Assembly (NCBI RefSeq): GCF_001435575.1
Contig: NZ_AZEA01000010.1
Location: 1-64,000, forward strand
Length of the DNA: 64,000 bases
Direction of reading: 5' to 3'
From: Lentilactobacillus sunkii DSM 19904
Lineage (GTDB): Bacteria > Bacillota > Bacilli > Lactobacillales > Lactobacillaceae
The notes under the pieces were generated by a model. That model made no database searches and had not been told where the DNA came from. It saw only the letters and a program-made list of their open reading frames with translations. The translations under genes and the position numbers were made by a program. This document shows positions 1 to 64,000 of this stretch, one piece after another. How positions within the stretch are numbered: position 1 is the stretch's first letter; each line of letters begins with the position of its first letter.

Positions 1-3
1 ATC

Positions 4-33
4 GGCGGGACTTATGTCCCGGCCCCTTTTTTT
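4..33 (+). terminator. Attenuator-like terminator before ABC transporter operon
   Basis: A hairpin with arms CGGGAC and GTCCCG and a four-base loop is followed by seven T residues, about 30 bases before the first start codon. This is where the terminator of a T-box or riboswitch leader would lie. The upstream part is outside the window, so the sensor cannot be named; it could also simply end a preceding gene. Confidence 0.55.
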
Positions 34-63
34 GTACCCAGATTTGACTGAGGAGGTCGCAAA

Positions 64-846
64 ATGATTAATATTTCAAATATCCATAAGAATTTTAATG
101 ATCGAGTTGTCCTTGATGGCATTAGTCTGCATGCCGATGCCGGTAATGTGGTGACTTTGATCGGACCATCAGGAACCGGTAAAACGACGTTGCTCAGATG
201 CATCAACCTGCTTGAACAGCCTGATCATGGTGAGATTGAGATTGATGGTGTATCCATCAATACCCAAGAAATCAGCAAGCCCAAAGTTCTCCAGCTCAGA
301 CGGAAAACTGCGATGGTCTTTCAGCAATACAATCTGTTCAGAAACGAAACCGTCATTCAAAATGTCGTGCAGCCTCAAGTTTTAGTGAACAAAACGAATA
401 AGCAACAAGCTAAAAAGCGGGCACAACAATTTTTGGAACAAGTGGGCATGCAAGATTTTCAGAATCAATATCCTGCACAGCTTTCAGGTGGCCAGCAGCA
501 ACGTGTCAGCATCGCTCGGGCAATGGCACTGGATCCAAAAGTAATTTTGTTCGATGAGCCTACCAGTGCGCTTGATCCAGAACTTTCAAGAGACGTCCTC
601 AATGCGATCCGCAAAGTTGCCGACTTGGGAATCACGATTGTGTTGGCAACTCACGAGATGCAATTTGCAGAGGAAATTTCCAACCAGGTTATTTTCATGG
701 AAAGCGGCCAAATCATTGAGAGTGGATCCCCGGATCAAGTCTTTCATCATCCTGAAAACATCCGTACCAAGGAATTTCTGAAAAATTACCATGTGAATCC
801 AACAACTCCAGCCAGAGCACAACTAAAAAAATTTAAGGTGGTTTAA
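64..846 (+). CDS. Polar amino acid ABC transporter, ATP-binding protein
   Basis: Energises uptake of a polar amino acid by the two permeases encoded downstream. The 260-residue protein has Walker A GPSGTGKT (34-41), the ABC signature LSGGQ (140-144), Walker B VILFDE (160-165) and the switch histidine in ATHEMQ (about 197), in the usual order and length for the GlnQ/HisP family. The SD GAGGAGG lies seven bases before ATG. It is the first gene of a five-gene operon with almost no spacers. Family membership is certain. The substrate is not; cystine or another sulfur or polar amino acid would fit the family. Confidence 0.93.
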
Positions 847-849
847 TCA

Positions 850-1671
850 ATGAAAAAATCAAAATTATTAGCACTTATCCCATTACTACTTGTCACCGTA
901 TTCCTTACCGCTTGCGGAAAGTCGTCGAGCCAGAGCGGTAAAACTTATAACGTCGCAGTATCCACTGCCAGCAAGCCTTTAAGCTACCAGGAAGGTGGAA
1001 AGTTAAAAGGTTATGAGGTGGATGTCATCCGGGCCGTTGACAAGAAAGTTCCTGACGCAAACTTCAAGTTGACAGCAGTTTCCCAGACTGCCGAACTTCT
1101 TGGACTAGACTCCAAGAAATATGACTTTGCAGCCAACGGATTTTATAGCAATCCCGAAAGACAAAAGAAATACTTGATCACGAAAGAAAATGACGGATTA
1201 AGTCTGGTAAAGGTCTACTACAACAAGAATAAAGTCAAAAAAACAATCTCAAATTTAGATGACTTATCAGGCCTTTCAGTCGCTCCTGTCAATCCAAACG
1301 GTGGTATGTATAATCTTTTAACCACTTGGAACAAAACCAACAAAGACAAAAAGGTCAAAGTATTAACTTCAGACCAATTCCCTCTTCAACAACTGCTAAA
1401 GGACGTCAATACAGGCAAATATGATGCTCTGATTGATCCATCAAACTTGGGTGAAGATCAAATCATTTCCGGCCTCAAGCTTAAAAACATCGGTGTTTCA
1501 GAACCTGTTCGAGCATTCCCAACATACTTCCTTTACACCAAAGACAACAAAGCATTGGCCAAGAAAGTGGATAAGGCATTGAAAGAACTGAAATCAGACG
1601 GAACATTAGCCAAACTATCCAAAAAATATTTTGGTGAAAATGTCTTTCAATATAAAGTCAAAGAAAACTAA
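850..1671 (+). CDS. Amino acid ABC transporter substrate-binding lipoprotein
   Basis: Captures the amino acid outside the cell and delivers it to the permeases. A lipoprotein signal peptide ends in the lipobox LTAC (19-22), so Cys22 would be lipidated and anchor the protein in the membrane. The remaining 250 residues are a family 3 solute-binding domain, with typical stretches such as GYEVDVIRAV near the N terminus and a lysine-rich C-terminal helix. It starts four bases after the ATPase stop. The binding-pocket residues do not allow me to name the ligand. Confidence 0.92.
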   Translation: MKKSKLLALIPLLLVTVFLTACGKSSSQSGKTYNVAVSTASKPLSYQEGGKLKGYEVDVIRAVDKKVPDANFKLTAVSQTAELLGLDSKKYDFAANGFYSNPERQKKYLITKENDGLSLVKVYYNKNKVKKTISNLDDLSGLSVAPVNPNGGMYNLLTTWNKTNKDKKVKVLTSDQFPLQQLLKDVNTGKYDALIDPSNLGEDQIISGLKLKNIGVSEPVRAFPTYFLYTKDNKALAKKVDKALKELKSDGTLAKLSKKYFGENVFQYKVKEN

Positions 1672-1694
1672 CTTGACGACAAAGGAGTGATTAC

Positions 1695-2408
1695 ATGCAT
1701 GATTTTGGTTATGTAGTGGGTTTGTTTAAACAGTTACTTACCGGAGTGCCTATAACTCTCCAATTCATATTAGCTTCATGGATAATCGGCTTCAGTTTGT
1801 CTGCCTTTGTGACCGCAGGCAGGTTAAGCAGTCATAAGCTGATTCAGTATCCGTTGAATCTACTGGTATCTTTTACACGCAGTGTTCCCATCGTTCTCCA
1901 ACTATTCTTGGTTTACTATGGCCTTCCAGTTCTGGTCCAACAATTGTTTGGTCTTAATATAAACGACATTAACAAGATGGTCTTTTGTGTCATTACCTTC
2001 TCCATCTACTATGGAGCCTACCTATCCGAAGTCCTGCGCCCAGCATATCTATCAGTTCGAAAAGAACAGCATGATGCAGCTTACGGACTTGGCTATACAA
2101 AGCTCCAGACGAATATCCACGTTGTCATCCCGCAAATGTTGTCAGTGGCACTTCCGTCATTAGGAAACGAAGTTATCAACCTTGTCCATCAGTCATCTAT
2201 CCTATTTGTCTTAGGAACTGTTGATCTGATGGGGAAAGCCGACATGATTGTATCCACAGATTTCACTTCATCTCCACTACTGACGTACTTCTGTGCCGGG
2301 ATCATTTATTGGATTTTCACCATTGTCATTATGATTATTGTTCATCAGGTGGAAAAACGAGTTGATGTTTATAAAGGTGACACATTACAGGATGGAGGGA
2401 TTTCATGA
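1695..2408 (+). CDS. Amino acid ABC transporter permease, first subunit
   Basis: Integral membrane subunit of the transporter, 237 residues with about five hydrophobic segments. It carries the HisM/GlnP-type cytoplasmic EAA loop (YGLGYTKLQTNIHVVIPQ), which docks on the ATPase. The N-terminal half has the FTRSVPIVLQLF pattern typical of this permease family. SD AAGGAGTG is well placed. The stop overlaps the next start codon (ATGA at 2405-2408), suggesting translational coupling with the second permease, with which it probably forms a heterodimer. Confidence 0.93.
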   Translation: MHDFGYVVGLFKQLLTGVPITLQFILASWIIGFSLSAFVTAGRLSSHKLIQYPLNLLVSFTRSVPIVLQLFLVYYGLPVLVQQLFGLNINDINKMVFCVITFSIYYGAYLSEVLRPAYLSVRKEQHDAAYGLGYTKLQTNIHVVIPQMLSVALPSLGNEVINLVHQSSILFVLGTVDLMGKADMIVSTDFTSSPLLTYFCAGIIYWIFTIVIMIIVHQVEKRVDVYKGDTLQDGGIS

Positions 2409-3109
2409 ACTCACAAATTGTATTAAATGACGTTACTGGGATCCTGAAAGTCGTCCCTCAAACACTTGGATTATCGTTTCTCATCTTGCTATTTGGCGTT
2501 ATTCTCGGCAGTATATTTTGGCGAATCCAAGAGACCAATAATCATGTCGTTAAAGGCGTTTATCGTGGGTTGTTATCCTATTTTCGGGGTGTTCCGTTAT
2601 TAATCCATCTGCTGGTATTTTATTATGGATTGCCCAGCGTCGTTAAAGTTTTCAGTGATCAATTCAACTGGGGGATTGACACAACCCATCTCAATCCGAT
2701 CTATGCGGTCGTTGTCAGCTACACACTTTACTCGGCCTGCTTTTTATCAGAGATTATTCGCGGTTCATTCAAATCAGTTGGCAGTGATCAGCTCGAGGCG
2801 GCTTCAGCCCTTGGATATACCCATCTCCAACGATTTTGGGCGATTTGGCTCCCACAGGCACTAAGTGATGCCGTCCCGAAAATTCTGAATTACTATACCC
2901 TTTTGATTCGGCAGCTTTCCCTTGCTTTCTTGGTGTCCGTCGTCGATATCTTTGCTAAGGCAAAGCTTGAATCTGCAGGAAACGACCGATATATTGAAGC
3001 GTTCTGTGCAGCAGCATTGGTTTACTGGATCCTATGTGTCATTTTGACAGCAATCTTTTCCAGAATTGAAAAGTATCTCAGGCGTTATGAAGGGAGACAG
3101 CTAGCATGA
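2405..3109 (+). CDS. Amino acid ABC transporter permease, second subunit
   Basis: Partner permease, 234 residues with about five membrane segments and an EAA loop containing ASALGYTHLQRFWAIWLPQ. It resembles the preceding permease (YFRGVPLLIHL versus FTRSVPIVLQL), as expected for a heterodimer. It overlaps the preceding gene by four bases and the following URO-D-like gene by four bases (ATGA at 3106-3109). This makes the last gene part of the same translationally coupled unit rather than a chance neighbour. Confidence 0.92.
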   Translation: MNSQIVLNDVTGILKVVPQTLGLSFLILLFGVILGSIFWRIQETNNHVVKGVYRGLLSYFRGVPLLIHLLVFYYGLPSVVKVFSDQFNWGIDTTHLNPIYAVVVSYTLYSACFLSEIIRGSFKSVGSDQLEAASALGYTHLQRFWAIWLPQALSDAVPKILNYYTLLIRQLSLAFLVSVVDIFAKAKLESAGNDRYIEAFCAAALVYWILCVILTAIFSRIEKYLRRYEGRQLA

Positions 3110-4137
3110 ATCATTACGAAAGAATTAGAGCAGCACTAAAATCAGAACCCGTTGATCGGGTACCCGTCAACCTCTGGGCTCACCTGCCAGAGTATGATCA
3201 AAATCCCAAATCATTGGCTCGTAAGCAAGTCGAGTTTGCCAGGAAATATGACTTTGACTTTATAAAGTTAATGCCATTTGGCCTTTACGGTGTTGAAGAC
3301 TATGGCGCAGAAATTACCTACTATGCCAAGCGAGATCATCCTGCTGTTCTCAGCAGACCTGGAATCTCAAACTACCAAGAGTGGACCCACATCGACCCAC
3401 TTCCAGGAAATTATGGCACATACGGCAAGCAGGTTGAATTGGCCAAATATGTCCGAGAATTTTCTGGTGGTGAATTTCCATTTATTCAAACAATTTTTAA
3501 CCCTTTAACAACTGCGCTAAAGCTGGCCGGGAACAGACTTATCCTAGATATTAAGGAACATCCCGATGAAGTCAAAGCAGCTTTGGATGCACTGACCCAA
3601 ACCACAATTAATTTTGTTAAGGAAAACATCAATGCCGGCGTTGACGGGTTCTTCTACGCCACTCAAACTGCCACAGCAAACCTACTAACGCGGGAGGAAT
3701 ATGAAGAATTTGGTAAGCCATATGATCTAAAGGTACTGGATGCATTCAAAGATAAAACCTGGTTTAATGTCGCCCACATTCACGGTGATAATACTTACTT
3801 TGATATTATCGCCGACTACCCGGTGCAAGCATTAAACTGGCATGACCGATCAGTATCACCAAGTCTTGCAGAAGCCCGCAAGATTACCGACAAAACACTT
3901 ATTGGCGGTCTCCATGAATTGCCATACATCACAAATGGCCAAATCACCGCACCAAGTATTTTAGTGACCGGAACAGTCAATCAAGTTGAAGAACACGTGC
4001 AGGAAGCCATTGATGAAGTCGATGGGAAAGGCTTGATCATTGGCCCCGGATGCGTTGCGAGTCAAGAAGTTCCGGAAGCAAACATTTATGCTCTGAGAAC
4101 AGCGGCATCATTCTCGCAGGCTGCGGAGCAATCCTAA
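3106..4137 (+). CDS. URO-D superfamily (MtaA/CmuA-like) protein
   Basis: The 343-residue protein has the uroporphyrinogen decarboxylase/cobalamin methyltransferase TIM-barrel fold signature: an N-terminal RVPVNLW after a short helix, and GLIIGPGC near the end. Corrinoid methyltransferases of this superfamily bind zinc through His-X-Cys and a distal Cys. Here the matching site reads HIH (224-226), with Cys316 in GPGC. A role in haem synthesis is unlikely, as no other haem gene is nearby. Because it is translationally coupled to an amino acid transporter, it may demethylate or otherwise process the imported compound; this is inference. The reaction is unknown. Confidence 0.8.
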   Translation: MNHYERIRAALKSEPVDRVPVNLWAHLPEYDQNPKSLARKQVEFARKYDFDFIKLMPFGLYGVEDYGAEITYYAKRDHPAVLSRPGISNYQEWTHIDPLPGNYGTYGKQVELAKYVREFSGGEFPFIQTIFNPLTTALKLAGNRLILDIKEHPDEVKAALDALTQTTINFVKENINAGVDGFFYATQTATANLLTREEYEEFGKPYDLKVLDAFKDKTWFNVAHIHGDNTYFDIIADYPVQALNWHDRSVSPSLAEARKITDKTLIGGLHELPYITNGQITAPSILVTGTVNQVEEHVQEAIDEVDGKGLIIGPGCVASQEVPEANIYALRTAASFSQAAEQS

Positions 4138-4242
4138 ATTTTGTGTTTGGACATGAATTGGTTTGTTGAAACGTTCTAGAAACCCTGAAGTGAGGTGCTA
4201 AAATAATTAATGAATCAGAATTTCAAGCGACATGTGTATTTT

Positions 4243-4269
4243 AAGACGTCTTTGCGGACGTCTTTTATT
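4243..4269 (+). terminator. Rho-independent terminator after ABC operon
   Basis: Arms AAGACGTC and GACGTCTT around a six-base loop, followed by a T-rich tract. It lies about 105 bases after the URO-D-like gene and closes the transporter operon. The rest of the 309-base gap (4138-4446) holds only the promoter region of the next gene; I see nothing else there. Confidence 0.8.
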
Positions 4270-4446
4270 ATTTACTTTTTGAAGAAATATATTGATTAAA
4301 TCGCTATCAATTGGGAACGGCGTAAGCATTTCAGAAGAACTGCTGTGATGTTTCAAACATCCCTTGTACCACGACAAAAATAATCCTAGAATATAACTGA
4401 ATCGGAATCAGAAAACCAATATTCTACATATAAAGGAAGCCTCAAT

Positions 4447-4860
4447 ATGAAATCAAGAAAACTTCTCTGGCTGATCCTCGCAGCCCTGTCGTTTACCCTG
4501 TTCCTAAGCATCAACTCACAACCAGCAATGGCTAAAAATGGCACTGCCCCAGTCGCACTGCGTGGTACCTGGCACTCAACCACGACTAAATCGCGTTACG
4601 TCATGATCATCCACAAGCATTCCATGTCCAGTTATCGATACAGCAAGAAGCTTGGGCGAATCGTTGATCGTGGCCATGTTTCTCGTAATCGTCTTTACAG
4701 CAAGTATGTCGGCAAAGGTTATTATGAAATTGGTCTAACCCAAACCGACGCAGTATCTGACCTCAAGCCGATGCGTTATCATGGCAAAAAAGTTCTATAT
4801 GAACACTTAGGATTCTTCAACTATGGTCATCGCCACCAAATTTGGTATTCAGGCAAATAA
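4447..4860 (+). CDS. Small secreted protein, paralogue of the next gene
   Basis: Unrecognised secreted protein of 137 residues. A signal peptide (hydrophobic LLWLILAALSFTLFLSI, then QPAMAK) should be cleaved after about residue 29, leaving a basic domain of about 108 residues. It has no membrane anchor or LPXTG, so it is probably released or held by charge. It shares long identical patches with the next gene (LRGxWHxTTTKSRYVMII, EHLGFF). The SD AAAGGAAG precedes ATG. Function unknown; I cannot place it in a named family with confidence. Confidence 0.8.
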   Translation: MKSRKLLWLILAALSFTLFLSINSQPAMAKNGTAPVALRGTWHSTTTKSRYVMIIHKHSMSSYRYSKKLGRIVDRGHVSRNRLYSKYVGKGYYEIGLTQTDAVSDLKPMRYHGKKVLYEHLGFFNYGHRHQIWYSGK

Positions 4861-4865
4861 TTATG

Positions 4866-4896
4866 AAGTCATCGGAACTTCCGGCGACTTTTTTCT
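4866..4896 (+). terminator. Terminator after first small secreted protein
   Basis: Hairpin AAGTCxTCGGA / TCCGxCGACTT followed by a run of T, starting six bases after the stop codon. Confidence 0.8.
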
Positions 4897-5046
4897 TTTG
4901 GCTTCCAGGCACCCACAAACGCCGTCCCAAAGCCATTTGTCAACTACATCACAAATTAAACATTAAAGTCATAAATACCGAGTCATATTCCACACCAATT
5001 TCCCAATTTCATGATATATTGAATGTGTAAAAAGGGGGAATTAAAA

Positions 5047-5463
5047 ATGAAACTGAAAAAGCTATTTTACCTTGCCATTGCAGCCTTCTCGTTCACTTTA
5101 TTTGTTGGATTAGCTAGTCAACAGCCGGCTATGGCAAAGAGTGCAACTACTCCCACAAGTTTGCGTGGAGCTTGGCACCGAACAACGACTAAGTCACGTT
5201 ATGTCATGATCATCAAGAAACACTCAATGACCGGCTGGCGTTACAGCAAGACACTTCATAAAGTTGTCAATAAGGGCTACGTAAAGCCAAGTCAACTATA
5301 CGTCCAGAAGACTAAGCAAGGATTCTATAACATTGGTTTGAAACAATCAGATGCAATCCAGACATTGAAAGCCGGTCGCTACAAGGGCCAAAAGGTTCTC
5401 ATCGAACACTTGGGATTCTTTGACAAGACTGGTACTCAGCAGCTTTGGTTCAGAGGCAAATAA
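5047..5463 (+). CDS. Small secreted protein, paralogue of the preceding gene
   Basis: A 138-residue secreted protein with the same plan as its neighbour: signal peptide ending near QQPAMAK, then a basic domain beginning SLRGAWHRTTTKSRYVMII and ending QLWFRGK. I chose the start at 5047 because the strong SD AAAGGGGGAA lies eight bases upstream and the signal peptide begins there; an in-frame ATG at 5023 would add eight residues and has no SD. Each copy has its own promoter region and terminator, so the pair is a tandem duplication, not an operon. Function unknown. Confidence 0.8.
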   Translation: MKLKKLFYLAIAAFSFTLFVGLASQQPAMAKSATTPTSLRGAWHRTTTKSRYVMIIKKHSMTGWRYSKTLHKVVNKGYVKPSQLYVQKTKQGFYNIGLKQSDAIQTLKAGRYKGQKVLIEHLGFFDKTGTQQLWFRGK

Positions 5464-5474
5464 ACTTCATTTAG

Positions 5475-5505
5475 AGTCACTCATAGAAATGTGGGTGGCT
5501 TTTTC
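5475..5505 (+). terminator. Terminator after second small secreted protein
   Basis: Imperfect hairpin AGTCAC...GGGTGGCT followed by five T residues, twelve bases after the stop codon. Confidence 0.65.
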
Positions 5506-5593
5506 TTGTCGAAATGTTGGCTCAAAATGATCGCCGATATCCAATTAATTGTCAATTCCAGATTTTTTCCTAAACGTCTCCCCAATAATTTGC

Positions 5594-5625
5594 TATAATG
5601 AAAATGTAGCTTAAGAAAATCTTAA
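5594..5625 (+). promoter_or_regulatory. Promoter and inverted repeat before CAP-domain gene
   Basis: A consensus -10 TATAAT (5594-5599) is followed by an inverted repeat TTAAG-AAAAT-CTTAA (5611-5625). The repeat lies at or just after the start of transcription, so it may be a repressor site or a small leader hairpin. The regulator is not identifiable from the window. Confidence 0.5.
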
Positions 5626-5655
5626 TAATTTCATATCCGTATTGGGGGGATATAG

Positions 5656-6456
5656 ATGAAATCATCAAATAAATTACTAACAATTATCAGCTTGGCATTT
5701 GGCCTGATCGGTGCTGCAGCCTTTGGGGTTAATGCGCAAGCCAAATCAATCACAGTTAATTATGTATCAACTACTGGAAAAGTATTAAGAGCACCTGTCA
5801 CTTATTCGACTAATTCAGCCAAATCAAGCTATTCATACAATCCAAGTGCAACTTATCCAACGACCGGTGCAGGATTCATCAAAGCAATTCCGGGTTATCT
5901 GCCTCACAAAGTTCCTCAGACTTACAATGCAAGCAACGTGCCAACCTCACTGAATGTGACGTACATAAAGGAATCAACGCTTGCCAAAAAGGTCGACACC
6001 CAGTACATCAAGCAGATCAATGCTTACCGAAAGACCAAGGGGTTAAAAACATTCAAGCATAATGCATCCCTGAAAGCCAAAACCGTCGTCCGTTCAAAGG
6101 AACTGTGGCAAAAGTTGAGTCACGTACGGCCAAATGGTCAATCATACAACTCGACTAACAGCGGTTATGCCGAATGTATGGCCGTCTTACCGGCCTACTT
6201 CGTGGGTGGCGGCATCACAACCTATAATTCGGGCCAGGGCGCAATCCTGACTTACAATTCAAACGGTTATGTATCTTACAAGAAGACCGCAAAAACGGCC
6301 AGCCACGAACTATTAACCTGCGATGCGCTTCACCGAGACACTGAGCTAAACAGCTGGGCAACGTACAGCGAAGTGGCCTTCAGCTTCCACGATGATGGAT
6401 CAGCCAAGATGGCGCAGTTGTTTGAGATGGCAAATAATCCGAATGTGAAAATGTAG
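5656..6456 (+). CDS. Secreted CAP (SCP-like) domain protein with MucBP-like domain
   Basis: 266 residues: a signal peptide ending about NAQA-KS (30), a MucBP-like beta domain (about 32-105: ITVNYVSTTGKVLRAP ... LNVTYIKE), then a CAP/SCP-like domain (about 110-266). CAP hallmarks include INAYRKTKGL, SHVRPNG and YAEC. CAP proteins of lactobacilli are cell-surface or secreted proteins of poorly known function. The SD is GGGGGGATATAG before ATG. There is no LPXTG motif or membrane anchor. Confidence 0.8.
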   Translation: MKSSNKLLTIISLAFGLIGAAAFGVNAQAKSITVNYVSTTGKVLRAPVTYSTNSAKSSYSYNPSATYPTTGAGFIKAIPGYLPHKVPQTYNASNVPTSLNVTYIKESTLAKKVDTQYIKQINAYRKTKGLKTFKHNASLKAKTVVRSKELWQKLSHVRPNGQSYNSTNSGYAECMAVLPAYFVGGGITTYNSGQGAILTYNSNGYVSYKKTAKTASHELLTCDALHRDTELNSWATYSEVAFSFHDDGSAKMAQLFEMANNPNVKM

Positions 6457-6467
6457 AGTGTGAAGAG

Positions 6468-6556
6468 CCTCGGGAGATGCGGTTTCTAAGGTAAGTTTGG
6501 TTTAAACCCCGACTTTGGGTTTGAATCAAACTTGCCTTAGAAATTAGCATCTGAGG
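6468..6556. repeat. Long imperfect hairpin after CAP-domain gene
   Basis: An inverted repeat about 89 bases long. The arms contain AGATGC, TTTCTAAGG, AAGTTTG and TAAACCC on one side, and GGGTTT, CAAACTT, CCTTAGAAA and GCATCT on the other. No T run follows, so it is not a standard terminator. The separate terminator at 6602 serves the converging genes. Confidence 0.7.
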
Positions 6557-6601
6557 ATCTGAACACGTTTCAACTATATAAAATCAAAACCACAAACCAA
6601 A

Positions 6602-6643
6602 AAAGGAGTCCAGACAAAACACCAGTTTTGTCCGAACTCCTTT
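6602..6643. terminator. Bidirectional terminator between converging genes
   Basis: Arms AAAGGAGT..AGACAAAAC and GTTTTGTC..ACTCCTTT, with A-rich and T-rich flanks on the two sides. It lies just beyond the stop of the leftward symporter gene and also ends rightward transcription from the CAP gene. Confidence 0.8.
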
Positions 6644-6656
6644 AATTTACAATCAT

Positions 6657-7991
6657 CTAACCAACTTCACTAGCCTTCAAAGCCCGGTTAATCCGCCCCT
6701 CATCATATAACTTCAAGACAAAGTACATCCCAGCATATATAACCAGCGGAATCCAAACATAATTCCAATTAATCATCGACAAGGTCGCCGCATTCTGTGA
6801 ATGGTTGGCAACATATCCTGACAAGTGGAATAATCCAGCGGTAATTAAGCCGCCAATGCCAAGGCCAAAGTTGACTCCGAAATCATCGGTGGAGGCTAAA
6901 ATTCCTTCCGCCTGAATCCCCATGCTGGCACCGTAACGAATGGTGTCGGCAATCATGATTGAGACCAGCCCGATGATAATCCCGTTACCAATTGAGTTGA
7001 TGAACACACCGGCAAACAGGACCAGTAACCATTTGCCATAAACCCCGACCGCAATAATTGCCTGCCCGGCAAATGCCACCAAAATACCATGGAGCATGGT
7101 CTGCTTCTTACTTTGGCGGTCGGTCATGCGAATAATCAAGAGAACTCCGATCAGCGCGGCTAGTGTAAACCCATTAACCCAAGGGACCAAGCCCTCATTG
7201 CCAACGGTATATTTGAAATAATAAATGGTTGTCTGATTCTTAATTGCCGTGACCAGCCAATACATAAAAATAACAATCGAAATCACGATCCACGGCTGAT
7301 TGTGGCCTAACATTGAAAGCACCACTTTGATCGGTTGATGGGAAATGTGGGAATTTGAAAAGCGTTCCCGTACATGAACGAATGTATTTAAGATCAAAAA
7401 TAATGAAATGATTCCAAAAACGATGATCGTTCCCAGAAACCCCTTCTGTTGGTCACCGTGGCCAAATAACCATACCAACGGCAGCGTGAACACCGCCACA
7501 ACAATTTGCACAGAGCTGCCAAAGAACTGGCGAATGACCCCTAATAGGGTTAACTCGCGGGTATTTTGTGACATGGTCGGCAAAATTGAAGTAATCGGCA
7601 GATTAACCGCCGTATATAGAAAGCCCAGGCCAAGATATGTAACGTACGCCCAAATTAATTTTCCTCCATAAGAAAAGTTGGGTGTCACAAAAGTTAAGAT
7701 CGCAAAGGCCACATATGGGACTGAGTACCAAAGGAAGAACGGCCGGCTCTTGCCAAACCTTGAATGAGTATGGTCAATCATGACAACGATGATAAAGCTT
7801 TCCACCACATCGGCCACCCTGGCAACCACAAATAAGATGGCAACCGCACTTGGGGTTAATCCATACACATCGGTATAGAAAAACAACAGGTACGTCGTCA
7901 TCATTTGAAAAATCAGGTTGTCGGCAGCATCACTTAGTCCGTAACTGATCCGTTCCGGCCAGCGGGTTGACCACTTTGTCGTCGTCTCCAC
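6657..7991 (-). CDS. GPH-family sugar/cation symporter
   Basis: Transports a glycoside, pentoside or hexuronide with a cation. It has twelve hydrophobic segments and the family N terminus RISYGLSDAADNLIFQ. I place the start at the GTG at 7991: the SD AAGGTGAT lies seven bases before it. The upstream GTG at 8015 (eight residues earlier) has no SD, and the ATG at 8000 lies too close to the SD. Length is 444 residues. It stands alone with its own promoter; no sugar-degrading gene is adjacent, so the substrate is unknown. Confidence 0.85.
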   Translation of the reverse strand: METTTKWSTRWPERISYGLSDAADNLIFQMMTTYLLFFYTDVYGLTPSAVAILFVVARVADVVESFIIVVMIDHTHSRFGKSRPFFLWYSVPYVAFAILTFVTPNFSYGGKLIWAYVTYLGLGFLYTAVNLPITSILPTMSQNTRELTLLGVIRQFFGSSVQIVVAVFTLPLVWLFGHGDQQKGFLGTIIVFGIISLFLILNTFVHVRERFSNSHISHQPIKVVLSMLGHNQPWIVISIVIFMYWLVTAIKNQTTIYYFKYTVGNEGLVPWVNGFTLAALIGVLLIIRMTDRQSKKQTMLHGILVAFAGQAIIAVGVYGKWLLVLFAGVFINSIGNGIIIGLVSIMIADTIRYGASMGIQAEGILASTDDFGVNFGLGIGGLITAGLFHLSGYVANHSQNAATLSMINWNYVWIPLVIYAGMYFVLKLYDEGRINRALKASEVG

Positions 7992-8037
7992 AATTACCAT
8001 CACCTTTGGATTCACACGTCATTTATTAGTTGATTCA

Positions 8038-8066
8038 ATTGTACACAGCTTTTTGATGGACAACAA
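8038..8066 (-). promoter_or_regulatory. Promoter of GPH symporter
   Basis: Reading leftwards: -35 TTGTTG (8066-8061), a 17-base spacer and -10 TACAAT (8043-8038), about 45 bases before the chosen GTG. It lies beyond the terminator of the upstream small RNA, so the symporter need not depend on that RNA's promoter. Confidence 0.5.
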
Positions 8067-8087
8067 AGATTTGGCTGCCGAGAGCAA

Positions 8088-8246
8088 CAAAAAAGCCCTG
8101 CTCGCATACAGGACTTTTTCAAGGGAAATTCATATTGAGGGGTATTTCATGAAGCTAAGAAATTGTTGGGGTTTCTTAGTAATTCTTGTTGGGGTAATCT
8201 CCTAATCCGGCAGGAATGCAAATGCATCATGCCTTCATATTTGATT
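8088..8246 (-). ncRNA. Candidate csRNA-like small RNA A
   Basis: Predicted transcript of about 158 bases from a CiaR-type promoter to a terminator. In order it has: a 5' stem-loop (GGCA/TGCC enclosing ATGCA/TGCAT); a hairpin CTAAGAAA-loop-TTTCTTAG at 8179-8155 with CCCCAACAA in the loop; a TTCAT/ATGAA hairpin (8153-8129) with ACCCCUC in the loop; and a terminator stem CAGGACTT/AAGCCCTG (8116-8093, given as + strand arms) with a U run. No convincing protein gene lies within it. The promoter type, size, C-rich loops and layout resemble streptococcal csRNAs. Expression is unproven. It might instead be an attenuated leader of the symporter gene. Confidence 0.6.
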
Positions 8247-8252
8247 GTTATA

Positions 8253-8285
8253 AGAATACCGCACTTAACTTAAATGGACCTTAAA
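8253..8285 (-). promoter_or_regulatory. CiaR-type promoter A
   Basis: Leftward: direct repeat TTTAAG-gtcca-TTTAAG (8285-8269), exactly ten bases, then -10 TATTCT (8258-8253). There is no -35 hexamer apart from the repeat, as expected for activation by an OmpR-type regulator. CiaR sites of streptococci have the consensus TTTAAG-N5-TTTAAG at this spacing. Confidence 0.65.
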
Positions 8286-8321
8286 ATTCAAAAAGAACTG
8301 AATTCATCTCATTTTTTGATC

Positions 8322-8795
8322 AAAAAAGAAAGTCCTGCTCGCATACAGGACTTCCTAAGGGAATTTTATATTTCATATTGAGGGGTAATTCTTGTTCATT
8401 TCATATTGAGGGGTATTTCATGAAGTTAAGAATTTTATTTTGTTGGGTAATTCTTTGTAATTATTTGAGGGGTGAATATTTTATTGTGAGACGCTAGTGA
8501 TTCTGAACTTTCTCCATGGCATCAGTCCTTTCAATGTTGGCGTGAGTTTCAGCGCACGGTCTTAAGTTAACTCATGTGGTACTTTGGTTTTAGTAGCAGC
8601 TCCACACAACAAACCTCGTATGCCGGTTGGAACTGTGAATCTCATATTTAAACTTGGATTTTCTTTGAGTTTTCATTATTAGGTAATTGATCCTTCCTTT
8701 CGCATATCAATTTAGTCTGGAGCTGATTGGAAATTATTTAGGGGTTGGTACAGTTGTTCGAGTTGTTTGATGTTTACCTCCTCTCTTATTTGATT
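8322..8795 (-). ncRNA. Candidate csRNA-like RNA B with tandem C-rich hairpins
   Basis: Predicted leftward transcript of about 470 bases from CiaR-type promoter B to a terminator at 8353-8330 whose 24-base hairpin matches that of RNA A except for one base. Its 3' part (8455-8361) holds three hairpins with C-rich loops: AAGAATT/AATTCTT (8455-8428), TTCAT/ATGAA (8424-8400) and GAATT/AATTC (8391-8361). The 25 bases at 8400-8424 are identical to 8129-8153 in RNA A. The 5' part has only tiny reading frames (27-28 codons) with weak support. The full length is longer than known csRNAs, so a processed or internally initiated short form is possible. Confidence 0.5.
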
Positions 8796-8801
8796 GTCTA
8801 T

Positions 8802-8834
8802 AGATTATCTCATTGAACTTAAATGAAGCTTAAA
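8802..8834 (-). promoter_or_regulatory. CiaR-type promoter B
   Basis: Leftward: TTTAAG-cttca-TTTAAG (8834-8818), ten bases, then -10 TAATCT (8807-8802). Beyond the motif it is similar to promoter A, including the shared ACAATCAAATA after the -10, so the two units are duplicates. An AGGAGG sits downstream, but no ATG, GTG or TTG start follows it at a sensible distance. Confidence 0.65.
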
Positions 8835-8856
8835 TGAGAAAATAAAATCAAATTGT

Positions 8857-9294
8857 TTATTCGACTGCCAATCCTCCTTGGTAGCTGCCGACCTGGGTGC
8901 CAACAACTTCAATAGTGTAATTGCCTTTTTCAACCGGCAATGAACCGTTGGCATTTCCAGAATCAACATCGATAGTTTTGTAGACACTGCCGTTTTTATA
9001 GATCCTAATTTTAAATGGTTGATTGCTCTCGTCACCGCGTGCTTCAATTTCTGTCACATGGTACTTGAGGACGGTGTTTTCTTGGAGAACTTCAACTGTT
9101 TCTTTAAATTTATCGGCCTGACTTGTGGATTTAGTCTGCCGATGTTTGAATGGGTTATCCTGAGCTGAAAGAGCCGCATTTCTAACGGCTTCGGTTCGAA
9201 CCGTGGAAGCGTCAGCCACAATCGTTGGTAAAAAAGTTGTCCCAAAGATTGTCATGGCTGCGCCAAGTGTGTACCCGAATTTTTTAATATCCAA
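8857..9294 (-). CDS. Small secreted protein of a CiaR-type promoter
   Basis: A 145-residue secreted protein of no family I recognise. TTG start at 9294 with SD AAGGGAT seven bases upstream; the signal peptide (about 1-28, TLGAAMTIFGTTFLP then ADAS) starts there. The mature part has a charged linker (HRQTKSTSQADKFKETVE), then a probable beta domain (VLKYHVTEIEARG ... FKIRIYKNGSVYKTIDV ... GNYTIEVVG). There is no anchor. Its promoter (9406-9438) carries the same direct repeat as the two RNA promoters beside it, which places it in one regulon with them. Confidence 0.75.
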   Translation of the reverse strand: MDIKKFGYTLGAAMTIFGTTFLPTIVADASTVRTEAVRNAALSAQDNPFKHRQTKSTSQADKFKETVEVLQENTVLKYHVTEIEARGDESNQPFKIRIYKNGSVYKTIDVDSGNANGSLPVEKGNYTIEVVGTQVGSYQGGLAVE

Positions 9295-9405
9295 TCTATC
9301 AATCCCTTCTTGGTTAAGAATGTGTTGGTCTGATATTTAATGGTTGATATCAGTCATGCAGGTTGTGATTCGTTGGCATCGCTCCTTTCGTTATTGAATG
9401 ATCTT

Positions 9406-9438
9406 AGAATAATGGCGGGAGCTTAAACGCAACTTAAA
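9406..9438 (-). promoter_or_regulatory. CiaR-type promoter C
   Basis: Leftward: TTTAAG-ttgcg-TTTAAG (9438-9422), ten bases, -10 TATTCT (9411-9406). It precedes the small secreted protein with a leader of about 105 bases. The leader contains AAAGGAGCG followed by a nine-codon frame (9379-9350, ATG to TGA) that may be a leader peptide or chance. Confidence 0.65.
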
Positions 9439-9518
9439 ATCGGAAACCAATTCAAGAAAGTGCACTTTCCTTAATTAAAACGCAAACCTTTTTAGGAAAT
9501 CGCAATGATTGAATATAA

Positions 9519-9546
9519 AAAGCCATGATCATAGAGATCATGGCTG
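9519..9546 (-). terminator. Terminator of NAD(P)-binding protein gene
   Basis: Perfect hairpin GCCATGATC-loop-GATCATGGC with a U run on the leftward strand, 38 bases after the stop of the SDR-like gene. Confidence 0.8.
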
Positions 9547-9583
9547 AAAGTATTTAATGCTATATTGTTGAACCTTTTGAGCG

Positions 9584-10225
9584 TTAATACCAACTTGGCT
9601 TATCGCCGTCAGTATTTGGTTGATTAACACCCACCGAATGGTCGATTTCCTGACTTGGGTCATTGATCAGGCTGACCACAAAGTCGGCAATACTCTTTCT
9701 CGAGACTTCGGTCCCCTTGAAAGCTTCACCTTTCTGAGTTGTTTCGTAGCTGACAATATCTTTATTTGAGAGCCAGGCCGGTCGAATAATGGTGTAATCC
9801 AAGTCCGAATTTTCAATAACTTTAGCTGCAGCCGCATATGTTTCCAAATAACCACCGTCAAGTTGTTGATGATTCCATTTGCCAAAGTTTCCAGGAACCT
9901 CATCATAAATGCCTAAGGTTGAAATCCAAATCAAGCGCTGAAGTGTCGTTCGATCAATCGCCCCGACTACCGCCTTGGCTTCATCTTCAATATTCTTACC
10001 ACTGAGATTGGCATAGACAATGTCGATCCCATCCAACGCCTTGATGATTGCCTGCTTATCAGTGGCATCCCCTTCCACAACGGTTTCTCGTTTGGGGTCA
10101 GTCACTTTCAAACGACTGGCGTTTCTCAAGAAAAGTGTCAGGTGATGGTCAGTCTGGTCGAGGAGCTGCTTTTCAACCAACTTTGCAATCTGACCATTTG
10201 CCCCTAAAATCAATACATTTGCCAT
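9584..10225 (-). CDS. NAD(P)H-binding, NmrA/SDR-like protein
   Basis: A 213-residue protein with an N-terminal Rossmann fold: glycine-rich LGANGQIAKLV (about 7-17), an acidic residue motif GDATD, then IVYANLSG. The YxxxK pair of classical reductases is not clear, so it fits the atypical SDR a5/NmrA-type group (NAD(P)H-binding). Such proteins act as small oxidoreductases or redox sensors; the substrate is unknown. It has its own terminator and is a single-gene unit. Confidence 0.85.
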   Translation of the reverse strand: MANVLILGANGQIAKLVEKQLLDQTDHHLTLFLRNASRLKVTDPKRETVVEGDATDKQAIIKALDGIDIVYANLSGKNIEDEAKAVVGAIDRTTLQRLIWISTLGIYDEVPGNFGKWNHQQLDGGYLETYAAAAKVIENSDLDYTIIRPAWLSNKDIVSYETTQKGEAFKGTEVSRKSIADFVVSLINDPSQEIDHSVGVNQPNTDGDKPSWY

Positions 10226-10283
10226 AAATAATAGCCTCTTTTCAATTAATGCCTACTTCCACTGTAACAAATTTCACCAAAAA

Positions 10284-10309
10284 ACGGGTCGCAAATAGTT
10301 GCGATCCGT
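10284..10309 (-). terminator. Terminator of aldo/keto reductase gene
   Basis: Hairpin ACGGGTCGCAA / TTGCGATCCGT, with a U run on the leftward strand, eleven bases after the aldo/keto reductase stop. Confidence 0.8.
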
Positions 10310-10319
10310 CGAAATTTTG

Positions 10320-11144
10320 TTAAATATCAGTTGCGTTTAATTCATTCAAAAGCTTCATATCTTCTGGACTAATCTCAAAATCCAATTGGGTGTTGTTTTC
10401 AATGTGGGCCTTATGGGTTGCCTTTGGTAATGGCAGCACCTCATTTTGAAGAACAAATTTAATGGCCAACTGGGCAACACTCACACCATATTTATCGGCA
10501 ACTTTCTTGATGTCCAAGTTCTCAAGAATCGCACCAGTTGCAAGCGGTGAGTAGGCTTCTACCAGGATATCATTATCTTTGGCAAATTTAGTTGTCTCCG
10601 GTTCCGTAAACCCAACAAAGTAACGAATCTGGTCAACCATTGGCTTCACGTCGGCATGATCCAAGATATTCTGAAGGTCGTGGGCATTAAAGTTGGAGAC
10701 CCCAATCGCCTTAACTTGGCCACTGGCATAAATATCCTGCATGGCTTTCCAGACTTCAACGTTGGCGGCATCATAATTGGTTGACCCGCGTTCGCCCCAT
10801 GGCCATGGTGCATGAATCAAATATAAATCCAAATATGAAAGGTTCAAAGCTTTCATGGTTGAACGAAAATCAGCAATTGCGCCATCATAAGATTTAGTTG
10901 CTGCAGGTAATTTTGAAGTGACAAAGACGTTTTCACGATCAACATCGGAATCCAGAATCGCATCACCAACACTTTTTTCATTTCGATATGCTTTGGCAGT
11001 ATCAATGTGACGGTACCCAGCTTGAAGGGCCATGCTGACTGCATCATAGGTGTCTTTGCCGCCAGGAATCTGCCAGGTTCCAAAGCCCACCTTGGGAATT
11101 TCAATTCCATTATTTAATTTATAGGTATCAGTTAAAATCGACAT
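10320..11144 (-). CDS. Aldo/keto reductase (2,5-diketogluconate reductase type)
   Basis: NADPH-dependent reduction of aldehydes and ketones in the cytosol. The 274-residue TIM barrel has the family signatures GYRHIDTAKAYRNEKSVG (catalytic Asp and Tyr), a YLIHAPWPWG segment with the catalytic His, and IGVSNFNAHDL; a lysine in VTSKLP completes the tetrad. The length is typical for AKR5 enzymes. SD AAAGGAGG precedes ATG. It stands alone and faces away from the next gene. The physiological substrate is unknown. Confidence 0.9.
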   Translation of the reverse strand: MSILTDTYKLNNGIEIPKVGFGTWQIPGGKDTYDAVSMALQAGYRHIDTAKAYRNEKSVGDAILDSDVDRENVFVTSKLPAATKSYDGAIADFRSTMKALNLSYLDLYLIHAPWPWGERGSTNYDAANVEVWKAMQDIYASGQVKAIGVSNFNAHDLQNILDHADVKPMVDQIRYFVGFTEPETTKFAKDNDILVEAYSPLATGAILENLDIKKVADKYGVSVAQLAIKFVLQNEVLPLPKATHKAHIENNTQLDFEISPEDMKLLNELNATDI

Positions 11145-11323
11145 GTAAAATGCCTCCTTTGCTTTTGCGAGTATTTACATTATGGGCTTATTAGGCCAAA
11201 AAAGTAAGCAAAGGGCCTCAATCGTTATCATTTTTATACAAATCGGTCAAAACCAACTATTTGGGACAGCCGGTTATGAAACAACAAGCGATTCGTTGTA
11301 TCCTAAAGGTGGAGGTGAAGTCT

Positions 11324-11830
11324 ATGCGGAAATACAATTATTCAACAATTTTGATTAATTGGCTGGTATTCTTGCTTAGCCCAGTCATCCTCATTTTGAT
11401 AAACAGCTTCACTTTCTTCACCCTGTTCGATTTAAATAAGCCCTCTGGATCATTTGCAGGAACCAAACCGTTGATTCTGAATTTCATTTGGAATTTTGGA
11501 CTCTTATGCTTGCTGAACTACCTAACGACTTGGATTTTCTCCAAGAAACGACTGGCAAGTTTACCCATTAGTAATTACTTTCTAACATCCATTTCAGCAA
11601 TTATTGCCATATTAATCATCACCGGCAGCGCAGTTGCCGACATCACCCATTATTCCGTCATTGGAGTCGTCTCCATCTCCTTACCGGAAATCATTTCAAT
11701 TCCATGGCTATTTTACTTAACTTATAACACTTGGAGATATCAAAACCGACGTATTTTGGGCTTGACCGTCATCATTCAGATGTTGTATATCTGTCTGGCA
11801 TTGAACAACTTCTATAGCTTTGTAAATTAA
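11324..11830 (+). CDS. Small membrane protein of unknown function
   Basis: A 168-residue protein with about five hydrophobic segments (around 8-30, 48-68, 82-103, 113-133 and 143-163) and short loops. I recognise no family. The start at 11324 is chosen because GGAGGTGAAG lies a few bases upstream; an in-frame ATG at 11261 would add 21 residues without an SD. It has its own terminator and lies between two leftward genes, so it is a single-gene unit. Confidence 0.7.
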   Translation: MRKYNYSTILINWLVFLLSPVILILINSFTFFTLFDLNKPSGSFAGTKPLILNFIWNFGLLCLLNYLTTWIFSKKRLASLPISNYFLTSISAIIAILIITGSAVADITHYSVIGVVSISLPEIISIPWLFYLTYNTWRYQNRRILGLTVIIQMLYICLALNNFYSFVN

Positions 11831-11868
11831 AATGATGACCAAATTCAAATTGAATTTGGTCATCATTA
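11831..11868. terminator. Bidirectional terminator
   Basis: Nearly perfect palindrome, AATGATGACCAAATTCAA and its complement, immediately after the membrane protein stop and facing the stop of the leftward surface protein gene; it serves both. Confidence 0.85.
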
Positions 11869-11876
11869 TTTATTTT

Positions 11877-13184
11877 CTATCTTTGTGGCATCGTATAGTA
11901 CAGCTTCAAGGTATCGCCATACTTCGCATTGGCATTGGCAGAAACCGTTGCCTGCTTATTGAAATAATAAATCGGCGTGGTCGTTGTACCATCGGCGTTC
12001 TTAACTGAAGTACCCGTCAATGATGATAATTTATTAGGATCAGAGAATAAGACGTTGTCAAAGACTTTTGCCGGAACCGTTCCCTGAGTTTGACTTGAAA
12101 AGATGGTCATCTGAGCGTCCGTCAAAATTGGGTACGTGTTGTCCTTCAGCTGAGATGGATTAATCTGTTGGCCTGTGTTGGTCAAATAATAAGCAACAGG
12201 CGACAAGAAATTAGGCGTGATCGCATCGACATAAATCAGATAGTCGTTTGTTCCGATCGTGACATTGGCCGGTAGATTGGTCGGGTTTTGACTGCTGCTG
12301 ATCTTATAGCCGGTTGGGACGTTCTTGGTGGCAATGTCAGTGAGCTGAGTGGCGTTCTCAAGAATATCTCCTAACTTGGCACCATTGGTCAAAGTAGCCT
12401 CTGCTTTTAAATCAGTCTTTTGGATGATCCAAGTGTAAGCACCAACCGACTGGCCAGCAGCGTTCACATAATTAATCTTCACGCTGTTGTCATTTGTAGC
12501 TTGTTGGGAGTTCGGTGCAGTGACACCGCCGGCATAAACCCAGCCAACGATGGCGGAGTTGTTATCATCGGTCACTTTGTAGTAGAGATATTGTTCCCGG
12601 GTTTTAACCGCAGCATCGGTAATGGTAAATGTATCACTAGCATTGTAAGTACTCATATCCACTTGTTTGGCTTTATATTGGGACCATTTAGGATCTACCC
12701 ACAATGTGTATTTCTCAGGGTTGGTAAGTGTGTAGCCTTTCTTTTGGAGGGGCAAATTGGCATTTGCCATAGTGTTGGCGGGATTTAAGCCACCACCAAA
12801 ATTACCGGAAACCCGACCGCCATAAATCCAACCACGATAGACGCCGTTAAATGAAACGATCTTGTAGTAAACGGCGCCTAGACTAGTCGTTGCCACTCTG
12901 TAGGCACGAAAATATTGGCTTGAATTTTTGGATGAGCCATATTGCTGTAAGGTGTTCTTAGAGGCAAGCATCCGAGCACCGCGTAGCGTACCAGCCTTTG
13001 TGTACAGAGCATTGGTACCATTGGTAGTCACATTGCGGTTCTGTGGAGCCGTCTGCAATGCCTGATTGGATGTGATCCTAGCATAAGATCTGGCACTGGC
13101 ATTAGTAGTTGTGAAGCCCACTGTGCCAATCATCGCCGCAATCGCTAAAGCAAAATACATTGATTTTTTGAAACTCAAAGCCAT
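11877..13184 (-). CDS. Secreted surface protein with SH3-like and MucBP-like parts
   Basis: A 435-residue secreted protein. The signal peptide (MALSFKKSMYFALAIAAMIG, cleaved near ASA-RS) fixes the start at 13184, where ATGGGGAGTGG gives an SD; the longer frame to 13262 has none. The mature part has two related GW/SH3-like segments (YYKIVSFNGVYRGWIYGG and YYKVTDDNNSAIVGWVYAGG), then a MucBP-like region starting VKINYVNAAGQSVG. It has no LPXTG or membrane anchor, so it is probably held by the SH3-like repeats. Known for lactobacillus cell-surface proteins; the exact role is unknown. Confidence 0.8.
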   Translation of the reverse strand: MALSFKKSMYFALAIAAMIGTVGFTTTNASARSYARITSNQALQTAPQNRNVTTNGTNALYTKAGTLRGARMLASKNTLQQYGSSKNSSQYFRAYRVATTSLGAVYYKIVSFNGVYRGWIYGGRVSGNFGGGLNPANTMANANLPLQKKGYTLTNPEKYTLWVDPKWSQYKAKQVDMSTYNASDTFTITDAAVKTREQYLYYKVTDDNNSAIVGWVYAGGVTAPNSQQATNDNSVKINYVNAAGQSVGAYTWIIQKTDLKAEATLTNGAKLGDILENATQLTDIATKNVPTGYKISSSQNPTNLPANVTIGTNDYLIYVDAITPNFLSPVAYYLTNTGQQINPSQLKDNTYPILTDAQMTIFSSQTQGTVPAKVFDNVLFSDPNKLSSLTGTSVKNADGTTTTPIYYFNKQATVSANANAKYGDTLKLYYTMPQR

Positions 13185-13312
13185 GAAATCCACTCCCCAT
13201 ATTCTTTCTTCATTCAATCGTATTAAGTAAATGTTACCATTTTCCCAAATGTTATTGTACATTTCTTGATTGAATTAACCAAATCGACTTGCGGCTGTAA
13301 CCCTGAAGACAC

Positions 13313-13341
13313 AAAAGGTTGGCACTCAGCGCCAACCTTTT
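13313..13341 (-). terminator. Terminator after large surface protein gene
   Basis: Hairpin AAAAGGTTGGC / GCCAACCTTTT, just past the stop of the leftward 656-residue surface protein gene. A U run follows on that strand. Confidence 0.8.
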
Positions 13342-13347
13342 ATCTAA

Positions 13348-15318
13348 TCAATATTTTCCTTGAATGACTAATTTTTTATTTGCTGTGACATAGTAACCAT
13401 TTGATAGTTGATACCGAGTGGTCAAATTGTGGCCAATCAATTTCTTAACTTTCAAATGAGTACCCTTCTTGTATGACTTCGTCTTGCCAGTCAAATTCTT
13501 ATTCTTGTAAACATGAACACCTTTTTTCGAAATCACGGTAATTGTCTTGTTCTTTGGCATTGATTTGTAATAAACATTAACCACATATTTCCGGTTGGCG
13601 GTGATGTAACCAACTTTGCCAGCCGTCTTCTTATTATGATTGACGTCACGCACTTTATATCTTAATGCGCCACCATTGGAACGATCGTAGCCAACGATAA
13701 CAAACATCGGCCGGTTGGTTCTTGCTGCTTTTGGATAAGTGGCAATCCGTTGTGATTTCTTGAATGTTGCGTGTTTGTACATGTAAATCTTCTTGGTTGC
13801 ATAGACTGCTGCCCCTTTTTCAGCGGCGTAGTTTGGTAACCCGGTTGTCCCATCGCCCTTGGTTGGACTGCTTGGATTCCAGTTAGGGTTGCTTGGTGTT
13901 GGTGTCGGAGTTGGATTTGGGGTTGGATTTACCGGTGATGGTGTCCTTCCCGGAACGGTTACTTGGATGGTTTTGGTGATTGTCCGCTTGACGGAATCTG
14001 AATAAACAGCTTCGTAAGTGTAAGTGACATTGTAAACGCCTGGCGTGCTGGTATCCAGCGTGCCGTCAGCGTTGATATGACCATTATCGGACGTTACCTT
14101 AACATTGTCCTTGGTAACTGGGATCTTGGCCGAATCGGAATTGTTTTGTTTTGTCGGATCATACAAAGTAACATGATCTAAAGGATTCCATTTAGTACCG
14201 CGGTTGACGGTCGCATTATCGGCAACTAATACTTTTACGACCTGCCAGTTGATGCCACCAATTCCATTATGGCTTAAAACATCATGCATATATTTAAAGT
14301 AATCAGGATTGCCCGGGGTCAATGAACCTGGAACATTGGCTGTAAAGCTCTCATATGTTAATAAACGGCCATAATTCCAAACTGGCGCATATCCTCGTGA
14401 TTGAAGCATATCCCAAAACTTTTGCCCATTAGCGGCCTTCATTTGGTCGCCCAAAACCCGATATGTGGCATTGCTATAAAAGTTGGATCCGTCATTGGTG
14501 CCCAAGCCTTTATAAACATTGTCGATCTCAATATCATTGTTCAAATTAAATTGAGGCATCAGCGACTGCACATCAGTTGCCTGACGATAGTAGCCATCCT
14601 GATCTTTATAAGTGACCAAGTACTGGCCATTCATAAAATCAGGATATGTTTTTACATCCATCGGAATAGCAAACCTGAAGTAAATTGAAGTGCCGTCAAA
14701 ATTACCTTGATCAGCATTCCAACTCCAGTTGTTTTCCCGAAGTTGGAACGTATCAGATGTGCGAATTGGAGATGATTGATCATACTTTAACGGAACTGCC
14801 ACATCAACTGCTTTTCCAGGTGCCAAACTGCCATTAACTTGAACATTGGTTGGATATGGCTGATACAAAGTAATCCCTTGGGTATCGCCAGTAATTCTGC
14901 CCTCAGTTACAGGGTTCCCAGTTCCGGCAACCACAAATGGTGCATTTGCGTTAAAGTCTTTTGGAAAACGCAACAACTGGTTCAATTGGATGGATGCACC
15001 ACCAGCCGGATTGTTATTCTTCAAATAAATATGCGCATCAATATTTGGCTTTCCAGCAGCTACCCATTTGTTTGCATCAATCAGAGACTGGCGACTGGTA
15101 CCACCATAGTTTGACGTTTCCCCATTGATTGTAAAGTAAACCGCACGCTGAAGCGCTGGTTGATTACTATAGGATGAAAGTGCCGTATTACTTGAACCGG
15201 CACCGTTATAAATGATTGAATCAGCGTTTGCCTTCAGGCCGCTCCCAAACAAGCCCAAAACACCAAACACTGCAATCATCATAATAAGTTTGAAAAGCTT
15301 ACTAAATTTTCTAACCAT
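13348..15318 (-). CDS. Large secreted surface protein, Ig-like and DUF5776-type domains
   Basis: 656 residues with signal peptide FSKLFKLIMMIAVFGVLGLF then KANADS. The start at 15318 follows the SD CGGGGGGATATCTA; the frame extends eight residues further without an SD. The N-terminal half (about 40-370) resembles surface proteins with a pectate-lyase-like or WxL-like beta region, then an Ig-like domain (about 380-455, KIPVTKDNVKVTSDNG ... TKTIQVTVPG), a Pro/Thr linker (NPTPTPTPSNP) and a C-terminal repeat region of SH3/DUF5776 type (KIYMYKHATF, KKGVHVYKNKNLTGK). The N-terminal assignment is weak; secretion and the wall-binding C terminus are well supported. Confidence 0.8.
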   Translation of the reverse strand: MVRKFSKLFKLIMMIAVFGVLGLFGSGLKANADSIIYNGAGSSNTALSSYSNQPALQRAVYFTINGETSNYGGTSRQSLIDANKWVAAGKPNIDAHIYLKNNNPAGGASIQLNQLLRFPKDFNANAPFVVAGTGNPVTEGRITGDTQGITLYQPYPTNVQVNGSLAPGKAVDVAVPLKYDQSSPIRTSDTFQLRENNWSWNADQGNFDGTSIYFRFAIPMDVKTYPDFMNGQYLVTYKDQDGYYRQATDVQSLMPQFNLNNDIEIDNVYKGLGTNDGSNFYSNATYRVLGDQMKAANGQKFWDMLQSRGYAPVWNYGRLLTYESFTANVPGSLTPGNPDYFKYMHDVLSHNGIGGINWQVVKVLVADNATVNRGTKWNPLDHVTLYDPTKQNNSDSAKIPVTKDNVKVTSDNGHINADGTLDTSTPGVYNVTYTYEAVYSDSVKRTITKTIQVTVPGRTPSPVNPTPNPTPTPTPSNPNWNPSSPTKGDGTTGLPNYAAEKGAAVYATKKIYMYKHATFKKSQRIATYPKAARTNRPMFVIVGYDRSNGGALRYKVRDVNHNKKTAGKVGYITANRKYVVNVYYKSMPKNKTITVISKKGVHVYKNKNLTGKTKSYKKGTHLKVKKLIGHNLTTRYQLSNGYYVTANKKLVIQGKY

Positions 15319-15487
15319 TAGATATCCCCCCCGATATAACAATGAAAATCTGTTTTAGTTTACCCTTTTATTATATCAGTATGCATGGTTTGAAGCTTAA
15401 TTATTGGCTTCCTAATAGTTACAAGCACTTCGTCCAAAACTAAGAAAGGACACCTGATTGGCATCCCCTTATAAATACACATCAATT

Positions 15488-16429
15488 TTATTGTTCAGCG
15501 CCACGAATAAACGTTTCCGCAATCAGAGTAGGGTTGATCACACCACTTCCAGTTAATGACCATGGAGAACCAGTCTGATGGGTAATTTTACTCAAACCAG
15601 CAGCAGTTTTGTCACCGTAATCATTTAAAATATCAGTCAACAAATCAGAAATTTCAGAATCCTTCTGGATTAGATTGTAATCATCAAAAGCCCTTTTCGT
15701 AAGCCCCACAGATATAATATCCCGATGCCCGTTAAACGCTTGATGGACTTCTTCGACGACTGGGCCATAAGGCATTGCAACAATCGGTGAGTTAAATAAT
15801 TTCCCATGAGTTTTAGCTGCATATCTTCCAAATGCAAAATAAAGTAATTTAACAACCTTCATTTGAGTTAAATTCTCAATATTTTCGTCGCTTTTAGCAT
15901 CAAAATAATTGGTAACCCGATACCAATTGGTCAGCTGCAACGCAGTGTACCTGGGCTGGGGAGCTTTTGAAACAACAACATCATCATTTTTGGTGTCCAA
16001 ATAATCCTTAACTTTTTTGACAACAACACTTGGTAACTTATTTTGCTGTTTATCTTCATTCTGTTGAATGAAATTGTTCAGTAAATGGTTATCAGACATT
16101 AATGCCTTCAGCAATTGATTGTTTGATTCAGACGGAAAAGCACCTGTTTCATATAACGCAACTGTGTTCGGACTCCAACCAAGTAGTTTAGCAAATTCTC
16201 TCTGTGACAGCCCCACCTTTGCACGGTATCTCTTGATATCATCGGGAGATACCAGATCCAGATCTTTACGATACATGGCGTTGGCAATTTCCACAGCTTG
16301 GTCATCTAGTTTAGTGTCATCGACGAGTTTATCGGTTGCACTGTCAAATCGGGCAGGAGCAGTAACAGTATATTCATGACCATGAATCAAAAATGTATTC
16401 GTGTGATTTTTAATATAAGTTTGAGTCAT
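15488..16429 (-). CDS. Panacea-domain antitoxin with XRE helix-turn-helix
   Basis: A 313-residue antitoxin. An MqsA/XRE-type HTH (about 65-115: KRYRAKVGLSQREFAKLLGWSPNTVALYETG) is followed by a DUF4065/Panacea domain (about 165-300: LQLTNWY, MKVVKLLYFAFGRYA, PIVAMPYGPVVEEV). Panacea antitoxins are known to neutralise many unrelated toxins through this shared domain. It lies 19 bases downstream of the reconstructed stop of a frameshifted MqsR-like toxin and has its own SD GAGGAGG. The HTH suggests that it also represses the pair. Confidence 0.88.
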   Translation of the reverse strand: MTQTYIKNHTNTFLIHGHEYTVTAPARFDSATDKLVDDTKLDDQAVEIANAMYRKDLDLVSPDDIKRYRAKVGLSQREFAKLLGWSPNTVALYETGAFPSESNNQLLKALMSDNHLLNNFIQQNEDKQQNKLPSVVVKKVKDYLDTKNDDVVVSKAPQPRYTALQLTNWYRVTNYFDAKSDENIENLTQMKVVKLLYFAFGRYAAKTHGKLFNSPIVAMPYGPVVEEVHQAFNGHRDIISVGLTKRAFDDYNLIQKDSEISDLLTDILNDYGDKTAAGLSKITHQTGSPWSLTGSGVINPTLIAETFIRGAEQ

Positions 16430-16448
16430 ACCAATCTACCTCCTCGAA

Positions 16449-16746
16449 TTAATGTGACAGATGAAAGCTAATGAATCGAACTTTTTGATTGTTTTCAATG
16501 AATTTGAATTTAATATGTATCACCATAATCTGTTTCGAAAATCCAGACGTACTCGTGAGGCCGATCCCGGTCCTCCTCATATTTTTGGAAGTCCTCAATG
16601 CTTAATTGACGAACGATCAGCTTGGCAAGGGACGTGGTGACCGCTCGTGCGTGCTGAGCTCGGCGGTTCACCAATGAGAAGTTGTTTTTCGAGACCAAAT
16701 ACTTAAGTTGCGCCAGAACTTCAGCTAACTCCAAGGAAGACACCAC
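16449..16746 (-). pseudogene. Frameshifted MqsR-like toxin
   Basis: The first 78 codons (GTG start at 16746) match the MqsR ribonuclease toxin fold (QLKYLVSKNNFS, then LAKLIVRQLSIEDFQKY, YVWIFETDYGD). They then stop at TAA after GDTY (16512-16510). In another frame the sequence continues without a break as IKFKFIENNQKVRFISFH, the expected C-terminal strands, ending at TAA 16451-16449. Restoring two bases in the AT repeat at about 16515 gives 99 residues, close to the 98 of E. coli MqsR. Probably inactive, though programmed frameshifting or a sequencing error cannot be excluded. Confidence 0.75.
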
Positions 16747-16837
16747 ACTTTCTATAAATGAAGTATAACTGATTTTTAAGTGTTTTGCTACTAATTAGTA
16801 GCAAGCCCACACAAACTTTACCTGGATACAGAAAAGA

Positions 16838-16857
16838 GCATTCTATATCAAGAATGC
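16838..16857 (-). terminator. Terminator after MFS exporter gene
   Basis: Hairpin GCATTCT-loop-AGAATGC about a dozen bases downstream of the leftward MFS gene's stop codon, followed by CTTTTC on that strand. Short but well placed. Confidence 0.6.
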
Positions 16858-16869
16858 CCCAGCTCACAA

Positions 16870-18093
16870 TTATTTAGAAACAATTCCCACATCAACGTGG
16901 TCTTTTTTATAGGCGATAATCACCACAACAATATTCACAGCCACAATCAAAGTCGTCATCAAGAATACATAGCGGTAATCCAAAATCCCGGCAACTCCTG
17001 AAGCCAGCATCGGTCCGACAACAGCCCCCATTGCCTGGAATGATTGATTATAACTAAAGATCCGACTGACTGACCTTGCCGGTGCCTCCAGCGTCATAAC
17101 CGTCTGTGTAATTGGCAGCAAGGCCGCGTTGGCAATCCCAATCAAGAAGCGAAGAATTCCCAGCATGACAACGGTTGTAACAAAGAACATTGGGAAGAAA
17201 ACGACTGCTGAAAAGATAAGTCCAGCCAGCAGAATCTTCTCCGGTCCGATGTGATCACCAAGCCGACCCAGATAAGGGGCCGCAAAGATTGTAGCAATTC
17301 CAGGAAGTGCCGCGACCACCCCACTGGTGAAGGCGACATTGCCATGATTATGCATCAATTCTTTAACGAATAAGCTAATAATTGGGTTGATTGAAGTAGT
17401 AGCGGCCATGATGAGCATTGAAGAAATGATCATTGCCCAGACAACCCACTTGTGTTGGATACCTTTGAATGCGTCTTTGATTCCCGTCTTGGCACCCTTT
17501 TTAATTGGGGTGAAGTCTTCTTTGACGAAGAACAGCGTTGAAAGAGAAGCCAGAAACATCATGAAGCCAAACATATAAAATGGCAGCCGGTAACCAAAGA
17601 CCCCTGATAGATAACCACCTATAATTGGTCCAATTAACTGACCGCCAACATTCCCAGTCGTTAACGTTCCCATGGTCTTACCACTGTCTTTAGTCGGCAC
17701 TTCACTGGCAATCAGGGCATAAGCATTATTGATGTATCCTGAGAATGTTCCCTGGATGAAACGAATGATAATCAGAAACCACACGTTGGGCGATAAGCCG
17801 GTCAACGTGGCACTGATGGTCATTCCAATTGCCGCTCTCAAAAGCATTGGCTTCCGGCCTGTCTTGTCAGCCAAATTCCCCCATAATGGCGAAACGATGG
17901 CCTGACTTAAAAAGACTCCGGAAAATGCCAATCCGGCGTACAGCGTCAATTCCCATTTGGGAAAGTTGCCCATTGTATTAATAAATAATGGAAGAAACGG
18001 CATCGACATGCTCGCCCCCGCACCCGTGGCAAAGTTGCCAAACCAAAGCGCCCACATATTCTTCTTCCATTGTGGTGTTGCAGATTTTGTCAT
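16870..18093 (-). CDS. MFS drug efflux transporter
   Basis: A 407-residue, twelve-segment major facilitator of the DHA1 type (MdtG/TetA-like). The loop between segments 2 and 3 reads PLWGNLADKTGRKPML, a good match to the family motif A (GxLaDrxGrkp). Segment 5 has the antiporter-type TGNVGGQLIGPIIGG. Likely exports a small hydrophobic compound using protons. It is divergent from the Lrp-type regulator gene, which starts 155 bases away and could control it. Confidence 0.88.
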   Translation of the reverse strand: MTKSATPQWKKNMWALWFGNFATGAGASMSMPFLPLFINTMGNFPKWELTLYAGLAFSGVFLSQAIVSPLWGNLADKTGRKPMLLRAAIGMTISATLTGLSPNVWFLIIIRFIQGTFSGYINNAYALIASEVPTKDSGKTMGTLTTGNVGGQLIGPIIGGYLSGVFGYRLPFYMFGFMMFLASLSTLFFVKEDFTPIKKGAKTGIKDAFKGIQHKWVVWAMIISSMLIMAATTSINPIISLFVKELMHNHGNVAFTSGVVAALPGIATIFAAPYLGRLGDHIGPEKILLAGLIFSAVVFFPMFFVTTVVMLGILRFLIGIANAALLPITQTVMTLEAPARSVSRIFSYNQSFQAMGAVVGPMLASGVAGILDYRYVFLMTTLIVAVNIVVVIIAYKKDHVDVGIVSK

Positions 18094-18247
18094 GATTTTA
18101 TAAGATCCTTACTAAATTCGAATTTTAGATACAAAATTCATTATAGCGATTATTGTTGTATGTGGCAATTATAATCGGATGCTCATTTTCATTCTCGGTA
18201 AAAAGCAATGGTATAATGTACGCAAAATATTTTTAAGGAGAACTCGA

Positions 18248-18694
18248 ATGGACAAATTAGATCGTAAAATTTTAAACATCATCCAAGAAGACGGCCGGGC
18301 ATCCGTAAAGAGCATTGCTGAAAAATGTTTCATTTCTGCACCGTCAGCGTCCGTTCGGCTGCAGAACCTTGAAAGTCACGGCTTCATTGATGGGTATACA
18401 GCCAACGTGAACTATGAAAAGCTGGGTTACCTGATTAAAGCGTTTGTCCGAATTGATGTCAGTTACACAGAAATGCCAAAGTTTGTCGACTTCATTTCAA
18501 AGATTCCCAATGTGGTGGAATGCAACTATATTACTGGTGATGCATCGGTTCAGTTGAAAGTCTTTTATAAGACGATGACCGAACTAAACGAATTCAACGC
18601 CTCACTCAAAGACTTCGGCTATAGCCACACAAACGTTGCCTTTACAACGAATATCGGCCCTCGACCACTCAAATTGCCTGAGGATGATAAGTGA
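18248..18694 (+). CDS. Lrp/AsnC-family regulator
   Basis: 148-residue transcription factor. The N-terminal winged helix (LDRKILNIIQEDGRASVKSIA ... SASVRLQNLESHGFIDGY) is followed by the RAM (amino-acid-sensing) domain of about 75 residues. The start at 18248 is set by AAGGAG and by the family N terminus MDKLDRKIL; a frame running 23 residues further upstream has no SD. Lrp-family proteins sense amino acids. It sits between an MFS exporter and an amino acid permease, both plausible targets. Confidence 0.92.
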   Translation: MDKLDRKILNIIQEDGRASVKSIAEKCFISAPSASVRLQNLESHGFIDGYTANVNYEKLGYLIKAFVRIDVSYTEMPKFVDFISKIPNVVECNYITGDASVQLKVFYKTMTELNEFNASLKDFGYSHTNVAFTTNIGPRPLKLPEDDK

Positions 18695-18832
18695 CATCGA
18701 CCTGAAAAAAGTTTTTTGTTTTCATAGGCAAATTGACATCTCTGCCTTATTTTCATGAAAAAATAATCAAATTCACAAAATCATATGAAAACTTCCTCTC
18801 AAAACCATCGAAAATGAACACGGTGGTGTTAG

Positions 18833-18864
18833 TATAATGGCAAATTAATTAGAGGCCTCTAATT
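18833..18864 (+). promoter_or_regulatory. Permease promoter with perfect palindrome
   Basis: A consensus -10 TATAAT (18833-18838) is followed after eight bases by the perfect 18-base palindrome AATTAGAGGCCTCTAATT (18847-18864), centred about eleven bases past the expected transcription start. The -35 region is poor. The palindrome could be a repressor site; the adjacent Lrp regulator is a candidate but Lrp sites are not usually so symmetric. Confidence 0.5.
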
Positions 18865-18899
18865 CAATCTACCATTTCTACAGAGAGGAAGATTTTTTT

Positions 18900-20300
18900 A
18901 TGCAAAAAAATGAAGTAACAGAAAACGCCGACGGCACGATGCGTTCATTGAGCAACCGAAATGTTCAAATGATCGCTATCGGGGGCACGATTGGAACCGG
19001 ATTATTCTTAGGATCCGGAACCACAATTAGTAAAACCGGTCCATCCATATTATTGGTTTATTTAGTATTAGGTATCTTTTTCTTCCTAATGATGCGGGCA
19101 ATTGGTGAAATGCTTTATTCAGATCCATCCCAGCACACCTTCGTATCGTTCATCACTCGTTATCTCGGACCAACGGTGGGTCATTTCACCGGTTGGACGT
19201 ATTGGTTGGGATTATCGTTTTGTGCCATGGCCGAGATTACTGCCATTTCTACATACGTTCAATTCTGGTTCCCTAATATCCCATCGTGGATTATCCAGCT
19301 GGTATTCCTGGGAACTTTGGCATGTGTCAACTTGATTGCCGCCAAAGTATTCGGTGAAGCTGAGTTCTGGTTTGCCCTAATCAAGATTGTTGCCATTATT
19401 GCATTAATCGTAACCGGTGTGTTCATGATGTTCAGTCATTCAGTGACCCCACTTGGTCATGCTTCCGTTCAAAATATTTTCCAGAACTTCACCATGTTCC
19501 CACACGGTGGTTTGAGCTTCATTTCCGCCTTTCCAATGGTCTTCTTTGTCTTTCAAGGGATCGAATTTGTATCAATCACAATTGGTGAAGCTGAGACGCC
19601 GCATAAAATTATCAAAAAAGCGGTTAATGAAACTTTGTTAAAGATTTTGATCTTCTACTTTGGTGCGCTGATTGTGATCATGGGAATTATTCCTTGGACT
19701 CACTTGACACCCGCAAGCAGTCCATTTGTTCAAGTATTCAAGCTAGCCGGATTTCCAGCCGCAGCTGCCGTTATCAACTTTGTTGTCTTAACATCCGCAT
19801 CATCATCATTAAACAGTTTCATCTTCTCAGCTGGTCGTCACTTCTATCAACTGGCCACCGAAACTCCACAAGACAGCTTCATGAACCGTCATTTTGCCAA
19901 GATTTCTAAAAATGGTGTTCCAGCCGCTGCCATTACCTTTTCGGCTCTGTGCTTATTGATTACCCCACTGATGAGTTTAACTAACGCCACCGCGTCAGTA
20001 TTCACCATCGTGGCCGGTTCATCGAATGACATGTACATCATCGTGTATGCTTTAGCAATGATTGCTCATCGGAAATACCGTGAATCTAGTGACTTCCTGC
20101 CAAATGGCTTCAAGATGCCTTGGTACAACTTCACAAGCCCATTGACAATTGCCTTTTTCGCAATTATCTTTGTCACCCTGTTCTTCATTCCACAGGATAT
20201 TATTGGGGCCGTTGGTGCCATCATCTGGACCGTTGTCTTTGGTGGGGTAACCTATCTCCATCAACGCAGTATGGCACTTGCCGATGCTGAAAATAATTAA
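18900..20300 (+). CDS. Amino acid permease (APC/AAT family, CycA-like)
   Basis: 466 residues with twelve membrane segments. The N terminus LSNRNVQMIAIGGTIGTGLF is the AAT-family signature. Proton-coupled uptake of an amino acid; similarity of the first segments to D-serine/D-alanine/glycine permeases (CycA) is suggestive, but specificity is not settled by sequence. It follows the Lrp regulator by 205 bases with its own promoter and ends at a terminator. Confidence 0.88.
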   Translation: MQKNEVTENADGTMRSLSNRNVQMIAIGGTIGTGLFLGSGTTISKTGPSILLVYLVLGIFFFLMMRAIGEMLYSDPSQHTFVSFITRYLGPTVGHFTGWTYWLGLSFCAMAEITAISTYVQFWFPNIPSWIIQLVFLGTLACVNLIAAKVFGEAEFWFALIKIVAIIALIVTGVFMMFSHSVTPLGHASVQNIFQNFTMFPHGGLSFISAFPMVFFVFQGIEFVSITIGEAETPHKIIKKAVNETLLKILIFYFGALIVIMGIIPWTHLTPASSPFVQVFKLAGFPAAAAVINFVVLTSASSSLNSFIFSAGRHFYQLATETPQDSFMNRHFAKISKNGVPAAAITFSALCLLITPLMSLTNATASVFTIVAGSSNDMYIIVYALAMIAHRKYRESSDFLPNGFKMPWYNFTSPLTIAFFAIIFVTLFFIPQDIIGAVGAIIWTVVFGGVTYLHQRSMALADAENN

Positions 20301-20314
20301 AAATTTAGATTTTA

Positions 20315-20344
20315 AAAGTCGCTCAAGATGGGCGGCTTTTTTTG
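20315..20344 (+). terminator. Terminator of amino acid permease
   Basis: Hairpin AAGTCGCTC / GGGCGGCTT followed by seven T residues, fifteen bases after the stop. Confidence 0.85.
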
Positions 20345-20351
20345 TATCGGC

Positions 20352-20735
20352 TTAACTGGTCATCCCCATAACCAACCCTGCAACATATGGGATCAACCAA
20401 AACAGCCATACAACCAGACTAAACTTGTGGAAGTTAACTTTAGATTTTTTACTTCCCAGCCATAGCACATAAGCTGCCCAGATGAAATGAAATGCCATTA
20501 AGATAATCGCCGCCATTCCGGTGACCAAATGAAGCATCGGTGTCACTGTGGCCGATGAGTTTGCGATAGAAGACATGATCGTTGTCCCGGTCATATCAAA
20601 AAGTAAGCCAACACCGAAGAATAGAATTTGCTTGAGTTTGAGTGATCCAGACTTTCGTTCTGAGAACACGCCGATCGTGTAAAAGACGAGTGCCAGTGAA
20701 ATGGTGATGATTGCTGTGATTAATTTAATATTCAT
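20352..20735 (-). CDS. HsmA-like (TIGR03987) membrane protein
   Basis: 127 residues with four hydrophobic segments (about 5-22, 36-57, 68-88 and 105-125). It begins MNIKLITAIITISLALVFYTIGVFSERKSG, typical of the small HsmA family of unknown function. GGAGG lies nine bases before ATG at 20735; the longer frame to 20786 lacks an SD and would run into the operator. Two palindromes in its promoter indicate control by a TetR-type repressor not encoded next to it. Confidence 0.7.
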   Translation of the reverse strand: MNIKLITAIITISLALVFYTIGVFSERKSGSLKLKQILFFGVGLLFDMTGTTIMSSIANSSATVTPMLHLVTGMAAIILMAFHFIWAAYVLWLGSKKSKVNFHKFSLVVWLFWLIPYVAGLVMGMTS

Positions 20736-20771
20736 GTTGAAGCCTCCATGTTGATTAAGTTGTTTTTGTCG

Positions 20772-20831
20772 GTGACACACTGTCACTTTACTTTATGAAT
20801 TAATAATAGCACGTTAGTGACACCGTGTCAC
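20772..20831 (-). promoter_or_regulatory. Promoter flanked by twin operator palindromes
   Basis: GTGACACACTGTCAC (20772-20786) and GTGACACCGTGTCAC (20817-20831) share the half-site GTGACA. Leftward, -35 GTGACA lies within the second palindrome, with a 17-base spacer and -10 TATTAT; the first palindrome lies just after the transcription start. Repression by a TetR-like dimer is the simplest reading; the regulator gene is not adjacent. Confidence 0.7.
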
Positions 20832-20885
20832 TATTTTTGTTCAAAAAAACGAGCCATCAGTTATTTGATGCCTCATTGAAGTTTG

Positions 20886-22397
20886 TTAATCATTGTTTTC
20901 TCTGCGAAAGTCGACTAAATCATGGGTAATTTCTTTTGTACTTGGATAAATTTTGCGATAAATCTCGTGTAACTTTTGATATTTCTTAACGCTCTCGGGT
21001 TCGGGCAGGAAGACATCTTTGAATTGAACAAAGACCTTTGAACATTCCGAAATGTCCTTGTACCAGCCAATACCGACTGCCGCCAGCATCGCCGCGCCCA
21101 GCCCAGGTCCTTGTTCATTTTGAAGCGAGATCACTTTAACGTTGAAGATGTTGGCCTGAATCTGTTGCCACAATGGGCTTTTAGCACCACCGCCAATTGA
21201 GATAACCGTATCAAATTGACTGCCCTTTCCCTCATACAGATCAAGAATATCTCTGAAGGAAAAAATAATTCCTTCAAGAACTGCTCGGACAAAGTCATAA
21301 CGTTGATGAATGCCGTCAATCCCGATAAAGCTGCCACGGATATCAGCATCAGCATAAGGTGCCCTTTCGCCGACAATGTATGGTGCAAATAACAGGCCAT
21401 TGGCCCCAACAGTGGAGTTTCCGGCACTTTCAACAACGTCTGTAAAGCCTTCGCTATTGGCAAAGGTTTTCTTAAACCAGCTGAGCGAGTATCCGGCAGC
21501 CAGAGTCACCCCCATCGAATAATAAGCATCCGGAATAGCATGGTCTTCATACTGAATCACACCACCATAATTGGTTTCCTTCTTTGGCTCATACTTAAGA
21601 ATGACGCCAGAGGTTCCAATACTTGAAAGTACCTTGGTTGGACCGTCAATTCCGGCGCCAACGGCACCACAAGCGTTGTCGGCACCGCCACCAAATGTCT
21701 TGGTGTCAGTGGACAGGCCGGAATACTCGGCATACCACTCATCCACATTCCCGGTTTCATCAATTGAACGAACCAATGGCGGACAAAGGCTCTCTGGAAT
21801 ATCGAATGCATCAAGAATTTCCTTACTCCACTGCTGTTGATTAACATCCAACATGACCGTTCCAGTAGCATCGGAGTAATCAATCGCCAGCTTACCAGTC
21901 ATCCTGAAACGCAAGTAATCCTTTGGGAGCAGCATTGTTGTTGCCCGCTTAAATATTTCTGGTTGATTTTCCTTTACCCAAAGTAGCTTGGGCAACGTAA
22001 ATCCTTCAAGCGGCTTATTATGAGTGATCTCAACAAACCGTTCGCCCATCTTGGCCATGATCTCTTCGCGTTGTTTAGTCGAACGCGTATCGTTCCAAAG
22101 CATGGCTGGACACAACACTTTATGATTCTTATCGAGCAGTACGAGCCCATGCATCTGGCCTGAATAGCTGATGCCTTTGATGTCTTCTGGTTTGATTCTG
22201 TCCTTTAAAATCAGGCGGACAATTGACACCGTTGTGGCACTTACCCAGTCTTCCGGATCTTGTTCAGCATAACCAGGTTTTGGCTGGTTTAACGGAAAAT
22301 TCATTCCTTCCTGAGCAATAATATCACCCACTTTAGTAACTGCAGTGACCTTTACAGAACTCGTTCCAAGGTCAACGCCCAATACGCAATCAGTCAT
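20886..22397 (-). CDS. xylB: Xylulokinase
   Basis: Phosphorylates D-xylulose to xylulose 5-phosphate, which feeds the phosphoketolase route of heterofermentative lactobacilli. The 503-residue FGGY kinase has the N-terminal phosphate loop [13 protein letters not shown], the substrate segment [13 protein letters not shown], and [15 protein letters not shown] in the C-terminal half. SD AGGAGG precedes ATG. It lies 31 bases after the UvrA-like gene in the same direction, with no xylose isomerase or transporter beside it, so its link to pentose use here is by family only. Confidence 0.88.
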
Positions 22398-22428
22398 GTT
22401 GTTTCCTCCTTAAGCAATCATTTGGGAG

Positions 22429-24957
22429 TTATTTTTGATCAAATTTTTTAAAATGTTCTGCCAAATACTTTGTCGTCAAACTCTTTGGATCCTTAATCAA
22501 ATCCTGTGGTCGGCCTTTAGCAACAATCCGACCACCTTGATCGCCCCCGCGAGGTCCCATATCGATCAGATAATCGGCGTTGGCCATCAAGTCGAGATCA
22601 TGGGTAATCATGAGAACGGTGGCTCCCTGATCGATCAGCTGCGAGAAGACTTTCAGCAAGACATGAACGTCCAGCGGATGCAGCCCCACTGTGGGTTCAT
22701 CGAATATAAACAAAGTATCATTTTGACGGCTCTTCATGTGAGACGTCAGCTTCAAGCGTTGCGCTTCACCACCGGAAAGGCTTGGAGTAGATTCACCTAA
22801 GTGGAGATAGCCAAGTCCCATCTGTTGAAGGACTTCCAAGGTTTTTAGAATTGATTCATCATCTTTAAACAGCTCAATTGCGTGATCAACATCGTAATCG
22901 AGGACATCGGCAATCGACTTACCGTTCCACTTAATCTTCAAAATATCTTGATTAAATCGACGGCCTTTGCAGGTTGGACAAGTCTCTACCATATCAGGCA
23001 GATACTGAATATCCAGAGAAATTTCACCAGTTCCACCGCAAGCCGGGCACGCACCCTGCTTATTATTGTAAGAAAAATAGCTGGGCGTGTAATGATGCTT
23101 CTTGGCATCCGGTAGTTGAGCAAACTTTTTGCGGAGATTATCCATGATATTTGTATAAGTTGCCAACGTCGAACGGGCATTCTTACCAACGGGTGTCGCG
23201 TCAACACTGACAACGTGTTTCATTTTGCCGGGTTCGAATTTGCTGATATAGCTTGGCAGCGAATGTTTGTGGAACTTGGCACTAAAGGCGTCAAGCAGGC
23301 CATCCAGAACTAGAGTTGTCTTGCCGGCACCCGAAAATCCGGTAACTGCAATCAGCCGATTAACTGGAAATTCAGCGGTTACATTGTTCAAGTTAAAGCG
23401 CTGATTAATCGTTAACGTCACTGACCCTTTGGCAAAAGCATCGTTGTCAGCAATCTTTCTGGTCAGTAGCTTTGCATCCCCAGTCAAAAATGGGCCAATC
23501 AAAGAATGCTTGCTCTGGCGAATTTGAGTTGGAGTTCCCTGGTCAATGACTTGACCGCCATTGACACCTGATCCAGGGCCAATTTCAATAATGTAGTCGG
23601 CCGCATCAATGATCGACGTTTCATGGTCAACCACCACAAGGGAATTCCCCTGTTCCACCAGCTGATGGAAAATCTTGATTAATCCGGAAACATTATCAGG
23701 GTGCAGGCCGACAGATGGTTCATCCAATACATACAGGACCCCAGTTGTCTGAGTTCTCAGAGTCCGGCCAAGCTGAATTCGTTGAAGTTCACCGGTTGAA
23801 AGTGACGCACCAGCCCGATCCATGGTCAAATAATCCAAACCAAGGTCCAACAAAGGCTGAGTTTGATTCAACAGTTCGGTTGTCAAATTCTTCGCCAATT
23901 TCTGCATATTTGCCGGCAGCCACTTCTTGATTCGGTCAACAAATGCCGGCAGCTTTCCAATCGGCATATGACTGGCTTCGGCAATATTCATCCCATCAAT
24001 CAACTGCCCCAGACGATTGGGATTCATTCGGGTTCCGTGGCACATGGGGCAGGTAAAGAATCGATAGAAACGGTTCAAACGTTTCAAAGCAATCTCACTT
24101 TTGGTGGTTGCCATACTGTCTTCGATGGCATTATAAGCATTTTCATACAGCGCGTTGTCCATATGAAAGACTCGCCCATTTTTGCTGGGAATATCGATGG
24201 CATAGTGTTTCTGCTGGCCATGTAAGACCATGTCTTTTTCTTTGTCGGTCAACTGGTTATAAGGCACATCAATCCTGACACCGGCAGCTTGAGCGACAAT
24301 CGGCATGAAGTTACGGCCCGGCGTCCGCCATGCGGCAACGGCTCCATCACGGATCGTCTTGGTTTCGTCGCCAATTAATCTATCCGGATCCAGCTGTTTG
24401 GTGATTCCCAGTCCTTCACATTTCGGGCAGGCGCCATCTGAATTAAAGGCAAAATCTTCAGCACCGAAAGCATGAAATTGAACACCACAGGTTGGGCAGG
24501 TAATCACACCCATTTGATCCCCCATGACGTCCATAGCTTCAGCAATCTTAATTGTTGGCGGTACTTGATGACCATTGGGGCATTTGGGTGAACCTAAGCG
24601 TGAGTACATCAATCGCAGAACGTTGAAGATTTCAGTCATCGTGCCAACCGTTGAACGAGTTCCAGGAACAGTCGGCCGTTGACGCAAGGCCAAGGCAGAC
24701 GGAATATGTTTAACCGAGTCCACATCGGCCCGCCCAACCTGACTGATCCGGCGACGGGTATATGTCGCCAGTGAATCAAGATAACGGCGAGCCCCTTCGG
24801 AATACAAAATGCCCATTGCCAGTGATGATTTACCGGAACCGGAAAGCCCGGAAATTGCGACAAATTTATGTAAAGGAATATTGACATTAATGTTTTTTAA
24901 GTTGTTCACTTTTCCACCGATGACCTCGATGTAATCTGGTAGTTTGGTTGTTGGCAT
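22429..24957 (-). CDS. UvrA-like ATPase (class II, lacks UvrB-binding region)
   Basis: 842 residues against about 940-960 for repair UvrA. It has two ABC modules: Walker A GLSGSGKSSL and GFSGAGKTTL, signatures LSTGELQR and LSGGEAQRL, and zinc fingers (CPTCGVQF ... CPKCEGLG, CPACGGTG ... CPTCKGRRF). The deficit and the linker pattern fit the UvrA2 class, known to lack the UvrB-interaction domain; members occur in antibiotic resistance and DNA protection. xylB follows after 31 bases. Whether this protein acts in DNA repair or drug tolerance cannot be told. Confidence 0.88.
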   Translation of the reverse strand: MPTTKLPDYIEVIGGKVNNLKNINVNIPLHKFVAISGLSGSGKSSLAMGILYSEGARRYLDSLATYTRRRISQVGRADVDSVKHIPSALALRQRPTVPGTRSTVGTMTEIFNVLRLMYSRLGSPKCPNGHQVPPTIKIAEAMDVMGDQMGVITCPTCGVQFHAFGAEDFAFNSDGACPKCEGLGITKQLDPDRLIGDETKTIRDGAVAAWRTPGRNFMPIVAQAAGVRIDVPYNQLTDKEKDMVLHGQQKHYAIDIPSKNGRVFHMDNALYENAYNAIEDSMATTKSEIALKRLNRFYRFFTCPMCHGTRMNPNRLGQLIDGMNIAEASHMPIGKLPAFVDRIKKWLPANMQKLAKNLTTELLNQTQPLLDLGLDYLTMDRAGASLSTGELQRIQLGRTLRTQTTGVLYVLDEPSVGLHPDNVSGLIKIFHQLVEQGNSLVVVDHETSIIDAADYIIEIGPGSGVNGGQVIDQGTPTQIRQSKHSLIGPFLTGDAKLLTRKIADNDAFAKGSVTLTINQRFNLNNVTAEFPVNRLIAVTGFSGAGKTTLVLDGLLDAFSAKFHKHSLPSYISKFEPGKMKHVVSVDATPVGKNARSTLATYTNIMDNLRKKFAQLPDAKKHHYTPSYFSYNNKQGACPACGGTGEISLDIQYLPDMVETCPTCKGRRFNQDILKIKWNGKSIADVLDYDVDHAIELFKDDESILKTLEVLQQMGLGYLHLGESTPSLSGGEAQRLKLTSHMKSRQNDTLFIFDEPTVGLHPLDVHVLLKVFSQLIDQGATVLMITHDLDLMANADYLIDMGPRGGDQGGRIVAKGRPQDLIKDPKSLTTKYLAEHFKKFDQK

Positions 24958-25040
24958 GTGATGACTCCTTTCGAAAATGTGATTATGTTAATTGTAACGC
25001 AGAATGATTTCTCTTCATCGCTAGAAACATAATCATGTGG

Positions 25041-25055
25041 TTGAAAGCGTTGGCG
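25041..25055 (+). promoter_or_regulatory. Candidate cre (CcpA) site before SDR gene
   Basis: TTGAAAGCGTTGGCG fits the cre consensus WTGNAANCGNWNNCW at all but the last base. It lies 47-61 bases before the SDR start, within or next to its promoter, so the gene may be under carbon catabolite control. A single motif, not proof. Confidence 0.45.
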
Positions 25056-25101
25056 TGGTATTCTTGGGGTGTAATCAAAAATTTCTCAAGGGGGTTATAT
25101 T

Positions 25102-25839
25102 ATGGCAGATTTGACAAATAAAGTTGCAATTATCACTGGAGCCGCAAGTGGCATGGGAAAAGCATTTGCCAAGAATTTTATTGACCATGGTGCAAAAGTC
25201 ATTATTACTGATGTTAATGAAGAAAATGGCAAGAAGGTTCAACAAGAGCTTGGAGAGAATACTGTCTTCTTCAAGCAAGATGTATCCTCGATTGATGATT
25301 GGAAACGGGTCGTCGCTGATGGGGAATCAAAATTTGGTGACATTAATGTACTGGTGAACAATGCAGGAATTGGCATCATGAAACCCATTGATGAAATTAC
25401 CCCAGAAGAATACGATAAGGTCATCAAGATTAATCAATACTCTGTCTTCTATGGTATGAAATATGTACTCCCATCCATGAGAAAAACTGGTTCTGAGTCA
25501 ATTGTCAATATTTCTTCTATCGGAGGACTAGTCGCCATGCCAATCTCAATTGCGTATGGTGCCAGCAAGTATGCTGTTCGTGGCATGACGAAAGATGCTG
25601 CCCTTGATTTGGTTGGCGATCACATCCGAGTCAATTCGGTTCACCCAGGGGTCATCCAAACACCAATCTTAAACGACATTCCAGATGAGCAGAACAAAGC
25701 AAGTCTGAGGGAAATTCCAATGGGCAGATTTGGTAAACCAGAAGAACTGGCTAACGTCGTCAACTTCCTGGCATCTGATGAAGCGAGTTACGTAACCGGG
25801 CAAGAATTTACTGCAGACGGTGGATATACGATGAAATAA
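25102..25839 (+). CDS. Short-chain dehydrogenase/reductase
   Basis: 245-residue classical SDR: cofactor motif TGAASGMGKA (13-22), NNAG (about 89-92), catalytic Ser in VNISS, Tyr and Lys in YGASKYAV, and the C-terminal FLASDEASYVTGQEFTADGGYT. The acidic residue in IITDVNE after strand 2 suggests NAD rather than NADP. The family includes acetoin/diacetyl reductases and glucose dehydrogenases; the lactobacillus context favours a ketone or alcohol dehydrogenase. Single-gene unit with a bidirectional terminator. Confidence 0.9.
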   Translation: MADLTNKVAIITGAASGMGKAFAKNFIDHGAKVIITDVNEENGKKVQQELGENTVFFKQDVSSIDDWKRVVADGESKFGDINVLVNNAGIGIMKPIDEITPEEYDKVIKINQYSVFYGMKYVLPSMRKTGSESIVNISSIGGLVAMPISIAYGASKYAVRGMTKDAALDLVGDHIRVNSVHPGVIQTPILNDIPDEQNKASLREIPMGRFGKPEELANVVNFLASDEASYVTGQEFTADGGYTMK

Positions 25840-25843
25840 TAAA

Positions 25844-25872
25844 AAAGTTCCAGCCGAATTGGCTGGAACTTT
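25844..25872. terminator. Bidirectional terminator between SDR and pyrD
   Basis: Perfect hairpin AAAGTTCCAGCC-loop-GGCTGGAACTTT between the converging SDR and pyrD genes. Confidence 0.85.
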
Positions 25873-25879
25873 GTGTTAT

Positions 25880-26824
25880 TTAGATTGTTTTGAGTTTCCC
25901 TCTGAAATCATCCAGAGTCTTATAACCTTTTTTATCCATAATTTCTTTTAATTCTTTAGAAATCCGTTCGAAAATTGGTGTGCCTTCATAACCGAATGCA
26001 GTTCCAATTTGAACCAAGTTGGCACCGCAAAGGACATGTTCGAAAACATCCATTCCTGACTTGATGCCACCAGTTCCAATGATGGAAATTTCTGGGTTCA
26101 ACCGTTGACGAAGGGCACGAACGTTAGCCAATGCAGTTGGCTTAACGTAGTCGCCGCCAAGTCCGCCAAAACCACCCTTTGGCTTAATCACTACTGATTC
26201 AGTCTCTGGATCAACAACCAAACCATTACCAATTGAGTTGATAACGTTGATGTAAGTAATTGGGAAGTCGTTGAGAACTTCGGCAATCCCATTAAATTGA
26301 TTAAAATCAAAGTATGGTGGCAGCTTCAAACCAAGTGGTTTTTTGAAGAACTTGAATGTTGAAGTCAAAACGTCCCGAACTGCGTCAAAGTCATAACCAA
26401 CTTGGGACTTCCCTTTAACGTTTGGGCATGACAGGTTCAATTCAGTTAAACCGCTAAATGAACTGTCCTGAACTTTTTTGAGCATTTCAATATTTTGATC
26501 AATTGACAAGCCGGCGATTGACAGGATAACCTGCTTACCGTTCTTGCCTTGGTTTTCTTCAGCAAATTTCAAATAATAATCGATCCCATGATTAGGCAAT
26601 CCCATTGAATTAATGCTTCCAAGGGGTAATGCCTTCATCCGTGGGCTTTCGTTTCCGGCCCGTTCTTCTGGTGTGGCACTCTTGGTAACACAACCACCAG
26701 CCATTGAATCCAATGTTTTGTTAAGCTCATCAGTGGTTGAGCAGCGAACGCCGGCAGCATTTAATAGTAAGTTATCGAATTGGTAGTCGCCAATGTGTGA
26801 GGCGAGTGAGATATTATTTTGCAT
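25880..26824 (-). CDS. pyrD: Dihydroorotate dehydrogenase, class 1A
   Basis: Oxidises dihydroorotate to orotate in UMP synthesis, FMN-dependent, probably with fumarate as acceptor as in class 1A enzymes. 314 residues. The catalytic cysteine lies in ELNLSCPN, and the FMN-binding part has [10 protein letters not shown]-like [12 protein letters not shown]. The start at 26824 follows GGGAGGAAGC; the longer frame to 26926 overlaps pyrE too far. It overlaps the end of pyrE by eleven bases and is the last gene of pyrFED. Confidence 0.92.
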
Positions 26825-27461
26825 TTGCTTCCTCCCGTTTTGTCCAGTCCCAAGGGGCTTTGTGCCAAGTTGATAAACGTGAATATTGTTCGTCTGAGAA
26901 TTTATTTTCTTTGTGACCTTGGGCAATCAAATCAGCGTAACTGAGTAGTGGAACGAGCTTCGTGTCTGCGTCGGCAAAGTTCTTGTCGGCATCCGGCAAT
27001 CCGTATGTGAATACCGATGCCACACCAATCACATTAACACCTTCATTGCGAACGGCTTTAACGGCTCCCAGGACACTTCCACCAGTTGAAATCAAATCAT
27101 CAATCAAAACAACTTTGTCATCCTTGGTGATTCGACCTTCAATCTGTTTGCCGGCACCATGATCCTTTGGCTTGGCTCGGACATAAATCAGTGGCAGGTC
27201 TAGTCGTTCGGCTACCCATGCAGCGTGGGGAATTCCGGCTGTGGCAACCCCACCAATAACTGTGGCATCAGGATAATTCTTTTTGATGTTTTCGGCTAAA
27301 CCGTCAGCAATCATGTCTCTAAGTGACGGAATTGAAATAGTCAATCGAAAGTCGGTGTAAATAGGAGATAAAATCCCGCTCGCATATCTAAATGGCTTTT
27401 CAAGGTTGATACTGACAATTTGGTTATCAATCAATGATTGAATAATTTGATTAGTTTGCAT
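26814..27461 (-). CDS. pyrE: Orotate phosphoribosyltransferase
   Basis: Joins orotate and PRPP to OMP. 215 residues with the PRPP-binding [13 protein letters not shown] and the flexible-loop segment [15 protein letters not shown]. The start at 27461 is fixed by GGAGGAATGGAACT-ATG; a longer frame to 27533 lacks an SD and lies wholly within pyrF. It overlaps pyrF and pyrD by eleven bases each, so the three genes are translationally coupled. Confidence 0.93.
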
Positions 27462-28170
27462 AGTTCCATTCCTCCAACATTTTATGATATGCGGCAACCG
27501 GATCTTCAGCTCGAATGATTGGCCGGCCGACAACTAATGCTAAACTACCATACTCGGCAGCCTGCTTTGGTGTGGCAGTCCGTGACTGATCATCCTTGGG
27601 GAAGTTGGCTGGTCGAATTCCTGGGGTAACATATAGGAAGTCATCGCCAACCTGTTCTTTTAACGAGCTCACTTCAAGTGGTGAAGTAATAACCCCATCG
27701 GCACCGGATCGCTTAGCTAATTTAGCCAATGAAACAACCTGATTGACCATATCTAATTTGCAGTTCTGCTCGTTTTCCAAAGCATCCTCGGTAATTGAGG
27801 TTAACTCGGTTACGGCAAGCAACTTGGGTGTTGGAACTCCAGCTTCTTCACTACCGAGTTCCAAACCTTCCTTAGCCGCTGAAATCATTTCCGAACCGCC
27901 AAGCGCATGAACAGTGGTATAGGTAACGCCCATCCGACCAATTTGCATCATTCCCATTTTGACTGTGTTGGGAATATCTTGAAGCTTGAGATCCAAGAAG
28001 ATTTTAAAGCCCTTATTAAGCAGCTCCTTAACGATTTCTGGCCCTTCACCGTAAAACAGCTCCATGCCGATTTTTACAGTCATGCCTTCGTCCGTTGGAA
28101 ACTGGTCGATAATTTTGAACAAGCCTTCTCGATTCCAAACATCAAGTGATACAATTAACGGTCCTCGCAT
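27451..28170 (-). CDS. pyrF: Orotidine 5'-phosphate decarboxylase
   Basis: Decarboxylates OMP to UMP. 239 residues with the catalytic DLKLQDIPNTV (DxKxxDI) and a C-terminal phosphate-binding LVVGRPI. SD GGAGG precedes ATG. First gene of the pyrFED operon; its transcript begins with a PyrR-type attenuator. The remaining pyr genes (pyrR, pyrB, pyrC, carAB) are not in the window. Confidence 0.93.
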   Translation of the reverse strand: MRGPLIVSLDVWNREGLFKIIDQFPTDEGMTVKIGMELFYGEGPEIVKELLNKGFKIFLDLKLQDIPNTVKMGMMQIGRMGVTYTTVHALGGSEMISAAKEGLELGSEEAGVPTPKLLAVTELTSITEDALENEQNCKLDMVNQVVSLAKLAKRSGADGVITSPLEVSSLKEQVGDDFLYVTPGIRPANFPKDDQSRTATPKQAAEYGSLALVVGRPIIRAEDPVAAYHKMLEEWNYAN

Positions 28171-28191
28171 AATTACCCTCCTGGTTGATTA

Positions 28192-28297
28192 CAGAAAAAG
28201 AGCCCGAGACTGCAGAACTCAGTACATCCCTGTACCAAATTCCTGCAAAATCACGGACTCTTTGATTATTTTGTCGTCCGCTTTTGGCCTCTCTGAA
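28192..28297 (-). promoter_or_regulatory. PyrR-type attenuator leader of pyrFED
   Basis: Leftward leader RNA with TTCAGAGAGGCC (28297-28286), a good match to the PyrR-binding consensus TCCNGNGAGGYT. It is followed by a strong terminator: AGAGTCCG and CGGGCTCT arms with an internal GCAG...CTGC stem-loop and a U run, ending about 20 bases before pyrF. Known mechanism: PyrR with UMP favours the terminator, giving pyrimidine feedback. Regulation is inferred from the motif and layout. Confidence 0.75.
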
Positions 28298-28326
28298 CCA
28301 AATTAAAGCTCTTTTATTTGTTTATA

Positions 28327-28355
28327 ACTTTATCACGTTGGACCAGGTTGTTCAA
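28327..28355 (-). promoter_or_regulatory. pyrFED promoter
   Basis: Leftward -35 TTGAAC (28355-28350), a 17-base spacer and -10 TAAAGT (28332-28327), about 30 bases before the PyrR-binding motif. Confidence 0.55.
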
Positions 28356-28437
28356 GTGAAACTTATTGATCACATTTGTTGAATATCGGGCGCATTCTGT
28401 GTATACTTCATGTATACAAAAGAAAGGAGTGATATCC

Positions 28438-28668
28438 ATGTCAGTTAAAATTCGCAAGGTTGGCAATTCGAACACCTTAACTGTCCCAAATGATATCAAA
28501 CCAATTGCACACGAGTTTGATGTCTTTCAGGGTAGAGATGGTGTAATTGTTTATGTCCCAAAGCACGACAATCCATTCCACAATGAAGCGTTCATAGAAT
28601 CACACGATTTAAAACAACAAGAAGAATTTGGGGGTAAATTAGTTGGCAATGAAATCCCCAAAGATTAG
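28438..28668 (+). CDS. mazE: MazE-type antitoxin
   Basis: 76-residue AbrB/MazE-fold antitoxin: N-terminal SVKIRKVGNSNTLTVPNDIK is the DNA-binding swapped-hairpin motif and the acidic C-terminal tail should wrap the toxin. The start at 28438 follows AAAGGAGTG; an in-frame ATG at 28366 has no SD. The toxin gene starts within its last 26 bases. The protein should repress the operon together with MazF. Confidence 0.85.
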   Translation: MSVKIRKVGNSNTLTVPNDIKPIAHEFDVFQGRDGVIVYVPKHDNPFHNEAFIESHDLKQQEEFGGKLVGNEIPKD

Positions 28669-29008
28669 ACCATACATCCCAAATCAACAAGACATCATCT
28701 ACATTGACTTCGATCCATCCGTCGGTCATGAAATCAGGAAACGACGACCTGCTCTGGTTTTAAGCAATCAAGGTTACAGTCGAATGACTCACTTGGTAGT
28801 GGTTGCCCCAATAACCCATGCAGTGAACAACTCGTTACGAGAAAGTGGCTTTCTAATCAGAGTTAATAACGAAAAGATTGATGGGTTTGTGAATCCACTT
28901 CAATTTTTTACTTATGATTTTCAAAGTCGTCATGCAGAATTTGTGAGCCTACTTGATACACCCTCCTTTGTCCAAGCTAAGCAAACAATCACCGATATCC
29001 TTAATTAA
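28643..29008 (+). CDS. mazF: MazF-type endoribonuclease toxin
   Basis: 121 residues from the TTG at 28643 (or 119 from the ATG at 28649). I prefer TTG because GGGGGTA lies eight bases before it. The PemK/MazF pattern is clear: QQDIIYIDFDPSVGHEIRKRRPALVLSN, VVAPITHAVNN, and LLDTPSFVQAKQTITDIL at the C terminus. MazF cuts mRNA at short sequence motifs; MazE blocks it. Unlike the two other toxin loci in this window, this pair looks intact. Confidence 0.88.
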   Translation: MAMKSPKIRPYIPNQQDIIYIDFDPSVGHEIRKRRPALVLSNQGYSRMTHLVVVAPITHAVNNSLRESGFLIRVNNEKIDGFVNPLQFFTYDFQSRHAEFVSLLDTPSFVQAKQTITDILN

Positions 29009-29094
29009 TCACCTTGCATTCCCAGAACATCCGTGTAATAATATGAACAGCAAAAATAAAGAATGTCAGCGAGCATTCATTTGGAGGAACGAAC

Positions 29095-30342
29095 ATGGAA
29101 AATACAAATACACTTACGCACAGCCGTACTTTTACAAAGAATCAGAAATGGGTAATTGCTTCTACCAGTTCTGGATTCGCATTGGAAAATATGGATGTGC
29201 TATTTTTATCCTTTGCAATGAGTTCAATGATTGGCCAATTACATCTTAGCGGTGGCGCTGCCGGGCTGATTGGCTCAATCACGAACTTGGGAATGTTATT
29301 TGGCGGCATTATGTTTGGCTTGATCGGTGACCGTTTCGGCCGGGTTAAGACTTTCACCTACACCATCTTCATCTTTGCATTCGCAACCGCAATGATGGCC
29401 TTTGCCAATAACATTACATTGATTTACATACTACGGTTCTTAGCCGGAATTGGTGCCGGTGGTGAGTATGGTGTCGGCATCTCAATGATTGCCGAATCAT
29501 TCCACAAGAACCAAATCGGTAAAATGACGTCCGTTGCTGCAATTGGCGGCCAGATTGGTGCCATTCTTGCAGCGGTCACAGCCGCAATCGTCATCCCTCA
29601 CCTGGGCTGGCATGCACTGTTCCTTGTTGGAATCGTACCAGTTGTCTTAACTTACTTTGTTCGTCGTCACTTGAGCGAAACTCAGGAATTCGTTGAAGCA
29701 AAGAAAGTTGAAGCAGAAAAGAAAGAATCAACAACCAGCGCCGTCTTCAAATACATGTTCAGTTCACCCAAATTAGCCTATCAAAGTTTTGCATTGATGA
29801 TTATGACCACTGTTCAAATTGCCGGATACTTCGGCTTAATGAACTGGCTGCCAATCATTGTTCAAAAACAATTGGGCTTAAACGTTTCAGGATCATCACT
29901 CTGGATGATTTCAACAATCATTGGAATGAGCCTTGGAATGATTACTTTCGGTTCAATCCTTGATTACTTCGGACCACGCCGGGCATTTGGAATCTTCCTG
30001 ATTGCCTCAGCAGCAATGGTCTTCACCATCACATTGGCACACAACACAATTTCTCTGCTTATCATTGGTGCCATCGTTGGCTTCTTCTCCAACGGCATGT
30101 TTGGTGGTTACGGTGCCGTTATCAGTCGCCTATACCCAACCGAAATCCGGTCAACTGCCAACAACGTCATCGTTAACATTGGCCGTGCGGTTGGTGGCTT
30201 CTCATCAGTCATTATCGGAATCCTGATGGACAACTATTCATTAACAGTTGTTATGGGCTTCTTATCAATCCTCTACGTCATCAGCTTCATCACCATGATC
30301 ACTTTACCCGGACTGAAGAAGTTGAGCTTGAAGCAAGCATAA
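29095..30342 (+). CDS. MFS transporter, aromatic acid/sugar-porter type
   Basis: 415 residues, twelve membrane segments. Segment 1 has ALENMDVLFLSFAM (Asp in the first segment, as in AAHS/metabolite:H+ symporters); the 2-3 loop has GLIGDRFGRVKTFTY, and the C-terminal half has a second motif (GYGAVISRLYPTEIRSTANN). Imports a small organic acid or similar; the substrate cannot be named. SD TGGAGGAA precedes ATG. Single gene with a terminator. Confidence 0.85.
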   Translation: MENTNTLTHSRTFTKNQKWVIASTSSGFALENMDVLFLSFAMSSMIGQLHLSGGAAGLIGSITNLGMLFGGIMFGLIGDRFGRVKTFTYTIFIFAFATAMMAFANNITLIYILRFLAGIGAGGEYGVGISMIAESFHKNQIGKMTSVAAIGGQIGAILAAVTAAIVIPHLGWHALFLVGIVPVVLTYFVRRHLSETQEFVEAKKVEAEKKESTTSAVFKYMFSSPKLAYQSFALMIMTTVQIAGYFGLMNWLPIIVQKQLGLNVSGSSLWMISTIIGMSLGMITFGSILDYFGPRRAFGIFLIASAAMVFTITLAHNTISLLIIGAIVGFFSNGMFGGYGAVISRLYPTEIRSTANNVIVNIGRAVGGFSSVIIGILMDNYSLTVVMGFLSILYVISFITMITLPGLKKLSLKQA

Positions 30343-30361
30343 TTAAATGAAATTTTTGATG

Positions 30362-30391
30362 AATCGTCGACATTTTGCCGGCGATTTTTTT
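30362..30391 (+). terminator. Terminator of MFS gene
   Basis: Hairpin AATCGTCG...CGGCGATT with a T run, about 20 bases after the stop. Confidence 0.75.
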
Positions 30392-30519
30392 ATTATTTGA
30401 ATAATTTCCTATAGTAGCCGATAATGGTTGTATAGGCACATTTAGGAATCCTGTTGTGAACGCAACGTCCAGGTTGGGAATCCTTGCCATGTACTTCGAA
30501 AGGTAGGTCAAAATTAGTA

Positions 30520-31155
30520 ATGGAAAAAATTATTGCGTTTGATATGGATGGAACGGTCGCTGAGACTTTCCCTGTTATCTTTGACTCGTTTAGAAGAACT
30601 GTTCATGATTACACTGGTAAGTGGATCAGTAACCAGGTCATCCTCGCCACTTTTGGAGCTAATGAAATTGGAATGCTTAAAGAGTTGGTTCCCGATTATT
30701 CTGATGAAGTGTTAAAAACCTTCCACGAAAATTATCGTCGGGCACATCTTCAGTTGCGCCACCCGTTTGAAGGCATCGAGAAATTAATCAAGGAACTTCA
30801 CGAACGTAAGGTTATCACACCAATGATCACCGGCAAAGGTGAACAAAGCCTGCAGGTCAGCCTTGATTCCCTCGGCTTGAGCGACTCTTTCTCTCCTGTA
30901 CTGTCGGGTTCACCGGACGGCTCCATTAAAGCAAAGCAGTTTGGTGATGTCATCAAGCAATATGGTGCCACCAAGGAAGACATGGCATACATAGGTGATG
31001 CCCCAAGCGACGTCACTGCTTGTAACGAAGCCGGGATCAAGTGCTACTCGGCTGCCTGGTCAATTAATGCCAAAACCAAAGAACTTGAAAAGCTCAACCC
31101 TGATGATACGTATACCTCGGTTGATCAGCTAAGAGAAAAACTAATCAATGAATAA
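30520..31155 (+). CDS. HAD-superfamily phosphatase
   Basis: 211-residue haloacid dehalogenase-like hydrolase: motif I FDMDGTV (residues 7-13, nucleophile Asp8), motif II TGK (about 107-109), and motif IV YIGDAPSD (about 157). Fits phosphoglycolate phosphatase-like subfamily IA; the physiological phosphoester is unknown. I place the start at 30520 after AAAGGTAGG; the frame extends twelve codons further without SD. Confidence 0.85.
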   Translation: MEKIIAFDMDGTVAETFPVIFDSFRRTVHDYTGKWISNQVILATFGANEIGMLKELVPDYSDEVLKTFHENYRRAHLQLRHPFEGIEKLIKELHERKVITPMITGKGEQSLQVSLDSLGLSDSFSPVLSGSPDGSIKAKQFGDVIKQYGATKEDMAYIGDAPSDVTACNEAGIKCYSAAWSINAKTKELEKLNPDDTYTSVDQLREKLINE

Positions 31156-31170
31156 TCTGTATGACTGAAC

Positions 31171-31202
31171 AAAGGCTGGATGGGTAATCACATCCAGCCT
31201 TT
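31171..31202 (+). terminator. Terminator of HAD phosphatase
   Basis: Perfect hairpin AAAGGCTGGATG / CATCCAGCCTTT, fifteen bases after the stop, followed by TTG-TTTTG. Confidence 0.8.
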
Positions 31203-31301
31203 GTTTTGTCTATTTATGATAAATCCTCTAATAATTGTCTGCCAACTGGAGTATAATTTATGCCAATCAAACAATTTTGCATGAAAGGACTTGATTATTT
31301 A

Positions 31302-32180
31302 ATGAAGATTGAAGAAGGATACATGCCATTCAAAGGCTACAAAACATACTATCGAATTGTTGGGGAAAAGACGCCTGGCAAGGCACCACTGCTACTAATT
31401 CATGGTGGTCCGGGATCCTCTCACAACTATTTCGAATTGCTCGACGATTACGCTGATACCGGCCGCCAATTGATTATGTATGACCAGGTTGGCTGTGGAA
31501 AATCTTCTCTTCCAGAAGACGAATCCATTTACGTTAAAGAAACCTGGGCGGAAGAATTAATCGCCCTCAGAAAATATTTGCACTTGGATGAAGTACATAT
31601 GCTCGGCCAATCATGGGGTGGAATGCTGGAAATGCTTTACCTGACCCATTACAGCCAGGAAGGTGTTAAAAGTGTCATGATCGATGGCTCACCTTCTTCC
31701 ATTCAGTTATGGATTAAAGAACAACACCGCCTGTTGAAATACCTCAGCTATGAAGACCGCCAGGCAATTGCCGAAGCAGAGCGTACCGGGGACTTTTCCG
31801 GTCCCAAATATTTGGCTGCCAACGACCGTTATATGGAAATGTACTGTTGGGATGATCCCGATGAAAATTCGCCAGAGCCATTACGTCGACCAACCAATGG
31901 TAAAAAAGCCAGCTTAATTGCCGAGGGACCCAACGAGTTCACCGAGAACGGCACAATCAGCGACTTTGACGTCACTGACGACCTAAAGAACATTCATGTA
32001 CCAGTGTTGGTTACCAACGGCACAGACGACCTCTGTACGCCGTTAATCGCCAAGACAGTTTACGATCATATTCCAGGTGCCAAGTGGCATCTATTTGCCA
32101 ACAGCCGTCATTTAGCCCTGCTGGATCAGCACGATGAATTTATCAACGTCCTTGATAGCTGGCTTAAAGAGAACGATTAG
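31302..32180 (+). CDS. pip: Proline iminopeptidase
   Basis: Releases N-terminal proline from peptides in the cytosol, part of lactobacillus peptide use. 292-residue alpha/beta hydrolase with HGGPGSSHNYF (oxyanion region), nucleophile Ser in GQSWGG, the acid in NGTDDLCTP, and catalytic His in SRHLALLDQH. Three in-frame starts are possible (31260, 31281, 31302); GAAAGGA lies twelve bases before 31302, and family proteins begin about here (MKIEEGYMPF). It is followed after two bases by yaaA. Confidence 0.88.
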   Translation: MKIEEGYMPFKGYKTYYRIVGEKTPGKAPLLLIHGGPGSSHNYFELLDDYADTGRQLIMYDQVGCGKSSLPEDESIYVKETWAEELIALRKYLHLDEVHMLGQSWGGMLEMLYLTHYSQEGVKSVMIDGSPSSIQLWIKEQHRLLKYLSYEDRQAIAEAERTGDFSGPKYLAANDRYMEMYCWDDPDENSPEPLRRPTNGKKASLIAEGPNEFTENGTISDFDVTDDLKNIHVPVLVTNGTDDLCTPLIAKTVYDHIPGAKWHLFANSRHLALLDQHDEFINVLDSWLKEND

Positions 32181-32182
32181 CG

Positions 32183-32926
32183 ATGAAAGTCATTATTTCA
32201 CCCGCTAAGAAAATGGTCGTTAATCAAGATGACTTTGATGTGCGGGGAATGCCGATGTATCTCGATCAAGCAGCTGAAATACTGAGTAAGTTGCGTAAAT
32301 TGAACTATGATCAGCTCAAAAAGCTGTGGCATACCAGTGACAAGCTGACTCAATCCAGTTACGAGCAATTACAGCAAATCGATCTGCACCGTCAACTGAC
32401 ACCGGCAATCCTCAGCTTTTCGGGGATTCAATATCAATATATGGCACCGGATCTGTTGAGTGAAGACGGTTTAGACTATCTACAGAATAGTCTTCGAATT
32501 CTGTCGGGATTTTACGGAATCCTGAAACCCTTCGATGGCGTGGCCCCCTATCGGTTTGATATGGATACGCGACTGGCAGTCGGTTCAGCAAAAAATATGT
32601 ATGATTATTGGGGTGACTGCATCTACCGATCCCTGGTCAATGATGGCCCGATCATCAATTTGGCCTCACAAGAGTATTCAAAAGCTGTCACCAAATTTCT
32701 GAAGCCCAACGATCAATTTATTAATATCACCTTTGGCCACCTGGTGGATGGTAGCATCAAAACCCGCGCAACCTTTGCCAAGATGGCCCGTGGTGAAATG
32801 GTCCGGTTTATGGCAGAGCACCAGGTTGCCGATGTTGAAGAACTGAAACAATTTGATTCACCTAATTATAAGTTCGCTGAGGCTTATTCATCAGAGACGA
32901 ATTTTGTATTCCTTCGTAAAAAATAA
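32183..32926 (+). CDS. yaaA: YaaA-family peroxide stress protein
   Basis: 247 residues of the YaaA (DUF328) family, recognised by MKVIISPAKKM at the N terminus and YRFDMDTRLAVGSAKNMYDYWG in the middle. E. coli YaaA is known to lower free iron during peroxide stress. It starts two bases after the iminopeptidase stop, so the two are probably cotranscribed. A terminator follows. Confidence 0.92.
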   Translation: MKVIISPAKKMVVNQDDFDVRGMPMYLDQAAEILSKLRKLNYDQLKKLWHTSDKLTQSSYEQLQQIDLHRQLTPAILSFSGIQYQYMAPDLLSEDGLDYLQNSLRILSGFYGILKPFDGVAPYRFDMDTRLAVGSAKNMYDYWGDCIYRSLVNDGPIINLASQEYSKAVTKFLKPNDQFINITFGHLVDGSIKTRATFAKMARGEMVRFMAEHQVADVEELKQFDSPNYKFAEAYSSETNFVFLRKK

Positions 32927-32938
32927 TTTTACAGTTGA

Positions 32939-32975
32939 GACACCTTCTCCTCCAAAGGATTTGGTGTCTTTTTTT
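32939..32975 (+). terminator. Terminator after yaaA
   Basis: GACACC...GGTGTC hairpin with seven T residues. Confidence 0.8.
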
Positions 32976-32994
32976 GATGGCAAATATTTTAAAA

Positions 32995-33012
32995 TGCAAG
33001 CATGTACTTGCA
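32995..33012 (+). promoter_or_regulatory. Candidate TetR operator
   Basis: Inverted repeat TGCAAG-CATGTA-CTTGCA, 63 bases before the ABC-2 permease gene whose operon ends with a tetR gene. Probably the operator through which that regulator represses its own operon. Confidence 0.55.
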
Positions 33013-33074
33013 TGCATTTAAAAATGGTGGTAATCTAAAAATCGTTAAAAACAAATATTTCAGGAGGCACCATC

Positions 33075-34400
33075 ATGAACTTAAAAAAATTTATTACCAG
33101 TAGAGGACCAATTCTAGCATTAGTTGTTGCCCTGCTTTATGGCATTTTTATCTTCGCTGTTTATTACACTGGATATCACGCAATGCCAACAAATATGGAC
33201 AAATTACCGGTTACAGTTGTCAGCAGCAACAAGCAAAATAGCAAGCTAACCAGTCAAATCACAAAGTCGTTACCTTTTGATACTGTTAAGACCACCTCTG
33301 ATTTGAGCAAAGCGAAAAAGAATTTGAATAACCGCAAAACATATCTTGTTATTCATGTCCCAAGCAATTTTTCAAAAAATGTAAAGGCGAACCAACCCGC
33401 TAAACTAAATTTTTATATTAACGAATCCAATCAAACATCGGTCGTTTCAGGAATGAAATCTGTGGCCAATACAATCGGATCTTCTGTAAGCCAGCAAGTC
33501 ATCTTAAAGAAAGGCGAAGCAATGCTGACAAAAGAGCCATTGATGAAGTTACAGACTCAGCTCAAAAAACAGGAAACCCTCCTCAAACAAAAAGCTGCTC
33601 AAGAAAAGCAAACTATCCAAGCATCACCGGCATCCAGCAGAGCACAACTTGCCGCAAAACTGCAACAAGAAACGGTATCGGAAAAAGCTAAAATTACCAA
33701 CGCAGCGACTGAAGGCCAACAAAAGATTCAACAGAAAGCCTCCGCTGCATATGCCCCGGTGAAGAATTCAGTCATGGTCAACATTCATACCACTAACAAG
33801 GTTTCAACCGGTCTCAACAACTCAATGGCGCCGTTTATTTCCAACCTCGCAATTTATCTCGGATCATTGATCGGCGCATTGTTACTTTACGGGTCTTTCG
33901 TTAAGTTCTCAAAATTAGTCGGCAAGTATCGATCATTTGCCCTCATGGAAATGTCGATGGTTATCCTTGCTGCCCTGGGTTCACTCTTTGTCAGTGCAAC
34001 AATTGTTGGGATGATGGGATTAGCTTGGTCAAAACTATGGTCTCTTTGGCTGATCCACGGACTGCTTTTGTTTGGCTCATATAATTTCAACGAAATGCTG
34101 GTCCTCGCGATGGGCCAGATCGGAACAGCCCTCAACATCCTCTTAACCATGATTCAAGTAGTTGCTGGTGCAGGAATGGTTCCAGTTGCGACGATGAACA
34201 GCTTCTTCAAAGCAAGTCACTATGTCTCACCAATGTTTTATGGCATTCAGGCGGATTTCAATACCATGTTTGGTGGATCCGCAATTACTGGTACCCTGGT
34301 GGGATTGGGACTACTAACAATTGCCGTTTTCTTAATCGATTTAATCATTGTGGCATTGCGAAAACACCAACCAATGTTACAATTTGAACAGTTAAGTTAA
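33075..34400 (+). CDS. ABC-2 type / YhgE-like membrane protein
   Basis: 441 residues: one N-terminal membrane segment (about 12-35), a large extracytoplasmic part (about 40-250) with a Lys/Gln/Ala-rich stretch likely to form a coiled coil (about 155-235), then about five membrane segments to the C terminus. This is the layout of YhgE/ABC-2 export permeases, although it is much shorter than YhgE (about 900). No ATPase is adjacent. The TetR-family gene 18 bases downstream suggests a drug- or envelope-stress-induced exporter; the substrate is unknown. Confidence 0.75.
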   Translation: MNLKKFITSRGPILALVVALLYGIFIFAVYYTGYHAMPTNMDKLPVTVVSSNKQNSKLTSQITKSLPFDTVKTTSDLSKAKKNLNNRKTYLVIHVPSNFSKNVKANQPAKLNFYINESNQTSVVSGMKSVANTIGSSVSQQVILKKGEAMLTKEPLMKLQTQLKKQETLLKQKAAQEKQTIQASPASSRAQLAAKLQQETVSEKAKITNAATEGQQKIQQKASAAYAPVKNSVMVNIHTTNKVSTGLNNSMAPFISNLAIYLGSLIGALLLYGSFVKFSKLVGKYRSFALMEMSMVILAALGSLFVSATIVGMMGLAWSKLWSLWLIHGLLLFGSYNFNEMLVLAMGQIGTALNILLTMIQVVAGAGMVPVATMNSFFKASHYVSPMFYGIQADFNTMFGGSAITGTLVGLGLLTIAVFLIDLIIVALRKHQPMLQFEQLS

Positions 34401-34418
34401 TAGAAATGGAGCGATAAC

Positions 34419-35003
34419 ATGGCTGCAACCCAATCCACAGACGACAAAATATTGACCGCATTTTCTGAATTACTATTCAGCAACGGCTACGAAGGCACCA
34501 CCACTAAAAAAATTGCTGAGCAGGCCGGGGTTAACGAAAGTACAATCTTCCGTCATTTTCAAGATAAGCACGGAATTCTGACAAAGTTGATCGAAGGATA
34601 TATGGCTGACATCAACAATATCAGTGATTCATTTGAAATCAAAGGTGACATTGTCCAAGATCTGATGCGGGTTGCGAAAACCTACGACCAGTTTATCGAG
34701 AACCACAAGTCCCTGTTCCTGCTGGGCCTACGGAATGGTTATCAATTCCCGGAAATCATCAGTGCCATTAAACAGCTGCCGACCCATTTAAAGGCTGTCC
34801 TGATCGAAAAGTTTACTGGAATGGTCAAAACTGGCGAGCTTGATAAAGACGTAGACCTGGATACTGCTGCGACAAACTTCATCCTGTTGAATTTTGGCAA
34901 TGCAGTATTCAAATATGCATATCCAAATGCCGGGTTGTATGTCCCAATGTCAAAATTCACCAAAGAAAATATTAAGGAATTTGCTGAAAAATTAAAATCA
35001 TGA
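34419..35003 (+). CDS. TetR-family regulator
   Basis: 194 residues. N-terminal HTH (about 10-55: LTAFSELLFSNGYEGTTTKKIAEQAGVNESTIFRHFQDKHGIL) is a clear TetR match; the rest is the helical ligand domain. It follows the YhgE-like gene in the same operon, after a good SD, and probably represses it through the inverted repeat at 32995-33012. Confidence 0.9.
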   Translation: MAATQSTDDKILTAFSELLFSNGYEGTTTKKIAEQAGVNESTIFRHFQDKHGILTKLIEGYMADINNISDSFEIKGDIVQDLMRVAKTYDQFIENHKSLFLLGLRNGYQFPEIISAIKQLPTHLKAVLIEKFTGMVKTGELDKDVDLDTAATNFILLNFGNAVFKYAYPNAGLYVPMSKFTKENIKEFAEKLKS

Positions 35004-35007
35004 ATTA

Positions 35008-35039
35008 AAAAGCGGATGCCCAAATTGGGTATCCGCTTT
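35008..35039. terminator. Bidirectional terminator, tetR and purine operon
   Basis: AAAGCGGATxCCC / GGGxATCCGCTTT; it closes the tetR operon and also the leftward purine operon after purD. Confidence 0.85.
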
Positions 35040-35053
35040 AGTGTTTAATTTCA

Positions 35054-36286
35054 TTATAAGTCTCTAAAACCAATGTCTTTTCGATAATAGAATCCGGACA
35101 GATCAAGCCGACTCAACTCTGCATATACTTTTGCCTGAGCGCATTCAAGCGTTGATGCATGGTTGTACAAAGTAAAGATCCGGCCACCTGAACTGTACAA
35201 TTTGCCGTCTTCCTCAGTTACACCCGCGTAGAAAACATTGCCGGGTAAATCTTCGGGTAAAGCAATGTGTTGCTTGGGAGAAGTTGGATATCCCGGTGCA
35301 GCAATCACAACACCGAGATAAAATTCACCCTTCTGCCATTCAACCTTGGGCAATTTATGGTCAATTAAATCCAAAGTCATTTGATAAAAATCACTCTTCA
35401 GCTGTGGTAATAACACTTGAGTTTCGGGATCACCAAGTCGCAAATTGTATTCAATCACTTTGGGGCCTTGTTTTGTCAGCATGCAGCCAATGTAAATGAC
35501 ACCGGCAAATTCCAGATCTTCTTTGGCAAGTCCAGCCATCGTCGGGTCGACAATTTGTTGAACAGTGGTATCCAGAACATCTCGGGTAATATGGGGAACC
35601 GGTGAATATGCCCCCATTCCGCCAGTGTTTGGACCTGTCTCGCCTTCGCTGATCTTCTTGTGATCTTGAGAAATTGGGAAGATCACTTTTTTATCGCCAC
35701 CGACAAATAACATCAATGAGAATTCTTCACCTTCGAGGAATTCTTCAATCAAAATTTCACCTGACTTATCAAGGGCTGTTTTGATCGTTGAATCCAAAAC
35801 CGATGAATCTTTAACGATTGTGACACCTTTTCCGGCGGCCAACCCATTTTCTTTGACGACCAAAGGAAGTGAAAGTTCATCGGCATAACTCTTGGCTACA
35901 TCAAAATCAGCAAAGGTCTTGAATTTAGCAGTTGGAATATCATTTCGCTGCATGAACCCCTTGGCAAAGTTCTTGTCGCTTTCGAGTCTGGCAGCCGATT
36001 CATCAGGCCCAAATACTTGCAGACGAGCGGCAATAAAAGCATCAACGATTCCTTTGGAAAGTGGCACTTCAGGACCAACAAAAGTTAAATCAACGAGATG
36101 CTCCTTGGCAAATTCAACCAGTTTTGGAAAATCCATTTCATCAATATCCACAACCTGAATGCTGTCTTTTTTCATTCCTGGGTTGCCCGGTGCACAATAA
36201 ACATTTGAAACTTGAGGACTTCTCAACATTGTTGCTGCAATTGCGTGTTCACGTGCACCAGAACCGATAACCAGAACGTTTGCCAT
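35054..36286 (-). CDS. purD: Phosphoribosylamine-glycine ligase
   Basis: Joins glycine to phosphoribosylamine with ATP (GAR synthesis). 410 residues, ATP-grasp fold: N-terminal VLVIGSGAREHAIA, KENGLAAGKGVTI, and GPNTGGMGAYSPVP. Last gene of the pur operon; unlike all other neighbours in the operon it is separated, by 299 bases that hold a palindromic repeat, from purH. SD AAGGAGATC. Confidence 0.94.
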   Translation of the reverse strand: MANVLVIGSGAREHAIAATMLRSPQVSNVYCAPGNPGMKKDSIQVVDIDEMDFPKLVEFAKEHLVDLTFVGPEVPLSKGIVDAFIAARLQVFGPDESAARLESDKNFAKGFMQRNDIPTAKFKTFADFDVAKSYADELSLPLVVKENGLAAGKGVTIVKDSSVLDSTIKTALDKSGEILIEEFLEGEEFSLMLFVGGDKKVIFPISQDHKKISEGETGPNTGGMGAYSPVPHITRDVLDTTVQQIVDPTMAGLAKEDLEFAGVIYIGCMLTKQGPKVIEYNLRLGDPETQVLLPQLKSDFYQMTLDLIDHKLPKVEWQKGEFYLGVVIAAPGYPTSPKQHIALPEDLPGNVFYAGVTEEDGKLYSSGGRIFTLYNHASTLECAQAKVYAELSRLDLSGFYYRKDIGFRDL

Positions 36287-36458
36287 GATGTGATCTCCTT
36301 TTTGTTGGGTAATTTATTCTATGTATGAAGGCTGCGGGGCAGCCTTGTTGTGTGATACGTTTTGTGGAGCTTGTTTGTGGTTTTGCTTTGTGGGCTTGAT
36401 TGTTTCGGGTGTTTAGGCATCCTAGCCGAAATGTGTTCCGATGCCCCTGACCCCTACT

Positions 36459-36544
36459 GCATAAGGCAAAGCTAACAACAATGAACACAAACCGTTCATT
36501 ATTGTTACCTTTACCTTATGCTCCGACGGTCATGAAATACCTAG
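36459..36544. repeat. Palindromic repeat copy 1, between purH and purD
   Basis: Hairpin with arms from GCATAAGG to CCTTATGC (36459-36521) containing AACAATGAAC / GTTCATTATTG, then the tail GCTCCGACGGTCATGAAATA (36520-36539) and CCTAG. A tail of nearly the same sequence follows copy 2 at 56236-56260, although the hairpin arms differ. The 299-base gap around it holds no gene. The remainder is GC- and G-rich on one side (36310-36450) with nothing I can name. Confidence 0.65.
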
Positions 36545-36585
36545 CCTACTCGGCGGGGCCACCCGGGGCTCGTCACACTCTGCTT

Positions 36586-38115
36586 CTAATGCCTGAAATG
36601 TCTAACTCCCGTTGTGACCATTGCGATACCAAACTTATCGGCCATTGCAATTGAATCCTTATCTCTGATGCTGCCACCAGGTTGGATAATTGCTTTAATG
36701 TCATGCTTTGCAGCGTATTCAACACAGTCTGGCATTGGGAAGAATGCATCTGATGCCATGATGGCATTTTCGTATCCATCTTTTGGCATTGCCTTTTGAA
36801 TGGCAATCTTGGCTGAGTCAATTCGGTTAGGCTGACCCATTCCAACGCCCAAAGTCTTGCTGTCAGTTGTCACAACAACCGCATTACTCTTAACATGCTT
36901 AACAACGTGTTGGCCAAATTGCAATGCCTTCAATTGCTGTTCAGTTGGTTGGGTCTTGGTAACGACTTTGAAATCAGGAATCTGATCGATTTCATGATCA
37001 CTTTCTTGAATGAGCATCCCACCACTAACAGTAATTTCTTCGAAGCGGTCTGGTTCATCGCGATGACTCAAATCAGCTTTAAGCAAACGAATATTCTTCT
37101 TCTTTGCAAGGATTTCAAATGCTTCATCAGTATATGAAGGCGCAATGATGATCTCCAAGAAGATCTTGTGCATCTTTTCAGCAGTTGCTGCATCAACTTC
37201 GCGGTTAACTGCAATAATCCCGCCAAAAATTGACATTGGGTCGGATTCATATGCTTCGTCCCAAGCCTTTTCAAGGGTGTCAGCAACTCCAACACCACAT
37301 GGGTTCATGTGCTTCATTGCGATAACGGTTGGTTGATCAAATTCAGCCACCATGTTCAATGCGGCGTTGGCATCTTTAATATTGTTATATGATAATTCCT
37401 TACCGTGAAGCTGGTTAGGAATAATTGATAATTTTGAAGGTAATGCTTTACGGTAGAAGGCAGCTTTTTGGTGGCTGTTTTCACCGTAACGCAATGACTG
37501 CTGCTTTTCGTAAGTCAAAGTCAGCTTTTCAGGGAATTCTTCTTCAGTCAGATAGTTGGAAATCAAAGCATCATAAGCGGCTGTGTGACGGAATACCTTG
37601 GCTGCCAAATGTTTTCTGAAATCGGCATCGTCTTTATGTTCTTTGAGAGCATCGATTACGGGTTGGTAATCAGCTGGATCAACAACGGTCAACACACCGG
37701 CAAAGTTTTTTGCAGCGGCACGAAGCATTGATGGACCACCAATATCAATTTGTTCAATTGCTTCAGCCTGAGTTGTTTCAGGCTTTTCAATTGTCTGTTT
37801 AAATGGATACAGATTAACTGCAACCAAATCAATTGGTGTAATCCCAGCATCTTTTAATTGTTTCATATGATCTGGATCGTCACGTTTAGCAAGAATTCCG
37901 GCATGAATCTTTGGGTGAAGGGTCTTAACCCGGCCATCCAACATTTCTGGAAAACCAGTTACGGCTTCAACACCGGTAACATCAACGCCGGCATCTTCAA
38001 GTGCTTTCTTGGTTCCTCCTGTTGAAACGATTTCAAAATCCAAATCCTTTAATTGCTTAGCAAAATCAACCAAATTACTTTTATCAGAAACACTTAAAAG
38101 GGCTCTTCTAGACAT
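36586..38115 (-). CDS. purH: AICAR transformylase / IMP cyclohydrolase
   Basis: Catalyses the last two steps to IMP. 509 residues. N-terminal IMP cyclohydrolase domain ([22 protein letters not shown]-like [13 protein letters not shown]), then the AICAR transformylase domain with [12 protein letters not shown] and KHMNPCGVG. The start codon shares its A with the purN stop (TAATG), so the two are coupled. Confidence 0.95.
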
Positions 38116-38702
38116 TAAATTTCTCCTCTTTCTAATAATTGTTTGACAACGCTTGGATACAAAACATGTTCGGTAGCGTGAATCCGCTGCTCGAGGTCGC
38201 TCAACTTGTCATCCTTGTGAACAGGGACTTCCCGTTGGGCGATGATCTTCCCGGAATCAATTCCCGAATCCACCCAATGAACGGTGACGCCAGTCGTATC
38301 AACACCGGCCTCAAAGGCATCTTCAATTCCATGACGACCAGGGAATTTGGGCAACAGAGCAGGATGGATATTAATAATTTTGCCTTCATACTTTGCCAAT
38401 AAAGTGGGACCGATGATTCGCATGTAACCGGCTAAAATGATGAAGTCGATCTGCTCATCTTCAAGTTTCTTGGCAATCACCGTTTCAGCGGCTGCTTTAT
38501 TGGGATAATCCTTAAAATTGATGATAAAAGTTGGAACGGATTCTTTATGTGCCCGATCAAGGACGTGAACTTTACTATGATCACAAACCAACAGTTTGAC
38601 ATTAACCGGCAGCTTTTCTTTTTTGAATGTTTCAGTCAATGCCGTGAAATTGGTTCCTTCACCGGATGCAAATATCGCTATGTTTTTTACGTCAGATTTC
38701 AT
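38115..38702 (-). CDS. purN: Phosphoribosylglycinamide formyltransferase
   Basis: Folate-dependent transfer of a formyl group to GAR. 195 residues. Matches: [12 protein letters not shown], the catalytic region [24 protein letters not shown] (catalytic His in IHPA), and [10 protein letters not shown] with catalytic Asp. Overlaps purM by four bases (ATGA). Confidence 0.95.
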
Positions 38703-39715
38703 TGCTGATCCTTTCGAATGATTACTTGTTTGTCTCCAGAAATGAGCTTTCCAACTTGGTAAACTGTTTCGCCAGCCGCAGAAAGTTGGTTCTTAACATC
38801 ATCAACTACGTCGGGATGAACGGCAATCACCATTCCCAAACCAAGATTAAAGGTATGCAGAATATCATCAAACGATAAATCACCAATCTCCTTCAAATCT
38901 TTCATGATCGTTGGGACTTCCCAGCTGCCATAATTGAATTCAGCGGATAAATGATCAGGCAAGATCCGGGCAACGTTTTCTGGCAGCCCGCCACCAGTGA
39001 TATGGGCAATCGAAGCGATCTTGCCCTGTTCAACCAGTGGAAGAACTGATTTAACATAAATCTTGGTCGGCCGTAAAAGCTCATGCTTTAAATCGAGGTC
39101 GGAACCGGAAAGCGTGTCATTCAAGGAATATGAGTTCTGCTTGAATAAAATATCTCTTACCAGGCTGAACCCATTGGAGTGAAGCCCATTAGAGGCCAAC
39201 CCCAACAACACGTCACCTTCATGCAGATTATCCGAACTCAACAGCTTGTCTTTATCGGCAATCCCAACAGCAAATCCTGCAAGATCGTAGTGACCATGGG
39301 TATACATATCGGGCATTTCAGCAGTTTCGCCACCGACCAGCTTGGCTTGGGCTTGAGAAACACCATCGACCACACCGGATAAAATATCCTTTGCTTTTTC
39401 GTTGTTTAAGTGACCAACACCAAGATAGTCCAGGAAGAATAATGGTTTGGCACCTTGAGCCAATACATCGTTGACACACATCGCAACCAAATCAATGCCG
39501 ATTGTTTTATGCATATCAGCCTTGATGGCAATCAGCAGTTTGGTCCCAACACCGTCGGTTCCAGACACCAGTACTGGATTCTTATAAGCACCCAATGTCA
39601 ATGGAAACAGACCGCCAAATGAGCCAAGGTCACTATTTTTGGATAAATTCTTAATATCATCGACTAACTTGTAGCCGGCGTTAATATCAACACCAGCCTT
39701 TTTGTAGGCGTCCAT
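38699..39715 (-). CDS. purM: Phosphoribosylaminoimidazole synthetase
   Basis: AIR synthetase, ATP-dependent cyclisation of FGAM. 338 residues with N-terminal DINAGYKLVD, GTDGVGTKLLIA, and LVGGETAEMPDMY. Ten bases separate it from purF; overlap with purN by four. Typical length. Confidence 0.95.
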   Translation of the reverse strand: MDAYKKAGVDINAGYKLVDDIKNLSKNSDLGSFGGLFPLTLGAYKNPVLVSGTDGVGTKLLIAIKADMHKTIGIDLVAMCVNDVLAQGAKPLFFLDYLGVGHLNNEKAKDILSGVVDGVSQAQAKLVGGETAEMPDMYTHGHYDLAGFAVGIADKDKLLSSDNLHEGDVLLGLASNGLHSNGFSLVRDILFKQNSYSLNDTLSGSDLDLKHELLRPTKIYVKSVLPLVEQGKIASIAHITGGGLPENVARILPDHLSAEFNYGSWEVPTIMKDLKEIGDLSFDDILHTFNLGLGMVIAVHPDVVDDVKNQLSAAGETVYQVGKLISGDKQVIIRKDQQ

Positions 39716-39725
39716 TCGAATTACC

Positions 39726-41168
39726 TCATCTCATTGATTGTAGTTGAGCTTGATCACGATCGTATTCTTCTTGATAATCGTAAAGTGGTGTTGGATATTT
39801 GCCATCAAAGTAGGCAACACAGAGACCTTTATTTGGCGCATCGGTCTTTAAATTAACCGAATCCACAACGCCTTCAACACTCAAGAAGCCTAATGAATCG
39901 GCACCAAAGGTTTCACGCATTTCTTCAATCGTCTTATTAGCAGCGATAAGTTCACGAACGTGTTGGATATCAATTCCATAGAAGCATGGGTAGCGTAATG
40001 GTGGGGAAGCAATCCGCAAATGAACGGAAGCTGCACCGGCATCTTTAAGCAGCTTAACAATCCGACGACTCGTCGTCCCACGGACAATTGAATCATCAAC
40101 AAGTACCAGATTCTTACCACGGACAACGCCTTTAACGGCAGAAAGCTTCATGTTAACCCCCTGCTCACGAAGCGCCTGAGTTGGTTCGATGAAAGTTCGG
40201 GCAGAATATTGATTCTTCACAAGTCCCATCTCGTATGGCAAACCAGATTCTTGGGCATAACCCATTGCGGCTGAAAGAGATGAGTTGGGAACGCCAATCA
40301 CCATATCGGCATTTTCAACCGGCTGTTCCTGAGCTAACCGAGCACCCATCCGTTTTCTGGCAGAGTGAACGTTAACCCCATAGATATCTGAATCCGGGCG
40401 AGCGAAGTAGATAAACTCCATTGAGCAGATTGCCAGTTGGGTATCATCTGTGTATTGAGAAACGGTAATCCCAGAATTATCAATTTTAACCAATTGACCT
40501 GGTTGAACGTCAAATTTAAATTCAGCACCAACCGCGTCAAGGGCACAGGTTTCGCTGCAGACAACGTAGGCCCCGTTTGGAAGTTGGCCAACGACTAGAG
40601 GTCGAAAACCGTTGGGATCAAGGGCGGCATATAAGCGGTCCTTGGTCATCACAAGGTAAGCAAAGCCGCCTTTGATGATGTTAAGAGCTTCTTTCATCTG
40701 GTCGTCCAAATTATCTTTGCGACTCAGTCGAATCAGGTGCATCAGATTTTCTGTATCTGAACTTGAATGATAAATGGCACCGCGGTCTTCCAACTTTTTA
40801 CGAATTGAAATGGCGTTGGTTAAGTTACCGTTGTGAGCCAAAGCAAATTGCGTATCACTAAAATTAAATGGTAATGGCTGAATATTTTCCAGGAGATTGC
40901 TGCCGGCAGTTGAATAACGAACGTGACCAATTGCCGCATCCCCAGTCATATCATCAACCGCATTGGGTGAGTCAAAGACATCTGTTAACAACCCAAATCC
41001 CCGCTTGGTAGTCAAGTGGCCATCATCGTTCACTGTGATTCCGGCACCTTCCTGGCCACGATGTTGAAGGGCAAAGAGGCCAATGTAGGTAAGCTTGGCA
41101 GCATCGGGAGAACCCCAAACGCCAAAGATCCCACATTCTTCATTTAAACTTTTTACTTCAGACGGCAT
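39726..41168 (-). CDS. purF: Amidophosphoribosyltransferase
   Basis: First committed step: PRPP and glutamine to phosphoribosylamine. 480 residues. The 11-residue propeptide ends before Cys12 (NEEC-GIFG), the N-terminal nucleophile of the glutaminase. The PRPP site is [14 protein letters not shown] start at the ATG at 41168, preceded by AAAGGGG at the right distance; a TTG at 41186 lies upstream of that SD. It overlaps the end of purL by 16 bases. Confidence 0.95.
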
Positions 41169-43387
41169 GGCAATGCCCCTTTCCAAATACCAAATGCTTT
41201 ATCAACGTCAAGATCGAAGTAACCGTCGTTGGCTTGGACAAACAGGTGATTGTCATCGACTACCTTTCCAAGCTTTTGGGCGTCATTTCCAACTAATTGT
41301 TCAAATTCAGCTTGCTTTTCTTGTGGTACAGAAACAATAAATCTTGATTGGCTTTCTGAGAAGAAATCAGCAACTGTTAAGTCGGCGGCTAAATCAACTC
41401 CCAATTGATTACCAAAGGTACTTTCGGCAATCGCAGTAATCAAACCGCCTTCTGAGATATCATGGGCTGAGTTGAGTAATTTCTGCTGGATTGCTGCTGT
41501 GACTAATTTTTGAATTTTAACTTCATAATCTAAATCAAAGTTGAAGAGCTGACCGGAAATCTCACCGGTTTGCATCTTTTGAATTTGAGAACCGTTGAAT
41601 CCTGGTTCGGTCTTACCAACAACGTAGACCGCGTCGCCAGCTTGCTTGAAATCTTGGGTTGTAATGTGATCCAATCCTTTAATCAAACCAACCATTCCAA
41701 CCATTGGAGTTGGATAAATCGGTACGTTGTCATATTCATTGTTGAGGGAAACGTTACCTGAGATGACTGGTGCTTCAAACTTTTCACAGGCTTCGCTCAT
41801 TCCCATAACTGCTTGATCCAATTCATAGAACTGATCAGGCTTTTCAGGATTACCAAAGTTCAGGCAATCGGTAATTCCCAGTGGAACAGCACCAGAAGCA
41901 ACAATGTTTCGCGCTGCTTCGGCAACTGCCATGGCACCGCCAACCCGAGGATTCAAGTAAAGGTAACGACCATTGACATCGGTGGTAATTGCCAGAGCTT
42001 TGTCATGATGACGAACCCGGACAACTGCTGCATCTGATCCAGGAGCAACAACGGTATTGGTCTGAACCTGGGTATCATATGTTTCGTAAATACTTTCTTT
42101 TGAAGCAATTGTTAATTGACCCAGCATTTCTTTTAATGTTTCAGTTGGGTTGGTAATTTTTGGTTGATATTGCTTGGAATCGGCATTCTTTAAATGTTCA
42201 GGCATTTCTGATTCACGATGATAAACAGGAGCTTGTGAAGCCAGTGAATCAACAGGAACATCAGCAACCAATTTACCGTGATGAAGCAGTTTGTAATTGT
42301 GGCCCTCAGTAACGTGACCAATTACCACTGCGTTAACGCCATGATCGCTGAAAACTTTTAATACTTCATCTTCATGACCCGCTTTGACACACAAGAGCAT
42401 CCGTTCTTGGGATTCGGAAAGCATTAATTCAAAAGCTGACATCCCTGCTTCACGTTGAGGAACCAAGTCAAGATCAAGTTCCATTCCGTTTCCACCGGCT
42501 TTTGAGCCCATTTCTGCAGATGATGAAACCAATCCGGCAGCACCCATATCCTGAATACCAATTAAGGCGTCAGAATGGTTATTGATAACATCCAAGCAGC
42601 CTTCCATAACTAATTTTTCTTCAAATGGATCACCAACTTGAACAGCTGACCGTTGGCTTTCGTGTTCGGAATCGAATTGGAATGAGGCAAATGAGGCACC
42701 GTTAATTCCATCACGACCAGTCTTGTGACCGACGTAGATGATACTGTTGCCAACACCGGCTGCTGCGCCAACTTCGATTTTATCAAGATCCATCAAACCA
42801 ACGGACATTACATTGATCAAAGGATTGTGGGCATAAGCGTCATCAAAGGCTGTGTCGCCACCAACCGTTGGAATTCCGATACAGTTACCATAGGCACTGA
42901 TTCCGGCAACGATTTGTTGGATGAAGTATTTGTCGGCATCTGTCTTAGGTTCTGCAAATCTTAAACTATCCATGCTGGCAATTGGACGGGCACCCATTGA
43001 AAAGATGTCCCGCAAGATTCCACCAACACCCGTGGTTGCGCCTTGGAAAGGTTCAACGGCTGACGGATGGTTATGACTTTCAGCTTTGAACACAACTCCC
43101 TGGTTGTCGCCGATATCAATAATCCCGGCACCCTCACCAGGACCTTTAACAACGTGCTTGCCTTTAGTAAAGAACTTCTTCAAAACAGGCTTGGAGTTTT
43201 TATAAGAACAATGTTCGCTCCACATTCCTGAGAACAAACCTACTTCGGTGTAGTTGGGAAGACGGTGTAAAACTTCATCCTTAATCAAACCATATTCGTG
43301 GTCGGTTAATCCCATTGATTGGTATAACTTGTTATCGCGGATTTGTTCCGGCGTTGCTTCGGTTGTTTGATCCATTACACTATTCAT
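41153..43387 (-). CDS. purL: FGAM synthetase, large subunit
   Basis: ATP-dependent conversion of FGAR to FGAM, in complex with PurS and PurQ. 744 residues, the short (Gram-positive) form. Matches: [14 protein letters not shown] (catalytic His), [25 protein letters not shown]. Start at 43387, where GAGGGG lies before ATG; the longer frame to 43468 runs inside purQ. It overlaps purQ by eight bases. Its SD region GAGGGGTTATCTATGAA resembles the complement of the C-rich loops in the RNAs at 8.1-8.4 kb. Confidence 0.95.
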
Positions 43388-44063
43388 AGATAACCCCTCG
43401 ACTCTTAATGTGATTGACGATTGACTGGAAAACGCCGATGCCGTCATCTGAACCAAGGACTGCTTCAACGGCTCGTTCAGGATGGGGCATCATTCCAAGG
43501 ACATTACCCTGTTTATTGATGATTCCGGCAATGTTATCAACACTACCGTTTGGATTGTTGGCATATTTGAAAACGATTTGGTCATTGGCAACCAGTTCCC
43601 TTAATGTGTCTTGGTCACAGTAGTAATTACCATCACCATGGGCAATAGGCAGGCTGATCAATTGGCCTTCTTTGTATTCTGAACTAAACATTGAATGATC
43701 GTTGTTAACAACCAGTGGTTCGGTCTTGCAGATAAATTTAGCTGAAACATTTTTCTGCAGGCTGCCGGGAAGTAATCCGGCTTCAGTCAAAATTTGAAAT
43801 CCGTTGCAAATTCCAAGAACTGGTTTGCCGCTTTTGGCAAATTCCTGTAAAGCAGGAATGATTGGTGAGAAACGGGCAATTGCGCCACTTCTCAGATAAT
43901 CGCCATAAGAGAAACCGCCGGGAATAAGTACGGCGTCAAAACCTTCGAGTGTGTTCTTTTTATATGAAACCAGTTCGACATCTTCTTTGATGATGTCTTT
44001 AATTGCGTTGTAGAGGTCCATTTCGCAATTCGAACCTGGAAATGCAAGGACGGCAAATTTCAT
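43380..44063 (-). CDS. purQ: FGAM synthetase, glutaminase subunit
   Basis: Class I glutamine amidotransferase, 227 residues: [25 protein letters not shown], nucleophile Cys in [10 protein letters not shown], and His/Glu in MPHPERA. Supplies ammonia to PurL. Overlaps purS by four bases (ATGA) and purL by eight. Confidence 0.95.
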
Positions 44064-44323
44064 TGGGCAGCCTCCGCTTCAACAATTTCGTAGTGATAGT
44101 TTTCCATATTGTAGTTAGCTAAAAGTTTGTCACAAATTTCATTGATTTCGCTGTCAAGCTCAGCTTTTGATTTGCCGTCTGCAACGGTTAATTCAAAGTA
44201 TTTGCCAAGTTTAACGTCATCAATATTGTCATAGCCTAAACGCTTAAGGGCCTTGTGAACAGCTTCTGCTTCAGGATTTAAAATTGATTTTTTGTAATTA
44301 ACATAAACTTTTACAAGAGCCAT
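44060..44323 (-). CDS. purS: FGAM synthetase, PurS subunit
   Basis: Small dimeric bridging subunit of the PurSQL complex. 87 residues with [20 protein letters not shown] and a C-terminal [17 protein letters not shown], typical of PurS. Starts on the last base of the purC stop. Confidence 0.93.
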
Positions 44324-45054
44324 TATTTAACATCCTCCACTTTTTCCAAGCGACCAAGAAGTTCTTTATAGACAGGAACCAAAGCGCCAAGACCTTTTCT
44401 GAAGACATCCTTGTCAAGTGACTTCTTAGTGTCACGATCAATTAAACGGCAGCTGTCTGGAGAAATTTCGTCAGCCAAGATTAATTCGTTGTCGGAGTCG
44501 ATTCCAAATTCAACTTTGAAGTCAACCAAATCAATGTTCATTTCTGAGAAGATTTCTTTAAGACGGTCATTGACTTTAAGAGCGATGGCACGCATCTTGT
44601 TCATCTGACCTTCAGTGGCAACATTTAAAGCTTCGGCTTGGAAATCATTGATGAAGGGGTCATCGAGTTCATCACTCTTGTAGAAGAATTCTTGAACCGG
44701 CTTGTCGAACTTCATCAAGTGCTTAACAGCGAATTTCTTTTCAAAGCTTCCTGAAGCAAAGTTACGGACAACTGTTTCAAGTGGAATGATCTTAACGCGC
44801 TTAACTAATTGGTTATTTGAATCAATTTGCTTAATGAAATGGTTTTTAATGCCGTGGTTGGCTAGGTCTTTGAAGATCAAAGCTGAAATTTCACAGTTGG
44901 TTTGGCCTTTACCTTCCATCTGAACTTTTTTCTTTCCATTAAAGGCAGTTACCTGATCCATGTAGTGAACCCACATGGTATCAGGATCGTTGGTTGTGAA
45001 CATTTCCTTAGCTTTACCTTTATACAACAAATCTTTTTTAACAATTTCAGTCAT
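44323..45054 (-). CDS. purC: SAICAR synthetase
   Basis: Adds aspartate to CAIR. 243 residues, with DLLYKGKAKEMF at the N terminus, FAS-GSFEKKFAV and ILADEISPDSCRL. One-base spacing to purK upstream. Typical length. Confidence 0.95.
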   Translation of the reverse strand: MTEIVKKDLLYKGKAKEMFTTNDPDTMWVHYMDQVTAFNGKKKVQMEGKGQTNCEISALIFKDLANHGIKNHFIKQIDSNNQLVKRVKIIPLETVVRNFASGSFEKKFAVKHLMKFDKPVQEFFYKSDELDDPFINDFQAEALNVATEGQMNKMRAIALKVNDRLKEIFSEMNIDLVDFKVEFGIDSDNELILADEISPDSCRLIDRDTKKSLDKDVFRKGLGALVPVYKELLGRLEKVEDVK

Positions 45055-45055
45055 T

Positions 45056-46189
45056 TTAGTTTTCTCCCTTTAGCATGTCTGTTGATTTAAGCAACTGGTC
45101 AATGTCGTCACCAACAACGGTAACGTGGCCCATCTTACGTTGTGGTCTTATTTCAGCCTTGCCGTAATCATGGAAATGCCACTCTGGATGTTCAGTGAGC
45201 AGCTTGCGGGCAAGGGTTAAATCCGTTCCTAATAGGTTACGCATCACTGCGGGCTTTTCCTGAACGATTTCAGGGATTGGCAAGCCGCAGATACTTCTTA
45301 TGTGAGCTTCAAATTGAGAGATGTTGCAGGCTTCGATCGTGTAGTGACCGGAGTTATGTGGACGGGGTGCCAGTTCGTTAACCATGACATCCTGACCGTC
45401 GATAACGAAAAGTTCGATTCCAAGAACCCCATATAAGTCGAGCCGATCAGCAATGGTTTCGGCATATTGCTTGGCTTTGGCATGAACCGTTTTGGAAAAT
45501 CTTCCAGGTGCAATGGTTGTGTGGAGGATATGGTTCTTATGGCGATTCTCAACAAGTGGGAAGGTAATGACCTTACCGTTCAAATCACGGGTCACCATCA
45601 CTGAAGCTTCGGCAATGAAATCTTGTCGGGCTTCGAGAATACATTCAGCTTTGGAGTAAAGTTCCGAAGCTTTGGCGATGTCATCAGCTGAGTTAATGTC
45701 CATCTGGCCGTGGCCGTCGTAACCGCCGGAGACCGTTTTGAGAATTGCCGGATATCCAACTTTATCAATCGCTGTCTTCAGTGAATCCTCATCAGTAACT
45801 GCGGCGAACTTGGTTACCGGAATGCCACAATCTTGGATGAAGTTCTTTTCGTTCAACCGTTGGCCGGTAATATGAAGTAAATTGACACCTTGAGGAAGTT
45901 CGGCAACCTTTTTGGCTTTGAGAAGTGAATCCTCATCAACGTTTTCAAATTCATAAGTTAGAACATCACTTTTTTCGGCCAACTTCATCAATGAATCAAC
46001 ATCATCATATTCGGCAACAATTTGGAAGTCGGCAACCTGTCCAGCCGGTGCCTGAGGGGTTGGGTCAAGGATTCCAACATGATAGCCCATTGATTTGGCA
46101 ATCAGGGCCATCATTTGGCCAAGCTGGCCACCGCCAACAATTCCAATCGTAGCTGGTGGCAAAATGGTTTTAATCGAACTGCTGCTCAC
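45056..46189 (-). CDS. purK: N5-carboxyaminoimidazole ribonucleotide synthetase
   Basis: ATP- and bicarbonate-dependent carboxylation of AIR. 377-residue ATP-grasp protein: [33 protein letters not shown], and the C-terminal [18 protein letters not shown]. Overlaps purE by 20 bases. Confidence 0.95.
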
Positions 46190-46658
46190 TGTTTTTGGCC
46201 TCCACTCTTTGCTTTTCTTTTAAGTCGGCAAGCTTTTTGGCAATTGTCGGATCGGTTGTTCCTAAAATCTGAGCAGCAAGTAAAGCGGCATTCTTCGCGC
46301 CGGCTTCACCGATGCTGACAGTGGCTACCGGAGCGCCAAATGGCATTTGAACAATCGATAACAATGAATCAACACCATTTAATGTTCGTGTTTTCATGGG
46401 GCAGCCGATAACTGGAAGTGTCGTGTTGGCGGCAATCATTCCGGGCAAATGAGCAGCCCCACCAGCTCCGGCGATGATCACTTTCAACCCTTTGTCACGA
46501 GCTGTCTTGCCAAATTCTTGAAGTTCATCGGGCATCCGATGAGCTGAGATAACGTGCTTCTCATAAGGGATTCCAAGACTTTCAAGTTGTTCACAAGCCA
46601 GCTTCATCGTTGGCCAATCAGATATTGATCCCATTGCCACACCGACAACGTTTGCCAT
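46170..46658 (-). CDS. purE: N5-CAIR mutase
   Basis: Rearranges N5-CAIR to CAIR with PurK's product. 162 residues, class [19 protein letters not shown], and [13 protein letters not shown]. The start at 46658 is supported by AAGGTGAG eight bases upstream; the GTG at 46667 is too near that SD. First gene of the operon; purB is not in the window. Confidence 0.94.
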
Positions 46659-46695
46659 TCCAACCACTCACCTTTTCAATTTATTTAGTGTCTAC

Positions 46696-46741
46696 AATAT
46701 ACTTGACATCATAATGGAAGTCAACGTTAATGTTCGTGTTT
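46696..46741 (-). promoter_or_regulatory. Purine operon promoter with PurBox
   Basis: Leftward -35 TTGACT (46724-46719), a 17-base spacer and -10 TATATT (46701-46696). Upstream of the -35, AAACACGAACATT (46741-46729) matches the Gram-positive PurR site AWWWCCGAACWWT at eleven of thirteen bases. A second inverted PurBox is not clear. Purine/PRPP control by a PurR activator or repressor is inferred. Confidence 0.7.
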
Positions 46742-46924
46742 AAAACGGTATATGACTATTTTTACTTAATTTTTTTGATTAATTTACGTATTTTAATCAT
46801 TCTTTTTCTAAAATATCAGCATTTTCTCACGGTCCAGCTTTAGTCAGTCGTTTTAGCCCCCCTCAACCACACTTTGGAAAATGTTATGATAAACATATCA
46901 ATATGATAAATTGGAGGAACAATC

Positions 46925-47902
46925 ATGCAATTCAGAACACTTGGAAAAACCGGATTTAAGATTAGTGAGGTCTCTCTTGGAACATGGCAGCTTGGTGGTA
47001 AATGGGGAACCCCATTTGATCCAAAAGATGCTCGGGACACACTCGAGGAAGCCTATGATCAAGGGGTCAACTTCTTCGATACTGCTGATGGTTATCAGGA
47101 TGGGCAAAGCGAAAAAGCGGTGGGTGAATTCATCAAGAACCATCCTGACGTCCACTACACCACCAAGATTGGTCGAAAAGAAATGCCACTGGACATCAAG
47201 CACTTCGATCCAGCCCACCTTGCCCGCTACGTTGAAGAGTCGCTTCAAAATATGGGAACTGATTCACTGGATATGGTTCTGCTCCACTGCCCACCAATGA
47301 TGAACTATTACATGCCGGAAACCTTCTTTGAAATGGACAAACTCAAAAAGGAAGGTAAAATCAAGAATTACGGTGTCAGTGTTGAACGAGTTGAAGAAGG
47401 CATCAAAGCCTTAAGCTACAATATTTCAGCAGTAGAAATCATCTTCAACATGTTCCGCTTACGTCCAGCCGATCTCTTCTTCGACTTGGCCAAGAAGAAC
47501 AACGTCGGTATTTTGGCTCGTGTTCCCCTTGCGAGTGGTCTTTTGACCGGTAAGTACACAGCCGACACGAAATTTGCACCCGAAGATCATCGAACTACCA
47601 ATCGTCATGGTGAACAATTCGATAAAGGTGAAACCTTCTCTGGTGTTGATTATTTGACTGGCGTCAAAGCTGCAAATGAATTAAAGCAACGCCTTGGAAC
47701 AGACAATCTTGCTGCAATGGCTTTACGTTTTATCCTAATGTATGATGCCGTCTCAGCAGTCATCCCCGGCGCAAGCAATCCCACTCAAATTGAACGTAAT
47801 ACAACAGCTGCCGATTTGCCGGCCTTTACCGATGAGCAAATGCAGATTGTCCGTGACGTTTACGATAAATACATTAAAAACCCAGTTGAATATCTCTGGT
47901 AA
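46925..47902 (+). CDS. Aldo/keto reductase (YajO/Tas-type)
   Basis: 325-residue NADP-dependent reductase: N-terminal RTLGKTGFKISEVSLGTWQLGG region, NFFDTADGYQDGQSEKAVGEFI (catalytic Asp, Tyr), SLDMVLLHCPP (catalytic His), and GASNPTQIERN near the C terminus. Typical of the AKR11-13 group; the substrate is unknown. SD TTGGAGGA. Divergent from the purine operon. Confidence 0.9.
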   Translation: MQFRTLGKTGFKISEVSLGTWQLGGKWGTPFDPKDARDTLEEAYDQGVNFFDTADGYQDGQSEKAVGEFIKNHPDVHYTTKIGRKEMPLDIKHFDPAHLARYVEESLQNMGTDSLDMVLLHCPPMMNYYMPETFFEMDKLKKEGKIKNYGVSVERVEEGIKALSYNISAVEIIFNMFRLRPADLFFDLAKKNNVGILARVPLASGLLTGKYTADTKFAPEDHRTTNRHGEQFDKGETFSGVDYLTGVKAANELKQRLGTDNLAAMALRFILMYDAVSAVIPGASNPTQIERNTTAADLPAFTDEQMQIVRDVYDKYIKNPVEYLW

Positions 47903-47938
47903 TTTAAACGCAGCGACTCGATTTGAAATAAAGAAAGC

Positions 47939-48259
47939 GTGGTTAACGATGAAAGCTCGCAGATTTTTTTAACTAGTGCTCTAATAATTTGTGCCCTATT
48001 GCTTTTTGTCTCAATCAACATCGCGATGATTGGATTTATTTTGGTGTTGTCGTGGACAACCTACCGGCTTCTCATTAGGAAAGACTTTACCCTGCTGCAA
48101 GCCAGTATGTTTCAAAACGCCTCGCTGAAAATGCCCAATTTCGAACATTTGAGTGAAGATCAGATTTCAAAGTATCAAGGAACTGCTTATCGAGTTGGCT
48201 GGTGGATTTTAGCTGTTACAGTTGTTTTTATCATTTTGCTCGTTTATTTAAACATTTAA
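47939..48259 (+). CDS. Small membrane protein, unknown
   Basis: 106 residues with two hydrophobic segments at 9-38 and one near the C terminus (86-105). GTG start with only a weak SD (AAAGAAAG), so the start is uncertain. It begins 36 bases after the aldo/keto reductase and may be cotranscribed. I recognise no family. A bidirectional terminator follows. Confidence 0.6.
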   Translation: MVNDESSQIFLTSALIICALLLFVSINIAMIGFILVLSWTTYRLLIRKDFTLLQASMFQNASLKMPNFEHLSEDQISKYQGTAYRVGWWILAVTVVFIILLVYLNI

Positions 48260-48279
48260 GCTCAAAAAATTGCATCAAA

Positions 48280-48314
48280 AAAGTTCCGAAGCAAAATCTG
48301 CTCCGGAACTTTTT
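48280..48314. terminator. Bidirectional terminator
   Basis: AAAGTTCCGxAGCA / TGCTxCGGAACTTT with a T tract, between the small membrane protein and the leftward metal cluster. Confidence 0.85.
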
Positions 48315-48339
48315 GTATTTCATGAAGGATCATTTAAAT

Positions 48340-48888
48340 CTAGTCTTCATCGTCTTCCTCATCCAGACCTTCACGTGGTGTCTTGCCAAGTAAAGCTTGA
48401 AGTTTGGCAATGTTGTGATTGTTATCCCGTAACAAACCAACCAAATGCTGTGCCAAAACTGGGCGATCTTCTTTGTCTGCCAGCTTGATAGCACGGGTCA
48501 CAAACATGTTCTCAGTGTCATAATCATGAACCAAATCATTGACAATCCACTCTGCAGATTCGTATTTGTTTTGGCCGTTTTCTTCAAGCATGGCGTACTC
48601 GCCAAACTCTTTTTGAGTACTTGGTGTCACCAACGCTTCGTCAATCAAGACTGTTCCCAAGGCATCCTTTTGAGCATATGTCTGGTTCAGCAGTCTGCCG
48701 AATAAAGCTTTGAGTTGTTCAGCCTGCATCCCTTTCACATACCACTTTGCCATCTGGAGCTTGTCTGATAAAACAACCAGGTTTGAAACAATATGTCCGG
48801 TCATAGCGCCGGCAGTTGGGGTGTGATGATCAATATCTGCTTGTTTTACTTCTGCTTCAAATAGTTTTTCTGGAGTTGCTGTTGTCAT
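48340..48888 (-). CDS. Dps/ferritin-like protein, divergent
   Basis: 182 residues resembling Dps-type ferritins: HHTPTAGAMTGHIVSNLVVLSDKLQMAKWYVKG in two pieces (before and around the first helix) and a helical remainder. The His and Asp residues that make the Dps ferroxidase centre are not where expected (LH...FE of Dps is LK...FG here), so iron oxidation is doubtful. ATG at 48888 with AGGTGAAG; a GTG three codons earlier is possible. Last gene of the ATPase-copZ cluster. Role unproven. Confidence 0.6.
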   Translation of the reverse strand: MTTATPEKLFEAEVKQADIDHHTPTAGAMTGHIVSNLVVLSDKLQMAKWYVKGMQAEQLKALFGRLLNQTYAQKDALGTVLIDEALVTPSTQKEFGEYAMLEENGQNKYESAEWIVNDLVHDYDTENMFVTRAIKLADKEDRPVLAQHLVGLLRDNNHNIAKLQALLGKTPREGLDEEDDED

Positions 48889-48897
48889 ATTCTTCAC

Positions 48898-49119
48898 CTA
48901 TTTCACTTTCATTGATTGAACTTCATAACCTAAATCGGTTACAGTGTCGGACAATTTGTCAGCGGAAATTTTGTCACCGTCGAACTCGGTTTTGACTTTG
49001 GCTGCATTGAACAACACTTTGACGTTTTCAACGCCATCCTGTTTTTCCAGTGCACCTTGGATCTTTTGCATACATGACGGGCATGATAATGCGTCTAACT
49101 GTAAAATTGCTTTACTCAT
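48898..49119 (-). CDS. copZ: CopZ-like heavy-metal-binding protein
   Basis: 73-residue HMA-domain metallochaperone with the metal-binding CPSC motif (CxxC) near residue 12 and the YEVQ C-terminal pattern. Delivers a soft metal to the adjacent P1B-ATPase. The start at 49119 follows GGAGG; a frame five codons longer has no SD. The gene has its own candidate FNR-type promoter inside the end of the ATPase gene. Confidence 0.82.
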   Translation of the reverse strand: MSKAILQLDALSCPSCMQKIQGALEKQDGVENVKVLFNAAKVKTEFDGDKISADKLSDTVTDLGYEVQSMKVK

Positions 49120-49139
49120 ATTAATGACCTCCATCTCTT

Positions 49140-51059
49140 TTACTGCTTTAATGATAAACCGTATTGGCTGACAGATAATTGATCTGGATCAAGTTTTGCT
49201 TTTTTGGGCTGATATTTGATCAATCTCATGGCATTGAAGATAACAACCAGGATACTTGCTTCATGGACAAACATCCCACTGGCCATGTAAATAAAGCCAA
49301 GAATCAAACCAATCAGTAATGCGGCAACTGTGGCAATTGCGATAAAAATGTTTTCTTTGGTGTTCATGACAGTCTTCTTTGATAAGCCGTATGCATGAAT
49401 TAATTCGTTAAATCCGGATGACATTAGGACCACGTCAGATGTTTCAACGGCAACATCGGTTCCACTACCCATGGCAATCCCAATATCGGCGGTTACCAAT
49501 GATGGACTATCGTTAATCCCATCACCAACGAAGGCAACTTTATGACCTTCTTGTTGATACTGTTTAACATAGTCAACCTTTTGTTCAGGCAACAGTTCTG
49601 CATGCACTTCATCAATCCCGATTTGTTGGGCAACGGCATTGGCAGTCTGTAAATTATCACCTGTCAGCATGACGGTCTTCTTAATGCCCAATGACTTAAG
49701 CTGAGCCAGGCTTTCTTTGACACCCTGACGGATAACGTCGGAAATTCCAAAGATTACCTGAACTTGACCATCAAAGGCAACAATCACCGTTGAACTGCCC
49801 TGATTTTGACTATTTTCCAAATCTTCTCGTTGTTGTGCTGTCAGTTGAATCTTTTCATCGTTCATCATTCTCAGATTACCGATCAATACCTGGTGGTCAT
49901 CCGCAGTTGCTTTGACCCCACGGCCCTTAATCGTATCGGCATCGGCTACCTTGATATTGTCAAAGTCAATTTTGTGATCGGCTGTGAAACTCACGACCGC
50001 TTGAGCCAGTGGATGATCGGATTGCTTTTCAACGGCGGCAGCAATTTGGATTCCTAATTTATCCTTTGAATAATCTTTGAACTGAGTAACAGCTGTTTTA
50101 CCTTCAGTTAAGGTACCGGTCTTATCAAATACCAGCGTATCAACGTTGGCAAAGGTATTCATCACTTCGCCGCCCTTGATCAGGACACCGTTTTTAGCAC
50201 CATTGCCAATTCCGGCAACGTTTGAAACCGGGGCGCCAATAACCAAGGCCCCTGGGCACCCTAATACCAACACGGTAATCGCTAATCGAAAGTCTTTAGT
50301 AACCAGGCCAACAATCAAGGCGATAATTAAAACGGCCGGGGTGTAGTATGTGGCGAATTTGTCAATAAACTTTTCTGCTGGTGATTTGGTATCCTGGGCA
50401 TCTTCAACCAATTCGACAATCTTGCCAAACGTGGTGTCATCACCAACTTTGGTTGCGCGAACTTTAACCGTTCCGTTATCAAGCATCGTCCCTGAGAATA
50501 CCTGATCACCGGCCTTTTTGGTGACTAACTTGGATTCACCAGTAATACTGGCTTCATTAATGTGGCCTGATCCGTCAACGATTTCACCGTCGACGGGAAT
50601 TTGACCACCGGCTTTGACGAGAACGATGTCGTCGACATCCACAAAGTCGACGTCGGTTTCTTCGGTTTCACCATCTTCATCAACTACCAAAGCGGTTGTT
50701 GGTGCCATTTCCGTCAAATCTTTGATCGAGTGACGGGTCTTGGCCAAAGTCTTGTCTTCCAAAAATGTTCCAAATAAGAACAGGAAGGTCACAATGGCCG
50801 ATTCATTGTATTCACCAATGATAAAAGCCCCAATCACGGCGATACTGACAAGCAGTTCAATACTGATGGTCTTGAACCGCAGTGCGGAAATTGCTCGAAG
50901 AACAATCGGCGTTCCGGATATGATAGAGGCAACAATGAAGGAAACCGTGTAAATCATATCGCTGTTAATAACTTTTCCAAGCAGGCCGACCCCAATTAAA
51001 ATTGCGGTTGCCAGCGTAATTTGATTTGTATGCTGATTAATATATCGTTGAAATTTCAT
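49140..51059 (-). CDS. P1B-type heavy-metal ATPase
   Basis: 639 residues without an N-terminal metal-binding domain. Actuator TGES, phosphorylation DKTGTLT, SDHPLAQAV (HP motif), and GDGINDSP are in order. The transmembrane metal motif reads CPG (268-270) instead of the CPC of copper and zinc/cadmium exporters, so specificity is unclear. ATG at 51059 with GGAGCGGG; an in-frame ATG at 51074 is weaker. First gene of the cluster with copZ and the Dps-like gene. Likely metal export or homeostasis. Confidence 0.85.
   Translation of the reverse strand: MKFQRYINQHTNQITLATAILIGVGLLGKVINSDMIYTVSFIVASIISGTPIVLRAISALRFKTISIELLVSIAVIGAFIIGEYNESAIVTFLFLFGTFLEDKTLAKTRHSIKDLTEMAPTTALVVDEDGETEETDVDFVDVDDIVLVKAGGQIPVDGEIVDGSGHINEASITGESKLVTKKAGDQVFSGTMLDNGTVKVRATKVGDDTTFGKIVELVEDAQDTKSPAEKFIDKFATYYTPAVLIIALIVGLVTKDFRLAITVLVLGCPGALVIGAPVSNVAGIGNGAKNGVLIKGGEVMNTFANVDTLVFDKTGTLTEGKTAVTQFKDYSKDKLGIQIAAAVEKQSDHPLAQAVVSFTADHKIDFDNIKVADADTIKGRGVKATADDHQVLIGNLRMMNDEKIQLTAQQREDLENSQNQGSSTVIVAFDGQVQVIFGISDVIRQGVKESLAQLKSLGIKKTVMLTGDNLQTANAVAQQIGIDEVHAELLPEQKVDYVKQYQQEGHKVAFVGDGINDSPSLVTADIGIAMGSGTDVAVETSDVVLMSSGFNELIHAYGLSKKTVMNTKENIFIAIATVAALLIGLILGFIYMASGMFVHEASILVVIFNAMRLIKYQPKKAKLDPDQLSVSQYGLSLKQ
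49151..49192 (-). promoter_or_regulatory. Internal FNR-type promoter before copZ
   Basis: Leftward: TTGATCCAGATCAA (49192-49179), a perfect FNR/FLP box, then 22 bases, then a -10 TATCAT (49156-49151). It lies within the last codons of the ATPase gene. The spacing equals that of the box before the ATPase gene. Confidence 0.6.
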
Positions 51060-51092
51060 AATTTCCCGCTCCATTCCTTAATTTATGTCTTA

Positions 51093-51134
51093 AGTATATG
51101 GGGAAAACAGCTATAAAGAATTGACCTGGATCAA
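51093..51134 (-). promoter_or_regulatory. FNR-type promoter of P1B-ATPase
   Basis: Leftward: TTGATCCAGGTCAA (51134-51121), matching TTGAT-N4-ATCAA with one mismatch, then 22 bases to -10 TATACT (51098-51093). The box would be centred about 41.5 bases before the transcription start, the class II activator position of FNR/CRP proteins. Confidence 0.65.
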
Positions 51135-51219
51135 GTTTGAATATTTTATGAATTTCCACATATCGACTCTACTGTTTGTTACACTTAGCATGAATACATA
51201 TTTTCTGGAGATGATTGTA

Positions 51220-51498
51220 ATGAACGACGATGATTCATATAAGGAACATCGTAAAGCTCGACTAAAGCATGAAATTGTCTGGTGGATTGTCTACTTGGCC
51301 TTTGTGGGGATATTTTTAACACTCTCGTTATATTTTGTAAGATGGTTAACTCTGCTGCTTCCGGAGAGCATGTCAATTCTTGCCCTATCAGGCGTTGAAC
51401 TAATTCTACTGCTGATTTTCTGGATCATTTCACTAGTGGTTGCATTAAAAATTACTCACATGCTGCTAGGAACCTTCGAGTTAAAAAAGCTCAATTGA
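51220..51498 (+). CDS. Small membrane protein, unknown
   Basis: 92 residues: a charged N terminus (DDDSYKEHRKARLKHE) then two hydrophobic segments (about 18-40 and 53-80). Start at 51220 because GGAGATG lies upstream; a frame to 51121 has no SD. Divergent from the ATPase cluster and 79 bases before the next gene. No recognisable family. Confidence 0.6.
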   Translation: MNDDDSYKEHRKARLKHEIVWWIVYLAFVGIFLTLSLYFVRWLTLLLPESMSILALSGVELILLLIFWIISLVVALKITHMLLGTFELKKLN

Positions 51499-51577
51499 CC
51501 CAATTTGAATTTTTCTTTTGCAATCTAGCCTTATATCAACCATAATTGAGGTAACGAGAGAAGAGGAGGATTCCACA

Positions 51578-52210
51578 ATGAAAATTATCGTAATTGGTGC
51601 CACTGGCCGGGTTGGTTCAAACGTTGTTGAAAAGCTTGCAAAGCATGCAAATGACAAGATATATGCAGGTGCGCGCCACCCTGAAAGGGTTCCTGTTCAT
51701 GATAACGTTACCCCATTTAAAGTAGATTTAACTGAAGATATGGACGATATCAAGGAAACTCTGCCGGAAGCAGACGCGATCATCTTCACTGCCGGTTCAG
51801 GCGGCCGGGATTTACTGAAAGTTGATCTCCATGGCGCTGTTAAGGCCATGCAGGCAGCGGAAGAAATGGAAATCAACCGGTTTGTCATGCTGAGTTCTAA
51901 AGGTTCACTGTCTCCTGATAATTTTAATGAATCACCTCTTGAAAATTACCTGATCGCAAAATACTATGCGGACGAGTGGCTGATTCACAACACCGACTTG
52001 GAATACACCGTCCTCCAACCAACCGCCTTGGTTGAAAAAAGCGGTTCTGGTAAAGTGACCCTTGGATCATATAGTACAAACGAAAACAGTATTGATAATG
52101 TCGCCGACGTTCTGATCGGTCTTGTCGAAAATCACGCGGGCATTAAAGAAGTCATTGAAATGAGCACCGGGAATGAGCCGATTCCCGAAGCAATCAACGA
52201 ACTTGATTAA
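51578..52210 (+). CDS. NAD(P)-binding SDR-like protein (NmrA-type)
   Basis: 210-residue Rossmann protein with IVIGATGRVGSNVVEKL at the N terminus; the segment ITFTAGSGG-like IIFTAGSGGRD and ARHPERVP are typical of small atypical SDRs (YwnB-like). Similar in size and type to the SDR-like gene at 9584. SD AGAGGAGG. Single gene with a terminator. Confidence 0.88.
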   Translation: MKIIVIGATGRVGSNVVEKLAKHANDKIYAGARHPERVPVHDNVTPFKVDLTEDMDDIKETLPEADAIIFTAGSGGRDLLKVDLHGAVKAMQAAEEMEINRFVMLSSKGSLSPDNFNESPLENYLIAKYYADEWLIHNTDLEYTVLQPTALVEKSGSGKVTLGSYSTNENSIDNVADVLIGLVENHAGIKEVIEMSTGNEPIPEAINELD

Positions 52211-52233
52211 CTAAATAATGATAGATCACAATT

Positions 52234-52266
52234 AAAGCAGCCCATCATCTTATGATGGGCTGCTTT
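52234..52266 (+). terminator. Terminator of SDR-like gene
   Basis: AAAGCAGCCCATCAT-loop-ATGATGGGCTGCTTTT, 24 bases after the stop. The following 200 bases hold the amt promoter only. Confidence 0.85.
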
Positions 52267-52414
52267 TGTGTTAGCTTTACTTACATATACCAATTGCTCA
52301 ATTAAACTTTTTTAATTAGAGACTGTGCCGCGAAAGCTGGCGTGGCGCCGGGGTTGGCATCGTTTTCAAGTTAATGAGGTGAATTCTAATTTTCTAACCA
52401 ATTTCAAAAAAGAC

Positions 52415-52451
52415 TGGACGTTTTAAAAAGATGATGTTAGAATTTATGACA
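52415..52451 (+). promoter_or_regulatory. Ammonium transporter promoter with GlnR box
   Basis: -35 TGGACG (52415-52420), 17-base spacer, -10 TAGAAT (52438-52443). TGTTAGAATTTATGACA (52435-52451) matches the GlnR/TnrA site TGTNA-N7-TNACA exactly and covers the -10. This predicts repression by GlnR in nitrogen-rich conditions. Confidence 0.75.
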
Positions 52452-52474
52452 TTAAAAGAGAAGGAAGCGATGTT

Positions 52475-53809
52475 ATGAATGCTGCAAATACTTCGTTCAT
52501 GATTTTATCCAGTATTTTAGTATTATTCATGACTCCCGGACTAGCGTTTTTCTATGGGGGCCTGGTTTCAAAGCGAAATGTTGTTAACACGATGCTGTCA
52601 GTCTTTATTATGACAGGTGTCGCAATTGTTCTTTGGATTGTTATCGGCTATTCATTGTCGTTCTCAGGCGATATTGCCGGGATTATCGGAAATGTGAAGA
52701 ACTTCTTCATGAATGGCGTTGATTTGACCTCATTGACGGCAACCAAGATCCCAACAGGTATTTTCTCAGTATTTGAAATGATGTTTGCTATTATTACACC
52801 TGCGTTGTTTGTTGGGGCAGTTGTTGGCCGAATTAAGTTTAACTTCTTACTAGTGTTCTTAATTCTTTGGTCAATCCTGATTTACTATCCAATGGTCCAT
52901 CTGGTTTGGAGTCCTCATGGCATTCTTTACGGCCTTGGTGTTCTTGATTTCGCCGGTGGAACCGTTGTTCATATCAATGCCGGGATTACTGCATTTGTGC
53001 TTTCAGCATTCTTGGGTAAACGAGTTAAGTTTGGCGACATTCCTCATACTCATTACAATTTGCCTTGGGTCCTTCTTGGAACGACCATCTTGTGGATCGG
53101 TTGGTATGGATTTAACGCCGGGTCAGCATTAGGTGTTGATAATATTGCCGCTCAGGCAACAATTACAACCACTATGTCAACAGGAACCGCAATGGTCACC
53201 TGGATGATTCTGGACATGATCATCAGCGGCAAGCCTACTTTGGTCGGAGTTTGTACCGGTACCCTTTGTGGGCTGGTTGGGATCACCCCTGCCTGTGGCT
53301 TTGTAACGATCGCCGGATCATTTTGGATCGGCATGTTCTCAACATTTGCGAGTTACTTCTTCGTTAACTATCTTAAAGACCGAATCGGTGTCGATGATGC
53401 TTTGGATGCCTTTGGATGTCATGGTGTCAGCGGAATTGTCGGATCAATTGCCACTGGATTATTTGCCTCAAAATCCGTTAATCCGATTGTGACCCATAAT
53501 GGTGCCTTCTATGGTGGCGGTCTCCATCAATTAGGCGTTCAAATTTTGGCCACCCTCGTAACCATCGTCTTCGTTGCAATTGCTGCTTCAGTGATCATCA
53601 AATTATTGAGTCTTGTAATGCCAATGCGGGTTAACCGTAAAGAAGAAAAAATGGGTCTTGATAAAGGTGAACACGGTGAGGAAGTTGATTACACCGTCGA
53701 CATGAGTGATAACCTTGACGCATACAGATCTGATTTGAATCTCTACTCAAAAGAATTCAGAGGACAGTTGGGCGGACTGGATCCCAACAAAGATTCTCAT
53801 GTACATTGA
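52475..53809 (+). CDS. amtB: Ammonium transporter
   Basis: 444 residues, eleven membrane segments. Amt signatures: GLAFFYGGLV near the N terminus, DFAGGTVVHINAG, and GCHGVSGIVG with the twin-His region. Facilitates ammonium uptake. SD GAAGGAAGCGATGTT. No glnB/K-type gene follows, so PII coupling is not seen here. The preceding GlnR box gives nitrogen control. A strong terminator follows. Confidence 0.94.
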   Translation: MNAANTSFMILSSILVLFMTPGLAFFYGGLVSKRNVVNTMLSVFIMTGVAIVLWIVIGYSLSFSGDIAGIIGNVKNFFMNGVDLTSLTATKIPTGIFSVFEMMFAIITPALFVGAVVGRIKFNFLLVFLILWSILIYYPMVHLVWSPHGILYGLGVLDFAGGTVVHINAGITAFVLSAFLGKRVKFGDIPHTHYNLPWVLLGTTILWIGWYGFNAGSALGVDNIAAQATITTTMSTGTAMVTWMILDMIISGKPTLVGVCTGTLCGLVGITPACGFVTIAGSFWIGMFSTFASYFFVNYLKDRIGVDDALDAFGCHGVSGIVGSIATGLFASKSVNPIVTHNGAFYGGGLHQLGVQILATLVTIVFVAIAASVIIKLLSLVMPMRVNRKEEKMGLDKGEHGEEVDYTVDMSDNLDAYRSDLNLYSKEFRGQLGGLDPNKDSHVH

Positions 53810-53836
53810 TTAAAACATTCATAACAACTAATAATT

Positions 53837-53874
53837 GAGCCCCGAATTCACACCAATGAATTCGGGGCTCTTTT
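53837..53874. terminator. Bidirectional terminator after amt
   Basis: Thirteen-base perfect arms GAGCCCCGAATTC / GAATTCGGGGCTC plus TTTT, between amt and the converging antitoxin gene. Confidence 0.88.
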
Positions 53875-53886
53875 GAGATGCTACGT

Positions 53887-54162
53887 TTACTTAAACTCAA
53901 TCACCAGCTGCTTGTCAACAGCCGCGGCGATCCTTTCCATATTTTTCATAGTAATATTGCCATCACCAGTTTCCCACCTGGCAATTGTCGACTGCGGAAC
54001 ACCGACTTTATCAGCAAGTTGTTGTTGCGTCAAACCAACCAATTTACGGAGATTGACGATGGCAACTGCATAGTCAAATTGTTGATTATAGTGTTCAAAC
54101 TTTTCTTTGAATCCCGGACGGTCCTTACTCATTTGTTTAATCAAATCATCGGTTTGAGTCAT
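53887..54162 (-). CDS. HigA-type antitoxin (XRE helix-turn-helix)
   Basis: 91 residues with an XRE-type HTH (about 39-75: LRKLVGLTQQQLADKVGVPQSTIARWETG) and no other domain. ATG at 54162 with GAAGGAGG; a longer frame lacks an SD. The gene overlaps by 17 bases the remnant of a HigB toxin that lies upstream in the same direction. Antitoxins of this type neutralise HigB and repress the operon. Looks intact. Confidence 0.85.
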   Translation of the reverse strand: MTQTDDLIKQMSKDRPGFKEKFEHYNQQFDYAVAIVNLRKLVGLTQQQLADKVGVPQSTIARWETGDGNITMKNMERIAAAVDKQLVIEFK

Positions 54163-54407
54163 TAAATTTCCTCCTTCTGTGCTTGGCTTTTTCAATTTCA
54201 GATTTAGGTGTCCTCTGGGACTTTTTGATGAATGTTTGCGTTATGACGTAATGTCCATTCATGGATTTAAAATACAACGAACGGCTTATGCTGTGGCTTA
54301 AATGTACTCTAATTTCATATAAGTTATGATCAAGTGGTTTGACCTGCGGTGGATAGTGATCTCAAAAATTTTCGAAACTCATCATAATTGTAATACTCAA
54401 ATCTCAT
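54146..54407 (-). pseudogene. Broken HigB toxin
   Basis: The start ATG at 54407 gives MRFEYYNYDEFRKFLRSL, then a stop within a few codons (about 54330). In another frame the sequence resumes KPLDHNLYEIRVHL, ISRSLYF, GHYVITQTFIKKSQRTPKSE and ends at TGA 54148-54146. These two pieces are the N and C terminal parts of a RelE/HigB-type toxin; family members have about 25-30 residues more in between. So there is an internal deletion plus frameshift, and the toxin is dead. Confidence 0.75.
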
Positions 54408-54426
54408 TTGATGGGCCTTAATTATA

Positions 54427-54467
54427 CCGTATATGCTATAAAAAGTCTTTCTAAAAAATATATACGG
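54427..54467 (-). promoter_or_regulatory. Inverted repeat upstream of higBA
   Basis: CCGTATAT (54427-54434) and ATATACGG (54460-54467) flank an A/T-rich promoter region 20 bases upstream of the toxin remnant. A likely operator for the HigA antitoxin. Confidence 0.45.
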
Positions 54468-54645
54468 AATTTAAAGAGAAATTCTTTTAAAAACTGAAGT
54501 ATCTTCTTTTCCGGGAGCTTAGCGCTTTATACTACCTGCAATGATATCCACAATTATTGGACTTCATCCCTCCTTGTCCGCACATCACGTCTACCCTATA
54601 CTGTAATTAAACAATCAAACGAAATCATAAAATGGAGGCTGCCAA

Positions 54646-55131
54646 ATGACATATTCAAGGTCTGAATCAATCGAAATGGTCAATATGTGCATGATTTATA
54701 ATGAAGAAACCAAGGAAGTCTTAGTTGAAGATAAAACCGATGTTGCCTGGAAATTCGGCCACACCTTCCCCGGCGGTCATGTTGAAAAAGGTGAGAGTCT
54801 TTATGATGCCATGGTTCGGGAAGTCTTTGAGGAAACCGGCCTCACTGTCAAAAATTTAGAGTCTTGCGGAACTGTTGAATGGTTCAACGACGAACCAGCT
54901 TACCGACGGGTGGGCTTCCTGTACCGCACCAGTGATTTCCAGGGAACTTTAAAACAATCTGATGAGGGAAAAAACTACTGGCTGCCACTGAAAGACTTGA
55001 ACGAAGATAATACAGCCGAAAGTTTCATGAAATTTCTCCAAATTTTCACAAACCCCCATACTGTTGACGCAACTTCACCAGTTATGAACGGTCCGCTGAC
55101 CATAATCCCCAAAGAAGACGATGAGGATTAA
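54646..55131 (+). CDS. Nudix hydrolase
   Basis: 161 residues with a full Nudix box GX5EX7REUXEEXGU (44-66: GHVEKGESLYDAMVREVFEETGL in two parts), so it hydrolyses a nucleoside diphosphate derivative. It resembles MutT/8-oxo-dGTP diphosphatase-type enzymes but the substrate is not certain. SD TGGAGG. Followed after 52 bases by the lipid kinase gene. Confidence 0.88.
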   Translation: MTYSRSESIEMVNMCMIYNEETKEVLVEDKTDVAWKFGHTFPGGHVEKGESLYDAMVREVFEETGLTVKNLESCGTVEWFNDEPAYRRVGFLYRTSDFQGTLKQSDEGKNYWLPLKDLNEDNTAESFMKFLQIFTNPHTVDATSPVMNGPLTIIPKEDDED

Positions 55132-55183
55132 TCAACATATAATATAGATGTAATCCAAATCGATCCTCTTGAGGAGGTGCAGC

Positions 55184-56074
55184 ATGAACAATTATTTAAT
55201 CATCTATAACGCCAATGCAGGAACAAGTGATAACGAAAAAATTGCAAAACAGGCTCAATCTTTCTTGGAAGAAAACGGCAAACATGTCACCCTGTCCAAA
55301 ACAGCGTCACGTGATGATGCCGTTGAACAAGCCAAACTGGCCACAGACAAATATGACTGCCTTGTCACGATTGGTGGCGATGGTTCGATCAATACCGCAT
55401 GTGAAGGATTTTTAACTGCAGGCAAATCCATCCCACTGGGAATCATCCCAGGCGGGACAATCAATAACTTTGCCAGAGCGCTCAAAATTCCTTTGGATAC
55501 TGATAAGGCAATCCACAACTTGGTAGCCGGTAATCCAACTGAAGTTGATCTCGGAGCAATTAATCAGACGCCAATTATCAGCAGTCTGACACTGGGTCGA
55601 TTAGCCGATATCGCCAGAAATGTGAAGGATGAGGATAAAAAACGCTTCGGGAAAATCATTTATCTCATCAAAGGTTTCAAAGAACTGTTCGCTAACCGAT
55701 CTTATAAACTAAAAATCACAGCGAACCATCAAACCGAAACCTTGCGGGCGCAGATATTGCTCATCACCACAACCAATTCAGTTGGCGGCTTCGTTGCCTT
55801 CAACCCTGATGCTTCCTATGATGATGACTACCTCCACGTATTCCTACTAAAAAGCTTCACGCCAATGTCCCTGCTCGCTTACCTGAGCTACTTCATTACG
55901 GGTAACTTAAAGAATGCCAAAGGAGTTCGATACTTTAAAACTCAAACACTTACAATTGAAGGATTATCAAAACGTGACATTCAGGCCCGAATTGATGGTG
56001 ATCCGGCAATGTCACTGCCTATTACAGTGAAAACAAAGGCGGACTTTTTGCAGGTTGTTGTGCCGAGAAACTAA
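55184..56074 (+). CDS. Diacylglycerol/lipid kinase (YegS/DagK family)
   Basis: 296 residues with the kinase motifs GGDGSINTACEGF (about 65-77) and LGIIPGGTINNFARAL. The start at 55184 has GAGGAGGTG before it; a frame five codons longer is weaker. Members phosphorylate diacylglycerol in phospholipid recycling; lipid specificity is unproven here. A terminator follows. Confidence 0.88.
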   Translation: MNNYLIIYNANAGTSDNEKIAKQAQSFLEENGKHVTLSKTASRDDAVEQAKLATDKYDCLVTIGGDGSINTACEGFLTAGKSIPLGIIPGGTINNFARALKIPLDTDKAIHNLVAGNPTEVDLGAINQTPIISSLTLGRLADIARNVKDEDKKRFGKIIYLIKGFKELFANRSYKLKITANHQTETLRAQILLITTTNSVGGFVAFNPDASYDDDYLHVFLLKSFTPMSLLAYLSYFITGNLKNAKGVRYFKTQTLTIEGLSKRDIQARIDGDPAMSLPITVKTKADFLQVVVPRN

Positions 56075-56111
56075 AAAATCGTCAATCATAAATGTGATTG
56101 ACGATTTTTTT
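56075..56111 (+). terminator. Terminator after lipid kinase
   Basis: Perfect hairpin AAAATCGTCAATCA / TGATTGACGATTTT with seven T residues, directly after the stop. Confidence 0.88.
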
Positions 56112-56181
56112 GCACCGCTTCAGTTCTGCTTCTCCATAGATACAATGTGCAGCAAAAGGCTGATCCCTGACATTTAACTAA

Positions 56182-56260
56182 AATAACCAGTCGTAATGTG
56201 CACGAACTGCACATCACAACTGGTTATTCCGTCAATGCTCCGACGGCGTGAAACGCCTAG
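56182..56260. repeat. Palindromic repeat copy 2
   Basis: Hairpin AATAACCAGT...ACTGGTTATT (56182-56228) with a self-complementary GTGCACGAACTGCAC centre, then the tail CCGTCAATGCTCCGACGG and GCGTGAAACGCCTAG (to 56260). The tail can fold as GGCGT-GAA-ACGCC. Shares AATAACC and ATCTAAACGGTTTG with copy 3, and the CTCCGACGG tail with copy 1. Confidence 0.7.
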
Positions 56261-56321
56261 TATCTAAACGGTTTGCTTCAGTTTGCCGAAACGAGTTCCA
56301 CAAACCATTTCCGTTTAACAC

Positions 56322-56368
56322 AATAACCGGAGGTAATGCGCATGAACCACGCATTACCTCCGGTTATT
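56322..56368. repeat. Palindromic repeat copy 3
   Basis: Perfect 19-base arms around the nine-base loop CATGAACCA (arms 56322-56340 and 56350-56368, beginning AATAACCGG). It lacks the CTCCGACGG tail but is followed by CCGTTAATACTC and ATCTAAACGGTTTG as in copy 2. It lies 40 bases beyond the aldehyde dehydrogenase stop, and could serve as its transcript end, though no U run follows. Confidence 0.7.
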
Positions 56369-56406
56369 CCGTTAATACTCAAGATCTAAACGGTTTGTTA
56401 CACTCT

Positions 56407-57828
56407 CTATTCTGGGTCTGCTGCTACCAAACCACCTGCTGGGTTAGCCAAGTTAGGTTTGTCAGTCTTAACGATTAATTGCTCGTTAACAAAGGCCATC
56501 TGACCAATGTGACTCATTTCACGGCCGTAACCTGAAAGCTTTACACCACCAAATGGTAATTCAGGCAATGTTGCCATGAAGTTATTAACGAATACCATTC
56601 CAGTTTCGATTTGTGATGCAACTTCGGCACCGTGGTCAGGATCGCCGGCAAAGACGATTCCACCAAGTCCGTAAGGGTTGTCGTTGGCAAGATCAATTGC
56701 TTCTTGCTCACTGTGAACCTTGTATACAGCAGCGATTGGGCCAAACATTTCTTCGCTGTATGCTGGGTTATCTTTGTCAATATCAGTCAAAATTGTTGGC
56801 ATGAAGAATTGACCTGGTAAGTCAATGTGTTCGTTACCATAAACAACTTTGGCGCCGGCAGCAATTGCGTCGTCCAACTGTCCTTGAAGCTTGTTCTTTG
56901 ATTTCTCAGTGTTCATTGGAGCTAAAGTTGTCTTAGGGTCCATTGGATCGCCGGGCTTCAAAGCAGCAAACTTCTTCTTCAAGTTTTCAACAAATTCATC
57001 ATATACGTTGTCCATAACGATGAATCGCTTGGATGAAGTACATACTTGACCATCGTTGTAAATCCGTGCACGCCATGCGATGTCATTAACATCATCCATG
57101 TTGGCATCGCCTAATACAACGAATGGATCCATTCCACCAAGCTCCATTGTGTTCTTCTTGAGTGCTTTACCAGCAGCTCCGGCAACGGCTGTACCGCCAC
57201 GCTCGGAACCAGTTAAAGCAACGCCTTGAACACGAGGATCGTCGATTGCTTCAGTAACTTGATCATATGAAAGGAACATGTTGGTTAAGGCGCCTTTAGG
57301 TGCGCCAGCTTCGGCAACAACATCGGCAAACATCTTAGCTGATGTTGGGGTGTTGGCAGCATGTTTCAAAATCATCGGGTTCCCTACCATAAAGTTAGGT
57401 GCAAACACACGCATAATTTGGTAGTAAGGGAAGTTCCAAGGTTCAACCATCATAACAACACCGGTTGCGTGATGTTGAATTTCAGCATCACCAGTGGCAA
57501 TGGTATCAATCTTTTCTGGCTTTAATAAGTCCTCACCATGATCAGCAAACCAATCAGCGATGATGGCAACAAGTTCAACTTCACCTTTTGATTCGCCAAT
57601 TAATTTACCCATATCAATCGTACAAGCACGAGCTAATTCATCTGAGTGCTCACGCAGCTTTGCAGCAACGTTGTGAAGAATCTTAGCTCTTTCGGAAATA
57701 TCTTGTTTCTTCATTGATTCATATAAATCGTGACCAGTTGCTAATGCAGATTGCAACTCATCCTCGGTAGCATTGGGATACTCCTTTACAACTTCATTGT
57801 TGAAAGGATTAACAGTACGATATGCCAT
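56407..57828 (-). CDS. Aldehyde dehydrogenase (succinate-semialdehyde type)
   Basis: 473-residue ALDH superfamily enzyme. Matches: PWNFPYYQIMRVFAPNF (oxyanion Asn), catalytic Glu in MELGGMDPF, and catalytic Cys in DGQVCTSSKRF. The sequence is of the NAD(P) succinate-semialdehyde dehydrogenase type common in lactobacilli. The start at 57828 has AGGAGG before it; a frame 35 codons longer lacks an SD. Single-gene unit; the substrate is not proven. Confidence 0.9.
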   Translation of the reverse strand: MAYRTVNPFNNEVVKEYPNATEDELQSALATGHDLYESMKKQDISERAKILHNVAAKLREHSDELARACTIDMGKLIGESKGEVELVAIIADWFADHGEDLLKPEKIDTIATGDAEIQHHATGVVMMVEPWNFPYYQIMRVFAPNFMVGNPMILKHAANTPTSAKMFADVVAEAGAPKGALTNMFLSYDQVTEAIDDPRVQGVALTGSERGGTAVAGAAGKALKKNTMELGGMDPFVVLGDANMDDVNDIAWRARIYNDGQVCTSSKRFIVMDNVYDEFVENLKKKFAALKPGDPMDPKTTLAPMNTEKSKNKLQGQLDDAIAAGAKVVYGNEHIDLPGQFFMPTILTDIDKDNPAYSEEMFGPIAAVYKVHSEQEAIDLANDNPYGLGGIVFAGDPDHGAEVASQIETGMVFVNNFMATLPELPFGGVKLSGYGREMSHIGQMAFVNEQLIVKTDKPNLANPAGGLVAADPE

Positions 57829-58020
57829 TATATAACCTCCTAAATTTGGATAAACCTGTAACGTGTAAATAAATCGTCCAGACATTTTAACATCCAAATA
57901 TAGAATATCATGCAATGTAAGCAGATACAACAAAATACATTGTGATTTACAAAACGGTTAACCAATTCAATAGTCAACGTATGTTACTTATAAAAATCGT
58001 TTCCATTTCACAAAAAAGAA

Positions 58021-59370
58021 TTATGCATAAACTGGGTTTTTCTTCGTATCTTTAATCTTGAACACTAAAATAATGGCAATAATTTCCAAGATAAGAAAGG
58101 TCAAAAAGACACCATTAAAGTTCTTGTCGCCTAAGACAACTGTTGCGATAACAATCGCCGTTGACCCCATAATCTGTCTGATCGTTGCAATAATTGAGGA
58201 ACCATGGGGAATCAAGTCATTGGTTAATGAGTTGGCTCCCAAAGTGGTTGCGGGCATCATCGCAAAAGCGTTTCCTGATTCAATGATGATTGAACAAATA
58301 ATTGCGATCCAAATACTGTTAAAGCTGGAAAAAAGCAGCAACCCTGCCCAACCGATAATAAACAGGCCAAAGCCAATCATGATGACCGGCTTAAAGCCAA
58401 TCCGGTCGGCTAATCGGCCACTTCGCCGATTTAACCATGACAAAACGGCGGCCGCGGGTACCAATGATAGGCCTGACCACAACGGTGTGAGGCCAAGAAC
58501 CTGCTGATAGTATAGCGGCATGACAATTGTGACAGTAATTAACGACATGTAGGATAAAGATGTTAAGGCCACTCCCAGATCAAAGTTAGTGATTGAAAGA
58601 ATATCCAACCGTAACAATGGCTGAGGCATCTTTAATTGACGACGGACGAACAGTACCAGCAAAATCAGCGACACAATCAGAATCCCCCAGTTCCAGTAAC
58701 TGGTTAAGGTCATATGAGAAATTTCGTTGATAAAGTACAAAAGCCCAATAATTCCTAAGGACATGAATACCGAAATAAAATCAAATCGGGTTGATTCGAT
58801 CTTCAATGGACTCACAACGGTCTTGAGTGCCAACAGGAATACGATTGTTAAAACAATTAAGAAAAACGCAAAAATGGCTTCCCACGGGAAGAATTGCAGC
58901 AAAACACCCGAAATAATTGGGCCGACTGCCAAAGCCGAGCCCATCACCAGGCCAACGGTTCCCATAACCGATCCACGGTGTTCAGGTGATGTTATTTCAA
59001 GAATGATTGATTGATATGATGGGAACAGGACACCAACGCTGAATCCTTCCATCAGTCGGCCAACCATCATTACAAGAAAGTTGGGTGCCCAAATGATAAT
59101 CAACGTTCCAATCACGAAGTTCACCAGCAATGCTAAATATAATGGCTTAAACTTAAAATTTTTCATCAACCATGGTGATAGCGGCATAACCACTGACATG
59201 ATCAGCATAAAGCCAGTCGTCAACCATGCAATTGTACTGGCTGGTAAATTAAAATACCTCATAAATGTTGGATAAGCCGTTGATAGCGAGGACTGGCTGA
59301 TCGACATGGTGAACGTCCCCAAAAGTAATGTGGCAATGAACCACTTGCGGCTTTTTTCTGTAAGTTCCAA
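58021..59370 (-). CDS. MFS transporter, DHA2 type
   Basis: 449 residues if started at the TTG at 59370, which has GGGGGAAT eight bases before it; other in-frame starts upstream have no SD. About 12-14 membrane segments, with the drug:H+ antiporter-2 pattern in segments 1-5 (STAYPTFMRYFNLPASTIAW, GRLMEGFSVGVLFPSYQSI). Probably exports a drug or metabolite. Single gene. Confidence 0.85.
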   Translation of the reverse strand: MELTEKSRKWFIATLLLGTFTMSISQSSLSTAYPTFMRYFNLPASTIAWLTTGFMLIMSVVMPLSPWLMKNFKFKPLYLALLVNFVIGTLIIIWAPNFLVMMVGRLMEGFSVGVLFPSYQSIILEITSPEHRGSVMGTVGLVMGSALAVGPIISGVLLQFFPWEAIFAFFLIVLTIVFLLALKTVVSPLKIESTRFDFISVFMSLGIIGLLYFINEISHMTLTSYWNWGILIVSLILLVLFVRRQLKMPQPLLRLDILSITNFDLGVALTSLSYMSLITVTIVMPLYYQQVLGLTPLWSGLSLVPAAAVLSWLNRRSGRLADRIGFKPVIMIGFGLFIIGWAGLLLFSSFNSIWIAIICSIIIESGNAFAMMPATTLGANSLTNDLIPHGSSIIATIRQIMGSTAIVIATVVLGDKNFNGVFLTFLILEIIAIILVFKIKDTKKNPVYA

Positions 59371-59403
59371 AATGATTCCCCCTATACTGTAATTATGAAA
59401 ATA

Positions 59404-59429
59404 GGACCGGAAAGTCATCTTTCCGATCC
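59404..59429 (-). terminator. Terminator after UspA gene
   Basis: GGACCGGAAAG / CTTTCCGATCC hairpin downstream of the leftward UspA gene, with TATTTTC following on that strand. Confidence 0.65.
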
Positions 59430-59450
59430 CTTTGAAAAAAGTTTGAATAA

Positions 59451-59897
59451 TTAACGTACAATCATGACTGAAATTGGTGAATACTTAGCCATGTATGCAG
59501 CTTGAGAACCAAAGTACTTACGAACGCCGGTCTTAGAAAGTGAACCGACAATTAACAAATCAGCATTGGTGGCGGGAATAACCCGTTTAACGATTGTTTC
59601 GCCAGGGTCACCTTCATCAATAACCGTATCAACTGCCTTTACACCAGCGCGCAAAGCTAATTGACGATAACCTTCAATATGCTTTGCAAGAGCAGAGCGT
59701 TCCCCATGGACATAATCCTTACTCAATGCTTGGAAGACATTAACGTTATCTTCTTCCATGATTGAGGTAATGATCAAGCGTGCATCCGATTGACGAGCCT
59801 CGCGAATTGCGTATCGAAATGCCAGTTGAGCATCTTCTGAGTCATCAACACCAACTAAAATCCGTTCAAATTTTTGACCGCCTGATTTATTTGCCAT
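59451..59897 (-). CDS. Universal stress protein UspA
   Basis: 148 residues. N-terminal RILVGVDDSEDAQLAFRYA and the C-terminal ATP-binding pattern DLLIVGSLSKTGVRKYFGSQA mark the UspA fold. It follows mntH by 71 bases; the mntH-usp order is common in lactobacilli. Start at 59897 with AAGGGATG; a frame to 59939 lacks an SD. Role in stress not determined. Confidence 0.9.
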   Translation of the reverse strand: MANKSGGQKFERILVGVDDSEDAQLAFRYAIREARQSDARLIITSIMEEDNVNVFQALSKDYVHGERSALAKHIEGYRQLALRAGVKAVDTVIDEGDPGETIVKRVIPATNADLLIVGSLSKTGVRKYFGSQAAYMAKYSPISVMIVR

Positions 59898-59968
59898 TTT
59901 GTAACATCCCTTCTTTAATGATGAATCTTTTGGGTACAAATGAAATTCTCTTCCAATTGCTTATTATA

Positions 59969-61564
59969 CTATTTTTTATCGGTATTGGCTGCTTGGCTTT
60001 GAGCTGCAGCAGCTTCTGCTTCAAAACGCTTGTTACTCTTGTAAATATCCCAAACCATCCATACAAGTAAGGCAACAACCAGGAAGATAACGAAGTATGA
60101 AATGTTATCAGCTGTGGCCAACGCACTCTTAGATGCATTGTCACCGGCAAAAGCTTCAAATTGGCCTGGAAGTCCTTTCATATTCAAGAAAGTCAAAGCA
60201 ACGACAGAGACCCAGCCAAGAATTCTAACGATCCACGAGTTCTTAAACCGACCGTGCATTTCAAGTGAGTTATTGGTAAACATCAGTAACGGCAACATTG
60301 AGAATGGCAAAGCAAACGCCAGAAATACTTGAGAATTGTTCATCAAAGTATTCAAAGCCTCATGCTGTTGAATTGGCGATTCTCTACCAGTCATTGCAAC
60401 ACAGATCAGAACTGGGATAACTGAGATTAATCGGGTTACCAAGCGACGGAGCCATAATGGCATCTTCATATGAATGAAACCTTCCATGATAACCTGTCCG
60501 GTTAAGGTACCGGTAATGGTTGAATTTTGACCTGAAGCCAACAATGCAACGGCAAACAGGATTGACAGAATACCAGACTTCGCAACGGCAATTAAGAGCC
60601 CATTACTCAATGTAGAAGGATCTGACAAAGCTTGGAACAAGCCGAAGAATGATGGGTCTTTAACGGCCCCACTCTTAAATACAGCAACTCCCATGATTAG
60701 CAGAAGTGAGTTAACCAGAAAAGCCATTGATAATTGAATGTTTGAATCCCAAGTAGAGAAACGAACAGTGCGGGCAACATCTTCTTCATCACTGTGATCA
60801 ACCTTACGAGTCTGAGAAACAGCGGAGTGAAGATAAAGGTTATGGGGCATAACCGTGGCACCAATGATTCCAAGAGCACCGGTCAACGGTGTTTGGCCGC
60901 CAACGTGAGGTGATGATGAGAATGTCTCACCGTTTGGAATAAGTCCCTTGAAGACACCGAGCCAGTTTGGATCTGAAAGTGCAACTTCATAAGCGAAGAC
61001 CACAAAGATAACACAGATCAAACAAACAACAATTGCTTCGATTTTTCGAAAGCCAATCTTGGTCAACAGCAATAATAGCAAGACATCAAATACCGTAATA
61101 AAGACTGAAATGACCAATGGAATATGGAACAACAGATACAAGGCAATCGCAGCACCAATAACTTCGGCAATATCAGTTGCCATAATTGCTAACTCGGTTA
61201 AAATCCATAACACATATCCAAGTGATTTGCTGGTTCTGGCACGAATAGCCTGAGCTAAATCCATTTGAGTCACAATGCCCAGTTTAGCCGCCATATATTG
61301 AAGCAACATGGCAATTAAACTCGACATTAAGATAACGGACATCAGCAGATATTCAAAATTTTGACCACCGGTGATTGAAGTTGACCAATTACCGGGATCC
61401 ATGTAACCAACAGCAACTAATGCGCCTGGTCCGGAATAACCAAATAATGTTCTCCAAAAACCTTTTCCTTTTGGAACAACAACCGTCCCGTTAATTTCTT
61501 CCAGCGAAGGTCCGTTGGCATAATGAATCAAATGTTCTTTTTTGGACTTTTTTTCTTCTGGCAT
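59969..61564 (-). CDS. mntH: Mn2+/Fe2+ transporter, NRAMP
   Basis: Proton-coupled manganese uptake, important for superoxide and peroxide tolerance in lactobacilli. 531 residues, eleven membrane segments. The metal-binding signature in segment 1 reads [11 protein letters not shown] (DPGN), and segment 6 has [11 protein letters not shown] (MPH). A long N-terminal tail (about 40 residues). SD GGGAGG. A candidate Mn-responsive operator lies upstream. Confidence 0.94.
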
Positions 61565-61632
61565 TGCAGTACCTCCCTAATGTTTTGTACAAATCTAATG
61601 TTAGCATTATTTTGAGAGATGTAAATCTTTAA

Positions 61633-61646
61633 TTAGGGATACCTAA
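61633..61646 (-). promoter_or_regulatory. MntR/DtxR-like operator before mntH
   Basis: Inverted repeat TTAGG-GATA-CCTAA, about 70 bases before the mntH start. It resembles DtxR/MntR-type boxes of Gram-positive bacteria (TTAGG...CCTAA). Repression by manganese is inferred. Confidence 0.5.
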
Positions 61647-61713
61647 CTTTCTTTTTGAAAGTAGTTTATATAGATTTTTGGTGTGGCAAGGAAGAAAACG
61701 GTTACTGAATTCG

Positions 61714-62187
61714 TTATATTTTTTCGCGGATCTCGTTCAATTCACTCATAAAGTTTGCAAACTTTTCTAATTCATCCTTTGAGTAATGATCAGCCAAATG
61801 TTCTAATTGATTTTCTTCCTCAAGATGGTAATTTGTATGAATCTGATTAATGGCTTTGCCTGTCTCGGTCAGCCGGACAAATGACTCCTTTTTATTTGTT
61901 GGCTGATGAAACTTCTCAACAAGGCCTTTAGATGCAAGCTTATTAACCACTTTGGAAACGGCTCCCTGGGTTAACGGGACCTGCTCAACAATTTCAGAAA
62001 TTTTGATTCCCTCAGCAGACTGCACAGCACGCATGACGTGAAGGTCGTTAATCGTCATTTCTGCAGTTGTATTTGAGTCTATTTGCTGATTTTGGTTGAT
62101 CAGTTCAAGAATATGATCATCGATGTCATGAGTTCTAAAAGCCTCAAGCTGTTCTCGAATTATTTCAATTGAATTTTTTCTTTTCAT
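61714..62187 (-). CDS. MarR-family regulator
   Basis: 157 residues: winged HTH (about 57-100: MRAVQSAEGIKISEIVEQVPLTQGAVSKVVNKLASKGLVEKF in two parts) flanked by dimerisation helices. Divergent from the quinone-oxidoreductase gene, with two ATTCC-N2-GGAAT palindromes in the intergenic region that suit a MarR dimer. Likely controls both genes. Confidence 0.88.
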   Translation of the reverse strand: MKRKNSIEIIREQLEAFRTHDIDDHILELINQNQQIDSNTTAEMTINDLHVMRAVQSAEGIKISEIVEQVPLTQGAVSKVVNKLASKGLVEKFHQPTNKKESFVRLTETGKAINQIHTNYHLEEENQLEHLADHYSKDELEKFANFMSELNEIREKI

Positions 62188-62192
62188 TTTAA

Positions 62193-62255
62193 ATTCCTCG
62201 GAATATATATTGACAATTCTCTACATTTGCTTATACTAATTATATTCCTTGGAAT
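62193..62255. promoter_or_regulatory. MarR operators flanking divergent promoter
   Basis: ATTCCTCGGAAT (62193-62204) and ATTCCTTGGAAT (62244-62255). Between them lie -35 TTGACA (62210-62215), a 16-base spacer and -10 TATACT (62232-62237) for the rightward gene; the second palindrome sits just beyond the start. Occupancy by MarR at both would block RNA polymerase. Confidence 0.7.
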
Positions 62256-62303
62256 ACATTTTGAACAGAGCAAACTTAAGCAACGAAAAAACGAGGTAAA
62301 CAA

Positions 62304-62894
62304 ATGAAAACAGTGATTATTTTTGACCACCCCTACACCCTCTCTGCGAGCCACAATGAGCCTCACAATCGAAGTTACAGTGCCGCTGTCGCTCAGAGCA
62401 CTGTTGACTATTTAACAATAAAAGGCGGTGAGGTAGACATTATTGACTTGAATAAAGACGGTTTCGATCCTGTCATGCATCCTGAAGACTTGACTGCTTG
62501 GCGCACCCGACAATCAATCAACGCTCAGGTTGATGATTATTTTCAACGGTTAATGACCGCTGATCAAATCATCTTTATTTTCCCAATCTGGTGGGAAGTT
62601 ATGCCGGCAATGACAAAAGGCTTCATCGACAAAGTATTCAGCAAAAATCGAATGATCTCGAAAAATCCTCGGGTTGTCTTACCCAAGAATCCAGTCATCA
62701 GGATATTTACGATTGCCGGGACCCCAACCCTGTTGTATCGATTAAAGTACGGCAATCCAATCATGAAGGCTCTATCCAGAGGAACGTTTAAAAAAATCGG
62801 TCTCAAAAAGATCAAGTGGCATAACTTTAATGCAGAAGACGAGTCACCGAAAAAACGCCAAGCTGATCTGAATCAAATCCAAAAATATCTGTAG
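62304..62894 (+). CDS. NAD(P)H-dependent quinone/flavin oxidoreductase
   Basis: 196-residue flavodoxin-like protein (NQO1/MdaB-type): N-terminal KTVIIFDHPYTLSASHN, QIIFIFPIWWEVMPAMTKGFIDKVF and IAGTPTLL. Two-electron reduction of quinones or nitro compounds with NAD(P)H. Divergent from, and probably repressed by, the adjacent MarR regulator. Confidence 0.88.
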   Translation: MKTVIIFDHPYTLSASHNEPHNRSYSAAVAQSTVDYLTIKGGEVDIIDLNKDGFDPVMHPEDLTAWRTRQSINAQVDDYFQRLMTADQIIFIFPIWWEVMPAMTKGFIDKVFSKNRMISKNPRVVLPKNPVIRIFTIAGTPTLLYRLKYGNPIMKALSRGTFKKIGLKKIKWHNFNAEDESPKKRQADLNQIQKYL

Positions 62895-62937
62895 TCTTCA
62901 CCCGATCGCCATATAATAGATGTAGAGGGGGTGCAAG

Positions 62938-63807
62938 ATGAAACGTTTCATTCGAATCATGGGTGTTGGACTGGTGTCAGCGTTTATTGCGACAGGCTTT
63001 TCTGCAGTTAACGCATCCCGCAAGTCTTCCCCGCTTGGCACCCACATTTCCTTGAAGGCAACGGATAACACCCGCGACTTGGGTGGCATTCAGGCAAAAA
63101 ATGGCCAGCATATTCGCAAATATCGATTAATTCGTTCGGATGCCCTCAACAAATTATCAGCTCACGATAAATGGAAACTGCAAAAACAGCTTCGGGTTAA
63201 AGTTATCTTGGACTTTCGCTCCAAAGGCGAGATCCACAATGCTCCTGATGCAACGTTGCATGGGACTCGCAATAATCGCTTGAGTGTCATGGCGAACCCA
63301 AACTTTGGGGTTCACACAACTGCTCAATACATCCATGAACTCGCGGGTAAACAGCCCAACAATATGGAACTGTTTTATCAAAAAATGGTCACTCAGCCCC
63401 ACAGTATCAAAGCTTACCGAACAATGTTCAGATACCTGCTGAAACAAAGGTCTGGTGGAATTTTATATCATTGTACCTATGGCAAGGATCGGACAGGAAT
63501 TGCCACCATGCTGATTCTTTCCAGCCTGGGGATTCCCAAAACAACCATTATGAAGAATTATCTGGCTTCCAATCGATATTTAAAATCAGTTACGAATCGC
63601 GAATATCGCCAAATGAGACGCCACACCCATAATCGAAAAGTATTGGCAAATCTCAAACGATCCCGTTCAGCCAAGGCGGCGTATCTCAATGCTGCCTATT
63701 CCGCAATCTATCAGCAATCCGGGTCCATTAAACATTATCTTCGAAGTCAAATGCACCTATCCGCGAACGATATTCAAAAGCTTCGCCATTTATACCTAAA
63801 CAAATAA
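62938..63807 (+). CDS. Secreted protein tyrosine phosphatase (IphP/LipA type)
   Basis: 289 residues with a signal peptide (RIMGVGLVSAFIATGFSAV, cleaved near NAS-RK) and a Y_phosphatase3 domain. The catalytic loop is C179-TYGKD-R185 in HCTYGKDRTGIA; RDLGG near the start is also typical. The protein lacks an anchor. Such secreted phosphatases in bacteria act on phosphotyrosine or phosphoinositides; the target here is unknown. -10 TATAAT at 62912 and SD GAGGGGG. Own terminator. Confidence 0.85.
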   Translation: MKRFIRIMGVGLVSAFIATGFSAVNASRKSSPLGTHISLKATDNTRDLGGIQAKNGQHIRKYRLIRSDALNKLSAHDKWKLQKQLRVKVILDFRSKGEIHNAPDATLHGTRNNRLSVMANPNFGVHTTAQYIHELAGKQPNNMELFYQKMVTQPHSIKAYRTMFRYLLKQRSGGILYHCTYGKDRTGIATMLILSSLGIPKTTIMKNYLASNRYLKSVTNREYRQMRRHTHNRKVLANLKRSRSAKAAYLNAAYSAIYQQSGSIKHYLRSQMHLSANDIQKLRHLYLNK

Positions 63808-63808
63808 A

Positions 63809-63860
63809 GCATCGAAAGGCCTTGTCACTAATCCGTGACAGGAAGCTTTCGATGCTTTTT
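63809..63860. terminator. Bidirectional terminator
   Basis: GCATCGAAAG...TGTCAC / GTGACA...CTTTCGATGC followed by five T residues. It ends the phosphatase gene and the converging gene at the window edge. Confidence 0.85.
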
Positions 63861-64000
63861 ATTGAATACTGTGATTATATGAATCGATTTGTTTGAGCAA
63901 ATTATTATTTTTATTGAATCTGGCAAATGCTGTGGCATCGTTGATAAGTTCAACAAACCGATCTGTTTTGCCATTAACTGAATACTCATTCTCCGCCAAA
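63859..64000 (-). CDS. C-terminal end of unknown leftward gene (partial)
   Basis: The last 46 codons of a leftward reading frame that enters from the right edge and stops at TAA 63861-63859. Visible residues include NEYSVNGKTDRFVELINDA and end in SYNHSIQ. The frame is open to the edge and the terminator lies right after its stop. Too short to identify. Confidence 0.55.
   Translation of the reverse strand, partial: LAENEYSVNGKTDRFVELINDATAFARFNKNNNLLKQIDSYNHSIQ

Follow-up and report, generated by a model that had tools for sequence, protein, structure and literature searches.

Positions 8,088 to 9,438 of a 64,000-nucleotide stretch (hereafter the window) of the Lentilactobacillus sunkii DSM 19904 genome probably make up the RNA-rich centre of a regulon under CiaR control in the Lactobacillaceae, bringing together CiaR boxes, csRNA-like RNAs, a mini-protein and a secreted protein. 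At the level of sequence, the original prediction for this locus is supported, with corrections concerning RNA B, the streptococcal nonamer and anti-AUG pairing. In the mechanism that we infer, CiaR binding, promoter activation, transcription and RNA pairing with targets would follow one another: a CiaH-like kinase would phosphorylate CiaR, probably on envelope stress, and CiaR would bind TTTAAG-N5-TTTAAG, standing in for a -35 element, and activate three leftward promoters. From P1 would arise RNA A, whose unpaired C-rich stretches may pair with G-rich Shine-Dalgarno (SD) regions and block target translation, one unit also pairing with the target start codon. P2 would yield RNA B, carrying a 28-codon mini-protein followed by repeats of the RNA A-type pairing unit, and P3 would drive a small secreted protein.

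A cluster of probable CiaR promoters

The three leftward promoters originally described are present, each with an exact TTTAAG-N5-TTTAAG repeat and a gap of 10 bases to its -10 hexamer:

8269..8285, minus strand: CiaR box of P1 (TTTAAGGTCCATTTAAG), from the direct-repeat scan
8253-8258, minus strand: P1 -10 hexamer TATTCT, predicted start near 8246
8818..8834, minus strand: CiaR box of P2 (TTTAAGCTTCATTTAAG), from the direct-repeat scan
8802-8807, minus strand: P2 -10 hexamer TAATCT, predicted start near 8795
9422..9438, minus strand: CiaR box of P3 (TTTAAGTTGCGTTTAAG), from the direct-repeat scan
9406-9411, minus strand: P3 -10 hexamer TATTCT, predicted start near 9399

Packed into 1.2 kb, these promoters agree with the CiaR box described in PMC3091779 (NTTAAG-N5-TTTAAG, with an invariant G and 10 nt to the -10). 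A scan of the window allowing up to one mismatch found these three repeats only, against a shuffle mean of 0.70 and at least three in 6/100 shuffles. Across the 2.69-Mb genome, the search suggested in the original prediction (box, N10, TANNNT) gives 6 exact places, 3 of them in the window, versus 0 for the reversed pattern; with one mismatch, there are 11 places, again versus 0. One of the latter, C12:77849, was taken as chance because it lacks the invariant G of PMC3091779 and faces antisense of a gene. Loss of the boxes from relatives that keep the locus, which the prediction had named as evidence against itself, is not seen, as G001, G004, G008, G013, G014 and G016 all retain them. An Rfam search of window positions 7900-9600 gave no match up to E 1, and none of 8 loci matched at gathering score.

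The regulator and its box across genomes

Both partners of the CiaR/CiaH pair that the original prediction had proposed looking for are encoded in the genome, side by side. Among the 8 OmpR-type regulators found, one is a CiaR ortholog according to tree, identity and recognition helix, which makes the regulator homologous; the module had been called analogous, and its OmpR-type regulator and csRNA-like RNAs stand while that word proves too modest. The ortholog shares 58% identity over 222 aa with Streptococcus pseudopneumoniae CiaR, compared with 33% for the genome's VanR-like regulator. It falls with both streptococcal CiaR sequences in one 100/100 clade, from which the 6 other regulators of the genome included in the tree are excluded; three clostridial sequences also belong to this clade, within which the branching is not resolved. 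Orthology was judged by tree and pairwise comparison since no CiaR model stood among the 25 of 36 NCBIfam matches listed for the regulator. The recognition helix reads V[VI]EVY[MI]SN[LVI]R[KR]K in 46 intact CiaR-like frames (47 loci read), compared with VVEVY[VI]SK[VI]RKKL in streptococcal CiaR. Directly after ciaR, and overlapping its end by 4 nt, lies the CiaH-like kinase gene (L019:1746-3059), whose product has 32% identity over 442 aa, the N-terminal region included. As a separate observation, one gene of the VanR-like system looks, by eye, like that of a D-Ala-D-Ala carboxypeptidase.

The exact box occurs at 91 places in 43/201 genomes of the family, as opposed to 5 for the reversed pattern, and 14 of the 91 sites, found in three other genera (14 genomes), lie 53-111 bp from a ciaR match, which lends indirect support to CiaR acting at the promoters. 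A CiaR-like protein with 55% identity or more is found in 37/43 genomes with the box versus 20/158 without; the remaining 6/43 box genomes have no CiaR-like protein at 55%. Within the genus, a relaxed box gives 105 places against 9 for the control and reaches 23/24 genomes, the exception, G012, being also the sole genome of the genus in which no CiaR match reaches E 1e-60. Counted by genus, box and CiaR are weakly associated (9/5 vs 6/20, p 0.017; 0.043 without one partial match), and in 6 of 40 genera (g12, g13, g14, g21, g32 and g36) the sampled genomes encode CiaR-like proteins and lack the exact box. The relation across the family partly reflects kinship. The CiaR scan of named genomes comprises the best 80 matches, from which CiaR-less genera cannot be read. 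In G005, ciaR is frameshifted, yet 8 relaxed boxes are kept; the frameshift sits in a draft contig, so nothing follows from it for the dependence of the box on CiaR. The ciaR gene of G002 was considered as broken and rejected as such, its stop being the natural end.

Transcripts and proteins of the locus

Downstream of the three promoters, we recognize the following elements:

8088..8246, minus strand: RNA A, csRNA-like, about 159 nt, from sequence and folding; contains ACCCCAACA (twice) and UACCCCUCAA
8090-8119, minus strand: RNA A terminator, seen by folding, missed by the terminator scan
8129..8154, minus strand: within RNA A, putative anti-initiation unit CUUCAUGAAAUACCCCUCAAUAUGAA, complementary to an initiation region of the form GAGGGG-6 nt-AUG
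8322..8795, minus strand: RNA B, about 474 nt, putative mini-protein mRNA with a csRNA-like tail, from sequence, folding and relatives
8327-8356, minus strand: RNA B terminator, found by the terminator scan
8370..8480, minus strand: RNA B tail, in which a C-rich unit recurs (8378-8393, 8406-8421, degenerate 8440-8455, 8465-8480)
8590..8676, minus strand: 28-aa ORF MKTQRKSKFKYEIHSSNRHTRFVVWSCY, conserved; start codon uncertain, SD about 15 nt away
8857..9294, minus strand: small secreted protein, 145 aa, TTG start, from the ORF scan; signal peptide by eye

By sequence, RNA A has the size and layout of a csRNA: it lies in intergenic DNA, would start at a CiaR promoter and end in a terminator, and falls within the 51-202 nt predicted for streptococcal csRNAs (PMC3091779). 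Its fold has a z of -2.76, with 0/200 shuffles equally stable, and its one near full-length homolog (89%) is found in G008. In RNA A, the ORF scan also lists a 26-codon frame led by an SD, whose G008 version has 24 codons from a TTG. By eye, the last ~16 codons are identical in the two, synonymous positions included, and changes in the first codons alter amino acids; this pattern, seen in two sequences, tentatively speaks for constraint on the RNA rather than on a protein.

RNA B departs from the csRNA pattern in its length and in the conserved ORF inside it. The original view that the two head transcripts hold no convincing protein gene therefore fails for RNA B and needs qualifying for RNA A, in which the SD-led frame exists and RNA-type constraint is favoured; the near-identity of their terminators is confirmed (90% over 31 nt). 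The mini-protein ORF (ending RFVVWSCY) is common to 13 genomes of the genus, the source genome included, with a pooled pN/pS of 0.43. Since these ORFs were gathered with an end-codon pattern (W, S or R, C, Y, stop), their ends are constant partly by construction; a pattern-free ORF scan also recovered 7 of the 13. An NCBIfam search with the mini-protein gave no match up to E 1, and ...KFKYD...[RK][FILV][VIA]VW[SR]CY may describe a new family. In the tail, the number of C-rich units varies between species and CUCAAUA is retained in 9/9 aligned A/B tails, an alignment used for this conserved block only, in which rows G001 and G016 have wrong coordinates. We tentatively propose, and hold it to be somewhat doubtful, that RNA B is a dual-function transcript, joining a CiaR-induced mini-protein mRNA to an expandable array of anti-SD tail units, of which RNA A would be a stand-alone copy. 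If so, one stress transcript would yield a peptide and silence other messages simultaneously.

That the third promoter heads the gene of a small secreted protein agrees with the 145-aa ORF and, by eye, its signal-peptide-like start; Pfam gave no match for this protein. A paralog on contig C24 is also boxed (CTTAAG-N5-ATTAAG, TATTCT). Read-through from the secreted-protein gene into RNA B is possible, as the terminator scan, which also missed the RNA A terminator, found none between this gene and P2.

C-rich pairing sequences and candidate targets

Downstream of the box, predicted csRNA-like transcripts recur in several genera. Among 5-mers counted in 25 non-redundant box-driven transcripts, CCCCT has the top enrichment score (14/25 RNAs vs 6.0 in shuffles, maximum 11), and CCTCC alone is not clearly enriched (7/25 vs 3.8, maximum 9). 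Over 27 non-redundant RNAs, C[CT]CC occurs 73 times versus 35.2 in dinucleotide shuffles (maximum 47), with its G-rich complement at chance (5/27 vs 5.1) and a mean predicted unpaired probability of 0.88 vs 0.79, so that these RNAs carry predicted unpaired sequence complementary to the SD, as csRNAs do. Anti-AUG sequence beside the anti-SD is found in the units of RNAs A and B, and overall in 4/27 RNAs vs 2.5 by chance. The first eight positions of the streptococcal nonamer, [A/C]UCCUAAA[A/C], were found in 0/27 box-driven RNAs; csRNA14 and the csRNAs of S. suis likewise lack the nonamer (PMC3091779).

A further csRNA-like RNA, on contig C24, fits csRNA size and layout by sequence (about 150 nt, with a terminator and C-rich unpaired stretches). 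Its ACTCCTCC is unchanged in 6 species, and double changes affect 4/36 pairs vs 0-2 in slid controls; its fold is unexceptional, 12/200 shuffles being equally stable.

As to targets, TGAGGGGT-N3-8-ATG occurs at 7 places in the genome, 5 of them non-self, compared with 2 for the reversed control. Two of the 5 head recognisable genes, thrE-like and nhaP-like (names by eye), which we regard as candidate targets only, none being established. Their SD sequences drift across the wider genus. GAGGGG or AGGGGTGAA at candidate targets is common to the closest species and lost in others holding the csRNA-like RNA, a pattern that kinship explains equally well. Predicted RNA-target duplex energies were dominated by the terminator and were left out of this argument.

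Alternative explanations

The locus could instead be a CiaR-run mini-protein and secreted-protein operon and nothing more, its RNAs being messages or leaders and the C-rich stretches incidental or local structure. The conserved mini-protein in RNA B, the SD-led frame in RNA A and the ordinary genes that other CiaR boxes precede all fit such an account, as does the lack of an established target. The C24 RNA, however, shows no SD-led frame in the 4 sequences scanned and yet has a terminator, and it keeps ACUCCUCC in 6/6 species; the invariant CUCAAUA of the A/B tails and the twofold excess of C[CT]CC over shuffles point the same way, and we consider this explanation unlikely.

We give far less credence to control of these boxes by another OmpR-type protein, for instance the VanR-like regulator encoded on contig C45, although an exact box lies ~157 bp upstream of its gene and boxes recur upstream of the VanR-like gene in relatives L106 and L281. 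Against it stand the ciaR-adjacent boxes of 14 genomes, the agreement of the recognition helix with CiaR, and G012, which is both CiaR-less and box-less. Just as improbable is a type I toxin-antitoxin arrangement, in which the plus strand opposite each unit would encode a short hydrophobic peptide (MKLRNCWGFLVILVGVIS; MKLRILFCWVILCNYLRGEYFIVRR) behind a GAGGGG ribosome-binding site (RBS), with RNAs A and B as antisense antitoxins. The RBS-ATG spacing fits, the frames are 10-27 aa long and hydrophobic in close species, and TGAGGGGTATTTCATG is found only at these two of the 7 TGAGGGGT-N3-8-ATG places. In L035, L036 and L042, however, only 4-6 aa of the frame are left, and in L030 and L043 it lacks hydrophobic character, while the RBS/start complement is kept; moreover, the sole upstream promoter-like match on the plus strand is a 9-of-12 site (7967-7994), of a kind no commoner than in shuffles.

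Relation to known systems

If the CiaR-regulon reading holds, the CiaR box, its regulator and a small-RNA arm would predate streptococci or have spread beyond them, and food bacteria would become a comparative system for studying the origin, multiplication and target changes of riboregulators within a single regulon. On the same reading, the mini-proteins would form a new family, and lactic acid bacteria would have an envelope-stress network that includes secreted proteins, the VanR-like system, GtrA and a glycosyltransferase-like gene. Our literature search found no description of csRNAs in lactobacilli.

C-rich pairing motifs are shared by the present RNAs and the LhrC sRNAs of Listeria, whose regulator and box are different. 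In LhrC/LisRK, too, an envelope-stress two-component system drives multicopy sRNAs (PMC4132741). CiaRH itself is, according to a 2021 review, confined to Streptococcus (PMC8186281). Table 3 of Zuniga et al. 2011 (PMC3040137) places a 'Cia' cluster in L. brevis, L. casei, Leuconostoc and Oenococcus, without support in the response-regulator tree; this OmpR/IIIA ortholog cluster of the Lactobacillaceae represents the same two-component family and, unlike the present analysis, is in its available part a gene census without binding site, regulon or RNAs. The closest likeness is to the streptococcal csRNAs ccnA-E, which have a homologous regulator, the same box with 10-nt spacing to the -10, factor-independent terminators, several siblings per genome and unpaired C-rich stretches able to pair with SD regions (PMC3091779). 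The RNAs described here differ in that the [A/C]UCCUAAA nonamer is missing, anti-AUG pairing does not appear to be general and the pairing units stand in tandem; the ~474-nt RNA B with its mini-protein, set against 51-202 nt, would be a kind of dual-function transcript absent from the csRNA descriptions in the portion of PMC3091779 at hand.

The regulator and its sites

Sequence comparison strongly supports a CiaR regulon outside the streptococci as regards the regulator and its sites, and moderately supports csRNA-like RNAs belonging to it. The genome of Lentilactobacillus sunkii DSM 19904 encodes eight OmpR-type regulators (PF00486 matches), of which the one on contig C34 shares 58% identity across 222 aa with CiaR of Streptococcus pseudopneumoniae, in keeping with the OmpR-type regulator proposed in the original prediction. 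The gene after ciaR, sought as the other half of a CiaR/CiaH pair, is a kinase with 32% identity over 442 aa to streptococcal CiaH, a likeness that covers the N-terminal region too; a VanR-like regulator on contig C45 shows 33% identity to the same CiaR. In a named-genome scan queried with 13 aligned family sequences, the matches listed include Companilactobacillus nantensis (59%) and two streptococcal CiaR (58 and 55%), with a clostridial sequence next (48%) and the remainder at or below 43%. A 35-row tree, from which the atypical regulator L018 was left out, groups the family CiaR-like proteins with three clostridial sequences and the two streptococcal CiaR in one 100/100 clade, without resolution of its internal order, and leaves six other regulators of this genome outside it. 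The recognition helix V[VI]EVY[MI]SN[LVI]R[KR]K occurs in all 46 intact frames among 47 CiaR-like loci and also in the frameshifted 47th; its streptococcal equivalent is given as VVEVY[VI]SK[VI]RKKL (PMC3091779, Table 1).

Features of the box locus in the window (RNA extents predicted)
8269-8285, minus strand: exact box of promoter P1
8818-8834, minus strand: exact box of promoter P2
9422-9438, minus strand: exact box of promoter P3
9294-8857, minus strand: secreted-protein gene headed by P3
~8246-8088, minus strand: RNA A, from P1
~8795-8322, minus strand: RNA B, from P2
8676-8590, minus strand: small ORF within RNA B

The three leftward repeat promoters are as originally described, each an exact TTTAAG-N5-TTTAAG box with exactly 10 bases to TATTCT, TAATCT or TATTCT. 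Allowing one mismatch yields the same three sites and no others in the 64 kb, and dinucleotide shuffles contain 0.70 boxes on average (at least three in 6/100). Across the genome (2.69 Mb, 79 contigs), the proposed search for box-N10-TANNNT returns 6 exact places versus 0 for the reversed pattern, and 11 versus 0 with one mismatch.

Comparison across genomes assigns the box to CiaR. Of 201 family genomes, 43 contain the exact pattern, at 91 places in all (reversed control, 5). In 14 of these 43, the distance between one such place and the beginning of the ciaR match is 53-111 bp; the place points into ciaR in five g23 genomes and away from it in eight genomes of g4 (Companilactobacillus, from near-identity to C. 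nantensis) and one of g22. The own genome has a one-mismatch box 112 bp from ciaR, facing a GtrA-type gene. CiaR-like proteins (at least 55% identity) are found in 37/43 genomes with an exact place and 20/158 without, an association confounded by kinship; the genus-level table is 9/5 versus 6/20 (p 0.017; 0.043 without one partial hit). Six genera have CiaR-like proteins and no exact place in the genomes sampled, and CiaR is present in 7/7 genera with at least two box-bearing genomes. Relaxing the pattern gives 105 places versus 9 in the control across the window's genus, in 23/24 genomes; the exception, G012 (a small assembly, 88% complete), is also the sole genome lacking any CiaR match at E 1e-60. 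The genome with the frameshifted ciaR (G005, a draft assembly) yet retains 8 relaxed-pattern places. Away from ciaR, a box also heads a frame resembling, by eye, the N-terminus of the CiaH-like kinase (L305 and L317; genomes G007 and G015).

RNAs A and B

The terminators of the two transcripts are near-identical as first reported (90% identity over 31 nt). RNA A folds more stably than 200/200 shuffles (z -2.76). Bodies similar to its 3' half occur in 11/24 genus genomes and the promoter part alone in three more, with one near full-length homolog (G008, 89% identity). The initial view that neither transcript holds a convincing protein gene may hold for RNA A and fails for RNA B. RNA A has an SD-led frame of 26 codons in the ORF scan (24 from TTG in G008), of which, by eye, the second part is identical between window and G008 including synonymous positions while the first codons change amino acids; in this comparison of two sequences, the frame therefore looks like RNA constraint.

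RNA B contains a small ORF, overlooked at first, that is shared by relatives: 13 genus genomes, own included, have 27-42 codons ending [RK][FILV][VIA]VW[SR]CY, the last codons having been part of the search pattern and the KFKY part not. A pattern-free scan also recovers it in 7/13 genomes, pooled pN/pS is 0.43, and in the last nine codons third positions vary most (14 extra states versus 7 and 5). On this comparative evidence, the VW[SR]CY-ending ORFs inside CiaR-box transcripts are a new predicted mini-protein family. At a distance of ~15 nt, the ribosome site and the ATG are unusually far apart, so translation may instead begin at a non-ATG codon further upstream; the G008 version starts with TTG. 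Downstream of the ORF, RNA B has several C-rich units, differing in number among species. In the terminator scan the interval separating P2 from the secreted gene is empty, so transcription from P3 may continue into RNA B. In the P3 5' leader (9393-9350, minus strand), and in relatives too, a free-standing SD accompanies a short frame (AACGAAAGGAGCRATGCCA...).

An initiation region of the form GAGGGG-6 nt-AUG is perfectly complementary to CUUCAUGAAAUACCCCUCAAUAUGAA, the core unit of RNA A. Short hydrophobic frames with complementary RNA are typical of type I toxin-antitoxin loci, and here the units of both RNAs complement a plus-strand ribosome site (GAGGGG) and ATG followed by such frames, at 8135-8205 and 8407-8497 (MKLRNCWGFLVILVGVIS; MKLRILFCWVILCNYLRGEYFIVRR). 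We nevertheless consider a toxin-antitoxin-like locus very improbable: at L035, L036 and L042 the plus-strand frame is down to 4-6 codons with the ribosome site/ATG complement retained, which favours pairing over plus-strand coding.

TGAGGGGT-N3-8-ATG occurs at 7 places in the own genome (2 in the reversed control): two are the antisense of the RNA units, three head no recognised gene, and two head, by eye, threonine/serine-exporter-like and sodium/proton-antiporter-like genes, which are candidate targets only. Their G-rich SD is common to the closest species and drifts elsewhere, including in some RNA holders.

RNAs and genes behind other boxes

Downstream sequence was read at 106 distinct box sites, not a random sample because they come from one family and loci fetched for holding boxes. 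Among 28 RNAs (25 non-redundant) that have a terminator at most 290 nt on and lack SD-led ORFs of 60 aa or longer in the 500 nt read, CCCCT has the top 5-mer enrichment score (14/25 RNAs versus 6.0 in 300 shuffles, maximum 11); CCTCC alone is in 7/25 (3.8, maximum 9). With the ORF filter (40 aa) limited to the transcript (43 RNAs, 27 non-redundant), C[CT]CC occurs 73 times versus 35.2 in shuffles (maximum 47) and in 20/27 RNAs versus 14.8 (maximum 20); as a G-rich control, GGGG or GGAG is present in 5/27 versus 5.1. The C-rich words have a predicted unpaired probability of 0.88 (0.79 in shuffled RNAs), and anti-AUG at the right spacing occurs in 4/27 versus 2.5 by chance.

Other predicted members of the regulon in the own genome
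Contig C24, behind a box: csRNA-like RNA carrying ACUCCUCC, CCCCUCC and CCCCUC
Contig C24 (L052:3263-3730), ~1.7 kb further downstream than the box of that RNA: second secreted protein, with a separate box (CTTAAG-N5-ATTAAG)
Contig C3, behind a one-mismatch box: 36-codon membrane-like peptide gene (by eye), CUCCUCC segments on either side
Contig C45 (L050), box upstream: VanR-like regulator, kinase and gene resembling D-Ala-D-Ala carboxypeptidases (by eye)
Contig C12, box-headed: 86-aa protein, no Pfam match

The C24 RNA is present in 6/24 genus genomes, among them this one, with ACTCCTCC invariant across the six; G012 adds a seventh match, a stub of 28 nt. In the alignment of only six rows, four of 36 predicted pairs are changed on both sides; six slid versions give 0-2, and shuffles average 1.2 (at least 4 in 3/500). 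The fold energy of this RNA is unexceptional (12/200 shuffles as stable). The C24 secreted protein, by eye a paralog of the window's and without a Pfam match, has similar proteins recurring behind boxes in relatives. Elsewhere in the window, two tandem similar small secreted proteins (4447-4860 and 5023-5463, plus strand), then a CAP-like protein with a Pfam match below cut-off, lie beside an MFS gene. The C3 peptide gene resembles a box-headed frame of 37 codons in G018 (L335). Boxes precede the VanR-like gene at L106 and L281 as well, making a two-component cascade possible. Weaker one-mismatch places head acyltransferase and ASCH protein genes.

Comparison with streptococcal CiaR regulons

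Excerpts of earlier work place CiaH homologues in streptococci and not in Lactobacillus (PMC3091779), list a 'Cia' cluster in L. brevis, L. casei, Leuconostoc and Oenococcus (PMC3040137), and mention CiaRH for streptococci only (PMC12735751); the lactobacillus terms looked for are absent from PMC8317062. According to a 2021 review (PMC8186281), CiaRH is confined to the genus Streptococcus. Searching the open-licence literature by title or abstract start, partly within the best 20 matches, gave no description of csRNAs, CiaR or the box in lactobacilli. For pneumococcal csRNAs, excerpts of PMC4507080 report six targets, namely comC, four transporter genes and a DNA-binding protein, with pairing around the comC translation initiation region. 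The nonamer of streptococcal csRNAs is carried by 0/27 non-redundant box-driven RNAs here; what is newest in this regulon is the predicted fused mini-protein/riboregulator transcript.
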